This document shows positions 1 to 64,000 of a stretch of DNA of 64,000 nt, in pieces. The DNA is from Pomphorhynchus laevis (taxonomy: Eukaryota; Acanthocephala; Palaeacanthocephala; Echinorhynchida; Pomphorhynchidae), in assembly GCA_012934845.2 (NCBI GenBank), contig WNNJ02001234.1:1-64000 (forward strand). The letters are read 5' to 3'. The stretch's first letter is position 1, and each line of letters starts with the position of its first letter. A model generated the notes under the pieces. That model did no database searches and was not told where the DNA came from. It worked only from the letters and a program-made list of their open reading frames with translations. The position numbers and the translations under genes are program-made.

Positions 1-329
1 CGTCTCATCGCTGTCGGCTCCCCATCGTTCATCAACCTTCCTTTCTTAGACGATACTCGCCCCACCTCGCTATCGCTTCGTTCCTGTCATACCCTCTTAC
101 TCCACGTTCCCAATTACTCCAACAACTACGGTCTCCGATCCTTCCTCGTCGCCGCCTCACTCGCCTGGAATCAACTCCCTCTCAACGTCCGCCGCGCTTC
201 CTCCTTTATCACATTCAAACACCTCCTCCGTTCACACCTTCTCGACACCTGATTCACAGTCTTGTTTTTTTGTGGTCATGTAAGCGTGCGCTGGCACGCA
301 TTTGCCACGTTAAAATAAATCCTTTTTTT
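1..329 (+). mobile_element. LINE family A, 3' end (copy 1, cut by window edge)
   Basis: This is the last part of a non-LTR retrotransposon, starting outside the window. It is clearly homologous to 25427-25756 and to the reverse complement of 45550-45880. It contains the degraded C-terminal end of the reverse transcriptase ORF, a stop near 250, and a 3' tail with a 6-bp hairpin (GCGTGC/GCACGC, 284-299) followed by a conserved TTGCCACG block and AATAAA-type sequence. There is no intact reading frame. The hairpin in the tail is the kind of structure LINE reverse transcriptases use to recognise their own RNA, but that role is inferred here. Confidence 0.85.
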
Positions 330-391
330 AGAAACAAAAGATTTATTTTTACGTGACAAATGTGTGTTGGCGTCGCTTACATGACCACGGA
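271..391. repeat. Tail-to-tail inverted LINE family A 3' ends
   Basis: The tail of the family A copy (271-329) is followed at once by its own reverse complement (335-391), giving an imperfect palindrome with a loop of about 5 nt. The shared block runs from GTGGTCATGTAAGCG through the CACG box to the AATAAA-like end, in opposite orientations. The right arm is only a tail fragment; no LINE coding sequence follows it. It abuts a different foldback element at 389-545. Confidence 0.8.
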
Positions 392-545
392 GCTGGATCA
401 AAGAAAGAAGGAAAATTTTATTTGATATTTCGCTCATCTCTGTTAACATCTTCAGAAAATTATATCCTCAGGTAATTTTCTGAAAATACTACAGAGGTTT
501 GTTAAATATCAAATAAAATTTTCCTCCTTTCTTTGATCCAGCTCC
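389..545. repeat. Foldback palindrome made of PLE-type terminal sequence
   Basis: Two arms of about 60-65 bp, both beginning GGAGCTGGATCAAAGAAAG when read inwards, flank a short centre. Inside each arm is a CTGAAGA ... GAAATATC motif followed by AAATAAAATTTT. The same terminal sequence sits at 47129-47200, where it is joined to a PLE reverse-transcriptase fragment, so I infer it is the end of a Penelope-like element present here as an inverted dimer. Confidence 0.8.
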
Positions 546-2226
546 AATAAGAATGAATCATTATTAACTATTTAAAATAGTAAAGACGATATAATCTATT
601 ATTGATTAATCAAGAAGTAAATTATTCATAAAGAATTAATTATTAATTAATTATCACTGCTTATAACATCCAACAAAGATATATGATGCTGTTGCCAAGA
701 AATAAATGCATTCAAATAAAGATTTGTTGATTGATTGACACTGTTCTCTTTAGTGTGACAAATAAAAATAATTTAAATAAATTGCTAAAAAGTAATTATT
801 AAATAATAACTAATAAATTATTAAATAATCTATTATTAATTAATCAAAAAGTAAATTATAAATAAAAAATTATACCATTAAAAATTAAATATTATATATA
901 TTAATATTATATCAATATTATAGTATTAATTATATTAATATTATATTTAATTTTAATATTAAATTTAAATATTTTGAATAGATTATGATTATAATATCGT
1001 ATTTTAAGGATTCGAATCTAATTTAATCTTACAGCTTAAAAGTATCTAATTTTACTAATATAAGCTGAATTAAAATTAAATTTATTAATTAAATTAAATA
1101 TTAATTAATTAATTATCACTGATTATAATATTCAACAAAGATAGATGGTGTTGTTGCCAATAATATGCAAAGGAAACGTGTTTTCAAATAAAGATTTATT
1201 AATTTATTGATTGACACTGTTCTCATTAGTGAAATAAAATAAATATGCATTATACCGAAAATATAACTTTTAAAATGGTAAAATATGTAGTAAAATGTGT
1301 TTGCTGTTTAATGTATTTAAACGAAAATGTATAAATTTTGTTATTAAACTAATTAGGGCAATGTATACAGTGCAACGTAAAAAGTTGCTATCCTACCAGA
1401 ACGCACGAGACAATTTTCTTCGATAAAAGAAATTATATTCCGAGCAAGTTTTACGAACTTCACTGCAAGCCATGTAAGCCAATTTATTTGGGAAATATAC
1501 ATTTTAACACGTTTTGATTAAGATATTGTTTTAAAAATACAAGAATTAAATGTATTGCTGTGTAGTGAACTAACTATATATTTTGATTTAATTGTACATT
1601 TTTCGTAAATTAGTCATGATGATTATAATTTTGATTATTATATAATTATTATAAACATTTGGCCCTGATGATGATAGCAGTTAGCTATCAAAAATTTGAC
1701 TTTTAATAAAAATAATAATTTCACTCTCTCCACTAATTAAATATAATTTAAAATAAGTAATAATAATCAATTTTTAAAGTGAATTAAATTTGTTTTAGCA
1801 TTTCATCTGAATTATATACTTTGAAAACATACATAACTGAATAGATTATGATTATAATATCGTATTTTAAGGATTTGAATCTAATTTAATCTTACAGCTT
1901 GAAAGTATCTAATTTTACTAATATAAGCTGAATTAAAATTAAATTTATTATTTATAAAGAAAAAGTAATTACAATTGAATAATTATTAATATGATATGAT
2001 GATTTATATTATATCGAGTAATAAGGATGTATTTTTGACATTATTAGAAAATACTGACATTTAATTATGAAAAGAATTGATTAATGAATTATTTAAATTA
2101 ATAGATTAAATATTTGTACATTTTGTTAATTACCAAATTTGAAAGCAAATCTGTATTAATTGTAATAAAAATATTTTCTTAAATATATTTTTTAAGCAAC
2201 GACAATGATATTTCCAATATCATTGT

Positions 2227-2228
<2 letters not shown>
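546..2228. other. AT-rich gene-free stretch with dispersed direct repeats
   Basis: No coding sequence is seen. Two repeat pairs are visible. A block of about 105 bp around 661-763 recurs at 1123-1230; both end in a TTCAAATAAAGATTT... GATTGACACTGTTCTC tail. A block of about 112 bp at 976-1088 recurs nearly unchanged at 1839-1950. At 1665-1695 there is a CTGATGA followed by a perfect 6-bp hairpin (GATAGC/GCTATC) and an A-rich run, then AATAAA, resembling a PLE-type 3' end. Confidence 0.7.

Positions 2229-2307
<79 letters not shown>
2229..2307. repeat. (TA)n microsatellite
   Basis: About 39 uninterrupted TA units. A cruciform-prone simple repeat with no sign of coding use. Confidence 0.97.
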
Positions 2308-2312
<5 letters not shown>

Positions 2313-2369
2313 TTGCACTCATGATATCATATGGAAATTACTCGAAATTGTGTGCAATACAATACTAGA

Positions 2370-2930
2370 GAAAGAGGTCAAATCAAGCAACAAGGGTGTA
2401 GATTTTATTTCAAAGCTTTTAGGTTTTACTACTTTTCTTCAATGAAAAACAAAACAAAATTTAAATAATACAATTTTAAGTTTAATAAGGTTTTTTTACT
2501 GAAGAAGGATAAAAAAACCGAAAGCTTTGAAATAAAATCAACACTTCTTTATCTTATAAAGAAGCTTAATTCAAATTAATCAAATCAGCTAACTGAGTCT
2601 ACGTATTTAATATAATTATAAAATAAACAAAACATAATAATGCTAAATCAAAATTTAATAATTGAATAATAAAATTAATAATTGTTTTTAGATTTTCTAT
2701 AATTTAAATCAAGTTAAAATAAAAATTGAAATTTTAAAAGTCATTTTTATGAATTGACTAATAAATAACCGACGTTGCATCAGAATAAGGATTTGTTATT
2801 AATCTCGAGATTTAGATATTTCAATTTTTAAAAGTTAAATAAGAGTTTTGTTTTTTTACTGAAGAAGGGTAGAAAAACCTAAAAGCTTTGAAATAAAATC
2901 TACACTCTTGTTGCTCGATTTGATCTCTTA
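2370..2930. mobile_element. Short element bounded by about 85-bp inverted repeats (PLE-end type)
   Basis: The segment 2370-2455 is close to the reverse complement of 2845-2930. Each arm, read in one direction, has CTGAAGA, a short stem, a GAAA- or AAAA-like box, and GCTTTGAAATAAAATC. A third copy of the same motif lies inside at about 2490-2555. The middle is AT-rich and has no ORF. The arrangement looks like a non-autonomous or collapsed Penelope-like element built from inverted terminal copies. A MITE is the alternative, but I did not find a target-site duplication. Confidence 0.65.
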
Positions 2931-3310
2931 ATCTTATATACAAGATAAATTCAAATTAAATTTGTAATTACTCTTGAGATTTACATATTACAATTATTAA
3001 ATTTCTATGTAAAACAAAATACGTACAGTTAATTGATCTGATTTATCTCGCTAATTTCACTAATAGTAATGGTACTATTTATGTAAGTAGATATTTTTGT
3101 GCATGTGCTGAGATTGCGACAATCTAGACAAAAACATCCGTTGTTTTTACATGTTAATCTCAAAGAGAAAGCGAATCCAGAATAGCTTTTAATTACAAAT
3201 ATTATACTATCTATCAAAAATTCATCTACAAAAATTAAATTTAACTTTGGTTGGATATAATGGTACTCAAATATTAATGGTGCGAGTATCAATGTTGTGA
3301 GTCACAGATT

Positions 3311-3910
3311 ATGGAGTTGGAGGTAACGAATTAATAATACCGTAACTGGTTTCTGCTGCTAAATCACATCGTGTGATCTAGCACATTTGATAAAATAAAT
3401 AATATAATTAATCAACGAATCACCAACACTAATTCAATGATCTCCTGATCACATCAGAATTAAATATAAAGAAAAAATGCTTTGAAAATATCTCGGAAAA
3501 TGAGGTTTCTGAAATTCATTTACACTTTCAGACTAAGGCAGTAGCGAGCGAAACAATACAAATATATCAGGCTAAAATCTAGCATATTCTGAGTCAAAGT
3601 GTATGAAGTTGTAAGTAACGAAAAATATCGTAGCTGGTTTCTGTTGCGAAATCACCTTGTGTGATCTATGAAAGAATCCATCAAAAGATCACAAGGGCCG
3701 ATAATTATAATATAATAGATATATATAATAGATAATTATAATATTCCATATAATATTATCTTCTGATCACAGCAGTGATCTATAATATCCTGATCACATC
3801 AGTGATCTATGATCTTCTGATTACATCAGGAGATCACATTGTTAAGAAAGAATGCTATGAATGCATATACGAAAATGCCGTTTCAGATATTCATTACATT
3901 GAAGGTTTCA
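3311..3910. repeat. Diverged tandem duplication, about 290-bp unit
   Basis: Two copies begin with GGTAACGA/AGTAACGA, then CTGGTTTCTG and AAATCAC..TGTGATCTA, and end with TGATCACATC/TGATTACATC and an AAATGAGGTTTCTGAAATTCATT-like block. Local short palindromes built on TGATC recur between 3770 and 3840. No coding potential is seen. Confidence 0.6.
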
Positions 3911-4249
3911 TATTATTTATGTTAAAAGTTTTTAATAATACATACGTTTAGTTAAATAAGTGTGAAAGTGAAATAATTCATCACATCATATATAATAAAA
4001 TTAATTGTTTATATATTAAACTAATTATAAGAGCATAATTAATCAAATATTAATTATACTATTTTTTATATTAAATATATTATTAATTATATTTATTAAT
4101 TATGAGCCTATAACATCAAACACTTTATACTGTGTTTTCAATTTATATTTATCATTATTACAATTTACAATTCTTATTTTGTAATGCACTGCAATTTGTT
4201 TTAAAGTTGTTTCGTTTCTATCGCGGAATGAAAACTTTTTATTTTGTAG

Positions 4250-7046
4250 ATTCTATGCATGGCGGATGGATATTTATGATCATAATTTCATGCCTGATAA
4301 TAATTTTATTGGTATGTGGAATAGCATGCTTTTGCAAGCGCAGAAACAAAAAAAAGATAACGAGTGTTCAATGTTAGTATTATTATATTATATAGCATGA
4401 AATTTACTATAAGTCTCGGACATCAGCCGTTTTTTCTTAAGATTAAAAGTCCGGTTACCAAAGTTCAATCTTATTTTAAACTCCGCCAAATCGCAGATGG
4501 TTGTCTTTCATGGCGCCCCTACAACAAAGAAAAAACTTAAGAGATTAGCACTCTCTGCGCTCTCCTCCATTTTGACTAATCAACCACCCCCTGTCTTCAC
4601 GAGTCGAGTAAAATACCTGGGGTTCACCGATTCGATGAACTGGTCGGTGAAAGCCGACCTGGATAGACTTAAACGTATCCTGAGCTGGATAGGCTCTGAA
4701 ACGGGCCCAGCATCTGTCCCCCCAGTGCAAAGGCTAAGGTTTCTCAAGCTTTTCGTATCTCGATTACCTAGCATAGTCCGCCTCGATTGGACTCATCGGG
4801 GGGGGGCGGGTTAAAGACCCCGGGTGGTTCATTCGGAACGCGGCGTGTTGGATTGGCTGAAGGGCTCAGATCCCACTAGACCCGAGGCCATGATGTTGGA
4901 GGACTTAATCAGTCTGCAGTATAAGAACGCTCTCAAGTAGTTCAGCTTTTTTAATTAATTAAATTTACTATTATGAAGATTGACTTTTATGGTGATTCGT
5001 TGGCAAGCGTAATACGTTTGTTGAGCTTGTTACAGGAATAAAGAAAAATCAATCCGAGTTATAGTTCATTGCGGTGTGGATTAAATAAAGCAAAAATGAG
5101 CAATTCTAATGAAATATATGTCGATGACCTTCTAATAGGGAATACTTTTTACTGCTGAAATCAGTGGGGAATAAAAAAATAAAAAAATAAAAAACTGAAA
5201 TCAGTTTTTTATTTTTTAATAGCAATTTGTGTGCTACAACATGTCACAAAAAGTGTTCGATTGTTTAATGCTTTTTAGATTTTCTGTTTCCATTTTATTA
5301 GTTTATTGATGATTTATTGAATAATACAGAATAATAAAACAATTATTGAATTATTGAATAATAGAGAATAATAAAACAATTCTTGGATTATTTAATTTAC
5401 AGAATAATAAAACAATTATTTAATTGTATATAGAAAGCGTTGCTGTGACACAAATGGTAAATTTTTTAATCTTCTATATTCTTATATAATCTTCAATAAT
5501 AAAAACACTATACATATTATAGATATATTTTATATTATAAATAAATATTAAATATTATGAATTATAATTCAGTTGTATACACTTGTTAGTTAACTTTTAC
5601 AAAAATTAGTATTAAAAGATTAGTTTTAGATTTTCCATTGTGATTGTAGCTGTTATCATATCCCGAAATTTTAATGATTACCGAAATTTTAATGATAATA
5701 TTGAAATTGAAAGCTTGAACAGGCTTATTACTTGTCATAAAAATAATGTATAGTGTTATCAAACAGCTATAGTAAGTGTAACTATTAGATATCAAAAGTC
5801 ACAAAACAAATGACTCTCTTAAAATTAATGATTAATTTACCAATTAATCAATTAATAATTGATTAATTGTTTGAAGGTAATCGTATTGTAAGAATATTTT
5901 TAACAAATTAATTAAATGTCAATTATGATAAAATTGCTATTAGCTGATAAACATTTTTAAACTTTACAAACTTTTTAATTTTTTTATTTATTTGTATTGA
6001 TTAAATATTAATTATAATCATTTAACTATTATGTATTATGTATTTTAGCACAATTATGTTGTGCTAAAAAATACGGAAGAAATAAAAGTTTTTTGAAAAC
6101 AATAAGTCAACAAAATGTCAATTAGTCAATAGTGAATAGAGTGACAACAATGATAGACAATAGTTAATCGACACAACGTCGATACAGTATATTATAATAT
6201 TTATAAACTTTTTAATTGTAATTTTTTATTTATTCTTATTAATGAAGTATTAATTGTAATTAATTAACAATTTTATATTATATTATTATGATATTAAAAC
6301 ATAATAAATTTAAGAATATAATCCAAAAAATAATAACAAGCAAGAATTTAATTATTTTCATATAATTAGTAATTTAATTATTTAATAATTTATAATAATT
6401 AAATAATTAAATAATTTAATTAGTTACTTTATGATACTCATTAATTTTGTAACAAAGTAATATATTTAACGTATTTATAATTTTGTAGTTAACCATATAC
6501 ACTGTAAGTTAACTTCGCTAGTTAACCGTAAGACCTTTACAATTAATAAATCATGATTAAAAAAATTATAAAATTAATCAATAGTATTGATTAACTTAAT
6601 CATGATTTATTATCAATTCATATTAAAAATTATTTTTGTATTTAAATAAATATTATTTAAATTATTTTTATATTTAAAGAGTTTATTTTTATTTACAAAA
6701 ATTAAATTATAAAATAGTATTAGTAATCATTAAACAATTATGAAAATATATAGATTTATCAAACTTATCGTTGGATTATATCGCATAATAAGTTTTACTT
6801 GAATGCTTAAATTTGCAAAACATTGTTTTGATAGCTTCACCGTATTTTCCAACCCTTCCTGAGATCAATCCGAGCAGACACTTGCAAAATATACCGTTTA
6901 CAAGAAAATCTGACGTATTAAATGATCCTGTTTTCATCACAAATGACAAGACTGATGTCGGATCGAAAGATACATACGTTGAATATCAAGACGGTCAAGC
7001 AGTCGAAGATAAGGACACAATTGAAAATACATACACCTACATATAA
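4250..7046 (+). CDS. Single-pass membrane protein, last two exons (partial; possible cell-adhesion receptor)
   Basis: Two exons are proposed. Exon 4250-4372 follows an acceptor TTTTGTAG. It encodes a short acidic/Gly linker (DSMHGGW), about 20 hydrophobic residues (IFMIIISCLIIILLVCGIAC), and a basic stop-transfer stretch (KRRNKKK); it ends at a possible donor GTTAGT. Exon 6835-7046 follows an acceptor TTGATAG, joins in phase 1, and encodes a 69-residue hydrophilic cytoplasmic tail ending in -TYI and TAA. That end fits a class I PDZ-domain ligand (S/T-x-hydrophobic). The outline (extracellular end, one TM helix, basic anchor, short acidic tail with DTYVEYQDG) recalls L1CAM/neuroglian-type receptors, but the ankyrin-binding FIGQY motif is absent, so I do not name it. 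Upstream extracellular exons were not found. A LINE fragment lies in the intron. Confidence 0.4.
4408..4940 (+). mobile_element. LINE family B 3' fragment
   Basis: This is a 5'-truncated copy of the element at 14600-18300, matching its 17723-18280 part. Translation gives the region after the RT palm (VVFHGAPTTKKKLK, then VKYLGFTDSMNWSVKADLDRL) followed by a leucine/arginine-rich stretch (RLRFLKLFVSRLPSIVRLDW), broken by a frameshift at a run of nine G near 4800. It sits in the putative intron of the membrane-protein gene and is GC-richer than its surroundings. Confidence 0.85.
4950..6830. other. AT-rich presumed intron, nothing recognised
   Basis: The sequence is mostly A/T homopurine and ATTA-type runs with small local inverted repeats (for example around 5180-5215, with an AAAACTGAAATCAG duplication, and around 6360-6420). 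I see no reading frame longer than chance, no transposon domain and no RNA gene. Confidence 0.6.
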
Positions 7047-8499
7047 CTGTTTACAATTAAGTTTCTGCAATTTTATTATTCAGTCGTTATATAATCCTAT
7101 TCTTTCAGCTATCTAAAATTGATTTCTTATATATAAATATGGTCTAACAACATAATCGACTTTAAATTCCAAGTTAGCATTAATGCCTACTTTGTGATTG
7201 ATATAAGTCCATAGTCGATTAATTAATGCAAAATGATAAAAACTAGTTATAAGATTTTAATTAAGACTTAATATACAAATCGTTAGTTACAAGTCCCTAA
7301 TTAATATAGGCCTTAGTCTATTACGTTAATCGAATTGTGACATTAACGTAGTCGTTCTGTGATTAATAGTATCATAAACGACTTTCTTCGTTCTAGTAAA
7401 TTCATAAAATTATCAAATAAGAAACTTTTCGCTTTTATTTTACATTTAAAATGCATCATCTAGCAATTTCTATCATCAGAAGTGACATTATACTTATAAC
7501 ATTATTAAATAACTCATAACTTTATAAGAAAGATATTGATATTTTTAAAATAAAAAAGATATAAGTTTCAAAATTCCAAATAAAGTCAAATCTCAGTTTT
7601 GGATAGGTTGAAATAAAATCGATTCTACATTAATGACTTAATTGATTATATTAATCGATACAAAAGATTAAAGGTGATCGATTAGACATAATGAAATAGA
7701 GTTTAGAGATACTATGTCTCTTTATTTTTGACGTGTCGCATAAATGACATTAGAAGTTCGAAAATATCAAAAATGAGGATGTGTGAGCAGCTTGTTTTCT
7801 AATTCTAAAAAGAATTAGCTAATTTTAGAGACAACATTAGCACACCTATATTCTGAAATCATAGATGTGTAATGTGGCATCGTGAAATGCAAATGTAAAT
7901 CTACAGAAACATATTCTATCATATTTGCTCACATATTTCAAGCGCCTTCTCCTCATTTCCTAATTTTCAAAGCACATTGAAGTAATTAGAATCTAACTTT
8001 AAAAGTCATGATATTTTCCCAGATTTGTTTGTGCCTTCTTCAAATTGAGATTTGGATAATAGTCGACAAATCCGAGAATTGTGTTGCAATGTATTGAGTA
8101 TTTTAAATAAAATAGATGAAATTTGGTACTTATGTACTCTCGGTAAATGATGCATCTTAGCATTTACTGAATCTTGGTTTTTTATAATTATCGAGGACTG
8201 CATAATGTGGTTTTTCGAGCATTCGTTGTGATAGACCTGGATCTAGGGGTGGTAGTGTCATATGTTACATAAAAAATATATTCGATTCAATATGTTAGAT
8301 CAACTGCGTGAAGATTCCAAAGTGGCCAAGGATTTGCGGCTTTGTATATTCAGGAAAAAGCTTAAGCTATTTCGGCTTATTTTACAGTAGTTTTTCAGCT
8401 TTCATTACAAGCATAGCTAATTCTATTTACAAGCAATATTTTAAGGCGCAGTCCTCGGCCACAAAAAAGACAGAAAAAATCAAGCAGACAGGTTGTTTA
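7047..8499. other. Gene-free AT-rich stretch
   Basis: No convincing coding sequence, terminal repeat or RNA gene. Short ORFs on both strands lack recognisable domains and have intergenic composition. It separates the membrane-protein exon from the minus-strand LINE. Confidence 0.55.
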
Positions 8500-11400
8500 A
8501 ATGGGATCGGATTTGGGTTTGAAGCACGGCAAGGAGATTGGTTGGCTATATGAACGGGCAGATGATTCCACGATAGAAGATCAGTAATAAGGAATGAGCG
8601 GAATCCAAAAGAGGTAGAGGTGTTTGGGATTTGTAAAATAATGGAATTACGGAAATTCCAGGAACAGTAAACAGTAAGAGAATAATCAAGAAAAGAATGG
8701 TCGAAAAATTAAAGAGTATGAGAAGGTATGAGGCGGAAAGCAATGAGAATAAAATGAATTTGAGCACGACAATAAATGGTATGCAAATCAAGAGAATCAG
8801 GGTGGTGGATGTATGATCAAAACGACGAAGACGGAATAGAATATACATAACTTTGGATTTATTAGGATTCAGAGAAAAACGAAGGGAAGAAAGATGATTG
8901 GAAGTTGAGGCAAGACATATGGAAACAGAAACACTAAGATCATGAATACGATAGCAGGTTCATGAGCATAGATAAAATTATCATCACCATAGTGGATAAC
9001 ATGGAAGTCAAATGTATGAGAAATCGAATACAAGTCACTGGTAATAAGGAATAAGAGCAAATGGCCTAATATGGAGCGTTGTGGAAAACAGGACGGGACT
9101 GAAAAATAAGAGTTAGAACATACGCGAAATGTACGGATTGATAGATATGGATAAAACAAAGCTACAGTGAGTAAAGAAAAGTCATAATCATAGCGAAGGC
9201 AATTGAGAAGAATCGAGTGATTGACGATGTCAAAAGCAGATGATAGATCAAGAGAAACTATGACACTACATAATTTTTGATCGCGGGAGATGAGTAAATC
9301 TTAATAAACTTTAAAACAGGCAATTTCAGTCTAGTGATTTGAGCGAAAAGCATCTTGGAAGGGATGAAATAGGTTAGATGAAGAGATATATGCATTAACT
9401 GGCTTGAGAACGAACGCTCAAGGAGTTTAGAGAGAGTTGGAAGAAATGAGATAGGACGGTATGAATAATATAGTGAGAGGTCGTTAGTTTGTTTTTTGAG
9501 GAGAGGATGATCAGTGTCGCATTTTTAGTTAAGAGGAAATTTGCGTTACGGATAGGCAAGCTGAATAATGTGGTTAGGAAATGTGATATAGATGAGCAGA
9601 TATTTTTAAACAAGTGAATGGGAATGCGGTCAGGAGAGGTTTTACTAGTTAATGACATAAAAACAGAAGAAACTTCATCAAACGAAACGGGAAGAATGTA
9701 CAATAGCTCTGGGAGAAAAGTATTAAAAAAAACAGTACAAGGGGCATAAGTGTAGAAGAGAAAGTAAATTAGATAGCTTAGATTTTAGATAGAAGAAAAT
9801 TCATCAGGATTTGTGTTACAAGGGGTTTATAATCGTGAAAGAATTGAGTTTAATATTTTCCAATGAGATTTAAAGTTGGAAGATGACTCGAGTTGATTTC
9901 GCCAAAAGAGAGCACGTTTAGTACTCATAAGAATGAAATGGGAAAGGCGGAGAGAAAGGTAGGAAGCACGGATATTTGCAGAGAGTTAGAGGAAAGCTTA
10001 CGAAAGCGATTAAACAGACGAAAAGAGTGGCATAGTCGACGCTTAGAAAGACTATAGACGGAATCGAATTAGGGAGCATCGCGCAAGCACTGAAAACGTC
10101 AGAGTCGACTAGGCAGAAGGTGATTGAGGATAGTAGTAAGTTCACAATCAAGCAGAAAGCAGATTACTGGGAGGAAGTTAGTTAGCTGTAAGTGAAAAGT
10201 GTGAAGAATTGAGTAAGGCTGCGCAGAGAATAGGGATATCGAGAAGTTTCCATGGTCGACCTACAGTAGCTAATATTGGAAGAGGATAATGATGATGATG
10301 ACGAGTAAGAGTGCTAAGAAAATGATTTGACAAACCAGGATGGGTAATTGACAAGGAGGTATATGCATTGAAGCAGTTGAGAACATAAATGAGAATATGA
10401 GTGGAGTTTGCTAAAAGTAATTTATAATTAAAATCAGAAAATAGGTTAGTTAGAGTGATAGAGTCCGAGTCAGCCGGGCAATCAAGACGAATGTTAAAGT
10501 CACTTATAGCAAAAGAAGGATTATAAGACAAAAAATAGAAAGAAGATCTACAAGCTCGTTAAAGAACATACGTGAGAAGGCATCTGAGCCTGGACAGTAT
10601 ATAATCACAAGTTCGAGAAGGAAAATAGTTGATAATCTGCATTTGAGCAATTCGAATAAAGTGGAACGGATGTTAGCATTAATTTCACATAGAGACGTTA
10701 AGTGACTAGCAATGGCAACAATACCGCCATGGTTAGAAGCAGTATATGTTGAAGAGACAATCGGACGAGCTTATTCAACTATAGAACAACCAGAGCGACA
10801 TATATGACGAATAGCAAGATCGACTTTGTCAGAGTGGCTGGATTTGGTAATGCAGAGGATATCGATAGATAATTGATCGAATATATCAAGGGGCAGATCA
10901 GCTTTATGAATAATGGAGCGAGTTTTGAACATACTAAGACGAAAAGTATGTTAAGAAGCAAGATCGACTATCAAAGAAGACAGGGGGAGAGACGGGACGC
11001 CATCGGATATTTGACCTCGTGTGTACGACGTGAAAATTTCCGTTGATTTGACGGATCGATAAGGATGACTCGCCGTTTGTTTCACGTCGATGTTTCTCAA
11101 TAATAGCAAACTTGCGTTGGGCAATATCAGATGGGGAGCGGTCTGGAAAGATACGACGAGTAGATGAAGTGGTAAGAAGTTTAAAACGTTGGGAGTGTAC
11201 CGAGGAGGGATGTGAACTATGTTGGAAAACGATTATTAGAAGTGGAGGACTGATATGATGGGATTGAGTGAATTTGTTTATACAGATAAAATATGCATGA
11301 GCGATATTATTGAAGACGGATGTATTATCATCAGGAAGAATAGTTGCTAGGATATACTTGAAAGCAGATACATCATCATCGAAGCGAGATTGTGAAGAAT

Positions 11401-12060
11401 ACTCCTACCAGCTCGGACAGAGCTGATAGAAGTTGAGGCAGACGAGCAGGTAGAAGAGGGAATGACAGGGGGCTTAATGGAGAATTAAGATAGGTGGAAG
11501 TATGTATAACGGGAGTGGAGTGTTGAATCGCTTGATCGGAGATGTTATTGGATATTATTTCGACGGAAGGATGTAAATTATTAAGAAGTGATAAGGGGAG
11601 GTAGAGTAAAAAGTACGGGAAAAGAATAAAGAAATATGAGATTTATTTAGATGGGGATGAATAGGAAAGAGGATGTACGAGATGAAACGCTTCATCATTT
11701 GCATTGTTAGGATGAAGATGAATGGAAGTTTGATCCGTAATTAAACGAGGAGTGTACGTGATAGTAGATTTAAGAATGGGATTATACAATGCGAAGTCAG
11801 ATGTTGCTGAGAGCGAAACGTCAACAGTATCGATCTTAGTGATTGTGTGTGAGACAGAAGCGGAGGAACATGATAGCTGTAGAAATTGTACTGATGAACA
11901 AAAACCACATGTAAACGGTTTACTTTGATACATCGAGCGGTCGGATGCTTTAACTCTAAGAATGGTTGATACGTCAGTCTTTAAATCGAATCCAACTTCC
12001 AAACTGGTATAATAATCTAGGCGCTCCGATATGGAAGATGAGTGATCAGGAACAGAGATG
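8500..12060 (-). mobile_element. LINE family A, nearly full-length but broken copy (copy 2)
   Basis: Read on the minus strand, this holds an ORF1-like stretch (about 12002-11643), an endonuclease-like stretch (about 10530-10180, with the family block YTSLSITHPGLSNHFL) and reverse-transcriptase remnants. These include the start of the RT fold (9700-9395), a degraded FPQRSILGHLL box, and a palm motif C in the form HYGDDNFIYAH (near 9000). The 3' ORF end carries LRRFDHTSTT (about 8830), shared with copies 3 and 4. Many stops and frameshifts make it dead. It is the most diverged of the four copies and is purine-rich on the plus strand, an effect of the family's C/T-rich sense strand. Confidence 0.85.
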
Positions 12061-12329
12061 ATCTGATATCAAGCTTTTTTAGGCATAACCTATTATCGAG
12101 AAATATTTTCTCTTAAAAATACATAAGTTTGGATGTATATACGATGTACACAAAAATAGGTATATTTTTTAACGTTTTAATTATTATTTTTTTGTTTAAA
12201 TTTTCATACCCTCAACTCAATATTTGTGGAAAATGATACCGATAACCTGAAAGAACATCAGTATGTGTTGAAAATGATACTAATGAATTAAACTGTTAAT
12301 TGCATTTGTTACCAAATTAGTCAAATTCA

Positions 12330-12860
12330 TTCATTTGTATTGAGAAAGTATGTATTATGAACATTAAATTAAAACTTCAATTAAAACTACTATTAATTTA
12401 TATCGTAAAGATGACATATTTAAATTTACAAGAAACATAGTTTTGCATGAGCATTCATGCATACCATATAATATAAAATATAATACATTAAATAATGAAA
12501 TTTTAAGAATTGCAACAATATGTAATGATATTGGCTTTCTTCAAAATCATTTAAATAATTTAATAGATACATATTTTAAACTAGGTTACTATAAAAATAA
12601 CATCAAGCAGAAAATAGTAAAATATATAAATCAACACAATAATATAAAGAATAAATTTAAACTCTTAAGTGGCAAATTTTTATGGATGGATAATAAATAA
12701 TATACTTTGCATTAGAATAAGATACTAGATAGTTATTTCAGAGGAAATACATCATTAGCATGTATTTGGCCCCGCTGCTATGTTGGGTAGAGGAGTTAGG
12801 GGCCGAAACCTGATAGCATAGCAGTTCCTCCTGATAACCTCTAATTCTTATTATGATACA
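12330..12860 (+). mobile_element. Penelope-like element, 3' coding and terminal fragment
   Basis: An 85-codon frame (12443-12700) starts [20 protein letters not shown] and continues [20 protein letters not shown]. This matches the region after the RT thumb in Penelope-type proteins and recurs in at least six places in this window. Upstream, 12330-12440 encodes the preceding NIKL...[10 protein letters not shown] part in broken form. Downstream, 12745-12860 holds the element's terminal signature: GGCCCC...GGGGCC and CTGCTATG...CATAGCAG inverted pairs around a GGCCGAAACCTGAT box. A truncated, inactive copy. Confidence 0.85.
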
Positions 12861-13492
12861 ACGTCTGTTATTAGTCAATTCATAGAAATGACGTTTATTT
12901 TAAATTTCAATTTTTAATTTTAACTTGATTTAAACTATAGAAAATCTAAAAACAATTATAAATTCTATAATTTAATTATTAAATTTTGATTTAGCATTAT
13001 TATGTTTTGTTTATTTTATAATTATATTAAATACGTAGACTCAGTTAGGTGATTTGATTTTCTAATGAAGAATGTGATTTATTTGTTTTGTCTCTCATCG
13101 CGCAAAGATCGTTAATTATACAAAATTGAGTCATTTCTATTTGAAAAAATATAAATGTCTTTGTTTCTTTCAACAAAATAATTGTTTTTTAACGAACACG
13201 TAAATATACTGTTATTGCGATTTTAATTAAATCGCAATTTTAATTAGATGATTTGATAAGAATTATCAAATCAAAATAAATCGATTACGATTTATTTTTC
13301 AGATCGGATTGCATATGTCATGTTTCATTAGTGAGCTTCATCGTATTTTACGTAATTTGCTATGCAGTGCTAGCAAATTAAAAAATTAATTTGTAATTTA
13401 AATATTTTATTTCGTGTTTAAATACAACCAATTTCCATAAAGTTTGTTAAATTTGATAATTTCAACTGAAATTACGAAAATAAAAATAAAAA

Positions 13493-13518
13493 TTCAATCC
13501 TGCTGCAGCAGGATTGAA
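13493..13518. repeat. 26-bp perfect palindrome
   Basis: Each half reads TTCAATCCTGCTG, with no spacer. It is much GC-richer than the flanks. Its role is unknown. Confidence 0.9.
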
Positions 13519-13714
13519 ATATATTCAGAGTTTAGAACTACTGAATTTACACTTTGATTTGTCTGATCTCTGATGTATGGCTTTAACAACTTCGATATAT
13601 GAGAGCAGCCTTAAACCAGTAAATATTTACCATCACAATTAACATATTTAGAGTTTGCCACATTGGGCTTTGAATACTATGCAATATTTTTATTTAACAT
13701 ATGCTGCTACTAAC

Positions 13715-13802
13715 ATTTTTAAAACGGACAATCCATATTTTTAAAACGGACAATCCATATTTTTAAAGCGGACAATCCATATTTTTAAAACGGACAATCT
13801 AT
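13715..13802. repeat. Four tandem 22-bp units
   Basis: The unit ATTTTTAAAACGGACAATCC plus AT is repeated four times, with one A-to-G change in unit three and one C-to-T change in unit four. A young minisatellite in gene-free DNA. Confidence 0.92.
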
Positions 13803-14613
13803 AGTTGCTTCACTCGCTTAATCAATATTAATCTCGATTGAAATTTTTTGGTTGACTAAATGACACACGAATTGTATTTCAACTGTATTTTATAAAATAT
13901 AGATGAAATATATTTCATCTATATATTTTTATATTTTATATAAAATATAAAGTAAGAATGGAAGTCACCAGTGTTTTTGTCAGATGTTCAGAAATTTAAA
14001 TATTTTAGTTGAAGTTATTGTTGTAAAATTGATAACATTAAAAGATTTGTTAGATCTACTAAATCATGATTTTTCATTTGCGTTTTTCATAAAAGCTTCA
14101 TAATTGACAAGTCATTACAAATATCCATTCTCTACATCTTCAAATACTAAATCTGATTATCAAACTTCAAATAACATCGTATACATCGTGTCACATTCAA
14201 TTTTTAAAAATAAATTTATGGCCTTCATTAAACGTTAATGTTGATATTTGGTCAGCAACAACAAGGCTCATAGTTGTATGAATATAAAAACTGTGTAAAT
14301 TAGATGCACTATAATAATTGATTTGCTAAATAGTAATAAATAATTTTATCTTTATATTGGTATTCTATATCGATAAAGTGAGATCAGATCCCACCAGCTG
14401 ACACCAACGCGTCACTTTACTGTCTTTCACACACCTGAAGGCTAGATACACTCACTCGTACTGGATATATACCATCACAATAATAATGGCTTATTTTATT
14501 AAATCATTATCACGTTTACATCGCTTGCATTATGAATTCATTATGCTGAAATCCACGAGCCTTTAGAAATTTATGTTACCAGTAACGGAGTAAAAATTAT
14601 TAGAATTCGAAAA

Positions 14614-15455
14614 ATGCGCAGTGAAGTAACAATCAGTGGATCCAAGAATGAAATGCAAGCAAATTTGGATAGTTTTGTGGAAGAATCTCATGTATCACCT
14701 ACTTTTTCTACGAACGAGGGAATAGATTTGTTAACCCACACTATGAATGATGGTATTGGAGAACTTCCCCCTATTCCCAAACTAAAAAATCTGATAATTA
14801 TCAAACATTCTGCGCATCAAGTGCGCCATAACTTATTCAATCTATTTCTGAGAAAATACACTGAAAAATTCAACAACAGAATCTTGTTTAATTCAGTAAA
14901 ATATTTCGAAACGGAAATAACAATTTCATTCGTACCTAATTACCTTGCCAAGGATTACGAGGAATTCTTCAAAAGGGATCTCTCGCACTTAGTAGGATCT
15001 CTACAATACAAGCCAATTTTGGCTTCGCTTAAAATTAATAATCTTCCTTCTACACCTTGAAGAAAAATATATCGATTCTTTAAAACAATGTTATAATATC
15101 TCTAACTTCAGGACGGTAAGTGGGATGAATGACTTTCTCCTCCCGAGTGCCTTCGTCACAGCCCTCTTGATATGATACGCTAACTAAATCTGCCTGTAAA
15201 CCCTTTTTGGGGCACAATTTGAAGTTTACTCTACGAAGTTCAGACGACATGACTTTTCCCCACTGCAACACTTGCCACCGATGGGGCTATTGGGGCTCCG
15301 GGTGTGGTAAGGCCAGTTCTTGTGGGTTTTGCGGCTTGTCCAGCTGTTCTCATGTCGGTAGGAAGTGCTTCGACCCACCAAAGTGCTCCAACTGCGTTGA
15401 AGCACACCCGGCATGGTCAAGAAAATGTATCGAATTTAAAAACTACAGATCCTGA
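14614..15455 (+). pseudogene. LINE family B ORF1 (nucleic-acid-binding, CCHC knuckles), frameshifted
   Basis: The first part (14614-15060, 148 codons) is a gag-like leader with an IIIKHSAHQVRHNLFNLFL segment. After a frame break, 15207-15455 encodes Cys/His-rich sequence (CNTCHRWGYWGSGC, CGFCGLSSCSH, CSNCVEAHPAWSRKC). These are the successive zinc knuckles typical of ORF1 proteins of jockey/R1-group LINEs, which bind the element RNA. Roughly 150 bp between the two parts lacks an open frame, so the protein cannot be made intact. It lies directly upstream of, and on the same strand as, the endonuclease-RT remnant. Confidence 0.75.
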
Positions 15456-15830
15456 CACCTCTCCTCCAACCTAAAAAGATTGAACCTGCTAGCTTTAGAG
15501 CAGCAGCTGGTAGAATGAACGATAGCGATATTTTACAGCTTATCAACGCTACCAGACGATATAATTTTCAGCAATTGAAGTTGCTGTTCAAGAAACATGG
15601 TGCATCGTTCTAAAAAGATCAAAAAAGAGGAGCTTCTGCTCCGAAAGTATAACCGGTCAAGATAGGAAACCTTATTAAGTCTAAGATTGGAGAAGTTGCG
15701 GAATATTGGGAAATGAAAACAATGCCAGTGAGCAAGTGTCTTCCCTAGTTGGGAATGTGGTGGAAAGAGCGACCTTTCCGCGCCTAGCCCCGTCTAGGTT
15801 AAGGCAATCCCATCCAGCTAATCTAACGCA

Positions 15831-18290
15831 ATGCAGAGTACTCGTGAGCCTTTTTCACTGAATATTCTTCAGTGGAATTCGGGAGGTGCTTCTGCCCTTA
15901 GACTTCTATTCGGTAAAGATGCAGATGTTATAGTCCTTCAGGAGACGCGGTATATTCGTCTCCCCCGGGACATCACTCGACTCATCCCTAAGCACATGTG
16001 TTCCCACTATACTCCGTACATAACGCCGCCTCACTCCTCTTCATCTCAAGGTCTTCTAACCTAATTGAAATGCTCTCTAAGATCGTCCATCCTGCTAAAC
16101 TTCTCTTGTCCAGCCCTGTCGTGCTTAGTTATATCGCTCTGTAAGAACGGTAAACGCTTCAGTCTAGTCAATATCTGCATCCGTCCAGGTGAGATTCACA
16201 AGAACCGTGACCTACTAGATAGGATTTTATACAGTGGCTAGGACATGGTACTTGGTGATTTCAACGACAGAACTGGTCGTTGGCTTAATGCAGGCACTCC
16301 ATAGAGCCAGGAACGACTATCTTATTCATAAACCACCGTATCTTATTTTTCATTGCACATCAACGAACTCTCTCTTCGACATACTTTTGCTTCATAAGAG
16401 GTGGTGGTTGAAACCTCTCTCCACGAAGCAGTCGCGCCAACATCTGACCACCTCTCATGACCTAATTCGTTGGCGGATTTAAGAGGATACGTTGCTTCGT
16501 AGGAGATTCTACTTTGACCCCATCAGAGTGGCTTTCTTTCAGGCAGCTATCCAACGCTTCTCCCGAATTGGGAATGAGAGTCTAATCGAATTTAATTGCT
16601 CCCTCTCTTCGCAAGCTACCGCGTTGCCCTCGACTACCTGTAAAGGTCGTATTTATAGTCCCACTCCGACAAAACTCTTCCTTAGCTTATATGCTGTGTC
16701 TCCCCAATCTCTCTGTTTCTGCCAGACAGGCTCTCTCGAATGAATATTGGAGCACTAGGTATAGGTTCCAACTGGGTAAGGATAGGGCAAGCATTGCTTC
16801 GCTTAATCCAGCTATCTTCCTTTTGGAAGATATTCAAGAAGGAGAAATTTGTCTGTTGGAAAGATAGAGCATTGGGTTGGATTAGTAGTAAAGGTCTTGA
16901 TATAGTTTTAGAGGAGTTGCTATCCCTACATAATTATGGATCCACTCAATCTCTTCAGCCAATCCCGCCTTGGGGGACTTCAGAGTAGGAACCTATCTAT
17001 CACAGATATCCTTAACTTCTGGAGGCTACTCCTGGTCACCTCCAAATCCGTCGCTCCACTTTCTTCTCGGGTCTGTCAGCTTTTGACAGCCGAACAAAGA
17101 AGAAAAGTGGCCGTCACAATTCTATTATATCCCCTTCCGATGTGGCCGGCATCAACATTAGTCGTAGAATTTTTATACCTAAAAAATCTGGTCTCTTGTC
17201 CTAAAGACCTGCGGCCCATTTCGATACACAACTCCCTCATCTCCATTTACGAAAAAGCGCTTGCGCGTAAAATCCACGACAATCTATGTAGGCGTAATTT
17301 AATCCCACCAGGTTTTAATGGGTTTGTTAAAAGTCGCTCGGTCCATTCAGCAATTGGTGAGGTGCAGCATTTCTGTTGGGATAACATCCATCATTTCGTT
17401 GTGGCTGTTTTCCTTGACTTTTCTGCTGCATTTGACCGTATCTCCATACCCTTCGTTATCTCCTCTCTTAGGTCTCTCGGGTTGCCTGCGAGAATTGTAA
17501 ACAGGGTGGAGATTTTGTTGTACACCAAGCGATTCTTCAATGAAAACGACCTTTATGCGCATCAGTTCTACCCTTATACGGTGTGTCTCAAGGCTCCCCT
17601 CTTTCTCCAATCTTATTTCTTGCTGCCTCCATTGTACTCTATAGAAAATTTAGACGCGATCTACATCTAGTGGTATACGCTGATGATACCACATCCCTGT
17701 TTTCTGGACGTAGGTGCAAAGATGTAGTCTCGGACATCAGCCGTGTTTTTAAGATTAAAAGATCAGCTCCCCGCTTCCAATCTTATTCTAAACTCCAGCA
17801 AATCGCAGGTGGTTGTTTTTCATGGTACCCCTGCTGCCAAAAAGAAACTTAAGATATTAGCACTCTCTGCACTCCTCCATTTAGAAACCTCATCCAATCC
17901 CTATCTTTTCGAATCGAGTAAAATACCTGGGGTTCACCGTTACAGTGAACTGGTCGGCAAAAGCTGACCTGGATAGACTCAAACGTATTCTGAATAGAGC
18001 TAGGTGGGCCTTGAAACAGACTTAACATCTGTCATTATATGGGAAAAACCAAGTGCGCCTTTGGGTTACTTGGGCTATCTCGGGATTAGTCTTCTTTTCT
18101 AGAGGACGTCCCCCGGAGCAAAGGCTAAGGTTTCTCAAGCTCCTTGTCTCTCGTTTACCCAGCATAGTTCGCCTCGATTGGATTCTTCGAAGGGTTAAAG
18201 ACGCCGGGTGGTTCAGTCGGAACGCGGCGTGTTGGATTGGTTGGAAGGCTCAGATCCCATTTGACCTAAGGGCGTGAATTTTGGCGAAGA
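15831..18290 (+). pseudogene. LINE family B ORF2 (endonuclease and reverse transcriptase), broken
   Basis: The reading starts with an apurinic-type endonuclease N-terminus (ILQWNSGGASALRLLF, then ADVIVLQETRY) and moves through several frames to the RT. RT landmarks are LRPISIHNSLISIYEKALA (finger region), GFVKSRSVHSAI, palm motif A FLDFSAAFDRI (about 17420), the GVSQGSPLSP box (about 17580) and motif C VVYADDTTSL (about 17670). Downstream are VVFHGTPAAKKK and a VKYLG-like region. At least six frame changes or stops make it inactive. The motif set and the CCHC ORF1 place it near the jockey/R1 group; I cannot decide the clade by eye. Confidence 0.85.
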
Positions 18291-18559
18291 CTGACAACGA
18301 AATTTTTGTGTGTTCGTTGATCTGACTTGTTATAGTTGTTTTTCTTTTATATGTTAGCCTTGAACCTTGTATTATTTATTTTAAAAGAAACTTTATTATT
18401 ATTAGAATGCGAAATTAACTCACTTGAGCAAAATGTAATAATAATGGTAAGCAAATTTATTGTATTTATGAAAATGCATCTTAAATGTGTATGTAATGGA
18501 ATGTACCTTTTAAACAATATTTCGTTTAGTCTACTCTATCTGGGTAGCTACTACTAATC

Positions 18560-20290
18560 GATGCTAATGTGTTCTTCGTTCTTGAAAACAAATCGGCCGC
18601 CAGGTTTTCGGTTCTTTGTCGATACACTATGTCGTATTGAAAAGACGATAAGTCAAGTCTCCAGCGAGAAATTTTCTCGTTTTTAGTCTTATTATTGTTT
18701 CCTAGAAAACATAAATGCTACTGAACGTTGGTCAGTGATCAACTTAAATGACCGACCTATCAGATAATGCTTCCAGTATTTTAGTGCTTCCACAATAGCA
18801 CACGCTTCCTTTTCGATACTCGCTTGATTCCGAGATGAGAAAGCTAGTGTTTTTAAAAAAATGCTATCGGCCTTTCTTTCTGGTTGAGCACCGCACCAAT
18901 GCTGTGACCTGAAGTCTCTGTTTCGACAGTCAGCGGTTCAGTGAGATCATATGTAGCTAAACTAGACATTGCAATATTTTCCTTTAAATCTTGTATGACT
19001 TTTACTGACGATGAATTCAACGAAAAATCGTTCTTACATATCAGAGGTCGAATCTTTTGTGAACAATTCATGATCCATCTAGAGTAATAAGCAAATAAGC
19101 CCATCATTCTGGCTAGAGCCTTTCTATCTCCTGGAATACCTATCTCAATAAGTGGCTTCATTCGATTTTTATCCGGTGAAATTTTTTTATCTTAAAGTAG
19201 TTGGATCGAAATTTTGATTTATCTTATGAGATAGTCAGGTTCAAACTTTTTGACATGTTCATGAATCTTTGCAAGTTTGTATCATGTTCTTCCGAGTTCC
19301 GTCCGCAAACAATGATGTCTCAGAGATAAGCGTACGTTTCTTTCAAGTCGTTGTCACGTATTAGTTTGCGCATGTCACGTTGAAAGAGAGGTCCAGTATT
19401 AGTTACACCAAATGGCATACGCGTAAATTGGTATAGTTCATGTTCAACCTCGAATGCTGTGTAAATTCGATCTTCGAACTTAATATAGACTTGATAATAT
19501 GCTTGAGATAGGTCAACGTATGATAATAGTTTGTTCATACTTATTTCGCTGATCATATCCGTTATATTTAGTAATGGAAAGGCATCAAGTTGGGTTTCGC
19601 GATTAATGGGCAATGAATAATCGACTACCACACGAGTCTTCTTGTTTTGCCCTCTCACAACTTAGACTTGTGTCTCCACAGAGAAACACCGCTCTATTAT
19701 CCCTTCGCGGAGTAATCGTATGATTTCCTCGCGAATAAAGTCTCAGTCGAAGGATAAATATCGTCTTGATTTTATAGCAATTGGTTTACAATAAGTATCG
19801 AGATTTTTGAACAGTTCAACAGGTTCAATCAAAATTTTTGACATCGGTGATACTGCTGAAACTGTAATTCCCGGTTGTGGTCCGCCAAATTTCCAATTCA
19901 CAAACACATGATATTGAAATAATAATTGACCAAGAATGACGGGATCACATAAGCACGACATTACAAAGAATTGCATTGAAGGATAATGACGCGACTGATA
20001 TTCAACTGGAAAGAAACAACACCGCTGAGTTATGTGTTTACGTGAAGTTAAAGTAAATTGAACTATCTCATTACAGCTCTGCGTGCCCAATCGTGGTTTG
20101 TTGACAAGCTTCTCACCGATAAAATTTTCGCTGCTTCCGGTATCAAACAGAGCATCAACATGTATTCCATTGATGGTAATAATAGTTGTCCTTTTAGACG
20201 ATTTACTTATTGCTGTTGCAAGGTATAGATCTGCCGAATAATTTTTAGATTTAATGACTTCGCCGAATTACACATCTTTACGAAATACCC
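18560..20290 (-). pseudogene. Gypsy-type LTR retrotransposon pol remnant
   Basis: The minus strand reads, from high to low coordinates: an aspartic protease with the active-site motif DTGSSENFIGEKLV (about 20150-20100); about 350 bp downstream an RT core with VVVDYSLPIN, DLSQAYYQV and FTRMPFGVTNTGPLFQR (19658-19320); the RT connection/RNase H start (ALARMMGLFAYYSRWI, then SGHSIGAVL; 19161-18853); and a broken RNase H end (ENLAADLFSR, about 18600). This order (PR-RT-RH) is that of Gypsy/Ty3 elements. The catalytic YxDD box is hit by a TGA, and other frame breaks separate the pieces. No integrase or LTRs were found next to it, so it is a truncated fossil. It lies tail to tail with LINE family B. 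Confidence 0.85.
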
Positions 20291-20399
20291 CTTTTTGCAC
20301 ATAAATCAGTGTATATCAATGAACTGTCTCATGTTGTCCAAAACTCGTGTATAATTATGCCGACGATAATGCAATCTGGTTCCCCGTGAATAATTGCTT

Positions 20400-20640
20400 A
20401 GATGCTACTTCTTTACATGATGATTTTAATGTTTTAGACTTTTGTGGGTTCCACTGTCTGTCGTAAATCTTAGTAAGTGTTAGCACATGCATTTAGGTCA
20501 TATTCTATGTCATTTCGAAGCATATGATACTTCTTTACATGATGATGTTGGCCCTGTTCTAGATTAGTGTGAAATTCATGATCTAGTCGTAAATCTTAGT
20601 AAGTGTCAGTACATGTACTTAGGTCTTATTTAACATCAAC
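20400..20640. repeat. Two tandem 120-bp units
   Basis: CTTCTTTACATGATGAT recurs 120 bp apart, and each unit also holds TCGTAAATCTTAGTAAGTGT and a CACATGCA/TACATGTA-TTTAGGTC block. It lies between the Gypsy remnant and LINE C. It may be part of a retroelement untranslated region; function unknown. Confidence 0.7.
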
Positions 20641-21089
20641 ATACATATAATTTAAAATCGTTTATGATCAAGACGGTTAAGTAGGTTCTTGATTTGGGTT
20701 CCTTGTATCTTACTATCGCGAATCCAAAGCTCAATCTAATTAGTCATCGCTAAATATAGGCGTATACCAGTAATGGTTCGACGCTCAGTAGTTAAACTAG
20801 ATCCGATCGGATTTCGTATACTGCTCGTTTCATTCAACAGTTCACAAATGCTCTACGCTTCACAAACTATGTTCCCTGAATTAAACTTTGAACTCCAGTT
20901 TTTAATCAACATTCAGATATTGATCTCACCTATTGAGATCTTTGGATGGTCTTAGTTTCTAAAGGCTCCTTCATCGTGTAGGTCCTGATTGGATTGGACT
21001 GGTTAGCGTTGGCAGTGCCAAACCACCCACTTCATCCAAAAAGTAGTGTGAAACCTAGGCGTTGCTGTACAACTATTATTGATCGAATT

Positions 21090-22450
21090 GTGTCGATATG
21101 GAATGACTTGCTGCCGATAGAGTATGCAGCCAGTCACTTAGGACTTTCAAATTATGGGTAAAAAGACGCTTGATAACTTGTTATTTAATAACTTATATTA
21201 TAACTTATAATAACTTGTTATGCTTTTCTCTTTTTTAATGTTGTGATGCACCACACAGGAAGATATGCCTACATTATACTCTAAACTCGAATGCTTGCTT
21301 TTTACTCGAATGCGCGTAGTATTCCTTCTAAAATTTACGAATTAAGAGTTCGTGTCCAAGTGCGGAATCCTTTGTTGGTTGCAATAACAGAGTCGTGGTT
21401 AAAACCTGATGTTATTTATGGTGAGATCGAGTTACCTAATTACTTTTGTTATCGGGCTGACAGGTGCAATAGAAAGGAAGGTGGAGTAATACTGTATGCT
21501 CACTTTAGCGCAATAGTTACACTGCTCTACGTAAAAATTGATTTTTCGTAAAATCTTTATCGGTGAGGGTATCACTCTCAAATTGCCAACCGATTGTCAT
21601 TGGTCTCATTTATCGTAGCCCATACGCTAAGGTCGGTTGCGTTGTCAACAATTTTCATAAGTACGCTACTTCGCACGATGAGTTAGTTTTGGTATATCTA
21701 GATATGCCTCATGTAGATTGGGAAACGTACACACCCAGAGTAAGATGTGATAGCGGTTCATTATAGTTACTCGACTCTATCAAAGTTTTAAGTCTCACTC
21801 AACATGTGAGAGACTTCATTCGTGTTTGTGGGTATCATCGATCTTTGTTAGATATTTGTCTGACATCAAACGTATGTTTTGTAGACCACGTCACTCACCT
21901 TGAGCCTTTAGGATCATAAGGCCACTGTGTCCTATTTGACTCCTACTTCTCGCAAAGCCTTTCAACCCACATATCGTTTCTAAATACTGTTCAGTGTTTC
22001 AAGACGGATTATCAATTGGTCCGTATGTGTATTTCCGGTATATGTTGGTTAAATTCTCCTGTGGTTAATGTTGAAACGGCATTGCAACAATTTGAGGCGA
22101 TACTTTTAGATTTGCTCTTACCCTTCTCGCCTAGGAAAGTTACGAAAGTCCGTTTACATTGTAAACCTTGGTTTGATATGGAACTGTGTCAAGCCTTGAA
22201 AGAAAAACATATCTATTTTAAGAGGTTTAGGGATGGTGAAATTAACAGTGTTTCTTTCATTAAAGTAATAAATTGTTTTACGAATTTAAAACACAATAAA
22301 CGGCGTAGTTTAAAGAAAGGATTGCACACGAGTCTTTTCACAACCCTGATCGCTTGTTCAAATACGCGAACTCAAAACATAGAGCGGGACATGTTCGGCT
22401 TGTATAGAATAGTGACATGCCATCTATGATGATTACGACATCGCTAATGG
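21090..22450 (+). pseudogene. LINE family C (CR1-like), 5' half: endonuclease domain
   Basis: The frames encode an LTR-less retroelement endonuclease: FYSNARSIPSKIYELRVRV, then AITESWLKPDV, NYFCYRADRCNRKEGGVILY and GLIYRSPYAK, followed by a broken DxxHVDW-type segment and SLLDICLTS. From 22016 comes the linker to the RT (KPWFDMELCQALKEKHIYFKR). The order and motifs are those of CR1/jockey-group ORF2 N-termini. The coding path is disrupted by several stops and then interrupted by a nested LINE A copy. The reverse-transcriptase half resumes at about 25757. Confidence 0.8.
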
Positions 22451-22639
22451 AAAAATTCTTGATTTTAAAAAATTGACGTAGAAAAATTATTTTAACTACT
22501 TAGAATTTTTCTTGTCAGTTTCAGATTTATCCTGTCAGTTCCAATCGCCACGCTCGCGGATTGAGCTTAATCTCTCGATAAGCTCAGATAGCTCGTCTCA
22601 CTACGCTCGCCGATCAGTTGTAGTATCAAATCTAACAGC

Positions 22640-25600
22640 TTTAAAACACAAGGACGTTAATCGGAGGACGTAAGAAAACAGCTACTACCGATACCAACTA
22701 TTCACAACTGCAAGTACAGTGCTTGAACCACGACTGCAGCGTCTAGACAATAATCGCCTGCGACAAAAATAAGTCTAAAGAAGACTTCCTATGTGGTTTT
22801 TGTGCCAACAAACTAATCCGCAACCTCTCAAATAAGCACTTATCAACATCCAACACGTTCACACAAACTACCCCTGTCGTTTCTAATCTCCTTTCTCCAG
22901 CTATCGACCCTGCCACCATATACACTTTCTATCCCATGTCATCTTCACTCCCACTCCTTCCTGTCTCGTTTCTCAATAACCTACATCCATCAATCAAAAT
23001 CACCTCCACCAACCTCAACGATCCTTCCACTCATAACCTTTCCTTACATCGCTTGCCACACTTTTTTTACCATTATCCTCTATGTCTCCCGTCGTCAAAC
23101 CAACTCCTTCCAAATCCTCAACTACCAGATCTCCTATCGTGATCTCACCCACTCACGTCACTCGTCCTCATTTACGAAAACGCTTTCCTTCTCGCGATCG
23201 TTGCGTCATCGTAACTAATATCACTCCATCCACCTCCTTATCTTCACAAGCACGTTTCAACCACAATGTTTCCGCCTTTAGATATATCCGCTCGTCTCTT
23301 GTTTCTACAGATAAACCATCTTTTTTCAAGGACATCTCTCATGTCGCATTCATCCGCCTATACGAATCTTTTCAATCTACTCCTTCTAAGCCCTCTCTCC
23401 TGAAAATTGCTTTCAAGCATTACTCTCACGCATCCTCTGTCCTCTCCAACAATTTAAACTTATGTCATCTTCAACCACTCGAATTTTCCCCGATCGCACC
23501 CCTTTTCAAATCGCTCAACTCACTTCTGTCCGCATCGAAAAACGCCAACAAAAACGGCAAAACATCTCTCTCCATCCGAAACAGATAGAAATTTTCAAGT
23601 TGTCCACACCCGCCACAAAATTCGATGGCACTCCATCTCCCCTATGTGTATTCTCCGCTAGACCCTTTCAACAACACACACGGTTTCCGCCTCGGCCTCC
23701 TCAACACTAGATCTATTCTCAATAAATCTGATCTTATCCTCAACCTATTCATCAAGCAATCCATCGCTCTCTTCTGACTCAACGAATCCTGGCATTCAGA
23801 TTCCGCCGACTTCTCAATTAGCCGTCTGCTCTTTGCCGGTTACTCACTAGTCAAATCCGCCCGGACCTCACATCATCCCCTTCTAAATTCTCTAATCATG
23901 GCAGCATTGTCGCATTCGCCCGTCACCCCGCGTCTCTTCGCAAAATCACTCCTCCTTTCAGTCCTTGCTCTTTTGAATTGCTCACATGTCGTTCTTCAAG
24001 CCCGATCATTCTGGATCTCGCCATTGTATACTGACATGGTACATCGGCTCTAACATCCTAATTTTTTACCGAACTCGCTGACCTCTTTTTTCGTTGTTCT
24101 TTGTCAAAATCTTCCTTGACCGACCCTCTTCTAACGATTCCATCTGGTTATCAACACTCTATCCAACTACAATTACAAACTCATCTCCACTGCCCCCACA
24201 CATATCTTTAGCGAGGGCACTCGACATCATCGCTGTCCCCGATCGTTTTGATGCCTATACATCACTGTCCATATCAGATCCTGGTCTATTCGATCACTTT
24301 CTCGTCACCCTTGATCTCACTTCCAACAACTACCCGCTTCACACAACTACCATCCTACGTCGCCCTTGGAGAAATCTTGACCTCACCCTTCTTTGCTCTG
24401 CCTTACTCAAATCGTCTCTTTCCTATCCCACAATAACATATTCCTCTCCTCACGATCTCGCCTTTTTCGACTCTGAATTCACATTCACTCTAGATCTTCT
24501 CTTGTCTTTTAAGTCTCACCCTCACCGTCGCTTGCACAGTGCCTCATGTTTTGACATCTAATGCCTATTCTCAAAACGTCGACTCCGTCCGTGATTCCTA
24601 TCTTGCTCTTCACCGGTCTCACCTTCACTTACTACGTACCAAATGCAACTCATTGGAGCATAAAATCTGCACTTTATTAAACTCCAAGTCTCTCTGGCAT
24701 TCTTTTTACTCAATCCTTACTCGCTTCTCTTCGTATTGCAACATCAATACCCATGATTATTCGTCATTTTTTCAGGCCAAAGTATCCACGTTGCTCTCTC
24801 TCAAACCCCGTCTCCATTCCATCTCATTGCTACTCGCCTCGCATTATCCTCCTGGATCTCTTTCATATTCTCCCTGTCTAACCTGCCGAAGTCTCATCTG
24901 TCCTTCATGTCCTTGCCCAACAAAACCTCACTTGCCGATCCCTTGCCCACTCCCATTCTTAAATCCATATGTTCATCGATATCTCCTTTCTTACCACCTT
25001 GTTTATCTCGTTCATCCGCAGTCGTATCTTCCATTCACAATGAAAATCCGCCATCGTTCGCCCCCTCCTTAAGAAACAATTGCTCGACCCCTCCCTTCCT
25101 TCAAGCTATCGCCCCATTTCACTCCTTCCTACTCTTTCCAAGCTCTTAGAACGCCTCATCTTAATACAGATCAGCGTTTATTTCTTTACATCTAACCTGT
25201 ACCCTCCTTTCAAAGCCGCTTTCCGCTCTAATCACTCCACAGAAATCACATGCATGAAAGTTTACAACAACCTACTAATTTCTCGTGACAAGTCTATATA
25301 TAGTGTTCCCCGCCGTTCGAGTGTTCTTACGTCTTCGTCGCTTTGACCACACATCCACATATCTTCCACAACTCTCCTGGCCTCTCAATTACATCCGCAT
25401 ACAACTCCGCCTTCTCGTAACTTTTCGTCTCATCGCTGTCGGTTTCCCAATCGTTCATCAACCTCTCTTTCTTAAACGATACTCGCTCCATCTCTCTATC
25501 ACTGCGTTCCCGTAATTCCATATTACTCTACTTTCCCAATTACTCTAACAACTACGGTATCCGATCCTTCCTCGTCGCCGCCCCACTCGCCTAGAATCAA

Positions 25601-25756
25601 CTCCCTCTCGACGTCTGCCGCGCTCCCTCTTTTATCACATTCAAACACCTCCTCCGTTCACACCTTCTCGACACATGATTTACATTTTTGTTTTGTTGTA
25701 GTCATGTAAGCGTGCGCTTGCACGCATTTTCCACGTAAAAATAAATCTTTTTCGTG
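22640..25756 (+). mobile_element. LINE family A copy 3, nested inside LINE C
   Basis: The 5' part (about 22685-22900) matches the reverse complement of 49300-49430 (GTGCCAACAAACTAAT and neighbours). The ORF1-like region is at 23082-23588 and the endonuclease-like region at 24094-24561 (DAYTSLSISDPGLFDHF). The RT begins at about 24910, with the SYRPISLLPTLSKLLERLI finger motif at about 25105. After a KVYNNLLISRDKS segment the sequence jumps directly to the C-terminal LRRFDHTS block, so the catalytic palm motifs A to C are deleted. The 3' tail carries the conserved hairpin (25710-25725) and ends with AATAAATC and a short T-run. The sense strand is strikingly C/T-rich. Confidence 0.85.
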
Positions 25757-27310
25757 CGTTTGGTGAACTTTTTTGATATCATCAAATCCCTCTAACAAAC
25801 CATATTTTATCATCCCAAATAAATCACTCACTGATGTCGTTAACATGCTTTCTATTGGGGATGTGCGAAGAGAGCTTAAGAACCCAAAATCATTGGGGTC
25901 TGTTTGTCCTGACTTATTTTCGCCTTTATACTTTAAAATGCTAGCAGATGAAGTTTGTATTTCTTTATATTGGATGTTTATTGCGTCACTTTATTCCGGT
26001 CGTATACCCGAGATTTGGAAACGCTCAGTTGTAATACCACTGTATAAAAAAGCAATCGAACTTGTGTAGATAATTACAGACCCTTAAGCTTGACTTGCAT
26101 TAGTTGTCGAACCTTGGAAAGACTACTGTATAGCATATTAGTGATGATTTGAAATCCAAAAATTTACTGTGTATTAACAAACATGGTTTTAGAAGTGATC
26201 ATTCGACTGTCACAAATCTGCTAGTTGCGCAGAACTGATGGGCCAATTCAGTTGATGAAGGAGCTTGTGTTTTGATATTATCTTCTTTGAATTTTTTTAA
26301 AGTTTTCGATCACGTATGTTATGACTATTTGATTTCCAAAATGCATGCCTTGACGATTGATCCCATTTTAATTCGCTGGCTGGCAAACTTTATCTTTGGA
26401 CGTTCTTATCGCGTTCACGTTAATAACAATTATTCGGGCAGGTATAATATACACTTAGGTGTACCACAGGGCACAGTGCTTGGTCCAGTGTTATTCTCCG
26501 TCGACATAAATGATTTTCCAGGCTTCCTGATTCTGAGTCTCTAGTATTTGCAGTTGACCTGAAAATCTGGAGAGGCATAAAGTCTTATTTAGATACAGAA
26601 TGTCTACAGTCTGATATAGATAAAGTTGTGAATTGGGCTCGAATTATTGGTCAATTCTGCCAAATGTTCTTTTATGCGTGTTCGAGGTCGACAGAATACT
26701 TGGCCGGAAAAATACTATCTTTGTGAAAATGAAATTAAAAATATCGAATATGTGAAGGATCTCGGTGTCTGGATTTCCAATGACTTGTCCACTAAACGTA
26801 TACCTGTATATGTGTGTGCTAAGACTTATCGGATGCTAGGTTTTATTAGTCGTACATTTGATTTTCTTAATCCACGATCATTTTGGATTCTTGCCCAAGC
26901 ATTTATTTTGGGCCATCTGCTATATGCGTCTATTCGAGGACTATACAGGAGTTAGAAAAATTAGGTGTGCTACGTCGGGCAACTAAGCTTGTTTACCCAA
27001 TAAGAAATTTTCCGAACAAACAAAGACTCAATGCACTGGGCATGAATAGTATTAGCACTCTCCGTGATCTACGCGACATGTGTCTTACATAAACGATTCT
27101 TCTCAACCCACGACACGTACTACACGGGCTAACGGATGTTAGATCATGCCAATGGCTACGCGGTCATCGTTGGTCCTCAATCCACAAAGGATCGTACGTT
27201 CAAAAACTGTCCAGTTGAATCGAAGGGTCGTGAATCTATAAAATCAATTGAACGAGACAACGATTCGTTCCCGTACAATGAAGGAATTTGGAAGAAAATT
27301 TTTTGTAATT
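25757..27310 (+). pseudogene. LINE family C, 3' half: reverse transcriptase
   Basis: This half resumes the element interrupted at about 22450. It encodes VVNMLSIGDVRRELKNPKS, GSVCPDLFSPLYFKMLADEV, IPEIWKRSVVIPLYKK, a palm motif A remnant (FFKVFDHVCYDYLISK), the box YNIHLGVPQGTVLGPVLFSV and a degenerate motif C (SLVFAVDLKIW), in which the usual ADD is altered. The C-terminal ATKLVYPIRNFPNKQRLNAL matches the end of CR1-type RT proteins. The stop is near 27092, and a short 3' region follows. Several in-frame stops make it dead. Confidence 0.8.
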
Positions 27311-28259
27311 AATTTTGTTTTTATTTTTGGTGACGAAACTTTGAGCTCTGCTCGCTATGTTGTCTTGTAATAATAATTATTATGGTGTACATTTATTCTT
27401 AATAAGGTATTGACGATTTATACATGTAAATTATTTAACATTATATGTAAATAATATATTATTTATTATTAATTTCGACAACATGACGAACATAGCTCAA
27501 AGTTGCACGCTATATGTTAAAAGGAAGAAAGTAATAAGCAATCAATCCTTATTTAAAATAAAGCATCGTTTGAATAGCTTAAGTGAAGTTAAACTGAATC
27601 TGCTGTTTTAAACGGTTTGATGGATTTACAATCCGTTATTGGCTGATCAAATTAAATTGTTTTGGACCGTACAACTCGACGGCTACTGATAGAAAAGAAT
27701 GTCCCCAGAAAGTAAGAGTGGACCTAATAGTCAGCAGTCCATGCTGATTCTTTATTTACGATATATCATAATCTATAATGATTAGGATATATCACAAGAT
27801 CTTTTTCTTATGACACTAATTCAATGACATGATCACATAAATAATACGTAGGATCTAGAGCACTTTTGCGTGCTCGCATACGCATGCACACACTTTGATG
27901 TATTGATGGATAAACTGTTGGAACACGCTCACCAAAAACTTTGTTGGTATCTGATTTGATTATATCCACGTTCAAATCAGACCCAATTGTTCACCAAATT
28001 TTAAGATCACCATACTCACAAAAGTGCATATAAATCCTCGATATTGTATATCGTTTGCAAAAACGCGAAATAGTAATAAGCCCAATAGAGATCCCTTTAG
28101 GCCACTAGCATAAACGAGTTATCGATCCGAGGGTACAATTAAAATAAACTTGATAAGATTGGTTTGATATGAAATCACATACGTAACGATAATAATATCA
28201 TCATTATACATTCAACAACGTACGAGCATTAGCTCAAATAACTGGATCACAATAAGTTC
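27311..28259. other. Gene-free spacer between two LINEs
   Basis: AT-rich sequence with scattered stop codons in all frames. Possibly it includes untranslated tails of the flanking LINEs, but no boundary or hairpin is clear. No gene is seen. Confidence 0.5.
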
Positions 28260-31200
28260 CCAAATCAATTAATTAGTTATTAAAATAAGGAAATGTAACA
28301 CGAAATATTGCCTGATTCATTCGTAGTCTTCTTTCGAAAGTACTAAGTGAACTACATGCAACGGTGTATACATCAAGGTTGTTCCAAAGCTCAACAATTA
28401 TTCTATCAAATTGCATCTCAATTTCTGTACCCTGCTTCTTCGAATAGTTAAAAAATGACCTCGAAGAACATCTGAACCACGTAATTGAACCCTACTCCGA
28501 AGAGGGTGATGCAGACGTTGGAATAAATGCCAAACCAGGCACATATTCATGTACCGACGGGTCAATGTGACGGTCTCTAGTCAATGATCTCAGTCTGTCT
28601 TCATAAGGCAGCGACGCCAACGTTGGTGCTACTCGAAAGCAACGATCACGAAGAAATTCTCTAATCCAATCAACAAGTATGTTTGATAGTCCAGTATTGA
28701 CAAGTTTCTAAAGTAGACAATGATCTACTCTATCAAAAGCTTTTGAAAAGTCGAAGAATATAATGTCTATATCGGAAGAATGTGCCTTATTTGCTATCCA
28801 ATTAAGATGAGCATCAAGCAAATTGGAAAACAGTTAAATAACCTTATTGAAATCCGTGCTGATTAGGGACTTAAATTTTTCTACATGAAAAAAATCAACT
28901 ATGTAGCAATGTACAAGCCTCTCCAACACTCTACAGCAAATCAAGTAATGCTTACAAGCCTATAATTTTCGACGGAAGAGCAATCTCCCTTCTTGAAGTA
29001 GGGAAGAACAATTGACTGCATTTATACATTAGGAAGAGATTTTTCTAAGATTGACTGGCGAAAAATTGCACAGAGAGGAACGCAAATTGAGCCTGCTAAT
29101 CTGCGCAGATAAACAGAAGGTAGTAAGTCACAACCTCTTGAATTATTTGCTTTTAGACTGCGTAATTTGGAATAGACTTTATCTGGCGTTATCAAATTGT
29201 CAAGGTCAAACTAAAGACGTGTCAGAATAAGTGTTCAGCACACTAGATTCCATACAAAAAATTTCATGTTCATTTGCGGGCTCTACTAAAGTGCAATAGT
29301 GTCGCAAACTTTCCAGCTAGGTCATTCGCGGAAATGTCTTAGAAGTAGTGACAAATTGAAAAATCAACAGCTCCCCTACTCGATTGATACTGGAAAAGGA
29401 CCTTTAAGTCGTATTTACACGGGTTAGTTAATACATTATCAACTGCACACCGCTTTTTTCTCTTCAATAAATTGATAAATTTCTTGCCTGATTAAAAACA
29501 TCATAACTAAACTCACCAGCTTTGTAGCGATTGAAGATCAAATTACGTGTTCTCAATGTTGAAAGCGTAACTCAGAATCGAACCAGGGATAATTTTTTCG
29601 ACGTATCCTGCGTCTAAGTATAAAGAATAAAATAAGCAGCGACTCCAAGGTTCTCTGAAAGTAATTCCACGCGCCGTGTACTCCTACAATAGCAGGATTT
29701 GGCCAGGAAAATGTTGAAAGCATTGACTGAATTACATATGTGTTGGCTTTGAAACATTAACCAGTTGGTTTTCACGCGGACCTCAAGTTTTTTTTGAAAC
29801 CTTAACCTAACGATCACCACTCAGTGATCAGACATACCGATCGGGGCATCATAACGGATAGCGTTAATAATCTCACTGTTCGAAGATAAACATACATCTA
29901 ATAGGGATCTACTGTCACTAACAAAACTAGTGCAACTGTGGACATGCTGAGTTAAACCACAATAGATGATACACTCCATAAGGTCATAGGAAGCATGGTC
30001 ACAAGTAGGAAAAGCCGTATACGAATTCCAATCAACCCAAGGCCTATTCAAGTCACCAAGTATTAGAACATTGGAGGTACCTTTAGAATAAAGTTCAACT
30101 TTCCCAATCAGTCTATCTGTGGTACTAAGGATGAACGATATATTACTCCCAGAACAAGCGGAGCGGTATGCATAAATTTTACCCGACACCACAAACTGTC
30201 GACTTTATCATAAGAAATGCTAAGAATAGTTACTTTTACGTCGTTGCTTACATAAAGAATAACACATCCATCTCTTCCACTTTCACGATCACTGAGGAAA
30301 ACCAGATAACCAGGGATGTAGACTTCATTATCAATAATATAATTATATAGCCATGATTATGTGATAGCAAATAATTTAGAATGAATTAACTGAACTCTAT
30401 ATATCAGTTCATATACCTTAAATATAAGACTGTGAACATTACAATGGAGTTTTTTACAATGCCCCAACATACCTCTGGAAGTAATCCTATCACCCCTTAC
30501 ACATCCTAATAACCGAACGCTATACCATTTAGACCATGATAGGCAGAGTAGACGAACCCGTTTCCATTACAAAATGCACGCGAGGCGACATGACTAGTGG
30601 GCTCCAACTCAGCCAGGTGCGTCACCTCACAACCAGAAAATTCTTCACATTGAGATTTGTTTCTCCTTTACCAACACAAGATGTTAGTTCTTTAGCCTTT
30701 GATAATTTTTTCGTTCTAATACATCAACATCTTTCAGCAGGCGAATATTAGACCCTTTGAAACAACGAGTTTCGCAACATTAAGACACGATGAGATTGGT
30801 TATGGAAGACAGCTTTGAATAGTCGGGGTTTATTATTTAAAGCATTACGCTTGCCTAGACGAAAAAGAGGTTCAAGTTTAACTTTTTTGGACGGTCTCAA
30901 TGCCACAGGAGCCAAGTATATGGGCCAGAATAGACCTCAAACTCTGAATGTCGTCATTCAGTCGTGCTTGAGCATTCTCGAAGATAGACTCGGGCACATC
31001 AGCCAGAATAACTGAGCATCCTTTATTAGATATACGCTTTTTTGGGATCACCTTATCAAGACTATCACATGACACAGCCGGTGGTGTATCTTTACATGTA
31101 CGTAAGCTGGGTATTTGAGTATCCGTTTGAACAATCTTCCTCAACTAGTTAAGTCTGTCTAGTTCTGTGAATCATGAGACTCTAAGGAACTTGATAGTGA

Positions 31201-31960
31201 CATCAAGGTGACGTGTGCGTTGCCCGAGTAAACTCACTGACCATCTTTGTTTGAGATAGTTCGAAATGTCGCATTGTGAGCATTCGACATCTTTGGTGTA
31301 TCACTTTGTAAAATCGCTTCATCAGACAGAATATATTTCGAGACCTCGTCATAGGTCTTGTCACTGAATTTGGGGTGGAATAGGAAAAACGCAAATGTTC
31401 CCATTTTCAAATACGGGATGTTACAGGTCCATAGCTGTTGACATGAGCGCCAATTGTTCGAGTTTGGTTGTCAATGTGTAAAGCAATATAGGGAGAAGGA
31501 CGATCAACGACAACGCAGCTGACCTATCGTTTGTTGCCTGTGAATATTTATGGACTGTATTTTTAGCAGTATGTCGGAATTTGCAATCGTTTGTATTATC
31601 ATCAAGGGGAACAACGCAGGCAGCCTATCATCCACAACCTCCGCATCCCCGGGAACTATATTTTTAAGTGAGTGTTGAACTTTGAAAAAGGATATTTTAT
31701 CGTCCATAAGGGCGGTTCGCTTGAGCGATTGATTATGTTCTTCTTCAAATTCGATCAAACGTTTTCTCAAAACATTGAGTTTCTTCACAGCACCGAAGCC
31801 ACATAAATAATCATAATCGGAATTGTTCTTTACCTTGCTCATGCAAATAGTGATCCAGGTGTCACACAAATCGTTTAAATACTGGACTTGGACATGTATA
31901 CACTCATCAATTAAGCTCGCGTTTGGAGATACGGTGTTTAGAGTGGACTTAGCTTTGACT
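28260..31960 (-). mobile_element. CR1-like LINE (relative of family C), nearly complete, broken
   Basis: On the minus strand, ORF1-like pieces come first: a coiled-coil-rich segment (31869-31504, with LRKRLIEFEEEHNQSLKR), then 31144-30878 (IFENAQARLNDDIQSLRSIL). The endonuclease region is at 30192-29821 (VLILGDLNRPWVDWNSY, then RSLLDVCLSSNSEI and APIGMSDH). The RT remnant includes palm motif A IIFFDFSKAFDRVDHCLL (about 28770). The 3' end encodes VELWNNLDVYTVACSSLSTF (about 28370), a typical CR1 C-terminus. It is related to LINE family C but distinct. Stops throughout indicate an old insertion. Confidence 0.8.
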
Positions 31961-32345
31961 TCGATATCTATCGTGTCATGATGTGCTTTGCTTCGATAGT
32001 GTTAGATATGATGTATGTTTTTGGTTCCTCAATTATTATTCTATTATTATGTATATGTTCAATGTAGTTCTTTGTAATTAGTTAATCAACAGAAAGAGAC
32101 AGGTAATCTTGCCCGGTTCACATATGAAGCATTTAAAATACAGGAAATATTCACTTTGTGTGTGTTATCTAATAGAAATTATAATCTAATATTTTACAAT
32201 ATTTTGGAAATGGGGGGGTACGGAGGAGGATTGAAAAAAGGGATCGTAAGTTTTTTATATGATCGTCGATATTCAACGTACACATTTTTAGAATTAAGAT
32301 ATCATGCTAAGACAAGTCAAATGTCTTCTAGAAATCAAAAAATAT

Positions 32346-32373
32346 GACATCGACATATATATATGTCGATGTC
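32346..32373. repeat. 28-bp perfect palindrome
   Basis: Each half reads GACATCGACATATA; the centre is TA-rich. It lies just before a LINE fragment. Role unknown. Confidence 0.85.
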
Positions 32374-32377
32374 GTCG

Positions 32378-32500
32378 GGCACTGACTGGCATTGATCCAT
32401 TCTGTTATTATACCTTAGCGAGCGCACTTCTCTTAAGTCATGTCTTGTACGCATCGCCAACTAGTTATACGGAAATAACTTACGAGCGCGTGCCTTTGAT
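32378..32500 (+). mobile_element. Short LINE RT C-terminal fragment
   Basis: One frame reads GIDPFCYYTLASALLLSHVLYAS, aligning with LNPRSFWILAQAFILGHLLYAS in LINE C (about 26870). It is a small relic of the RT thumb region without ends. Confidence 0.5.
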
Positions 32501-32635
32501 AACGTGTTCAGATCGACAAATAAAAATGATTAAAATTGCAATTTTTAAAATTTCATTATTTTATGTATGATATTGAGTATTATATAATATGTATGAATTC
32601 TAAAACAAAATGTGTTTGTAAATTTAAATATATAT

Positions 32636-32850
32636 TATTATAGGAACGAAGAAGAAAATATCCTTTATTTGATTAAAATTCTATATTTCGATAGCTTCTG
32701 CTATCATTATCAGGATTTCAGAAAAAAATGTTTCAGATTTTTTTGTAATCATTTTTTTGTGAAACATTTTTTGTAATCCTGATGATAGCAGAAGTATCGA
32801 AATATAGAATTTTAATCAAATAAAGGATATTTTCTTCGTTCTTATAATAA
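32636..32850. repeat. Foldback palindrome, about 90-bp arms, with CTGATGA/GAAA motif
   Basis: The left arm (from about 32636) and right arm (to about 32850) are near-perfect reverse complements around a T-rich centre. Read rightwards, the right arm has AATCCTGATGATAGCAGAAG, then TATCGAAATATAG, and TCAAATAAAGGATATTTTC. The arms carry the same terminal logic as the foldbacks at 389-545 and 51917-52198. It is probably an inverted dimer of a Penelope-like 3' end. Confidence 0.8.
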
Positions 32851-32859
32851 TATATATGG

Positions 32860-33640
32860 AATGGAAGAATATTGTGGATTTAGTATTTATTAGTAAATTT
32901 AAAGTCATCTTTACGGAAAATGTTATTGAAAATGGTAGTGCCTTGTTTAAAGATGCATCTTCATATGACATCTTTAACGATGACATTTTCATGTCATCTT
33001 TAAATAATGTTTTTTTTATAATTGTTTTAAATGTTTTACAATTTTTTGTTTTATTTTTATAAAAAATAAAAATTTATTTGCATTATTTAATATTTTGTTT
33101 TATTTTATTTTTATAAAAAAATAAAATAAAACAAATTATGTATTATTTTATGTATTATTTTTTATATAATATGCATGAATGTATGCTAGTGGTGCCAAAT
33201 ACAAAACTTCAAATTTATTTAACTATTTTATTTTTAAATTATATGTATTTAACTAAATTTTGTGATTTTCAATAATTTAGTGTAACTAAATTAGTGTGAT
33301 TTTCAATAATTATTTAACAATATTGTTAACAATTTTTTAAATTTTAATATAATATATGATAAAATAATATAATAATATAATACTATAATATTATATTTTT
33401 TATAATACTATAATAAAATATAGTTTTTATAGATTTACTTTTGTGTATATACTAAATTATTTAAATAATTTTGAAGAAATCCGATATAGCAATTCTTATC
33501 GTTACGAATAAATGCAATTCTTAAAATTACGTAATTTATAATGTATTATATTTAATATTATTTTAAATAATATTAAAATATTTTTAATATTATTTTTTAA
33601 ATAATATTTCAATTTATATTTAATGTATTATATTTAATGT
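32860..33640. other. AT-rich gene-free stretch
   Basis: A 48-bp run has inverted AT-rich repeats (TTATTTTTATAAAAAATAAA type). No coding evidence, RNA gene or transposon end is recognised. Confidence 0.6.
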
Positions 33641-33905
33641 TATGCGTTTATGCTCATGCAAAAATATGCTTGTAAATTTAAATGTCATCTTTACGATATA
33701 AATTAAAAGTAGTTTTAATTGATGTTAATTTAATGTTCATGCATACCTTCTTTATCATTAATATTAGTTAAGAATGATGCAACCTGGATAAATTTGTTTA
33801 CTTATTGAATAAAAATTATTAATGTTAAATACACATATATCATAAATATATCGAAACATATATTTCATATCTTTATATAATTTGTATTATATAAAGAATA
33901 ATAAA
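33640..33905 (-). mobile_element. Penelope-like fragment
   Basis: The minus strand encodes, in broken frames, the RT motif C region ([14 protein letters not shown], with the first catalytic Asp changed to Tyr) and the downstream NDKEG...DMNIKL and HKRIT-like blocks. The nucleotide sequence is about 85-90% like 36960-37100 and 41400-41560 by eye. No intact ORF. Confidence 0.7.
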
Positions 33906-34129
33906 AGGATACATTGATGTTCTATATTTTACACCTGCGTCCGGGAAACATTGATGTTTCATTGACTGATATTGCATGAGTTTCTGCATCTTTAAATTAC
34001 AATTATACTGTTTATCTGCATAATTTTGTGCAGATAGTGTACGGAATTATTAAAATTATTGTCTGATATACACAAATCTAAGATTATTGTGTTGATTATA
34101 TATTTTACTATTTTCTGTTTGATTTTTAT

Positions 34130-34255
34130 AGTAACCTAGTTTAAAATATGTATCTATTAAATTATTTAAATGATTTTGAAGAAAGCCAATATCATTACAT
34201 ATTGTTGCAATTCTTAAAATTTCTTATTTAATGTATTGTATTTTATATTATATGG
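34130..34255 (-). mobile_element. Penelope-like fragment, left half (split by hAT)
   Basis: The minus strand encodes part of the ...[23 protein letters not shown] block. It stops exactly at the hAT insertion, and the sequence resumes at 36424, as shown by comparison with 36900-37110 and 40900-41090, where the same sequence is uninterrupted. Confidence 0.8.
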
Positions 34256-36423
34256 CAGAGGTGGGCATCTACGGCCTCGGAGGCCGCATGCGGCCTCCGA
34301 GCCTAGTTTATGCGGCCTCCGAGCATTTTTCAAAAAAAGGCAAGATAGAAATTATCATATTAACAATGTATTTTTTCTCTAATTTTTTATTTAGATACTT
34401 TTCCTTTGAATCTTATCATTTTTTGATATTTACAAGAAAATTTTTGGTTACCCCATCAGATGTCATCGCAAAAAAAGAGAAAGATAGATTCAGAGAATAG
34501 AGTTTTTAATATAGAATGGGAATATGATTACTTCTTTGTTCAGAGTAAAAACGGGATGGTGTGCTTAATTTGTAGAGCTAACTTAACAACGATCAAGAAA
34601 TTCAATGCAGAAAAACATTATGGCACGCATATCAATATGCCAATATGTAGACTTGATGGTGAGTGTAGAAAAGAGAAAATTCTAGAACTAAAAAAATCAA
34701 TCAAAAAACAACAAACATTATTCAAGAATATATTCAATTTGGGACTTTTACAAACAAAAGCGAGCTATTTGATTGCACATCTTATGGGTAAAAGAGGAAA
34801 GCCATATTCCGACTCAGAATTCATCAAAGAGGCCATAACTACAACAGTAAAATGCATAGATCCAGATAAAGTTGAAAAATATGAGAATCTTGCGCTCTCT
34901 CGGCGAACAATAGTCAGTCGCCAAACCGATATTGCGAAAAATTTACAACAAAAACTATCTTTTCTCTTAGCAGATCCAAATGCATTCTATTCATTGGCTA
35001 TTGATGAGTCAACTGATTCTACTGACTCTGCCCAATTACTCATTTTTATACGAATCGTTGACAAAAATTTCAATCTACGAGAAGAACTATTAGGTATGCA
35101 AACTCTAAAAGGGCAAGCTCGTGGAATTGACATCTTAGAAAAAGTGCAAGATCAAATTCAAAAATCAAAAGTCAATCCAGAATTTCTAGTGAGTATTTGT
35201 ACTGACGGTGCTCCTTCAATGGTAGGAAAAAATTCGGGATTTATTGCAAAGATGAAAGATATTATTAAACCACTGGAAATTCGTTCCTTTCATTGCATAT
35301 TACACCAACAAAATCTTTGCATAAAATCCGTTTCATTGGGATCAGTTTTCAAGAAAGTGAACGAAATTGTAATTTTCATTCGTTCAAACGCAACAAGACA
35401 CCGCCAATTCAGATCAATGATGGAAAATGACGAGTTTCACGGCAGTTATGATCTCTTATACCACTCAAGCGTTAGATGGCTTTCTGAGGCAAACGTTTTG
35501 AAGCGAGTATTTGATATAAGAGAGAAAATAATTCAATTCTTTTCAAATCTGAACAAGAGTTGCGATCTTTCAAATATTTATTTCATAATCGACATGTCAT
35601 TTCTAGTTGATATCATGATGAAGCAAAGAGAGCTCAATCTTTCTTTACAAGGTCAGAAAAATAACATTTTTGCTTCTTGGAAAAAGGTGAAGGCATTTCG
35701 TGCAACCATCATATTATTGAGAAACCAAATCAAGGACAAGCATTTTTCAAAAATTCATTTTACATATTTGCACGAAGTTACACGTCTGAACTATCCGACA
35801 GCTGAAATGCTTGAGAATTATGAAAGATATTTGACTGATCTGCACACCCAATACCAATCTCGATTCAATGATTTTGACGCATTTGAGTCAGAACTGACGC
35901 TTGTATTTGAGCCCCATCTTGTCGAAATTCATAAAGTAGAAGAGGAATTTCAAATCGAAATAATCGAGTTGCTGAATGATAATATTCTTATCAATCGCTT
36001 TGTTCAGAATCATGATATCTACGATATATGGCGCTTCGCATCAAAATATTCAGCCCTACAGAAAAATGCTCAGAAGATATTGACTATATTTTCAACAACT
36101 TACTGTTGCGAATCTGCATTTTCCCACATGACGAAGATAAAATCATCACAAAGAACATCTTTATCAGACAATCATCTTGAAGAAAGCCTCATTCTGCGAA
36201 CAAGTAACCTAGAACCAGACATTGATCAATTAACACAGGCTAAATATAAAAAAAAGTTTGGATCAAATGAATGAATTGATTCTTAGCACCAAGTGGATAT
36301 GATTCTGTTTTTATTACATATTTTTTCAAAAAGATCGAATTAATTATTTCATACTCATGTGGCCTTTTCAATTTTTGGAAACTTCGATTTGGCATTTTGA
36401 TGCTCAGCCCTCGCCCACCCCTG
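34256..36423 (+). mobile_element. Complete hAT DNA transposon with 8-bp target-site duplication
   Basis: The ends are CAGAGGTGGGC (left) and GCCCACCCCTG (right), an 11-bp inverted repeat with one mismatch. TTATATGG is present directly outside both ends (34248-34255 and 36424-36431), the 8-bp duplication that defines hAT insertions. The left subterminal region holds three GC-rich repeats of GCGGCCTCCGAG type in both orientations, which are plausible transposase binding sites. The element is 2168 bp, contains one intact transposase ORF, and is inserted in a Penelope-like fragment. The near-perfect state suggests a recent insertion. Confidence 0.95.
34460..36274 (+). CDS. hAT transposase (BED-like finger, RNase H-like core), intact, 604 aa
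   Basis: This protein cuts and pastes the hAT element around it. The N-terminus is basic (SSQKKRKIDSE), followed by a BED-type zinc-finger-like segment with C35, C38, H53 and H57. The RNase H-like catalytic core shows LAIDESTDSTDSAQL (Asp near residue 180) and ICTDGAPSMVG (Asp near 248), then a helical insertion with HCILHQQNLC. The C-terminal hAT dimerisation region has TYCCESAFSHMTKIKSSQRT (about residues 546-565). Overall organisation and length fit the animal family that includes the domesticated EPM2AIP1, GTF2IRD2 and ZBED-type proteins. There is no frame break. The start is the first ATG of the long frame and gives the expected basic leader. Its codons are much less AT-biased than the flanks. 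Confidence 0.93.
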   Translation: MSSQKKRKIDSENRVFNIEWEYDYFFVQSKNGMVCLICRANLTTIKKFNAEKHYGTHINMPICRLDGECRKEKILELKKSIKKQQTLFKNIFNLGLLQTKASYLIAHLMGKRGKPYSDSEFIKEAITTTVKCIDPDKVEKYENLALSRRTIVSRQTDIAKNLQQKLSFLLADPNAFYSLAIDESTDSTDSAQLLIFIRIVDKNFNLREELLGMQTLKGQARGIDILEKVQDQIQKSKVNPEFLVSICTDGAPSMVGKNSGFIAKMKDIIKPLEIRSFHCILHQQNLCIKSVSLGSVFKKVNEIVIFIRSNATRHRQFRSMMENDEFHGSYDLLYHSSVRWLSEANVLKRVFDIREKIIQFFSNLNKSCDLSNIYFIIDMSFLVDIMMKQRELNLSLQGQKNNIFASWKKVKAFRATIILLRNQIKDKHFSKIHFTYLHEVTRLNYPTAEMLENYERYLTDLHTQYQSRFNDFDAFESELTLVFEPHLVEIHKVEEEFQIEIIELLNDNILINRFVQNHDIYDIWRFASKYSALQKNAQKILTIFSTTYCCESAFSHMTKIKSSQRTSLSDNHLEESLILRTSNLEPDIDQLTQAKYKKKFGSNE

Positions 36424-36600
36424 TTATATGGTATGCATGAATGCTCATGCAAAAATATGTTTCTTGTAAATTTAAATATGTCATCTTTACGATATAAATT
36501 AATAGTAGTTTTAGTTAATGTTAATTTAATGTACATATCAAGATATATACTTTCTTTATCATTAATATTGGTTTGGTTAAGAATAATTAAAAAATAAATA
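36424..36600 (-). mobile_element. Penelope-like fragment, right half (split by hAT)
   Basis: The sequence continues from 34255. The minus strand encodes the HEHSCIPYN block preceded by [20 protein letters not shown]. The first eight bases are the duplicated hAT target. Confidence 0.85.
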
Positions 36601-36779
36601 TTTATATAAGATTTTATACAAAATATTTGTATAAAATTAAAATAAAAGTCAGTTGTTATTTTAAAAGTAAAATAAATTTATTAAGTCAATAATATTTGTG
36701 AATAAAATAATATTAATCTAACATAATACTTTTTATTCTAATATAGATTATATTATTTATATCTATTTATTTTATTTTT

Positions 36780-37384
36780 ATAAAGTTGAAATTTAAAATT
36801 GAAATTTAAAATAAAAATCAATTTTTATGAATTGACTTATAAATAATATATGATGTATTCGAATAAGGAATAGAGGCCATCAGAAGGAACTGCTGTGTTA
36901 CCAGGTTTCGGCCTCTAGCAGTTCTTAAAATTTCATTATTTAATGTATTATATTTTATATTATATGGTATGCATGAATGCTCATGCAAAAATTTGTTTCT
37001 TGTAAATTTAAATATGTCATCTTTACTATATAAATTAAAAGTAGTTTTAGTTAATGTTAATTTAATGTTCATATCTAGATATACACCTTCTTTATCCTTA
37101 ATATTGGTTTTGTTAAGAATAAGGCTTTCTGGATAAATGTGCTCACTAATTGAATAAAAATGATAAGTTATTAACTTATAAACTTTGTATAACTTATTAA
37201 ACTTTTTAACTAGCTTTTTTATCCAAATATTATTATGATAATATTTAAATAATATTATGTTGATTTTATATTTTACTAATTTCTGTTTGATGTTATTTTT
37301 ATAGTAACCTAGTTTAAAATATGTATCTATTAAATTATTTAAATGATTTTGAAGAAAGCCAATATCATAATACATTATGACCAC
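36780..37384 (-). mobile_element. Penelope-like fragment with 188-codon open frame and terminal box
   Basis: The minus strand encodes, in order, a [20 protein letters not shown] block, [40 protein letters not shown] and [19 protein letters not shown]. The post-thumb block therefore appears before the thumb block as well as at the end, which means two partial copies are joined head to tail. A Penelope terminal box with GGCCGAAACCTGGTAACACA and CAGTTCC lies at 36865-36920. The open frame is not a complete RT (the palm is missing), so it is not expected to be functional. Confidence 0.75.
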
Positions 37385-37904
37385 AATATTTAGTGTTATA
37401 TTTTATATTATATCGTATGCATGAATGTTAATGCAAAAATATGTTTTCGGGCCTTTACTCCTCTACCCAACATCGCAGCGGAGCCAAATACGTGTCAAGG
37501 ACGTATTTCCTTTGATTAAATTTGATTATATAGTATCTTATTATAATACAAAGTATATTATTTATCATCCATCCATAAAGATTTTCCGCTAATGATTTTA
37601 AATTTACTTTTTATATTATTGTGTTGATTTATATATTTTACTATTTTATTTTTGATGATATTTTTATATTAACGCAGTTTAAAATATTCATCTATTAAAT
37701 TATTTAAATAATTTTTACGAAAACCAATATTGTTACAAATTGTTGCAATTCTTAAAATTTAATTATTTAATGTCTTATATTTTATATTATATGGTATGCT
37801 GGATAAATGCTCATGCAAACATATGTTTCTTGTAAATTTATATATTTTGTCTTTACGATATAAATTAAAAGTAGTTTTAATTGATGTTAACTTAATGTTT
37901 AAAA
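37385..37904 (-). mobile_element. Penelope-like terminal and coding fragment
   Basis: The minus strand has the terminal box (about 37445-37505: GGCTCCGCTGCGATGTTGGG, then GAGGAGTAAAGGCCCG) next to an IKNKFKI-LAENLYGWMINN-like end of the ORF, then HEHL-type and KFTRN blocks up to 37880. It ends at the target duplication of the small hAT element. Inactive. Confidence 0.7.
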
Positions 37905-38418
37905 CAGCGATTTCCAGACTTTACGCTACCACGCCTTTCTAAATAAAAATTTTATTTGCACCTCCCTCTCTACTACTACTTTAGATATATGTGCGATAAG
38001 TTTATTATATTTTGTGACATATATCTAAATTGACAAGTTTTAAATAATGTTAATATCATTTCTAAACAAAATTGTTATTATTACTCAAATTTTTTTTTAT
38101 TGTTTTCAGGTTTAAAGAAGTCTTCATTGTAGTTTAATGGATTATGTACTTAATACTTTAAGAAACTTTGAAACATCAAGGTTTTCAAAATAATTAAAAA
38201 ATGAAGCACCAATTCATCCAAGTGTTCGAAAGCTGTAACTTTGTCTTTTTGACAGATGGATGCACATTTGGATAGATTTACCGAAAATTGACGTTTGCAA
38301 TGTCGCCATTTTCAAAATCTGCCTTTATTATTTGAAGTTTTTTCTTAAAATTTTTGGTGCTTCTGGTAATCGTTCGCACCTCTCCTGGAGAGCGCTCCTG
38401 CCAGTTTGGAAACGGCTA
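37905..38418. mobile_element. Non-autonomous hAT element (514 bp) with 8-bp target duplication
   Basis: The left end is CAGCGATTTCCAGACTTTAC; the right end, read inwards, is TAGCCGTTTCCAAACTGGC. The direct repeat GTTTAAAA lies outside both (37897-37904 and 38419-38426). The CAGcGgTTcCCAAACT-like end resembles Buster/Charlie-type hAT termini, different from the larger element at 34256. There is no ORF, so it needs a transposase in trans. It interrupts a Penelope-like fragment. The outermost base pair of the right end (T instead of C) is mutated. Confidence 0.75.
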
Positions 38419-38426
38419 GTTTAAAA

Positions 38427-39101
38427 TATATATTAAATTATTTATAAGACAAAATAAATAATATATTTAAGATAAAACAACTGATAATTTCATTTTTAAG
38501 ATTTTTGGTATATAGGTTATATATAATATCACATTAATTGGATATATAATCTATAAACTCTAGATTAAAATATTAAAAATGGAATATTAAAAATATAATA
38601 ATAATTAAAATATTAAAATATTAATATTAAATATTAATATTTTAAATTAAAATATTAATATTTAATATTAATTTTATTAAATTTTAATATTTAATATATT
38701 AAATATTAAAATTTTATTTTTATATATTAAAATATTAATATATAAAAATATTAATATTAAAATTTTATAAACTCTATTTAAAAATCAAATATTAATTTAT
38801 TTAGTAAACATATTTATTTATTCTACAAAATATATAAATGTTTATTTTAAATATTAATATGTAATTTTTATGACATAGTTTTAATAAAAGTTTTTATTAA
38901 TGTTGATTTAATGTTCATATCTAGATATTTACCTTTCAAAATTAAAGATATTTAACTATTTGGATAAATTTGTTCACTTACTGTATAAAAATTATTATTG
39001 TTACTAAATAATCGAAATGATTTCGAAAAAGTAATCACAGTTATTGGTGCGAATATTTGTACCAACAGTTGATAATTTACATTTAATTAAAAATTACTTT
39101 T
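38427..39101. other. AT-rich spacer upstream of SEC11
   Basis: Many short ATTAATATT inverted repeats occur between 38560 and 38770. No coding evidence is seen. No TATA/Inr arrangement can be distinguished in such AT-rich DNA. If SEC11 is trans-spliced, its promoter may lie anywhere upstream. Confidence 0.55.
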
Positions 39102-39103
39102 AG
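39102..39103 (+). promoter_or_regulatory. Splice acceptor touching the SEC11 start codon
   Basis: ATTACTTTTAG is followed directly by ATGGAGG. A 3' splice site with no 5' untranslated base left before ATG is what spliced-leader trans-splicing produces. A cis-spliced 5' UTR intron is the alternative. Confidence 0.6.
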
Positions 39104-42100
39104 ATGGAGGTGCTGTGCAGTACTTTAGGTATTTCGCTACACGAATTGAAAAATATGAATAAAAGACAGGTATCTGCTTCGCTATTTGATGCTTCGCTAT
39201 TAAAATGCGTTTGTTATTTAGCTTATATATCAAATAATAAATGTATCGATGGTAGTTTCCACTGCTTGGATGATCTGGAGAGGTCTTACGCTTATAAGCG
39301 GTAGCGACAGTCCAGTCGTTGTCGTTCTTAGGTAAGTCACTATAATCTAATCATCGTCAGCTTGAGTTATTTAGCTCTGAAATTGTGTGAATTTACATGA
39401 TTTTATTAATAAAATGTTTGTGGCATTTATACAATGCATAAAAGGAGTGCATCAGTTTTCAAACCATTCATATAACTTCTTTAATAAAGATATAAAGATA
39501 TATATTCTTTAATGTAAAGAAGCTAATCCGAAAGTAGTTATCTTTTAGCTACTCCGAAACTAAAAGACTTCGATGCTGATTTCGGTGTTCAACACAATTT
39601 AGATTAAAGCATTGACGAATTTGAGTCGAATTGATGATGTCTGATGATCTGAGGCAAAATCACCAAACAAATTTGAGTGACATCAAGTTCTTAAAAATAG
39701 ATTAAAAATAATTTGGTTCTCCGAAACTTTGACGCATTTCGTTTTTTATATGAAATCAGTTTACATTAATTTACATTTTTTTACTTAAATATTCTATACA
39801 AAAAGATTTGATGTAGCTAATCATGCAGATTAATAACTTTTATTAAGCAAAAAAGAGTATTATTGTTATTTTTACAGTGAATTTACGCAATTATATCATC
39901 ACACAACAATTTTAATTTATTTTATATGACATGTTTAAATTAATTGTATTTTAAAAAAGAGTTAAATTATCATTAATGATAATCGTTAAAAAATAAAATT
40001 ACCATTTAAATAAATTGAATTTTATTTAATTGTATTTATTAAATATTTCATAATTTTGCTGGTCAGTATTGACTAATGAAATTTCATGAAATAAAATTAG
40101 TTATATAAAATGTTATAAAATAAAATGTTCTCATTTATTTCATCCAGCTCCAATAGTTATTTATCAATAATGAATCATTATCAACTATTTATGAATTTTA
40201 TAAATTCAATTAAATGTTTCATAATTTTTCAATAATGCTGGTCAGTATTGACTAATAAAAAGTACAACTGTTTGTCAAGTGGTAGCATGGAACCAGCCTT
40301 CTATCGTGGAGATCTCTTATTCTTGAAACATATTAGGGATGAACCTATTAATGTTGGCGAAATTGTCGTCTTCAAAATCAAAAACAGAGAGATTCCTATA
40401 GTTCATAGAGTTATAAAGGTGCATAGAAACGATACGGATGTACGCTTCCTTACAAAAGGAGATAACAACAGAGTCGATGATCGTGGATTATATGAACCTG
40501 GACAAGCTTGGCTTGAAAACAAACATGTAATTGGAAAGGCCGTTGGGTGAGTTTTATATCTCTGAAATTTATTGAAATATTTAATACTTATAAAGTTGAA
40601 AGAATTACTGCTATCGATGGAAGTTAAAAATGTATTTTTTATTCAGAGATAAAAATTTATCTATGAATTGGGGCTAAATTTATTATTTAGTCCCAATCAT
40701 ATAATTTACCTGTTTACCGCAATTTTTTACTTCAATTCAATATTTTTAGTCACACATAATATCGCCTATATTTTAATTCGCAAAGAAATGAATACTAGAG
40801 TTTACTAATAATAGTTTGTTTATTTATATATTTTACTATTTCCTGTTTGATGGTATTTTTTATGGTAATCAAGTTTGAAATATGAATCTATTAAATTATT
40901 TAAATGATTTTGACGAAAGCCAATATCATTACATATTGTTACAATTCTTAAAATTTCATTATTTAATGTATTATATTTTATATTATATGGTATGCATGAA
41001 TGCTCATGCAAAAATATGTTTCTTGTAAATTTAAATATGTCATCTGTACGATATAAATTAATAGTAGTTTTAACTGATGTGAATTTAATTTAAGTTATTT
41101 AAATGATTTTGAAGAAAACTAAAATATCATTATACATTATAACAATTCTTAAAATTTCATTATTTAATGTATTATATTTAATATTATATGGTAGTTAAAT
41201 ACACATATATCATCAATGTATCGAAACATATATTTCATATCTTTATATAATTTAGATTTATTTTTTACACAGTTATGAACGAATTCATATTCCTATAAAG
41301 CTTAAAAAGAAGTCAGCTATAATTGAACTACTATTACTTCCTAATGGAACACCTTTCATTTGTCTAAATAAAAATGTCACTACTTTTAAATAATGTTTTA
41401 TATTTTATATTATATGGTATGCATGAATGCTCATGCAAAAATATGTTTCTTGTAAATTTGAATATGTCATATTTGCGATATCAATTATAAAGTAGTTTTA
41501 TTGATGTTAATTTAATGTTCATATCTAGATATATACCTTCTCTCAATTAATAAAACCAATTAATATTGGTTTTATTAAGAATAAGGCTTTCTGGATAAAT
41601 TTGTTCACTTATTGAATAAAAATATTTATCAATTATAAAGTAGTTTTATTGATGTTAATTTAATGTTCATATCTAGATATACACCTTCTTTATCATCAAT
41701 ATTGGTTTTATTATGAATAAGACTACCTGGATAAATTTGTTCACTTATTAAATAAAAATATTAGAATTAAATACACAGTTTTATATTCGGATTCTTTATT
41801 CGTTGTAGCTTCAGATCTCTCGTATGTCATGTAGTCTCGATTTCAATTAAAAGTTTAATAATCTAATTTTTAATCATTTATAATTTGTATAAATTAATGC
41901 ATACTATAATCTTTTTTGATTTAGGCATTTTAATATCTCACACATTTGTCCCCAAGTTGTTGATTATGATGAATTGAAGACAATATACTGAAAATTAAAC
42001 AGAATATTCAACATACATACACATACATACGTGATTACACAGCAATATACTGAGATATGAGAAAGTGAATTTAGTTATATATTTTACACAGTTATGAACG

Positions 42101-42610
42101 AATTCATATTCCTATAAAGCTTAAAGACAAGTCAGCTATAATTGGGCTACTATTACTTCCCAATGAAACACCTTTTATAAGGTGCTAAGGTGATGAACAG
42201 CTTATCATAAATATATCAAAAATTATAATTCAAAAGTTTTCGTCTTTATGGCGTTAATATTTTAAACTTCATATTCGTAGCTTAAAAATAACTCAATTAT
42301 CAATTAATTAGTCAATTACATATTTTAATTTTTCAATTTATTATTCAATTAATTTTTCAATTATTTTTTAAATTTATTAATTACTAATAAAATGAATTAT
42401 TATTTTTTAAATTTATTAACTGATAATTGATTTAAGTGTTAATTAGTATTACTAATTGCTTATTATTATATCTTAATTAGCGTATATTTTGAATTTAGAT
42501 GTGTTCCCTATATAGGAATGGTAACGATAATAATGAACGATTATCCTAAATTCAAATACATTGTTCTTTCGCTGATGGGTCTATACACTTTGACGAATCG
42601 CGAAACTTAA
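39104..42610 (+). CDS. SEC11: Signal peptidase complex catalytic subunit SEC11 (4 exons, complete)
   Basis: This ER-membrane serine protease removes signal peptides from secretory and membrane proteins as they enter the ER. Exons are 39104-39169, 39222-39331, 40280-40546 and 42499-42610. They join in frame (phases 0, 2, 2) with GT-AG introns of 52, 948 and 1952 bp to give 184 aa, close to the usual 178-192. Features are [11 protein letters not shown] at the N-terminus, one TM helix ([17 protein letters not shown]), then the catalytic box SGSMEP with nucleophile Ser61, IPIVHR with His101, and KGDNN and VDDRGLY with Asp120 and Asp126. These are the conserved S/H/D residues of eukaryotic SEC11, which lacks the bacterial lysine. 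The C-terminus is [20 protein letters not shown] ... TNRET. Introns 2 and 3 carry repeats; intron 3 holds Penelope-like debris. Orthology to SEC11A/C is certain. Confidence 0.97.
40790..41345 (-). mobile_element. Penelope-like fragments in SEC11 intron 3 (RT palm and post-thumb)
   Basis: The minus strand holds an [20 protein letters not shown] block with [17 protein letters not shown] (41011-40820). At 41345-41200 it holds reverse-transcriptase motif B' ([20 protein letters not shown]) and motif C in intact form ([15 protein letters not shown]). The pieces are out of their natural order and separated by stops. The block at 41263-41345 is repeated at 42081-42175. Confidence 0.8.
41395..42180 (-). 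mobile_element. Further Penelope-like fragments in SEC11 intron 3
   Basis: The minus strand encodes two tandem broken copies of the thumb region ([27 protein letters not shown]) at 41780-41400, and a second copy of the motif B' region at 42175-42081. The intervening 41800-42060 stretch has no recognised content. This is consistent with partial tandem copies, a habit of Penelope-like insertions. Confidence 0.7.
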
Positions 42611-43433
42611 GAATTTGAAGTGTCATACACTTGTGTTCATTTCCTATAAAAAAATTCTTTAATATTTCGATATATCCTTAATGTTTTCGTCAACAACAGT
42701 TTTAAACTTATTAAGGTATTAAACGTATTAAAACTTATATATAAGCTTTAAAAGCATGTTACGAATAATTATTTGTTTAAAAATATAAAGCTTATTTCCT
42801 ACAGCTTTCTGTAAAGCAGGCAAGAATAAATATTTGCAAAATAAACTATGTTTTTACTCTCCGCTGATTATGATTTTTGGCAAATTATTGGGAGAGTCAA
42901 ATTTTAAGATTTACATTGTTTCTAAATATATTTATTAGATAATTAATCGAATATTTCCTAGAGATGCATTCATTTTTGTATTTTTTGATTACGGCAAAAA
43001 TAAAAAATAAAAAAAACTAATTTAATTATTTATTCTTGATGAATACCGCCCACAATCACTCATTCAATGCTCCATTCCGATAATGTTTATTAATGGCAAG
43101 GCGTTTGCGAAGAGAAGCATAAAATTTACTGTTGTGTTGTATTCAATACAGAGTAGGTTATTTCAGAGTAGGCTGTTGTATTTCAGCCTACTCTGAAATT
43201 CAATTCAGGAACAAGCCTGAAGAAATAGGAATCATATCTTTATAATCGACAACGAACTGTCCTCGTCATGAAAAAATAATCTAAATGTCCGTTAAACGTT
43301 ATTGTAAAAATAAAATTACTACCTGTCGAATGACTGCTTAACAATCAACAATTAGTTGTCAATTAATTGCTTATAATATTTTCATTTCACAAAAGGAAAC
43401 AAAAACCATTATAGAAAACGATTAATATTTACA
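42611..43433. other. SEC11 3' region and spacer
   Basis: No gene is seen. No canonical AATAAA is obvious close after the SEC11 stop. A 16-bp-stem inverted repeat (ATTTCAGAGTAGGCTG, 43160-43199) with an 8-nt loop is the only clear structure. Confidence 0.6.
43160..43199. repeat. Inverted repeat, 16-bp perfect stem
   Basis: ATTTCAGAGTAGGCTG and its exact reverse complement flank 8 nt. A further half copy (GAGTAGGTTATTT) lies just upstream. It is not followed by a T-run typical of a terminator; role unknown. Confidence 0.85.
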
Positions 43434-43519
43434 CATGCGCTCTGTGCGTATGCGAAATCCTCTCTGATGATTCAGATTTAAATCCTGTGTTAAAGTGCCA
43501 TTGGATGATTATTGAAGTC

Positions 43520-43561
43520 ACGGTACTGATGAGTTCCGTAAGAGCGAAACGCGTCTGCCGT
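43520..43561 (+). ncRNA. Hammerhead ribozyme, minimal type I (copy 1)
   Basis: All core bases are present: CTGATGA (43526-43532), GAAA (43546-43549), and GTC ending at 43555, where cleavage is expected. Stem I is ACGGTA paired with TGCCGT (one G-U). Stem II is GTTC/GAGC with loop CGTAA. Stem III is tiny: A-U and C-G closing a GC dinucleotide in AAACGCGTC. Such a minimal stem III is known from hammerheads of Penelope-like elements and retrozymes, which often act as dimers. Confidence 0.9.
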
Positions 43562-43998
43562 TGTTGAAGTTTGTCGTCACACATAGGATGACTGGGCATA
43601 CATTGCGACTTTGAATATTGCGAGAATAATTCGGTTCTATTTCTTGATCTGATTAGGATATATAGGATGCTGCCTGGTGTTTATGCCTCATCATGAGGAA
43701 AACATAGTGATTTATTTACGAGTACACTATTGAGTGTCACAGGGAAGGTATAGCAACAAATTATATTTTATATATTTGCACACTTTACAGTTTCCCTGAT
43801 GCGTGAATTTGTACACTTTAAAGTGTCTATTAAAAGGAATTTAGTGCCTGATGCATGGTTAAACTGCAATACGCACTGCCATGCACAGAGCTTATGCTAA
43901 ATTCCCTCCGATGATTCAGATTAAGGGTAGTTCTGTTTTTCGAGCTTTAAACACTGTTTAGGTGTGTGTTAAGGTGCCTATGGATGATTATTGAAGTC

Positions 43999-44040
43999 AC
44001 GGTACTGATGAGCTCCGTTAGAGCGAAACGCGTCTACCGT
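43999..44040 (+). ncRNA. Hammerhead ribozyme, minimal type I (copy 2)
   Basis: The core is identical to copy 1 (CTGATGA 44005-44011, GAAA 44025-44028, GTC ending 44034). Stem I is ACGGTA/TACCGT, now fully Watson-Crick, and stem II is GCTC/GAGC with loop CGTTA, also fully paired. Compared with copy 1, both differences in the stems keep pairing (G-U to A-U or G-C), while the core is unchanged. This supports selection on structure. Confidence 0.9.
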
Positions 44041-44115
44041 TGTGAAAGTTTGTCGTCACACATAGTGATTTATTTATGAGTACACCATTGGGTGTCCCAG
44101 GGCAGGTGTATATAA

Positions 44116-44622
44116 ATTACATATATATTATATATTATATTATAACATAATATTATATTTTACATATATAAATTCAAAACTAGGGTATAATAGCTCAAAT
44201 ACAATTGCTTGTATATATAGCATAATATGTTATAACATAATAACACACAAGATATATTTGATTACGTGATTTATCGAGTTGAATGATAAAATTTAAAGAC
44301 CGTAAGCGTATATGTAATCTTTGTTGTAGATAGAGGAAGCTACTCCTTGAGGGTCATTGTTCTATAATTATATATAGATTAGATTATGTACAATCTAACA
44401 TTTGAAAAGTTCCTGACGTTCAAGGTTACGATCATTTGAAAAGATTTGTATATAAAATATACTTTCGTATGGCACCAACAAATTTAGTTAAATTGTAGTC
44501 AACATTGATGATTAAATTACAGATTTGATATTAATCGTTATAATCATTATACAACTAATATATTAAATGATTTAATATATTAATCATCACAACGATGATT
44601 TGATAATTTATTAAAAACTTAC
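44116..44622. other. Spacer between ribozyme repeat and UXT
   Basis: AT-rich, with TATA runs and an ATTAATC-type inverted repeat near 44560-44600. No coding sequence. It would form an outron if UXT is trans-spliced. Confidence 0.5.
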
Positions 44623-44624
44623 AG
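44623..44624 (+). promoter_or_regulatory. Splice acceptor touching the UXT start codon
   Basis: AAAACTTACAG precedes ATGAACG with no spacer, the same geometry as at SEC11 and FARSA. It is read as a likely SL trans-splice acceptor. Confidence 0.55.
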
Positions 44625-45050
44625 ATGAACGTTTCTTCCGCATCTGGTGATGAATACTACAGAAAAACACTGCACGAACAACTATTACCTGAAGTCGCAC
44701 GAATTCAATCGCTGAAAGATAAATTGCATGAAGATTTGGCTCAGTTGCTTCAACTTAAAAATTACCTAACAAGAGTTTGTAGTTACGCGAATAATAACAA
44801 TTTTACCGCTCGTGTGGATATTGGGTGTGGAATATTCAGTGAAGCCAAAGTTCTCAACAGCAGCAAATTTCCAATTCTTATTAATTTAGGACATTCCACT
44901 TTTGTTGAAATGACAGTTGATGAGGCCATGGCCACTGTAGGCAAGCATCAACAACACTTAGAAAATAAGTTAGAAGTGTTAAACACTCAATGCCAAGAAT
45001 TGAGAGCAACTGCTCGATTAGTCATGGCTGGGATGTTTGTCGTTGAATAA
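44625..45050 (+). CDS. UXT: UXT-type prefoldin alpha-like protein (single exon, 141 aa)
   Basis: This is a small co-chaperone subunit of the prefoldin-like (R2TP/URI) complex, linked to assembly of RNA polymerases and other large complexes. It shows the alpha-prefoldin plan: an N-terminal helix for a coiled coil (about residues 10-52), a central beta-hairpin region with ARVDIGCGIFSEAKV and ILINLGHSTFVEMTVDEA (about 63-105), and a C-terminal coiled-coil helix (about 106-141). The DIGCGIF ... NLGHSTFVEMT spacing fits UXT (human DLGCNFF ... ALGYGFFLELT) better than prefoldin subunit 5 or 3. Human UXT is 157 aa. The ATG is fixed by the acceptor directly before it. The stop codon lies inside an AATAAA (45046-45051). 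Its codon use is less AT-biased than the flanks. Prefoldin 5 is a less likely alternative. Confidence 0.85.
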   Translation: MNVSSASGDEYYRKTLHEQLLPEVARIQSLKDKLHEDLAQLLQLKNYLTRVCSYANNNNFTARVDIGCGIFSEAKVLNSSKFPILINLGHSTFVEMTVDEAMATVGKHQQHLENKLEVLNTQCQELRATARLVMAGMFVVE

Positions 45051-45051
45051 A
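45046..45051 (+). terminator. Poly(A) signal overlapping the UXT stop codon
   Basis: AATAAA includes the TAA stop of UXT. If it is used, the 3' UTR would be only some 15-25 nt long, which is unusually compact. Confidence 0.5.
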
Positions 45052-45545
45052 TGCAAATGAACCCTCCACTTGAATTTCTGATTTCTCGCATTTGTTTATC
45101 AGGGAGTGTCTACTAATTTATCAAATTTAAATGCAATTTGAAATATGTTGATTTTCCATAAGCAAGAATCAAACAAAATATTATGAAATATTATAAAATT
45201 TTAGAAATACTTTTAAAAAAATATTAATTTGTAAATTGCATATTACAGTTACTTTCAACGCTATAATTTAATGTATTTCACAAATATTTAAAATCTTTTT
45301 ATATTTTAAAACTTATAGATTTTCTAATACGCATTTGTTTATAATAATATAAATTATTAAATAGATTGTGATAATAATTCATTTATAATTAAAATTAATA
45401 TTACTTATTAATATCACAAATTTGTAAAATGAGTGATAAAAAATGACTCATTAATGGCTATTAATGAGTCATTTTTAAAATTTATATAGAAGTATAAATT
45501 ATTTACATAGTGGTATTCATATATTAGTAATTGTTTTGAAATGTA
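45052..45545. other. Gene-free spacer after UXT
   Basis: AT-rich. It contains an inverted repeat around ATGACTCATTAATGGCTATTAATGAGTCAT (45442-45472; each arm ATGACTCATTAAT). Nothing else is recognised. Confidence 0.55.
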
Positions 45546-45549
45546 TTAA

Positions 45550-48500
45550 AAAAGGATTTATTTTAACGTGGCAAATGAGTGCCGGCCCACGCTTACATGA
45601 CCACGAAGAAAAATCTAAATCATGTGTCGAGAAGGTAAGAACGGTGGAGGTATTTGAATGTGATAAAAAAGGAGTGCGGCTGATGTCGAGAGGGAGCTGA
45701 CTCCAGTCGAGGGAAGCGGCGACGTGGAAGGATCGGAGACCTTTGTTGTTGGAGTAATTGGAAACGTAAAGTTAAGATAGAATGATGGGAACGCAGCGAT
45801 AGGGAGGGACGAGTGCCGTCTAAGAACGGGAGGTTGATGAACGATGGGAGCCGACAGCGATGAGACGAAAGTTGACAAGAAGAATGTGGAGTTGGATACG
45901 GATGTGGATGGTGGGCCAGGCGAGTTGGTCAATATGTTTAGATGTATGGTCGAAGTGACGAAGACGTAAGAGCACTCGAACAGTAGAGTTGATGTAGCGT
46001 TGTAGGGGTTGGATGATTTAGTTTGAAGTATTGGCGAAAAACTGAGGCAGTAATCGATTTTAGGGAAGATTAGCGATAAAAGAGGAGACATAAAATAACT
46101 AAAGTCGATAACGGGGCGGATACGGGGATGTCACTGAGAATTAGGTTAGAAGTGCGTGCCTTGCATGGACGAAGGATTTAAGGGAAAGGTGATCATCAAA
46201 TGGGAGTCTAAGAAAGTGAGATTGTGGACTACGGGATGATTGATGAGGCAAGAGATAAGGGGGAGGAAATATGATAAGTTGACGCGGGAGGATCCACATT
46301 ATTTTGGACTTTACGGGGTTTAGAATGAGATGAAGATGGAAGATACGTTTGTAGATAGAATAAAGACAGTTGGAGGCAGAAATGCCGATATTGTGTATGC
46401 GATGGGTGGGCGAGTGCATGAGCACAGATGACTATGTCATCGGTGTATTGCATGACGCTTAAGGAATAGGCTTTTGTAAACGGAGAGATCGCCAAGCAGA
46501 AGAGAGAAAATCAGGGAACCTAAGACTGAACCTTGTGGAACCCCGCAGAAAATAGGCATGGAGGGATGCCGATGAATTATAACAGACTCGAAAGGAACGG
46601 TCGGATAGATATGAGTCAATCGATGCTTCGAAGTAAGAAGCCGTAATTATAACGGTGAGAAAGGAGGATACAGATTGGATGAAGAGAGATAAATGCTGAT
46701 CTGTAATAAGATGAGACGTTCTAAGAGCTTAGAAAGAATAGAGAGGAGTGAAATGGGGTGATAGCTAGAAGGAAGGGAGAGATCAAGCGATTGTTTCTTA
46801 AGGAGGGGACGAACGATAGCGGATTTCTAGTTTAAAGGGAAGATACGACTGCGGACGGACGAGTTAAACAAGGTGGTGAGGATGAGGATATCGATGAGCA
46901 ATGTATTTAAGTATGGGGATAGGCAAGGGATCGTCAGGTAAGGCTTTGTTTGGCAAGGACATAAGGATATATGAGACTTCGGCATGCGTGACAGGTAGAG
47001 GATGATATAATTCCGGGAGGAGGCGAGGCGGAGAAGCGTGGGATGGGATGGAGAGTGGGGTGTGAGAGAGAGCAACGTGGATATTTCAGTCAGGATAAAT
47101 GACGAATAATTATGGGTAAATAATTATTGGAGCTGGATCAAAGAAAATAAGATTTTTTTTGATATTTCGCTAACTTCTGTTCTCATCTTCAGAAAATTAA
47201 TAATTTCAGAAAATTAATAATTTTTTGAAAACGATTAATATAAATAATGAAATAGATAATATCATTTTAAGAACTGGTTTATCAAAAGATGCGAATGATC
47301 TTTTGTAATCAAATATTAATAATGCAAATGGTAAAACGATGATTAGTTTTGACATCGTTTCGATGCTCACTAATGTGCCCATAAATAAAGCTATTGATAA
47401 AGCTATATCAACCCTCATAGTAGGTTGAGATGAGGCCGATGAAGAGCATGATAGGAATCACTGAGAGACTCTGAGAACAAGCGGATATCACGTCCGAGAC
47501 AGCGGTGATAGACTCGAAAAGCAGGACGGAGTCAACGCTTTGAGAATAAGCATTATATGTCAAACCACGAGGCACGGTGCAAGCGACGGTGAGGGTGAGG
47601 CTTGAAGGACAAGAGAAGATCGAGAGTGCATGTGAGTTCAGAGTCGAAAAAAGGCGAGATCGTGAGGAGAGAATTATGATATTGTGTGTGAGTATAGATA
47701 CGATTTGAGTAATGCAGAGTGGAGAAGAGTGAGATCATAAGTTATCCAAAGGCAACGTTGGATGATAGGTGTATGAGACGGGGTGTGGTTGAAAGTGAGA
47801 TCAAGGATGACGAGAAAGTGATCGAATAGACCAGGATCGGAGATGCACAGTGAGATGTAGGCATCAAAACGATCAGGGAGAGCGATTATGTCAGGTGCCC
47901 CTCCAAGGATATGTGTGGGGGGCAGTAGAGATGAATTTATAGATGTAGTTGGATAGAATGTTGATGAACCGGATGTAATCGGTGGAAGAAGGACGGTCGT
48001 GGCGATGTTGAGGTTGCCTAGAACGAGTGAAGGGGTGAAGGACAAAGAACAGTGATGCAGGTGATGAGCGAGATCTTTAAAAAATATGGAGGTAGGAGCT
48101 GATGATCTAAGACGGTTTACAATGGCGAGATCAAGAGTGATCAGGCTAGAAGAACGACAATTGAGCAATTCAAAAAAGCAAGGACTGAAAGGATGAGTGA
48201 TATTGCGAAGAGACGCGGGGTGACATGCGATTGTGACAATGCCGCCATGATTAGAGAATTTAGAAAGGGATGAGCTGAGGGGCGGGCAATTTCGACTAGT
48301 GAGCAACCAGCAGAGAGCAGTCGTCTAATAGAGAGGTCGTCGGAATCTGAGTGCAAGGATTTGGTGAGGCAGAAGATGTCGATATATCGCTCGGTGTATT
48401 CTTCGCTAGCTCCTATCACCATCACACATAGTTTCCGCCTCGACCGAGCGGAAACCGTGTGTGGTGGGGATAGGAGCTAGCGAAGAATGCACAATGGGGA

Positions 48501-49430
48501 GATGAAGTGCCGTCGAATTTTAGGGTAAGTGTGGACAATTTAAAAATTTCCGTCAATGTTTCGGATGAAAATATATGTTTCGCCGTTTTCCTCGCGACGC
48601 CATTTTATCGATGCGGGCAGGAGAGAGTTGAGCGATTTCGGAATGGGTGCGATCGAGGAAAATGCGAATGGTTGAAAAAGACATTAGTTTTAATCGTTGG
48701 AAGATGACAGAGGACGCGTGAGAGCGATTTTTGAAAAAAATTTTCAGGAGAAAAAATCAATTGAGAAGATTTGTTTAGGCGGATGAATGCGACAGGAGAG
48801 ATTTCGCTGAAAAAATATGGTTTATCCGCATGAACAAGAGACGATAGGATGGATCTGAAGGCGGAAACATCGTGGTCGAGACGTGCTTGTGGAGATAAGG
48901 AGATGGAAGGGGTGATATTAGTGACGAGAATCAATCGCGAAAAGGAAAGCGTTTCCATATAGGAGGATGAGTGACATGAGTGGGTAAGATCACAATAGGA
49001 GAGCTGGCAGTCGAGGAAATGGAGGGAGTAGGCTCGACAGCGGGAGACAGAGGATAGGGATAATATAGAGTTTGACAAGCGATGTAATGAAAGGTTATGA
49101 GTGGAAGGATCGTGGAGGTTGGTGAATGTTATTTTGATTGATGTAGGTATTTGAGTAACAATACAGAAGGGCGGGACGGGGGTGTCGGAAAGTGAAGATT
49201 ACATGGAATTTGAAGTGTATATTGTGACAGGATCAGTGGGTGGATAAAGGACATCGGAAACGACTAGGGTAGTTTGTGTGGGTGGTGGTTGATATTAGTT
49301 TGTTGGCACAAGATCCACATAGGGAGTCTTCTTCAGCCTTACTGTTGTCGCAGGCGATTGTAGTCTAGACGTTGCAGTCGTGTGTCGAGTACTGTACTTG
49401 TAGTTGAGCACAGTTGGTGTCGATTGTAGT
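45550..49430 (-). mobile_element. LINE family A copy 4, interrupted by a Penelope-like insert
   Basis: Minus-strand order is: 5' part 49430-49080 (GTGCCAACAAACTAAT region); ORF1-like 49078-48605; endonuclease-like 48425-47674 (FDAYISLCISDPGLFDHFL); RT start 47075-46827; RT box VPQGSVLGSLIFSLLLGDL (about 46540); motif C YTDDIVICAHAL (about 46440); and the LINE-specific C-terminus and 3' tail to 45550 with the family CACG box. The 3' hairpin is weakened by a base change. A PLE piece at 47129-47430 splits it. No intact ORF. It separates UXT from NDUFAF7. Confidence 0.85.
47129..47430 (+). mobile_element. Penelope-like insert: terminal sequence joined to RT fragment
   Basis: It starts with GGAGCTGGATCAAAGAAAA and the inverted CTGAAGA...GAAATATC end (the same family as the foldback at 389-545). 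It continues into plus-strand coding sequence reading ILRTGLSKDANDLL, a stop, then NGKTMISFDIVSMLTNVPIN and KAIDKAISTL. This is the palm motif A region of a Penelope-type RT (FDVVSLFTNVP class). This joint ties the foldback ends to a PLE. Confidence 0.75.
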
Positions 49431-50309
49431 TGTCTTCGTTGCTGTCTTTGTAGATGTCTTTGTTTTCGTAGCTGTCTTTGTAGTTTTGCGTTTTGTCATT
49501 TTGAAAAATTTGTGCTTTTCTTCTGTCTTCAGTGGCTCATATTCTTATTAAGGAAACTAGAAAATGCAGGTATAAGAACAAATCAATATATCAATATTTA
49601 CACCAAAATTATGATATTGTTCATTTTTATGGATTCACAGTGAATGAGCAAAAATTTTAACAACTTTTTAATTTTAATTCTTCACATCTTCTCTTATTAC
49701 CTCTCATAACCTCTCTCGCGGAGCTCGGTTGAACGCCTTCTCCAAAGAACAATCAACCGGTTGTAGGTTATTCTAGACCGGTTGAGCGAACTCCCAAAAT
49801 ATTTCGAGGATAGCCTCAACTCATTATTTGAAAAAATTTATATCGATAAAATGAATGGTGTTTCCTCTAAAATATCCTAGAAAACATAACTTTTATTATC
49901 AGAAACAAAACGTTTTGTTTTCGAAGATGCTAGCATCTAGCGAGAAATAAATATAATCCGGCTTAAAAGTTCTAAATCAAAATATATATAAGCATTAGTT
50001 GTTTTTAATTTAATACAAGTGTTAAACAAAAGCTTGTATAAATATAATATAAGCCTGATCAACAAAACATAAAGTTATCTTTATATTTCTCTAGCTTTAT
50101 CAGACAAGTACATCACAAATTGTTAACCTATGTACCTTATTTCCAAGTTCTTGGAAATCAACAGTAATCATTAAATGATAGTTACTCTCAATTCGTATCT
50201 TTTCTCGATATGTCTATAGAAAAAGTAACAAAGTTACGATCATGCCTATTTTAAGCCTATTTTAAAGATACTTAAATCATAACTTATTCAAACCGCTACT
50301 CGTTTTTTC
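49431..50309. other. Gene-free region upstream of NDUFAF7
   Basis: At 49390-49500 the LINE 5' end runs into a (TGTCTTTG/TAGTTG)-type imperfect repeat. A palindrome (CAACCGGTTG ... GACCGGTTGAGC) lies around 49745-49790. No exon encoding a mitochondrial targeting sequence could be identified with confidence. Confidence 0.5.
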
Positions 50310-50311
50310 AG
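50310..50311 (+). promoter_or_regulatory. Splice acceptor 3 nt before the NDUFAF7 ATG
   Basis: CTCGTTTTTTCAG precedes TATATG. It is the strongest pyrimidine tract of the four start-codon acceptors. It is either an SL trans-splice site or the acceptor of a cis intron after an unseen first exon that would carry the targeting peptide. Confidence 0.6.
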
Positions 50312-50314
50312 TAT

Positions 50315-53300
50315 ATGCATCGTTTGATAACCGAATTAATTAGGAAGAATTCCTACAAGCCTTTGAAAATCAGTGAATACATGCAACTTTGTCTACATCA
50401 CCCCACTATGGTATTGCTTCTTTTGTCTGTATTAAAAGAAACACATTTGTGTACTTAGGGATATTATGCACGAAATGCAAAAATTGGAAGCACTGATGGC
50501 GACTTTTTTACATCCCCTGAACTAAATCAATGCTTTGGAGAGGTACTGTTGTGTAGTGTGTTTAATTAAATTTGAATGAAACCATTATTGTAAACAGATG
50601 ATTGCTATATGGCTTTGTAACACTTGGAATGAGTATGGTATCCACAAGCCCTTGCTGATTGAGCTTGGTCCAGGTAACGGGACGCTTATGTATGATATGA
50701 TAAAGGTAAGCAAAGTATAAAAATTTTCAAAAAATAATATTTTCAATAGACTATAAATGCCATTAGAAAGCATAACACCGACGTTCTGCTTCACGAATCT
50801 AGCGAAATGTTGAAGCAAGTACAAAAAGATCGATTGTTCGCTATAGATGATTTTAATCCTAAATGGATCAGTGATGTTTCCACTTTGATTAAAGAGTGCA
50901 GTAAAGTCGATCGACCAATATTTTTTATAGCGAACGAATTTTTTGATACCCAGCCCATTAGATCATTTAAGGTTAAATTTGTTGTTTCTAAAGTTTTTTT
51001 GTTATTTTAATCTTCAAGAAAAACAAATCTGCATTCAAGACTAGCGAAGAACTGGATGAAATAGTTGTAGGGTTAAACAATGAAAATGGTCAATTGACGT
51101 TTGGACTATGCAAATGCAATCCAAATGAAATTACCTTGCTCGTGAGTGCTAGTTCATTCTTATTTAAGTGCATTCTGAGCTATTCCAACTAGTAATTATT
51201 CAATTTAAAACGAATGAATGACTAACGTTTAGCTGCCAATAGAATTTGAGTTTTAATGCAAATGAAGTTATGACTTATACGAATATTTTATTGTTCTGTA
51301 ACGCCGTCTACTCAAAGACATTTTATTTAGTCAGATTAATTCAAATCGAGTCCTGATGAGTGTCGAATACTTTCATATCGTGCGTGTTTGGATAAATGCA
51401 TATTCAAAAAGTACGGTGTACTTACGCTAGATAATCACTTTACATAAGCGGAAATACATCATTTACATTGACATGTATTTGATCCCGCTGCTATGTTGAG
51501 TTGATGAATAGAAGCCAAAACCTAATAACATATGAGTTCCTTCATATCATCTCTGTATTCCAGAGATGTACTAATTGGTTTATAACAAAAATCAGTATAT
51601 CAGTTCTTAAACAGAAATATTAAAATTTCGATTTAATTTTAATTAAATTTTTGTTTTTATTGAATTAAAAATAAATATATGTACAAAATAAAGTACAAAA
51701 TATCTGATTTGTTTATGTTTTATCTAAACAATTGTTTTACAAATTAAATCGAAATATTACGGATTAATAAAATGTATAATAATTGGAAATTTACATTTAT
51801 TGGAAATAAATGTACAAAATAAATGAAAATATAATAAATAAATGTATAAATAATATATATACGAAATCTGATTTAGAATTATATATCTGAATTACACAAT
51901 CTGGTTTAGAATTTCATATGCGAAATATGATTATTGGTCTCTACAAGCAAAAAAAAACAAAGATTAATTCTTCAATTTTACGTTTCGCATTGCGGTTTCT
52001 TCAAAAATTGCAAGTATTTAAGAATCAAGACAATTTTTAAGCACTGGTTTAAAAATAAACAAAAGATTTAACCAGTGGTTAAATCTTTTTGTTATTAAAA
52101 CTTACAATTTTTGAAGAAGAAGCCGCAAGGCGAAACGTGAAATTGAAGAATTAATCTTTGTTTTTTGTTGGTAGAGACCAATAATCATATTTCGTATATA
52201 TATCGTAAATTTATAAATTTACATAGTTAGAAATAATTAAGTGTTTTCAAGTTATATTCTTAGTTATCGCCCTTGCTTAAATTTAGATTTAAAGATAAAG
52301 ACAACATACAATAAAGTATAAAAATATTATATTTTCATATATATTTTAAATATTCTATATTTTTAATCCATAATTTACATTTATATAAAATATATATGAA
52401 CATTGGCATTATAGTTTGTTAATGATCTGGAGACTTTTTACTCTCATCGTTTAATTTAGAATGACTAATTTTTTAGTCATTAAAAACTAAATTTTTTACT
52501 TTATGAATGGCGATAACACGCATCTAAATTCTCCATTTGAATTATTAAATTGAGTCAGTTAAACTTATACTGATTTTTTGAATTATTTGAGAAGTAGATA
52601 TACCTTGGTTGTAATTTTGTCCATGGGTAACTAATCTTGTTTTTTAAATCATTTTATTTATAGAATGCCTTTAAAGGTAAGCTACTAAACGATGCTTACC
52701 GTTTATTTACCGCTTTTGCACTTCTTAATGTATTGGATCCGTGTTACGCTCTATTCTTAAATTTCAGACTAACCTACTTGGCAGTGTAGACGACAATCAG
52801 TTTGAAATTAGCTTCGAAGCAGCGCGATATTACGAGGTAATATGTAAAATGCTTAAACGGCACGGCGGTGCAGCATTAATCTGTGACTATGGTGAATTAA
52901 AAACTCCATCAGATACGTTACGAGTATGTTCATTAAGGTTAAATTGTTTCATTATAATAATTAATATTTAAATATTAATTAATTATTAATTAATTTTGCA
53001 TTATATAAATTTTAATTAATTAGTTATGTTTTAATTTACCATTATTATGCGTAAAAATAAAAAATAATCGATTATCACAACAATAATATCTTATCAATTA
53101 CTTTTCATAAATAAAGAAAATCAGTATCTGTATTAGAATTAATCAATCAAAATCAATTTATCATAATTATAGATTTGATAAGTTATACATTTAATTATAT
53201 ATAATTAGTCAAATATTATATTTATGATTTTATTAATTATATTTTATTTAATAAAGAGATTAAAGGAATTCAAAATTAATTATAATTTCAAGTTTTATTT

Positions 53301-56300
53301 TTCGTTAAAATAAGTAATTTAGCTTAAATGATTGTAAAAACAAATGAAAATAAAATTTATTTAATGTCGTTTTTATAATTCTTTATAAAAATAAAGGTAA
53401 ATATTATTGTAATAATTTTTATTTGATTATTAATTAAATATTATCGGTAAATATTTTTTGTTAATACAACTATACCATTTTTGATAATAATTAATATTTA
53501 AATATTAATTAATTATTAATTAATTATTTTTTTGAAAATACTATTCTGATAATGTCTTAAGCAAAATAACAGGAAGGAAATTATTATCAATATTTAAAGT
53601 TCTGAGTAAGAACGTTTTTATTTATTTTATGTAATAAGATTAATTGTTTACAGCTAAGAATTGATTTTTTAAATTTGTATTTTTTAAATAAAATGTCCTT
53701 CTTATCGTAGCTTATAGTGCTCCTATCATTTGCTTTATTAAAACTAAAGCAAATGATTATGAAAAGTCATACTTTTACTCTTTTTAAAAATCAATTTCGT
53801 TAGTTACGATTGCATTCCAAAGGATTTTAATCTGCAGCACTGTTACGATTATACGATCGTCAACATTCCATTATTTTAATTTTAATTGAATACTGCTGTG
53901 ATAATAGTTGTCGCTACAGTAAGCGTAGATTAATTGATGAAATTATAAGATAAACACAAATTATAATTGTGAAAAATTATTAATTAATAATTACTTAATT
54001 ATTAGTTACTTTTCAACACTGATGTTTTGTAAAGTTTGATTTTAAAAACATCGGATCTTCAAGTATTTGTTGTTATCATGCTTACTTGTCTTTTATTCCT
54101 TCTCACAGTTAATTAGCTGGGATATATGTATCAATTAATATTCGATTTATATTAATTTATTATTTATAAATTTATTATTTTTATTTGAAGCAGATTCTGT
54201 GAAAATCTGAAAAAAAAGCTGAGTAAAAGCTTTTTAAAGCTTGTAATATTGAAATTCATTGACATTCTAATAAAAAAATATTTTATTTTTATTTATATCT
54301 TTATATAAATAATTATTTTTAAAATATAGAATTTGGGATCTCTTTCATATAGAAAGGAAGCTATAAAATTACTAAATATAAAATTATTAGTAATAATTAA
54401 TTATTAAACAATGATTATTAACAAATAATTAATTATTATTTTATATTTTATATTAATTCAATATTCTAAATAAAATAGGATTTAATATAAAACTTTGATT
54501 AATCATTTTTATAAATTTTCCATATCTTATTTTTAAAGAACATTAATATTTGATACAGTTTGATCACATTTACTGTTTAATATTGATTTTTAAAATTTTA
54601 AAATGAACTAGATATCTTAATTGGTTTTAAATTCTGCGGTAAATCCAGTACTTTTTATTATATTACATGAGTTCGTAATTTATAATTTTGTGAAATTATA
54701 AACTGTGAAATTTGTAATTTCACAGTTGAGAGCATAATTTGTTACAACAAATTTTCAAACCTAGAGTTTTTTAACATTATATTATTTATTTCATTTGAAA
54801 GGTTTACTTCCTGAAACATTTTAGAATTTGTCGATATTTGCTTATCTTATTGTTTGGAGCATATATTTTTCAGGCCTTTCATAAAGGGACACAAATTCAT
54901 CCGCTTATGAATCCAGGAGAAGCGGATCTTACCGCAGATGTTGATTTTCGCTTAATTCGTAAAATCGCACAAAGAGGTAGTTATTGAAATATTTCAAATT
55001 AAGAAATTTATATATTTTTGTAATTTATTAAATTAATATGATAAATATATTTAAAATATATTTATTATTTATTACATTAATTTTAATCTTAATTAAATTA
55101 TTGTTATAATTTGAACCCCGATAGCACCAAACTGCCGATGCAAATTTCAATGCACACTAATTTCTCATTTTATTTTGGTTTGACCAAAATAAATGTGAAT
55201 TTTAAACGTGAAAGAGGTAGTGACTATTTTAGATATGGAATGTTTAATTTATCGGTAAATATCTTCATATCGTTGTATATGCTCTCAAGTATATATGCGT
55301 GCTTGCACAATACAATGCATATCGGACTGCTGATATGACCAGGCAATGTTGAAATTTGCTCTTTTACATGTGCAATTATTGGTAGAATAAGCTAACCGGT
55401 AATAAATAAAAAACAGTCAAAATTCTATAAAACAAATTCAATAAAAAATTTGATATTTTAATTCCTATAAGTGTCTGCACGTAAATTGTATACTAATTAT
55501 TTTAATAATCAATTATTAGCACACTAATGTAATTTTTAATATAAATGATTTAAAGATAAAGAAATTACTAAAAAATAAATTTTTAAAAATTTATTACGAA
55601 TAAATTTATGAATTATTTAAACAAATATAAATATTGTTGATCTCGCGCATTAAGTATTTGAAATGCATTTACGAAAGGAAACAAGATAAGTCCAAACTTT
55701 GTAAACAGATTGGTCGTGTCTCTCCCTTATGATAAATTAAAGAGTAAATTTTTAAGATAAAATTCACTAAGTAAAATTTATTAAGTAAATTTTTTGTTTA
55801 CATAAGAATTTCTAATCTATAAACTTCTGAAATACTGCGATTTTTGAATTTTAATAAAAGCAATTGAGGAAAATATTAGGAAATTATAAATTTGAATAGA
55901 GATTGATACTAATATATTAAGATATTACGGAACTAATAAACGTCATAAATATTTTTGTCTATTTAATTATCATTGGCCGCTTTCATAGGTACCACATTTA
56001 CGAAATGCGATATTATAAGTTTATAAATTTATTTTTATGAGCCTACATCTTAGAAACTTAATGAGTGATTAAGAATAGTTTTGAAAATATGTTACATACT
56101 ATATAATATAAATAATTTATAAATATTTGGACCGACAGGTGCCGGCTCAACCGATCCGTCATCGAACAGCGTTTAGTTCGGGGATCGCATGTTGTCAGTT
56201 AATCTCTCAGCAGTGCTGTTTGGGCAACATCTGAATATTTAGGAAGCAAATAACTGACCGAATTGTATAAGCCGTTGGACTAGTTTGTTAGTGAAGTAGC

Positions 56301-59300
56301 TCGAATCGCTCTTATGCCCAAACAATAGATTAATCTTTAAAAAGCGGAAGAGGATCATTGATGTCTTGATTACTCGCAGATATTATTACCGCATGCACGG
56401 AAAACGATATTAAAAGATGTGTCTAGAAATATATTTTTATGAGCCTACATCTTACAAACTTAATGATTGATAAAAAATAGTATTGAATATATATTATATA
56501 CTATATAATATAAATAATTATAATAATATCAAAGTTAAATGTGAATGAATTACAAGTGATGACTTGTTGTAGTTCATAAATTTCATTAATTCATTAATTT
56601 TAATTCCTTCAAAATTAATTATCGAGAGATAAAACATAAACCGAATAAAACGCGATATCGCATTTCACATTTAAAAAATTTAAATGTTTTAAATTAAACA
56701 TTTTAATGTACTTAATAAAAACTTTAATAAAACTTTTAACAAACTTTTAATAAAAGTTTAAATCTAGATACTTTGCTCTAAAGTATTGATTGCTTCAGAG
56801 CGAAGCAATTATTACTGCGATTTTTTTGTTCCTAAAGTTGCTGCTTAACTACTAGTGATAAAATAATTAAATTAATTAAAGCACACTTCAAGAAATGTGG
56901 TAGGTAATCAAAATAATAATAAATAAAATAACATATTGATAAATTAAAAAAAAAAACTGAAAATAACAAACAATTATAAAAGGAAAGATAAAATTAATAA
57001 AGATATGTATAAAGAACTTACTAAATTAAAGCATAATCAAAAGGGTATAAATATAGATTAAATAATAACAACGACAAAAATAAAATTTACAATTCGTTAT
57101 ATAATAACTTAAATGATTACTTTAGTAAGCTGATTAATAGTGAAAGCTCGAATATATCTAAGATAAAAATTTGGAAAGATTATATATTTGATAAAATTAA
57201 AAATAAAATGAAAATAACAAACAATTATAAAAGGAAAGATAAAATTAATAAAGATATGTATAAAGAACTTACTAAATTAAAGGATAACTATATAATAACA
57301 ACTATTGATAAAGCTAGTAATAACTTTGTCTTCATATGCAAAAAGCTTTATTATGATATACTAATGAAAGAGGTTAATTCTAATGATTTAAATGTAAATC
57401 CAACATATGAACGTAGTGAGTTGAGTTTTGAAACAATTATTACAAGTCACTGTTCTATAATGGATAAAAAGGGTATAAAGGTTGAATCAGATAATAAAAC
57501 TATACCTATATTATATTGGAATCCAAAATTACATAAAAATCCAATAAAACCTAGGTTCATATGTAGTGCGTTTAAATGTACATTAAAACCACTTTCTGTC
57601 TATATGAATAAAATACTTAAAGTAATTAAAGCACACTTTAAAAAATATTGCAAGGTAATCGAAATTAATACTGGTATAAAACACTATTTCAGTATTAATT
57701 CTACAAAAGAATTTTTAGAACAGACAAAAGGAATAAATTTTCAGAATATAAATACATACGATTTTAGTACGCTTTATACAAATCTAGATTTAGTAGATAT
57801 TAAAGAAGCGTTAGTAAAATTAATTAATCTTATATTCGGAAAAAGATATACATATATATGTTATAATAATTATAACGCCTATCTAACAAAAATTAAACCA
57901 TCAAGTAAATATAAATATATGGATAAAATTGAATTAATAGAATCCTTAAATATTTAAGAACTTACTAAATTAAAGGATAACTATATAATAATAACTATTG
58001 ATAAAGCTAGTAATAACTTTGTCTTCATATGCAAAAAGCTTTATTATGATATACTAATGAAAGAGGTTAATTCTAATGATTTAAATGTAAATCCAACATT
58101 GTGATATAATGATGAAAGAGGTAAATTCTAATGATTTAAATGTAAATCCAACATATGAATGTAGTGATTTAAATTTAGAAACAATTATTACAAGTCACTG
58201 TTACATATTGAATATAAAGTGTATAAAGGTTGAATCACATAATAAATGTATACCTACATTATATTAGCCACAAATGGGCCACCTGATATCCTTCAGAACC
58301 AGATTTTCGCCTCTTGTGATAAGATTGAGGCACAATGTGTATTTAACTCTAGTAATTTTTATTCATTAAGCGAACAAATTTATCAAGGTAGCCTTATTCT
58401 TAATAAAACCAATATTAATGATAAAGAAGGTGTATATCTAGATATGAACATTAAATTAACATCAATTAAAACTATCATTAATTTATATTGTATAAATTAC
58501 ATGGTTAAATTTACAATAAACATATTTCTGCATGAGCATTCATGCATACCATATAATATTAAATCAATTAAAACTATTATGAGGTATTATAATATTAAGA
58601 TATTATATATATTTTATATAATATATAAAATATAATACATTAAATAATGAAATTTTAAGAATTGCTATAACATGCAATGATAATGGTTTTCTATAATATA
58701 AATATTAGCGCCACAAGGAAAATTTGTAATTATAATAAAGAGTTGAAATCAGTATGTAACGATAATATTAGTAACATTATAGAAACAAAATGCAATTGCG
58801 AAAGTCTTAGTTTTGATAAAATAAATGAACATATATACACTTTTAATCTAGAATTAATTAAAATTGTGAATCAATGAAAATGACATTAAAAGGATAAATT
58901 AAATAATTTTAGATTAAATAATAATGTTTATTATTTAATAATGCTATAATTATTATATAATTTTATAATTATTTGTTTGTAATAATCATTATCAATAATA
59001 ATGCTATAGATTAAATAATAATGATGAAAATAAAATTTACAATTCGTTATATAATGACTTGTCGCCATCTTCTTTCTATTAAATATTTTTATTAAGATTT
59101 ATCGCTTCATTTCAACAATAAATCAAAGATTAATTAATGATTATGACAGCGCAAGTTGTATAATATGCAGTTATTGTAATATAAAATAATGTAATCGAAC
59201 AATATATGTATTTTATTATAATATGTAAAATATAATACATTAAATAATGAAATTTTAAGAATTGCTATAACATGCAATGATAATGGTTTTCTATAATATA

Positions 59301-61901
59301 AATATTAGCGCCACAAGGAAAATTTGTAATTATAATAATATATGTATTTTATTATAAATATATATATGTATTTTATTATAAATTATATTATTTGTATAAC
59401 ATTACATTTACAAGGTTACCCGCTAATGGGTCCCATAAAAACATTATGTTTGAAACCATTTTGAATTGGGTTGTTTCTGGTAGATCATGCTAACCGAATG
59501 CACATCGACGAAGCCCTTGCCAATGCAAATCCGATTCTACATCGAATGGAATTAATGCATGCATTATAATGGAGGGACGATCTGGAAGCTTTGAGCTGCG
59601 TGATCCGTTTTAACGCTTTCGACTTAGAAGGTACCAGTGATCCTATTCGCAGCAAAAATTATCGGCACAAAGTGAGCTCTCTTAATACGCGCAACCCTTT
59701 CATCATATTTTGCTCGTTTTCGTTGTTTATGATACATAAATTTGGATGAGACGGGACTAGCTGAGTAGGATGGAGCAAGATGATTAAACACATTGATGTC
59801 CAGTGAGTAAGATGTCCAGAATAAGTTTGCAGTGCCTTTATATTCTTCTTGAGCCTAATATATAATCTAATATAATTTCCACATATTTACACTAATAAAC
59901 ACTTTTCGCTCCATTTCAACAATAAATCAAAGATTAAGCAATTATTTCATAAGCATATGAGATTAATAGGACATGATATTAAAAACTATAAGTTATTTTA
60001 GAATATATAATTAAAGAAAACATATCAATATTAAATCAAAAACTATTAGAAAAAGAAGATTTTTGGATTAAAACGCTTAATTCCATGTACCCATTAGGAT
60101 TGAATGACGTGGTACAAGGAATTGGCGGAAGTAGTATAATACATAATGAACAACTATATTATAATAATCCGGTTAAACGCAAACCAAGAAGTCATGGTGA
60201 TAAAAGGAATAAGAAAAATAGACTTAAAATATTAAAAAAGATAAGTATATATATGAACAATTAGAAATATTAAAACAACTTTTAAGAGATAATAAGCTGA
60301 AAGATCTTTATGTAAATATAAGAAGTTTTTCTAAATATATCATTTGTTCAATAAATCAAAGATTAATTAACAATTATGATAGGTTGGGTTGTATAATAGA
60401 TAGTTATTTTAATATAAAAAAGATTTTATAAAATACTATAATCGTACAATAAATGTAAATAATAACAATAGAAAATATACATTAACCATAAACTTCATTA
60501 ATAAATGTATAGATAACATAAATATAGCTGGACTTTTAAATAATTCTAAAAGTAAAGAAATAATAGGGTCAGATTTAAGTAAATATATTTCTAAAATAAG
60601 GTATAAACTCTTACCACTATTAGGACGAAAAATTTGTAATTATAATAAAGAATTAAAATCAATATGTAAAGATAGTATTGGAAAACTTTGGCTGCTTTTT
60701 AGACGCCACTAAAGACTGCGAATTTTAAGGGTATTAAATTTTATTCTATAAACTCTATTATTTTTAATAATATTGTGTTGATTCATATATTAATAACAAT
60801 AACAATAAAAATATACATTACCATAAACTTCATTAATAAATGTATAGATAACATAAATATTGGTAGACTTTTAAATAAAATTCTAAGAGTAAAGAAATAA
60901 TAGGATAAAATTTAAGTAAATATATTCATCAAATAAGCTATAAACTCCTACCACCATTAGGACGGAAAATTTATTATTATAACAAAGAATCGAAATCAAT
61001 ATGTATTAATGTTTTTAATATAATGTTGATATTAAAAACATTATAGAAACAGAATGGAATTGCAAAAGTATTTTCTTGTTGATAAAATAAATGAACATAT
61101 ATGCACTCATAATCTAGAATTAACTGAAAACAATGAATTTAGAAAGCTGCTATCAAAATATAGATTAAATTATTGCAACGACAAAAATAAAATTTACAAT
61201 TTGTTATATAATGACTTAAATTTTCCAGTCAATGCGATTTTTTGGCATGCCCGGTTTGGCATGCCAAACCGGGCAAACAACAACATTTTATTTCATCAGT
61301 AAAATTGATTTCGCTGTTTAAAATCAACATAATGATTTCTGTTATTTTCGTCAATGACAGATTGATTCTCGATCTTACGTTAGATAAGATACGTAACATG
61401 CCTTCTACTGGGGAAGATGTGATGTGCATAAAATGCACATCACATCTAACATGTGATGTGCATTTTATGGCTAGTTTAAATTGTATTAAATAGTTGATTA
61501 TTTTATAGAATAATTTACTATTTAAAAATAAACAATTGGTATTTAAATTAAAAATTGATTAAACTCATAATAATTTTGTTTTAAATGATTTTTATAATAA
61601 AATTGCCTGATTTCAAGTTATGGTTTTTTTAAATTTGTATTCTAGAGAATGTAAATTGCTCCTTACTTTCCAGTCAATGCGATTTTCTAACAAAAATGGG
61701 CATTCATAGCCGAATTCAGGTACAACTGTAAAAGTAATTATGATTATATTATTATTTTAGAGTTTACTGCGATCAACCGATGATCAAACATTACGTGCTG
61801 ATTTTATACATTCTTGTAAAAGACTACTAAGTGAAATGGGCCATAGTTTTAAAGTAACCTGTCTTAGTACATTTAAACCTATATTTCCGTTCTTGTACTA
61901 A
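50315..61901 (+). CDS. NDUFAF7: NDUFAF7 protein arginine methyltransferase, complex I assembly (9 exons)
   Basis: This mitochondrial matrix enzyme symmetrically dimethylates an arginine of NDUFS2 early in complex I assembly. Exons are 50315-50410, 50459-50542, 50598-50705, 50750-50971, 51019-51141, 52768-52923, 54874-54976, 61646-61719 and 61761-61901. All introns are GT-AG, and the frame is kept, giving 368 aa. Landmarks are SEYMQ near the start, GYYARNAKIGSTGD-like GDFFTSPELNQCFGE (about 33-60), the SAM-binding motif LLIELGPGNGTL (79-90), IFFIANEFFDTQPIRSF (HEFFD motif), GGAALICDYGE, GEADLTADVDFRLIRKIAQR, and FLTKMGIHSRIQSLLR. Human NDUFAF7 has about 440 residues; the missing part is the N-terminal targeting region plus short gaps. 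Intron 7 (6669 bp) is filled with Penelope-like DNA. A 64-bp gap separates it from FARSA. Confidence 0.95.
51430..51560 (+). mobile_element. Penelope-like terminal box in NDUFAF7 intron 5
   Basis: CGGAAATACATCATTTACAT, then TTGATCCCGCTGCTATGTTG, GAAGCCAAAACCTAAT and GAGTTCCTTCATATCATCTC parallel the terminal box at 12745-12845 (GGAAATACATCATTAGCATG and so on). No coding part accompanies it. Confidence 0.7.
51917..52198. repeat. Large foldback palindrome in NDUFAF7 intron 5
   Basis: Arms of about 95-100 bp (CGAAATATGATTATTGGTCT ... to AAAAATTG) flank about 80 bp. Read rightwards, the right arm has TTGAAGAAGAAGCCGCAAGG, then CGAAACGTGAAATTGAAG; GCC-GCAA-GGC forms a GNRA-capped hairpin directly followed by GAAAC. 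The layout is the same as the foldbacks at 389-545 and 32636-32850, with unrelated arm sequence. Confidence 0.85.
52924..54873. other. NDUFAF7 intron 6, AT-rich
   Basis: A block of about 40 bp (ATAATTAATATTTAAATATT plus AATTAATTATTAATTAAT) appears at about 52958 and again at about 53484. No transposon coding sequence, RNA gene or exon is recognised. Confidence 0.6.
54977..56929. other. NDUFAF7 intron 7, first part
   Basis: AT-rich. The only clear structure is the repeat pair listed at 56033-56530, with a GC-richer island between its copies (about 56130-56400). That island holds short readable stretches (for example RKRIIDVLITRRYYYRMHGK near 56345-56400) that I cannot assign to a family. Confidence 0.5.
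56033..56530. repeat. Direct repeat pair of about 97 bp, 396 bp apart
   Basis: TTTTTATGAGCCTACATCTTA-AAACTTAATGA and the following ATA-rich tail with ACTATATAATATAAATAAT occur at 56033-56128 and 56429-56530. The enclosed GC-richer DNA may be an insertion flanked by LTR-like repeats or the product of a tandem duplication. Confidence 0.65.
56930..58640 (+). mobile_element. Penelope-like element with RT domain, internally rearranged
   Basis: In the sense direction there is an N-terminal domain piece (KNKIYNSLYNNLNDYFSKLI, about 57085-57140), the RT fingers and palm (57208-57957), then a duplicated copy of the fingers segment (57958-58100 repeats 57266-57405), a third partial copy, and the thumb (58330-58600: [20 protein letters not shown], then [11 protein letters not shown]). 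A block of about 72 bp at 56958-57030 is repeated at 57208-57283. These partial tandem copies are typical of Penelope insertions. Confidence 0.85.
57208..57957 (+). CDS. Penelope-like reverse transcriptase, N-terminal part of RT (249 codons)
   Basis: This open frame encodes the fingers and the first palm half of a telomerase-related Penelope RT. Motifs are TTIDKASNNFVFICKKLYYD (residues about 33-52), PILYWNPKLHKNPIKPRFIC (about 99-118, the KLHK-P-RPI signature) and TYDFSTLYTNLDL (about 185-197, motif A with its catalytic Asp). It ends at a stop before motifs B' and C, so it is truncated and presumably inactive. The missing motifs are found as separate minus-strand scraps in the SEC11 intron. 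The extreme A/T codon bias matches the flanks. Confidence 0.85.
   Translation: MKITNNYKRKDKINKDMYKELTKLKDNYIITTIDKASNNFVFICKKLYYDILMKEVNSNDLNVNPTYERSELSFETIITSHCSIMDKKGIKVESDNKTIPILYWNPKLHKNPIKPRFICSAFKCTLKPLSVYMNKILKVIKAHFKKYCKVIEINTGIKHYFSINSTKEFLEQTKGINFQNINTYDFSTLYTNLDLVDIKEALVKLINLIFGKRYTYICYNNYNAYLTKIKPSSKYKYMDKIELIESLNI
58640..61221 (+). mobile_element. Mosaic of Penelope-like fragments in NDUFAF7 intron 7
   Basis: A block of about 118 bp at 58620-58738 is repeated at 59222-59337. Coding scraps include N-terminal-domain sequence (ICNYNKELKSVCNDN, then FDKINEHIYTFNLEL; 58700-58880 and again 61054-61220 with ENNEFRKLLSKYRLNY). There is also the C-terminal part of the GIY-YIG endonuclease (EDFWIKTLNSMYPLGLNDVV, about 60053-60112) and linker pieces (KYISKIRYKLLPLLG, about 60590). 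The order endonuclease then N-terminus shows at least two elements in tandem. None is intact. Confidence 0.8.
59484..59671 (+). pseudogene. Orphan exon-like segment with one in-frame stop, family unknown
   Basis: An island of ordinary coding composition lies in very AT-rich PLE debris. It follows an acceptor (TTTCTGGTAG) and ends at a donor (GTGAGC). Read in phase, it gives 62 codons: HANRMHIDEALANANPILHR, MELMHAL, TAA (59567-59569), then WRDDLEALSCVIRFNAFDLE and GTSDPIRSKNYRHK. The same frame continues on both sides of the stop, so a nonsense mutation in a former exon is the simplest reading. The phases (1 in, 0 out) do not fit between NDUFAF7 exons 7 and 8. I do not recognise the family. 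It could be a gene fragment captured by a retroelement or part of an unseen nested gene. Confidence 0.4.
61222..61241 (+). repeat. 20-bp copy of NDUFAF7 exon 8 sequence
   Basis: TTTCCAGTCAATGCGATTTT is identical to 61667-61686 inside exon 8. It sits exactly at the end of the last PLE fragment. It may be a target-site duplication or a piece copied during PLE insertion. Confidence 0.8.
61249..61274. repeat. 26-bp perfect palindrome (GC-rich)
   Basis: Each half is GCCCGGTTTGGCA, with no spacer. It lies directly after the 20-bp exon-8 copy. Another hairpin follows (ATGTGATGTGCAT / ATGCACATCACAT, about 61417-61447), with a third half copy to 61467. Confidence 0.9.
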
Positions 61902-61924
61902 ATTGTTTCTTCTGTATTCATCTT

Positions 61925-61930
61925 AATAAA
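61925..61930 (+). terminator. Poly(A) signal for NDUFAF7
   Basis: AATAAA lies 24 nt after the NDUFAF7 stop and 35 nt before the FARSA ATG. This leaves room only for an operon-like hand-over between 3'-end formation and the next splice acceptor. Confidence 0.65.
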
Positions 61931-61963
61931 AAGGATTCCAGGAATTTTCTGAATTTAAATTAT

Positions 61964-61965
61964 AG
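61964..61965 (+). promoter_or_regulatory. Splice acceptor touching the FARSA start codon
   Basis: TTTAAATTATAG is followed directly by ATGACTAAG. With only 64 bp to the upstream stop there is hardly room for a promoter plus a 5' exon, so SL trans-splicing of a polycistronic transcript is favoured. Confidence 0.65.
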
Positions 61966-62151
61966 ATGACTAAGCACCGTCCTTCTTTGTTAGTGAATGG
62001 ATCTCATGGAGAATCTTCTGTACGCACGCAGCTCTTACAAATGCTTAAGAAAGATAAATGCGTAAACAGCCTCGTATTTGCCAATCTATTACAAGTAGAC
62101 CATCAACAAATTGTTGGTATTTTGAAAAGTTTAGAATTTCAAGGCAATGAG
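61966..62151 (+). CDS. FARSA: Cytosolic phenylalanyl-tRNA synthetase alpha subunit, exon 1 (partial)
   Basis: FARSA with FARSB charges tRNA-Phe in the cytosol. This 62-codon exon encodes the N-terminal winged-helix (DNA-binding-fold) domain: LLQMLKKDKCVNSLVFANLL, QVDHQQIVGILKSLEFQGNE. It parallels the human start (LLRRLEASDGGLDSAELAAEL, EHQAVVGAVKSLQALGE). The exon ends at a donor GTAGAA after Glu62; the open frame that runs on past this point loses all similarity. The rest of the gene (about 440 residues) was not found before the window end, so intron 1 must be at least 1.8 kb and contain the ribozyme satellite. The identification rests on one short domain but is strong in pattern and length. 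Confidence 0.85.
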
Positions 62152-62910
62152 GTAGAATTAACAATTATCCGATTTTTTAACTTTTTAGATTTTTGTTTTT
62201 TAAGTCACATTTCTTTCGGTTGATTGATAAGTTATTTGAAAGTCATTTTGTTTGTAGTGGAAATTACATTTGAAGTCATATTGTTCGGATCAATAAAATA
62301 TAAATTAAATATATCAATTAAATATTTAATTGATATCAATTTAATATCAATTAAATATAGATCGTTCTTTCGAACGTGTTTAGTTAATAAAAAATATAAT
62401 TTATTTAAATTAATAACTTAGATTATTTGAATCTAGAAATTTATATTAGTTCAATCTAAATTACTTTAATCTAAACAATCTTGATTATTTTAATCTCAAA
62501 GTTCTAGATTATTTTGACTAGTTAATCCAGATTATTTTAACATAAATAATTCAGATTATTTTAATCGAAATAATTTGAAACTTTTAATAAATATATATTT
62601 TATTTAAATCTAGTAAAGATTATCGGAATGTTTAACATAAAGTATTTTATATAATAAACTTTAAATAATTTTTATTATTAAAATTAGAATAAGATAAATT
62701 TAAATTATATTGACAATATATTTTGTTTTGATTATTACTAAATATCATCAAATGCAAACAAAGTAAAACTCATTATTCATTCTAATATTTACTTTTATGC
62801 TTCCTTGATTTTAATTTTTTTTATAAATTTGATATTTATGCTCTGAATTTTAAATTTGATATTTCTGCTCTGAATCGTTAGTAAATCAATTGTTTACTAA
62901 CAATTAATGA
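62152..62910. other. Start of presumed FARSA intron 1
   Basis: Very AT-rich, with a run of diverged GATTATTTTAATC(T)-type repeats between 62410 and 62580. No second FARSA exon could be recognised. Confidence 0.5.
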
Positions 62911-62953
62911 ATTGTTTAGTAATCATATAAGCCCGACGCGAAAGAATGACGAA

Positions 62954-63032
62954 TGCCGTTTCGTCATTACTATGACTCATCAGTGCCAGTTCCCTCCCAC
63001 TGCTGGATGCAGAGGAGGACTAGCAGACGGCA
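62954..63032 (-). ncRNA. Type III hammerhead ribozyme, satellite monomer 1
   Basis: Read on the minus strand: stem III 5' arm TGCCG, cleavage triplet GTC (cut expected 3' of the base opposite 63026), stem I, CTGATGA, stem II GTCAT-AGTA-ATGAC, GAAA, stem III 3' arm CGGCA. Stem I is a closed hairpin with three helices: TGCTAGT/ACTGGCA, CCTCC/GGAGG and CTGC/GCAG around loop ATCCA. All conserved core bases are present. Stem III is the open one, hence type III. Confidence 0.92.
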
Positions 63033-63260
63033 ATCAACGAATGAATCAAGTGCATGATGTACTAGAAAATCTCTAGTAACATCATCTAGAGTGCTGAATT
63101 AGCACCACAATAGCGTCACCAAATTGTATCATTAGCACAAGCACTGGCAAATGCCAGCGCAAGGTATCTTAATATCGGCTTACTTCTAATCTCAAATGAT
63201 AATACCATTCCGCGTGAATTTTTTAGTAATCATATAAGCTCGACGCGAAAGAATGACGAA

Positions 63261-63339
63261 TGCCGTTTCGTCATTACTATGACTCATCAGTGCCAGTTCC
63301 CTCCCACTGCTGGATGCAGAGGAGGACTAGCAGACGGCA
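63261..63339 (-). ncRNA. Type III hammerhead ribozyme, satellite monomer 2
   Basis: Identical in core and stems to monomer 1, shifted by 307 bp. Confidence 0.92.
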
Positions 63340-63567
63340 ATCAACGAATGAATCAAGTGCATGATGTACTAGAAAATCTCTAGTAACATCATCTAGAGTG
63401 CTGAATTAGCACTACAATAGCGTCACCAAATTGTATCATTAGCACAAGCACTGGCAAATGCCAGCGCAAGGTATCTTAATATCGGCTTACTTCTAATCTC
63501 AAATGATAATACCATTCCGCGTGAATTTTTTAGTAATCATATAAGCTCGACGCGAAAGAATGACGAA

Positions 63568-63646
63568 TGCCGTTTCGTCATTACTATGACTCATCAGTGC
63601 CAGTTCCCTCCCACTGCTGGATGCAGAGGAGGACTAGCAGACGGCA
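63568..63646 (-). ncRNA. Type III hammerhead ribozyme, satellite monomer 3
   Basis: Identical in core and stems to monomer 1, shifted by 614 bp. Confidence 0.92.
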
Positions 63647-63874
63647 ATCAACGAATGAATCAAGTGCATGATGTACTAGAAAATCTCTAGTAACATCATC
63701 TAGAGTGCTGAATTAGCACTACAATAGCGTCACCAAATTGTATCATTAGCACAAGCACTGGCAAATGCCAGCGCAAGGTATCTTAATATCGGCTTACTTC
63801 TAATCTCAAATGATAATACCATTCCGCGTGAATTTTTTAGTAATCATATAAGCTCGACGCGAAAGAATGACGAA

Positions 63875-63953
63875 TGCCGTTTCGTCATTACTATGACTCA
63901 TCAGTGCCAGTTCCCTCCCACTGCTGGATGCAGAGGAGGACTAGCAGACGGCA
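63875..63953 (-). ncRNA. Type III hammerhead ribozyme, satellite monomer 4
   Basis: Identical in core and stems to monomer 1, shifted by 921 bp. The monomer itself is cut by the window end, but the ribozyme is complete. Confidence 0.92.
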
Positions 63954-64000
63954 ATCAACGAATGAATCAAGTGCATGATGTACTAGAAAATCTCTAGTAA

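What the first reader, a model, noticed from the sequence alone, without database searches (positions are those of the whole stretch)
62911..64000. Satellite DNA whose every 307-bp monomer carries a complete type III hammerhead ribozyme
Seen: exact 307-bp period; on the minus strand CTGATGA, GTCAT/ATGAC stem II, GAAA, TGCCG/CGGCA stem III, and a GTC cleavage triplet in each unit, with a stem I built of three helices. Known: hammerheads occur in animal satellites (schistosomes, newts, cave crickets) and retrozymes, and as far as I know these are mostly type I. A type III satellite with such a long, jointed stem I would be unusual. Inferred: transcripts self-cleave to 307-nt RNAs that may circularise and be re-copied, which would explain the array's homogeneity.
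Basis: partly seen in the sequence, partly recalled or inferred. Interest (0 to 1): 0.92.

Follow-up and report, generated by a model that had tools for sequence, protein, structure and literature searches.

The report
Self-cleaving RNA retroelement in animal genome
The repeat is one copy of a small scattered parasitic DNA element whose RNA appears to carry its own cutting enzyme, and the edges of its copies in the genome mark both where the RNA seems to cut itself and where a Penelope-type copying machine seems to start turning it back into DNA.

Summary
The window ends in a 307-bp tandem array; each unit carries on the minus strand a complete hammerhead fold with a long closed stem I and open stem III (type III topology). 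A descriptor of that fold hits the 4 units and nothing in 19.2 Mb of Markov sequence. It is not a local satellite: a 41-mer of the ribozyme occurs 926 times genome-wide, in the fetched stretches mostly as short dispersed arrays.

Array edges suggest the mechanism. 5' ends pile up at the predicted cut: 6 of 33 arrays, then 11 of 30 new ones. 3' ends fall in two zones about 33 nt apart, near 110 and 144 nt past the cut: 27 of 33, then 25 of 30. Inverted 5' arms start in the same zones (12 of 16). A Penelope-like element assayed in vitro behaves this way (PMC11167929).

Best reading: a metazoan non-LTR retrozyme with a type III hammerhead, moved by Penelope-like machinery. Published animal retrozymes are described as type I; Penelope mobilisation was only proposed. 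Cleavage was not assayed, no RNA data were seen, the helper is inferred, and a circular intermediate is unproven. The host is an unnamed animal, possibly an acanthocephalan.

The parts
62908..64000 (-). Tandem array of 307-bp retrozyme units (RNA sense = minus strand); continues to about 64534 on the contig, 5.3 copies in all; RNA-sense 3' end at 62908 (phase 118)
62952..63039 (-). Type III hammerhead, unit 1; predicted cut 63026/63025
63259..63346 (-). Type III hammerhead, unit 2; predicted cut 63333/63332
63566..63653 (-). Type III hammerhead, unit 3; predicted cut 63640/63639
63873..63960 (-). Type III hammerhead, unit 4; predicted cut 63947/63946
63252..63275 (-). Competing hairpin AATGACGAA/TTCGTCATT, which would bury GAAA (unit 2; the same in the other units)
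   Evidence: inverted repeat; folding
63215..63232 (-). Inferred reverse-transcription start zone 1, phases 101-118 (shown in unit 2)
   Evidence: 3' ends of arrays elsewhere; coordinates
63184..63199 (-). Inferred reverse-transcription start zone 2, phases 134-149 (shown in unit 2)
   Evidence: 3' ends of arrays elsewhere; coordinates
61761..62150 (+). Exons that I read by eye as phenylalanyl-tRNA synthetase alpha (approximate ends); further exons lie on the contig beyond the array, so the array sits in an intron, ribozyme antisense to the gene
   Evidence: translations; name recalled, no database match made
56936..61221 (+). Broken, rearranged pieces of an abundant Penelope-like element (GIY-YIG-like part before the RT); neighbour, not part of the array
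   Evidence: relatives

Best explanation
A non-coding, non-LTR retrozyme family. RNA of the minus strand folds into a type III hammerhead in each unit and cuts itself after GTC (in vivo cutting inferred from genomic 5' ends; not assayed). A Penelope-like protein acting in trans cuts AT-rich target DNA and starts reverse transcription inside the RNA, in two zones about 110 and 144 nt downstream of the cut, on one or both target ends. cDNA runs upstream through one to several units, round a circle or along an uncut multimer, and often runs off at the ribozyme's own cut. If both target ends are extended, the cDNAs meet head to head and leave the inverted 5' arm. Shown by sequence: the fold (as a motif beyond chance), dispersal, both end patterns with replication, the inverted arms. 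Inferred: in vivo cleavage, the helper, the circle.
For: Complete motif, 0 in 19.2 Mb of Markov sequence. 926 ribozyme sites genome-wide, reversed control 0. 3' ends in two zones 27 of 33 (zones drawn on these data), then 25 of 30 with zones fixed beforehand. 5' ends at the predicted cut 6 of 33 and 11 of 30; over all 307 phases the fullest 9-nt windows straddle the cut, 10 of 49 ends. Inverted-arm outer ends in the zones 12 of 16; 16 further short pieces, mostly arms, 12 of 16 and 5 of 16 at the cut. Flank matches longer than for mismatched flanks (mean 8.0 v 6.1 nt), flanks 80% AT. An Anolis Penelope-like element in vitro: cuts AT-rich DNA, extends both strands, starts at two internal sites bounding a 30-40 bp tail (PMC11167929, main text read). 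A C-terminal GIY-YIG family in this genome ends near L060 932-936 (4 loci) or 967-973 (21 of 38 ends at the two modes), about 35 nt apart.
Against: No RNA data and no assay. Rfam below threshold. Compensatory base changes are few: most changes in paired positions are one-sided, and pairs 3-40 and 7-36 of stem I are standard in only 71% and 62% of 210 copies. Conservation of the dispersed core is not exceptional: 10% of random column sets do as well. No significant sequence similarity to the candidate helper (72 of 500 shuffles as good), and the most abundant Penelope-like family shows another end pattern (13 pieces near 370-387, 3 at 219-228). The tailless ends of the candidate helper rest on 4 loci. 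Most 5' ends are not at the cut (27 of 33; 19 of 30). Microhomology at some joins can shift an end by a few nt (e.g. L032).
Confidence: 0.75

Rival explanations
1. Ordinary satellite DNA spread by unequal exchange and DNA-level amplification; the hammerhead is a relic of its origin.
For: Long clusters exist: about 50 kb on C1831 and 8.2 kb on C516; cores there decay like other bases (9 of 74 intact on C1831). The window array is nearly uniform.
Against: Fixed end phases, cut-site 5' ends, inverted arms and flank duplications are not expected from exchange; the copies are dispersed.
Confidence: 0.1
2. Same element, but moved by LINE-type machinery rather than a Penelope-like one.
For: LINE-like RT frames are common nearby (e.g. 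RVT_1 in window 16936-17667); target-primed reverse transcription also gives 5' truncation and inversions (recalled).
Against: Two internal start zones used on both target ends, ribozyme-linked, are what is described for Penelope-like elements (PMC11167929); no poly-A or 3' simple repeat was seen at the array ends printed.
Confidence: 0.12
3. Same element, but templates are linear, incompletely cut multimers; no circle is involved.
For: Mixed unit types within arrays L021, L022, L027, L030; multi-unit arrays that begin at the cut; a competing hairpin could leave internal ribozymes uncut.
Against: Arrays nearly uniform inside but far from every other array held (L009 0.2% v 4.6%; L015 0.3% v 8.7%; L031 0% v 16.8%) fit copying of a one-unit circle; described animal retrozymes accumulate as circles (PMC7229834, passages).
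Confidence: 0.4
4. The hammerhead does not cut in vivo; ends at phase 1 reflect a reverse-transcription stop at the stable stem I.
For: Stem I is a strong hairpin, and only a minority of 5' ends lie at the cut.
Against: A polymerase moving 3' to 5' on the RNA meets stem I at phase 42 first; ends sit at phases 307-5, after it has been crossed.
Confidence: 0.12

Closest known systems
Metazoan non-LTR retrozymes (Cervera and de la Pena 2020, PMC7229834; passages read)
   Different: Those are described with type I hammerheads; here the topology is type III with a 17-bp jointed stem I. Their Penelope mobilisation is a proposal; here the insertion ends carry a Penelope-like signature
Plant LTR retrozymes (passages in PMC7229834, PMC7761336, PMC6155905)
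   Same: Type III hammerhead in a non-coding retroelement
   Different: Plant units are about 600-1000 nt with LTRs, PBS and PPT and 4-bp target duplications; here a 307-bp tandem unit, and I saw no sign of LTR structure (PBS and PPT not searched)
Penelope-like elements with minimal hammerheads (PMC11167929, main text read; Cervera and de la Pena 2014 not held)
   Same: Tandem copies, inverted 5' pieces (recalled for the class), two internal reverse-transcription starts about 35 nt apart downstream of a hammerhead, AT-rich targets
   Different: This repeat codes for nothing and has a complete type III hammerhead instead of a minimal type I one
Type III hammerheads of deltavirus-like RNAs and some insect genomes (PMC7936874, passages read)
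   Same: Type III with unusually long stem I in animals
   Different: Those have a 5-bp first stem, a 6-10 nt internal loop and a GCCR/YGGC loop pairing; here a 7-bp first stem and a 2-nt bulge, and I see no GCCR/YGGC pairing; the termite genomic motifs are isolated, not tandem

Membership tests
Hammerhead ribozyme, type III | Conserved core CTGATGA, GAAA, UH before the cut, three helices, stem III open | tested here: met
   4 of 4 units in the window; 0 chance hits in 19.2 Mb
Hammerhead ribozyme, type III | Rfam RF00008 gathering score | tested here: not met
   16.2 bits against 48.5; nothing at gathering threshold. The model's stem I is short, so I do not take this as decisive
Hammerhead ribozyme, type III | Compensatory changes in stems | tested here: inconclusive
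   Copies are too alike; changes mostly one-sided
Hammerhead ribozyme, type III | Self-cleavage | not testable with these tools
   Indirect only: 5' ends at the cut, 6 of 33 and 11 of 30
Metazoan non-LTR retrozyme | Hammerhead-bearing tandem repeat of about 150-450 bp, GC under 50%, no long frame | tested here: met
   307 bp, GC 42%, longest stop-free run 89 codons in joined units
Metazoan non-LTR retrozyme | Type I hammerhead | tested here: not met
   Type III topology; hence 'works like', or a variant, not a plain member
Metazoan non-LTR retrozyme | Dispersed insertions with target duplications | tested here: met
   926 sites; duplications only statistical: 45% v 15% of flank pairs match 8 nt or more
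Metazoan non-LTR retrozyme | Circular RNA | not testable with these tools
   No RNA data
Mobilised by Penelope-like machinery | Two internal reverse-transcription start sites about 30-40 nt apart, on both target strands | tested here: met
   27 of 33 and 25 of 30 array ends; inverted-arm outer ends 12 of 16
Mobilised by Penelope-like machinery | Shared sequence signal with a Penelope-like element of the same genome | tested here: not met
   No significant similarity; the element in L065 merely lies beside a retrozyme fragment
Satellite DNA | Long local arrays as the main genomic form | tested here: not met
   35 dispersed arrays of 1.7-10.9 units; two long clusters exist

The most novel reading that the evidence does not exclude
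The ribozyme sets the length of the insertion. A Penelope-like enzyme copies a small circle of this RNA round and round until the hammerhead opens the circle, so that cDNA starts at one of two fixed sites and runs off at the cut, while a competing hairpin keeps the circle closed long enough to be copied several times. A type III, not a type I, hammerhead drives this in an animal.
Probability: 0.33. Interest if true: 0.92.

Novelty: new variant of a known kind. Interest (0 to 1): 0.8.

Why it matters
Perreault et al. (PMC3088659, passages read) note that repeat-associated hammerheads in eukaryotes are overwhelmingly type I and that spreading might require type I; this family would be a counter-example. 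It also supplies genome-wide footprints for two open points: whether such ribozymes cut in vivo, and whether Penelope-like enzymes move animal retrozymes (proposed in PMC7229834). The method, reading array ends by phase, needs no bench work and could be applied to other genomes with retrozymes.

Tried and rejected
Plain satellite: disfavoured by dispersal and end phases.

The abundant Penelope-like family that also lies in the window (GIY-YIG-like part before the RT) as helper: its pieces end mostly near unit position 370-387 (13) with 3 at 219-228, not as a 33-nt pair, and it shows no sequence match to the repeat. Pfam and PDB gave nothing for its 908-aa frame; relatives carry RVT_1 and GIY-YIG. 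I then looked at a C-terminal GIY-YIG family.

A shared reverse-transcription signal between that family and the repeat: the alignment was no better than 72 of 500 shuffles; dropped.

Tunicate host: rejected, because AGA stands at conserved serines and AAA at a conserved lysine in COX1-like fragments (conserved positions recalled). Pomphorhynchus laevis was then considered from size, GC and repeats (PMC7310846, PMC7943196, passages); kept as possible only.

Other hammerhead families in the genome: search not answered. Rfam on seven fetched loci, E up to 1: no hammerhead.

Full report
What is there. From 62908 the window consists of 307-bp units; the array continues to about 64534 of contig C245: 1627 bp, 5.3 copies, six differences at lag 307. 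I number phases from the first base after the predicted cut on the minus strand. Each unit reads TGCCGTC | a 42-nt stem I hairpin | CTGATGA | GTCAT-AGTA-ATGAC | GAAA | CGGCA. Stems I and II are closed and stem III is open: a type III arrangement. A descriptor for it finds the four units and none in 300 Markov windows (19.2 Mb) or in 300 sequences of the unit's own dinucleotide content. Rfam gives nothing at its threshold and RF00008 only 16.2 bits.

Not a local satellite. A 41-mer of the ribozyme occurs 926 times with up to 3 mismatches (478 and 448 on the two strands; reversed control 0). I fetched 40 stretches: 34 around the places listed, and six of one long cluster on C1831. In the 34 stretches I measured 35 arrays of 1.7 to 10.9 units.

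Ends of arrays. Each end was placed by comparing the array with its own interior. Two arrays with flanks shared by another were dropped (L012b, L024), leaving 33. RNA-sense 3' ends: 16 in phases 101-118, 11 in 134-149, 6 elsewhere (4, 27, 51, 68, 163, 266). I drew these zones on these data. Seventeen arrays carry a short inverted piece on the 5' side. Without L024, the outer end lies in the zones in 12 of 16 and the inner end at the cut in 4 of 16. Over all 307 positions the fullest 9-nt windows straddle the cut, 10 of 49 ends.

Replication. A search with three units of another subfamily gave coordinates of further arrays (141 matches from 39 scored of 1804 candidates, best first, so biased to long good matches). 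I left out nine rows of a short tandem and the contigs already used, except a new place on C1929. That left 30 arrays of 450 bp or more and 16 shorter pieces. With the zones fixed beforehand, 3' ends fall in them in 25 of 30 (misses at 70, 100, 119, 150, 211), and 5' ends at the cut in 11 of 30 (p about 1e-19 and 4e-10 against uniform phases). The shorter pieces, mostly inverted arms, give 12 of 16 and 5 of 16. C2995 and C942 may be one locus twice; without one, 24 and 10 of 29.

Targets. The longest match between the two flanks averages 8.0 nt against 6.1 for mismatched flanks, and reaches 8 nt in 45% against 15%; flanks are 80% AT. Eighteen of 33 have no match of 8 nt.

Helper. In vitro the Anolis Penelope-like element cuts AT-rich DNA, extends both strands and starts inside its RNA at two adjacent sites that bound the genomic 'tail' (PMC11167929, main text read). 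That is the pattern found here. The genome holds at least two candidate kinds. The abundant one (12,896 first-look candidates of which 129 were scored; open frames up to 908 aa) ends mostly near one place. The other, with a C-terminal GIY-YIG domain, stops at L060 932-936 in four loci. Of 38 tailed ends, 14 lie at 973 and 7 at 967, the rest between 966 and 1015: about 35 nt further on. It has a CTGATGA...GAAA motif upstream of its ends, reminiscent of the minimal hammerheads of such elements, but the model R1 does not match it and Rfam does not name it. No sequence similarity to the repeat is significant. So the helper is inferred from the pattern alone.

Template. Units of L009, L015 and L031 differ by 0-0.3% inside and by 4.6-16.8% from the nearest other array held, whereas L021, L022 and L026 are about as different inside as from other arrays, and L021, L022, L027 and L030 mix unit types. 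Circle copying fits the first; uncut multimers, multi-unit circles or template switching fit the others.

Folding. RNA reaching up to 8 nt past stem III has the hammerhead as its minimum-energy fold (-37.9 kcal/mol). From 10 nt past it a 9-bp hairpin that buries GAAA wins (-38.9, then -39.3). A cut-while-nascent, then-lock switch is a computed suggestion, with a margin of only about 1 kcal/mol.

Constraint. Among 66 dispersed units, phases 20-72 vary in 5.6% of cells against 12.5% at phases 91-280 (p=0.025). Intact cores: 92 of 136 dispersed ribozymes and 9 of 74 in the C1831 cluster, where core and other bases decay alike. In the dispersed set 10% of random column sets are as well kept as the core, and compensatory changes are few.

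Context and host. The array lies in an intron of a gene that I read by eye as PheRS alpha, ribozyme antisense to the gene. The genome has COX1-like fragments that read with AGA as serine, no TTAGG or TTAGGG triples (control 4 and 2), and 249 Mb; the fetched stretches have 32% GC. Pomphorhynchus laevis (260.3 Mb, 4,021 contigs, 32.9% GC, PMC7310846; rich in LINEs and Penelope-like elements, PMC7943196; passages read) fits roughly, but contig number and size differ (3,242; 249.4 Mb), and no call gives a name.

In print. Full-text searches for hammerhead with satellite DNA, with Penelope-like, retrozyme with type III, hammerhead with Acanthocephala (none), retrozymes with Penelope and circRNA and retrozyme with target-primed and Penelope (none) showed me no type III retrozyme in an animal, in the titles, abstract beginnings and passages seen. 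The library lacks most subscription journals.

Noticed in passing
L053 about 3230-3300, L047 4978-5045, window about 12,800: The abundant Penelope-like element has downstream of its frame a GC-rich stretch with two interleaved pairings (GGCCCC/GGGGCC and CTGCTATG/CATAGCAG), a pseudoknot layout reminiscent of HDV-like ribozymes; Rfam gave no match for L053.
   Followed up: partly
L055 (C1660:6600-10600): A contig stretch that reads as bacterial (a UvrC-like frame and other bacterial-looking frames, by eye), so the assembly seems to hold contaminant or symbiont sequence.
   Followed up: no
window 56936-61221: Rearranged pieces of the abundant Penelope-like element 1.7 kb from the array; one 305-codon stretch is 98-100% identical to the 128 other genome copies listed, some with open 908-aa frames.
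   Followed up: partly
C1636:602093-602316: Beside the cut-site end of a retrozyme array, a tandem of about 23-bp spacing made of a piece of the stem I region, in inverted orientation.
   Followed up: no
C1831:4439-54472 and C516:26500-34681: Two long clusters of the same repeat; the first is old and decayed, with Penelope-like and other element pieces between.
   Followed up: partly
window 34460-36274: A 604-aa open frame with hAT dimerisation domain, a DNA transposon that looks well preserved.
   Followed up: no
L049-L052 (C2414, C2953, C3234, C510): Broken COX1-like stretches with stops, probably nuclear copies of mitochondrial DNA; in L050 an RT-like frame lies beside one.
   Followed up: no
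L061:1907-2005: A long, nearly perfect hairpin that scores weakly with several microRNA families, all far below their cut-offs; perhaps a small inverted-repeat transposon.
   Followed up: no
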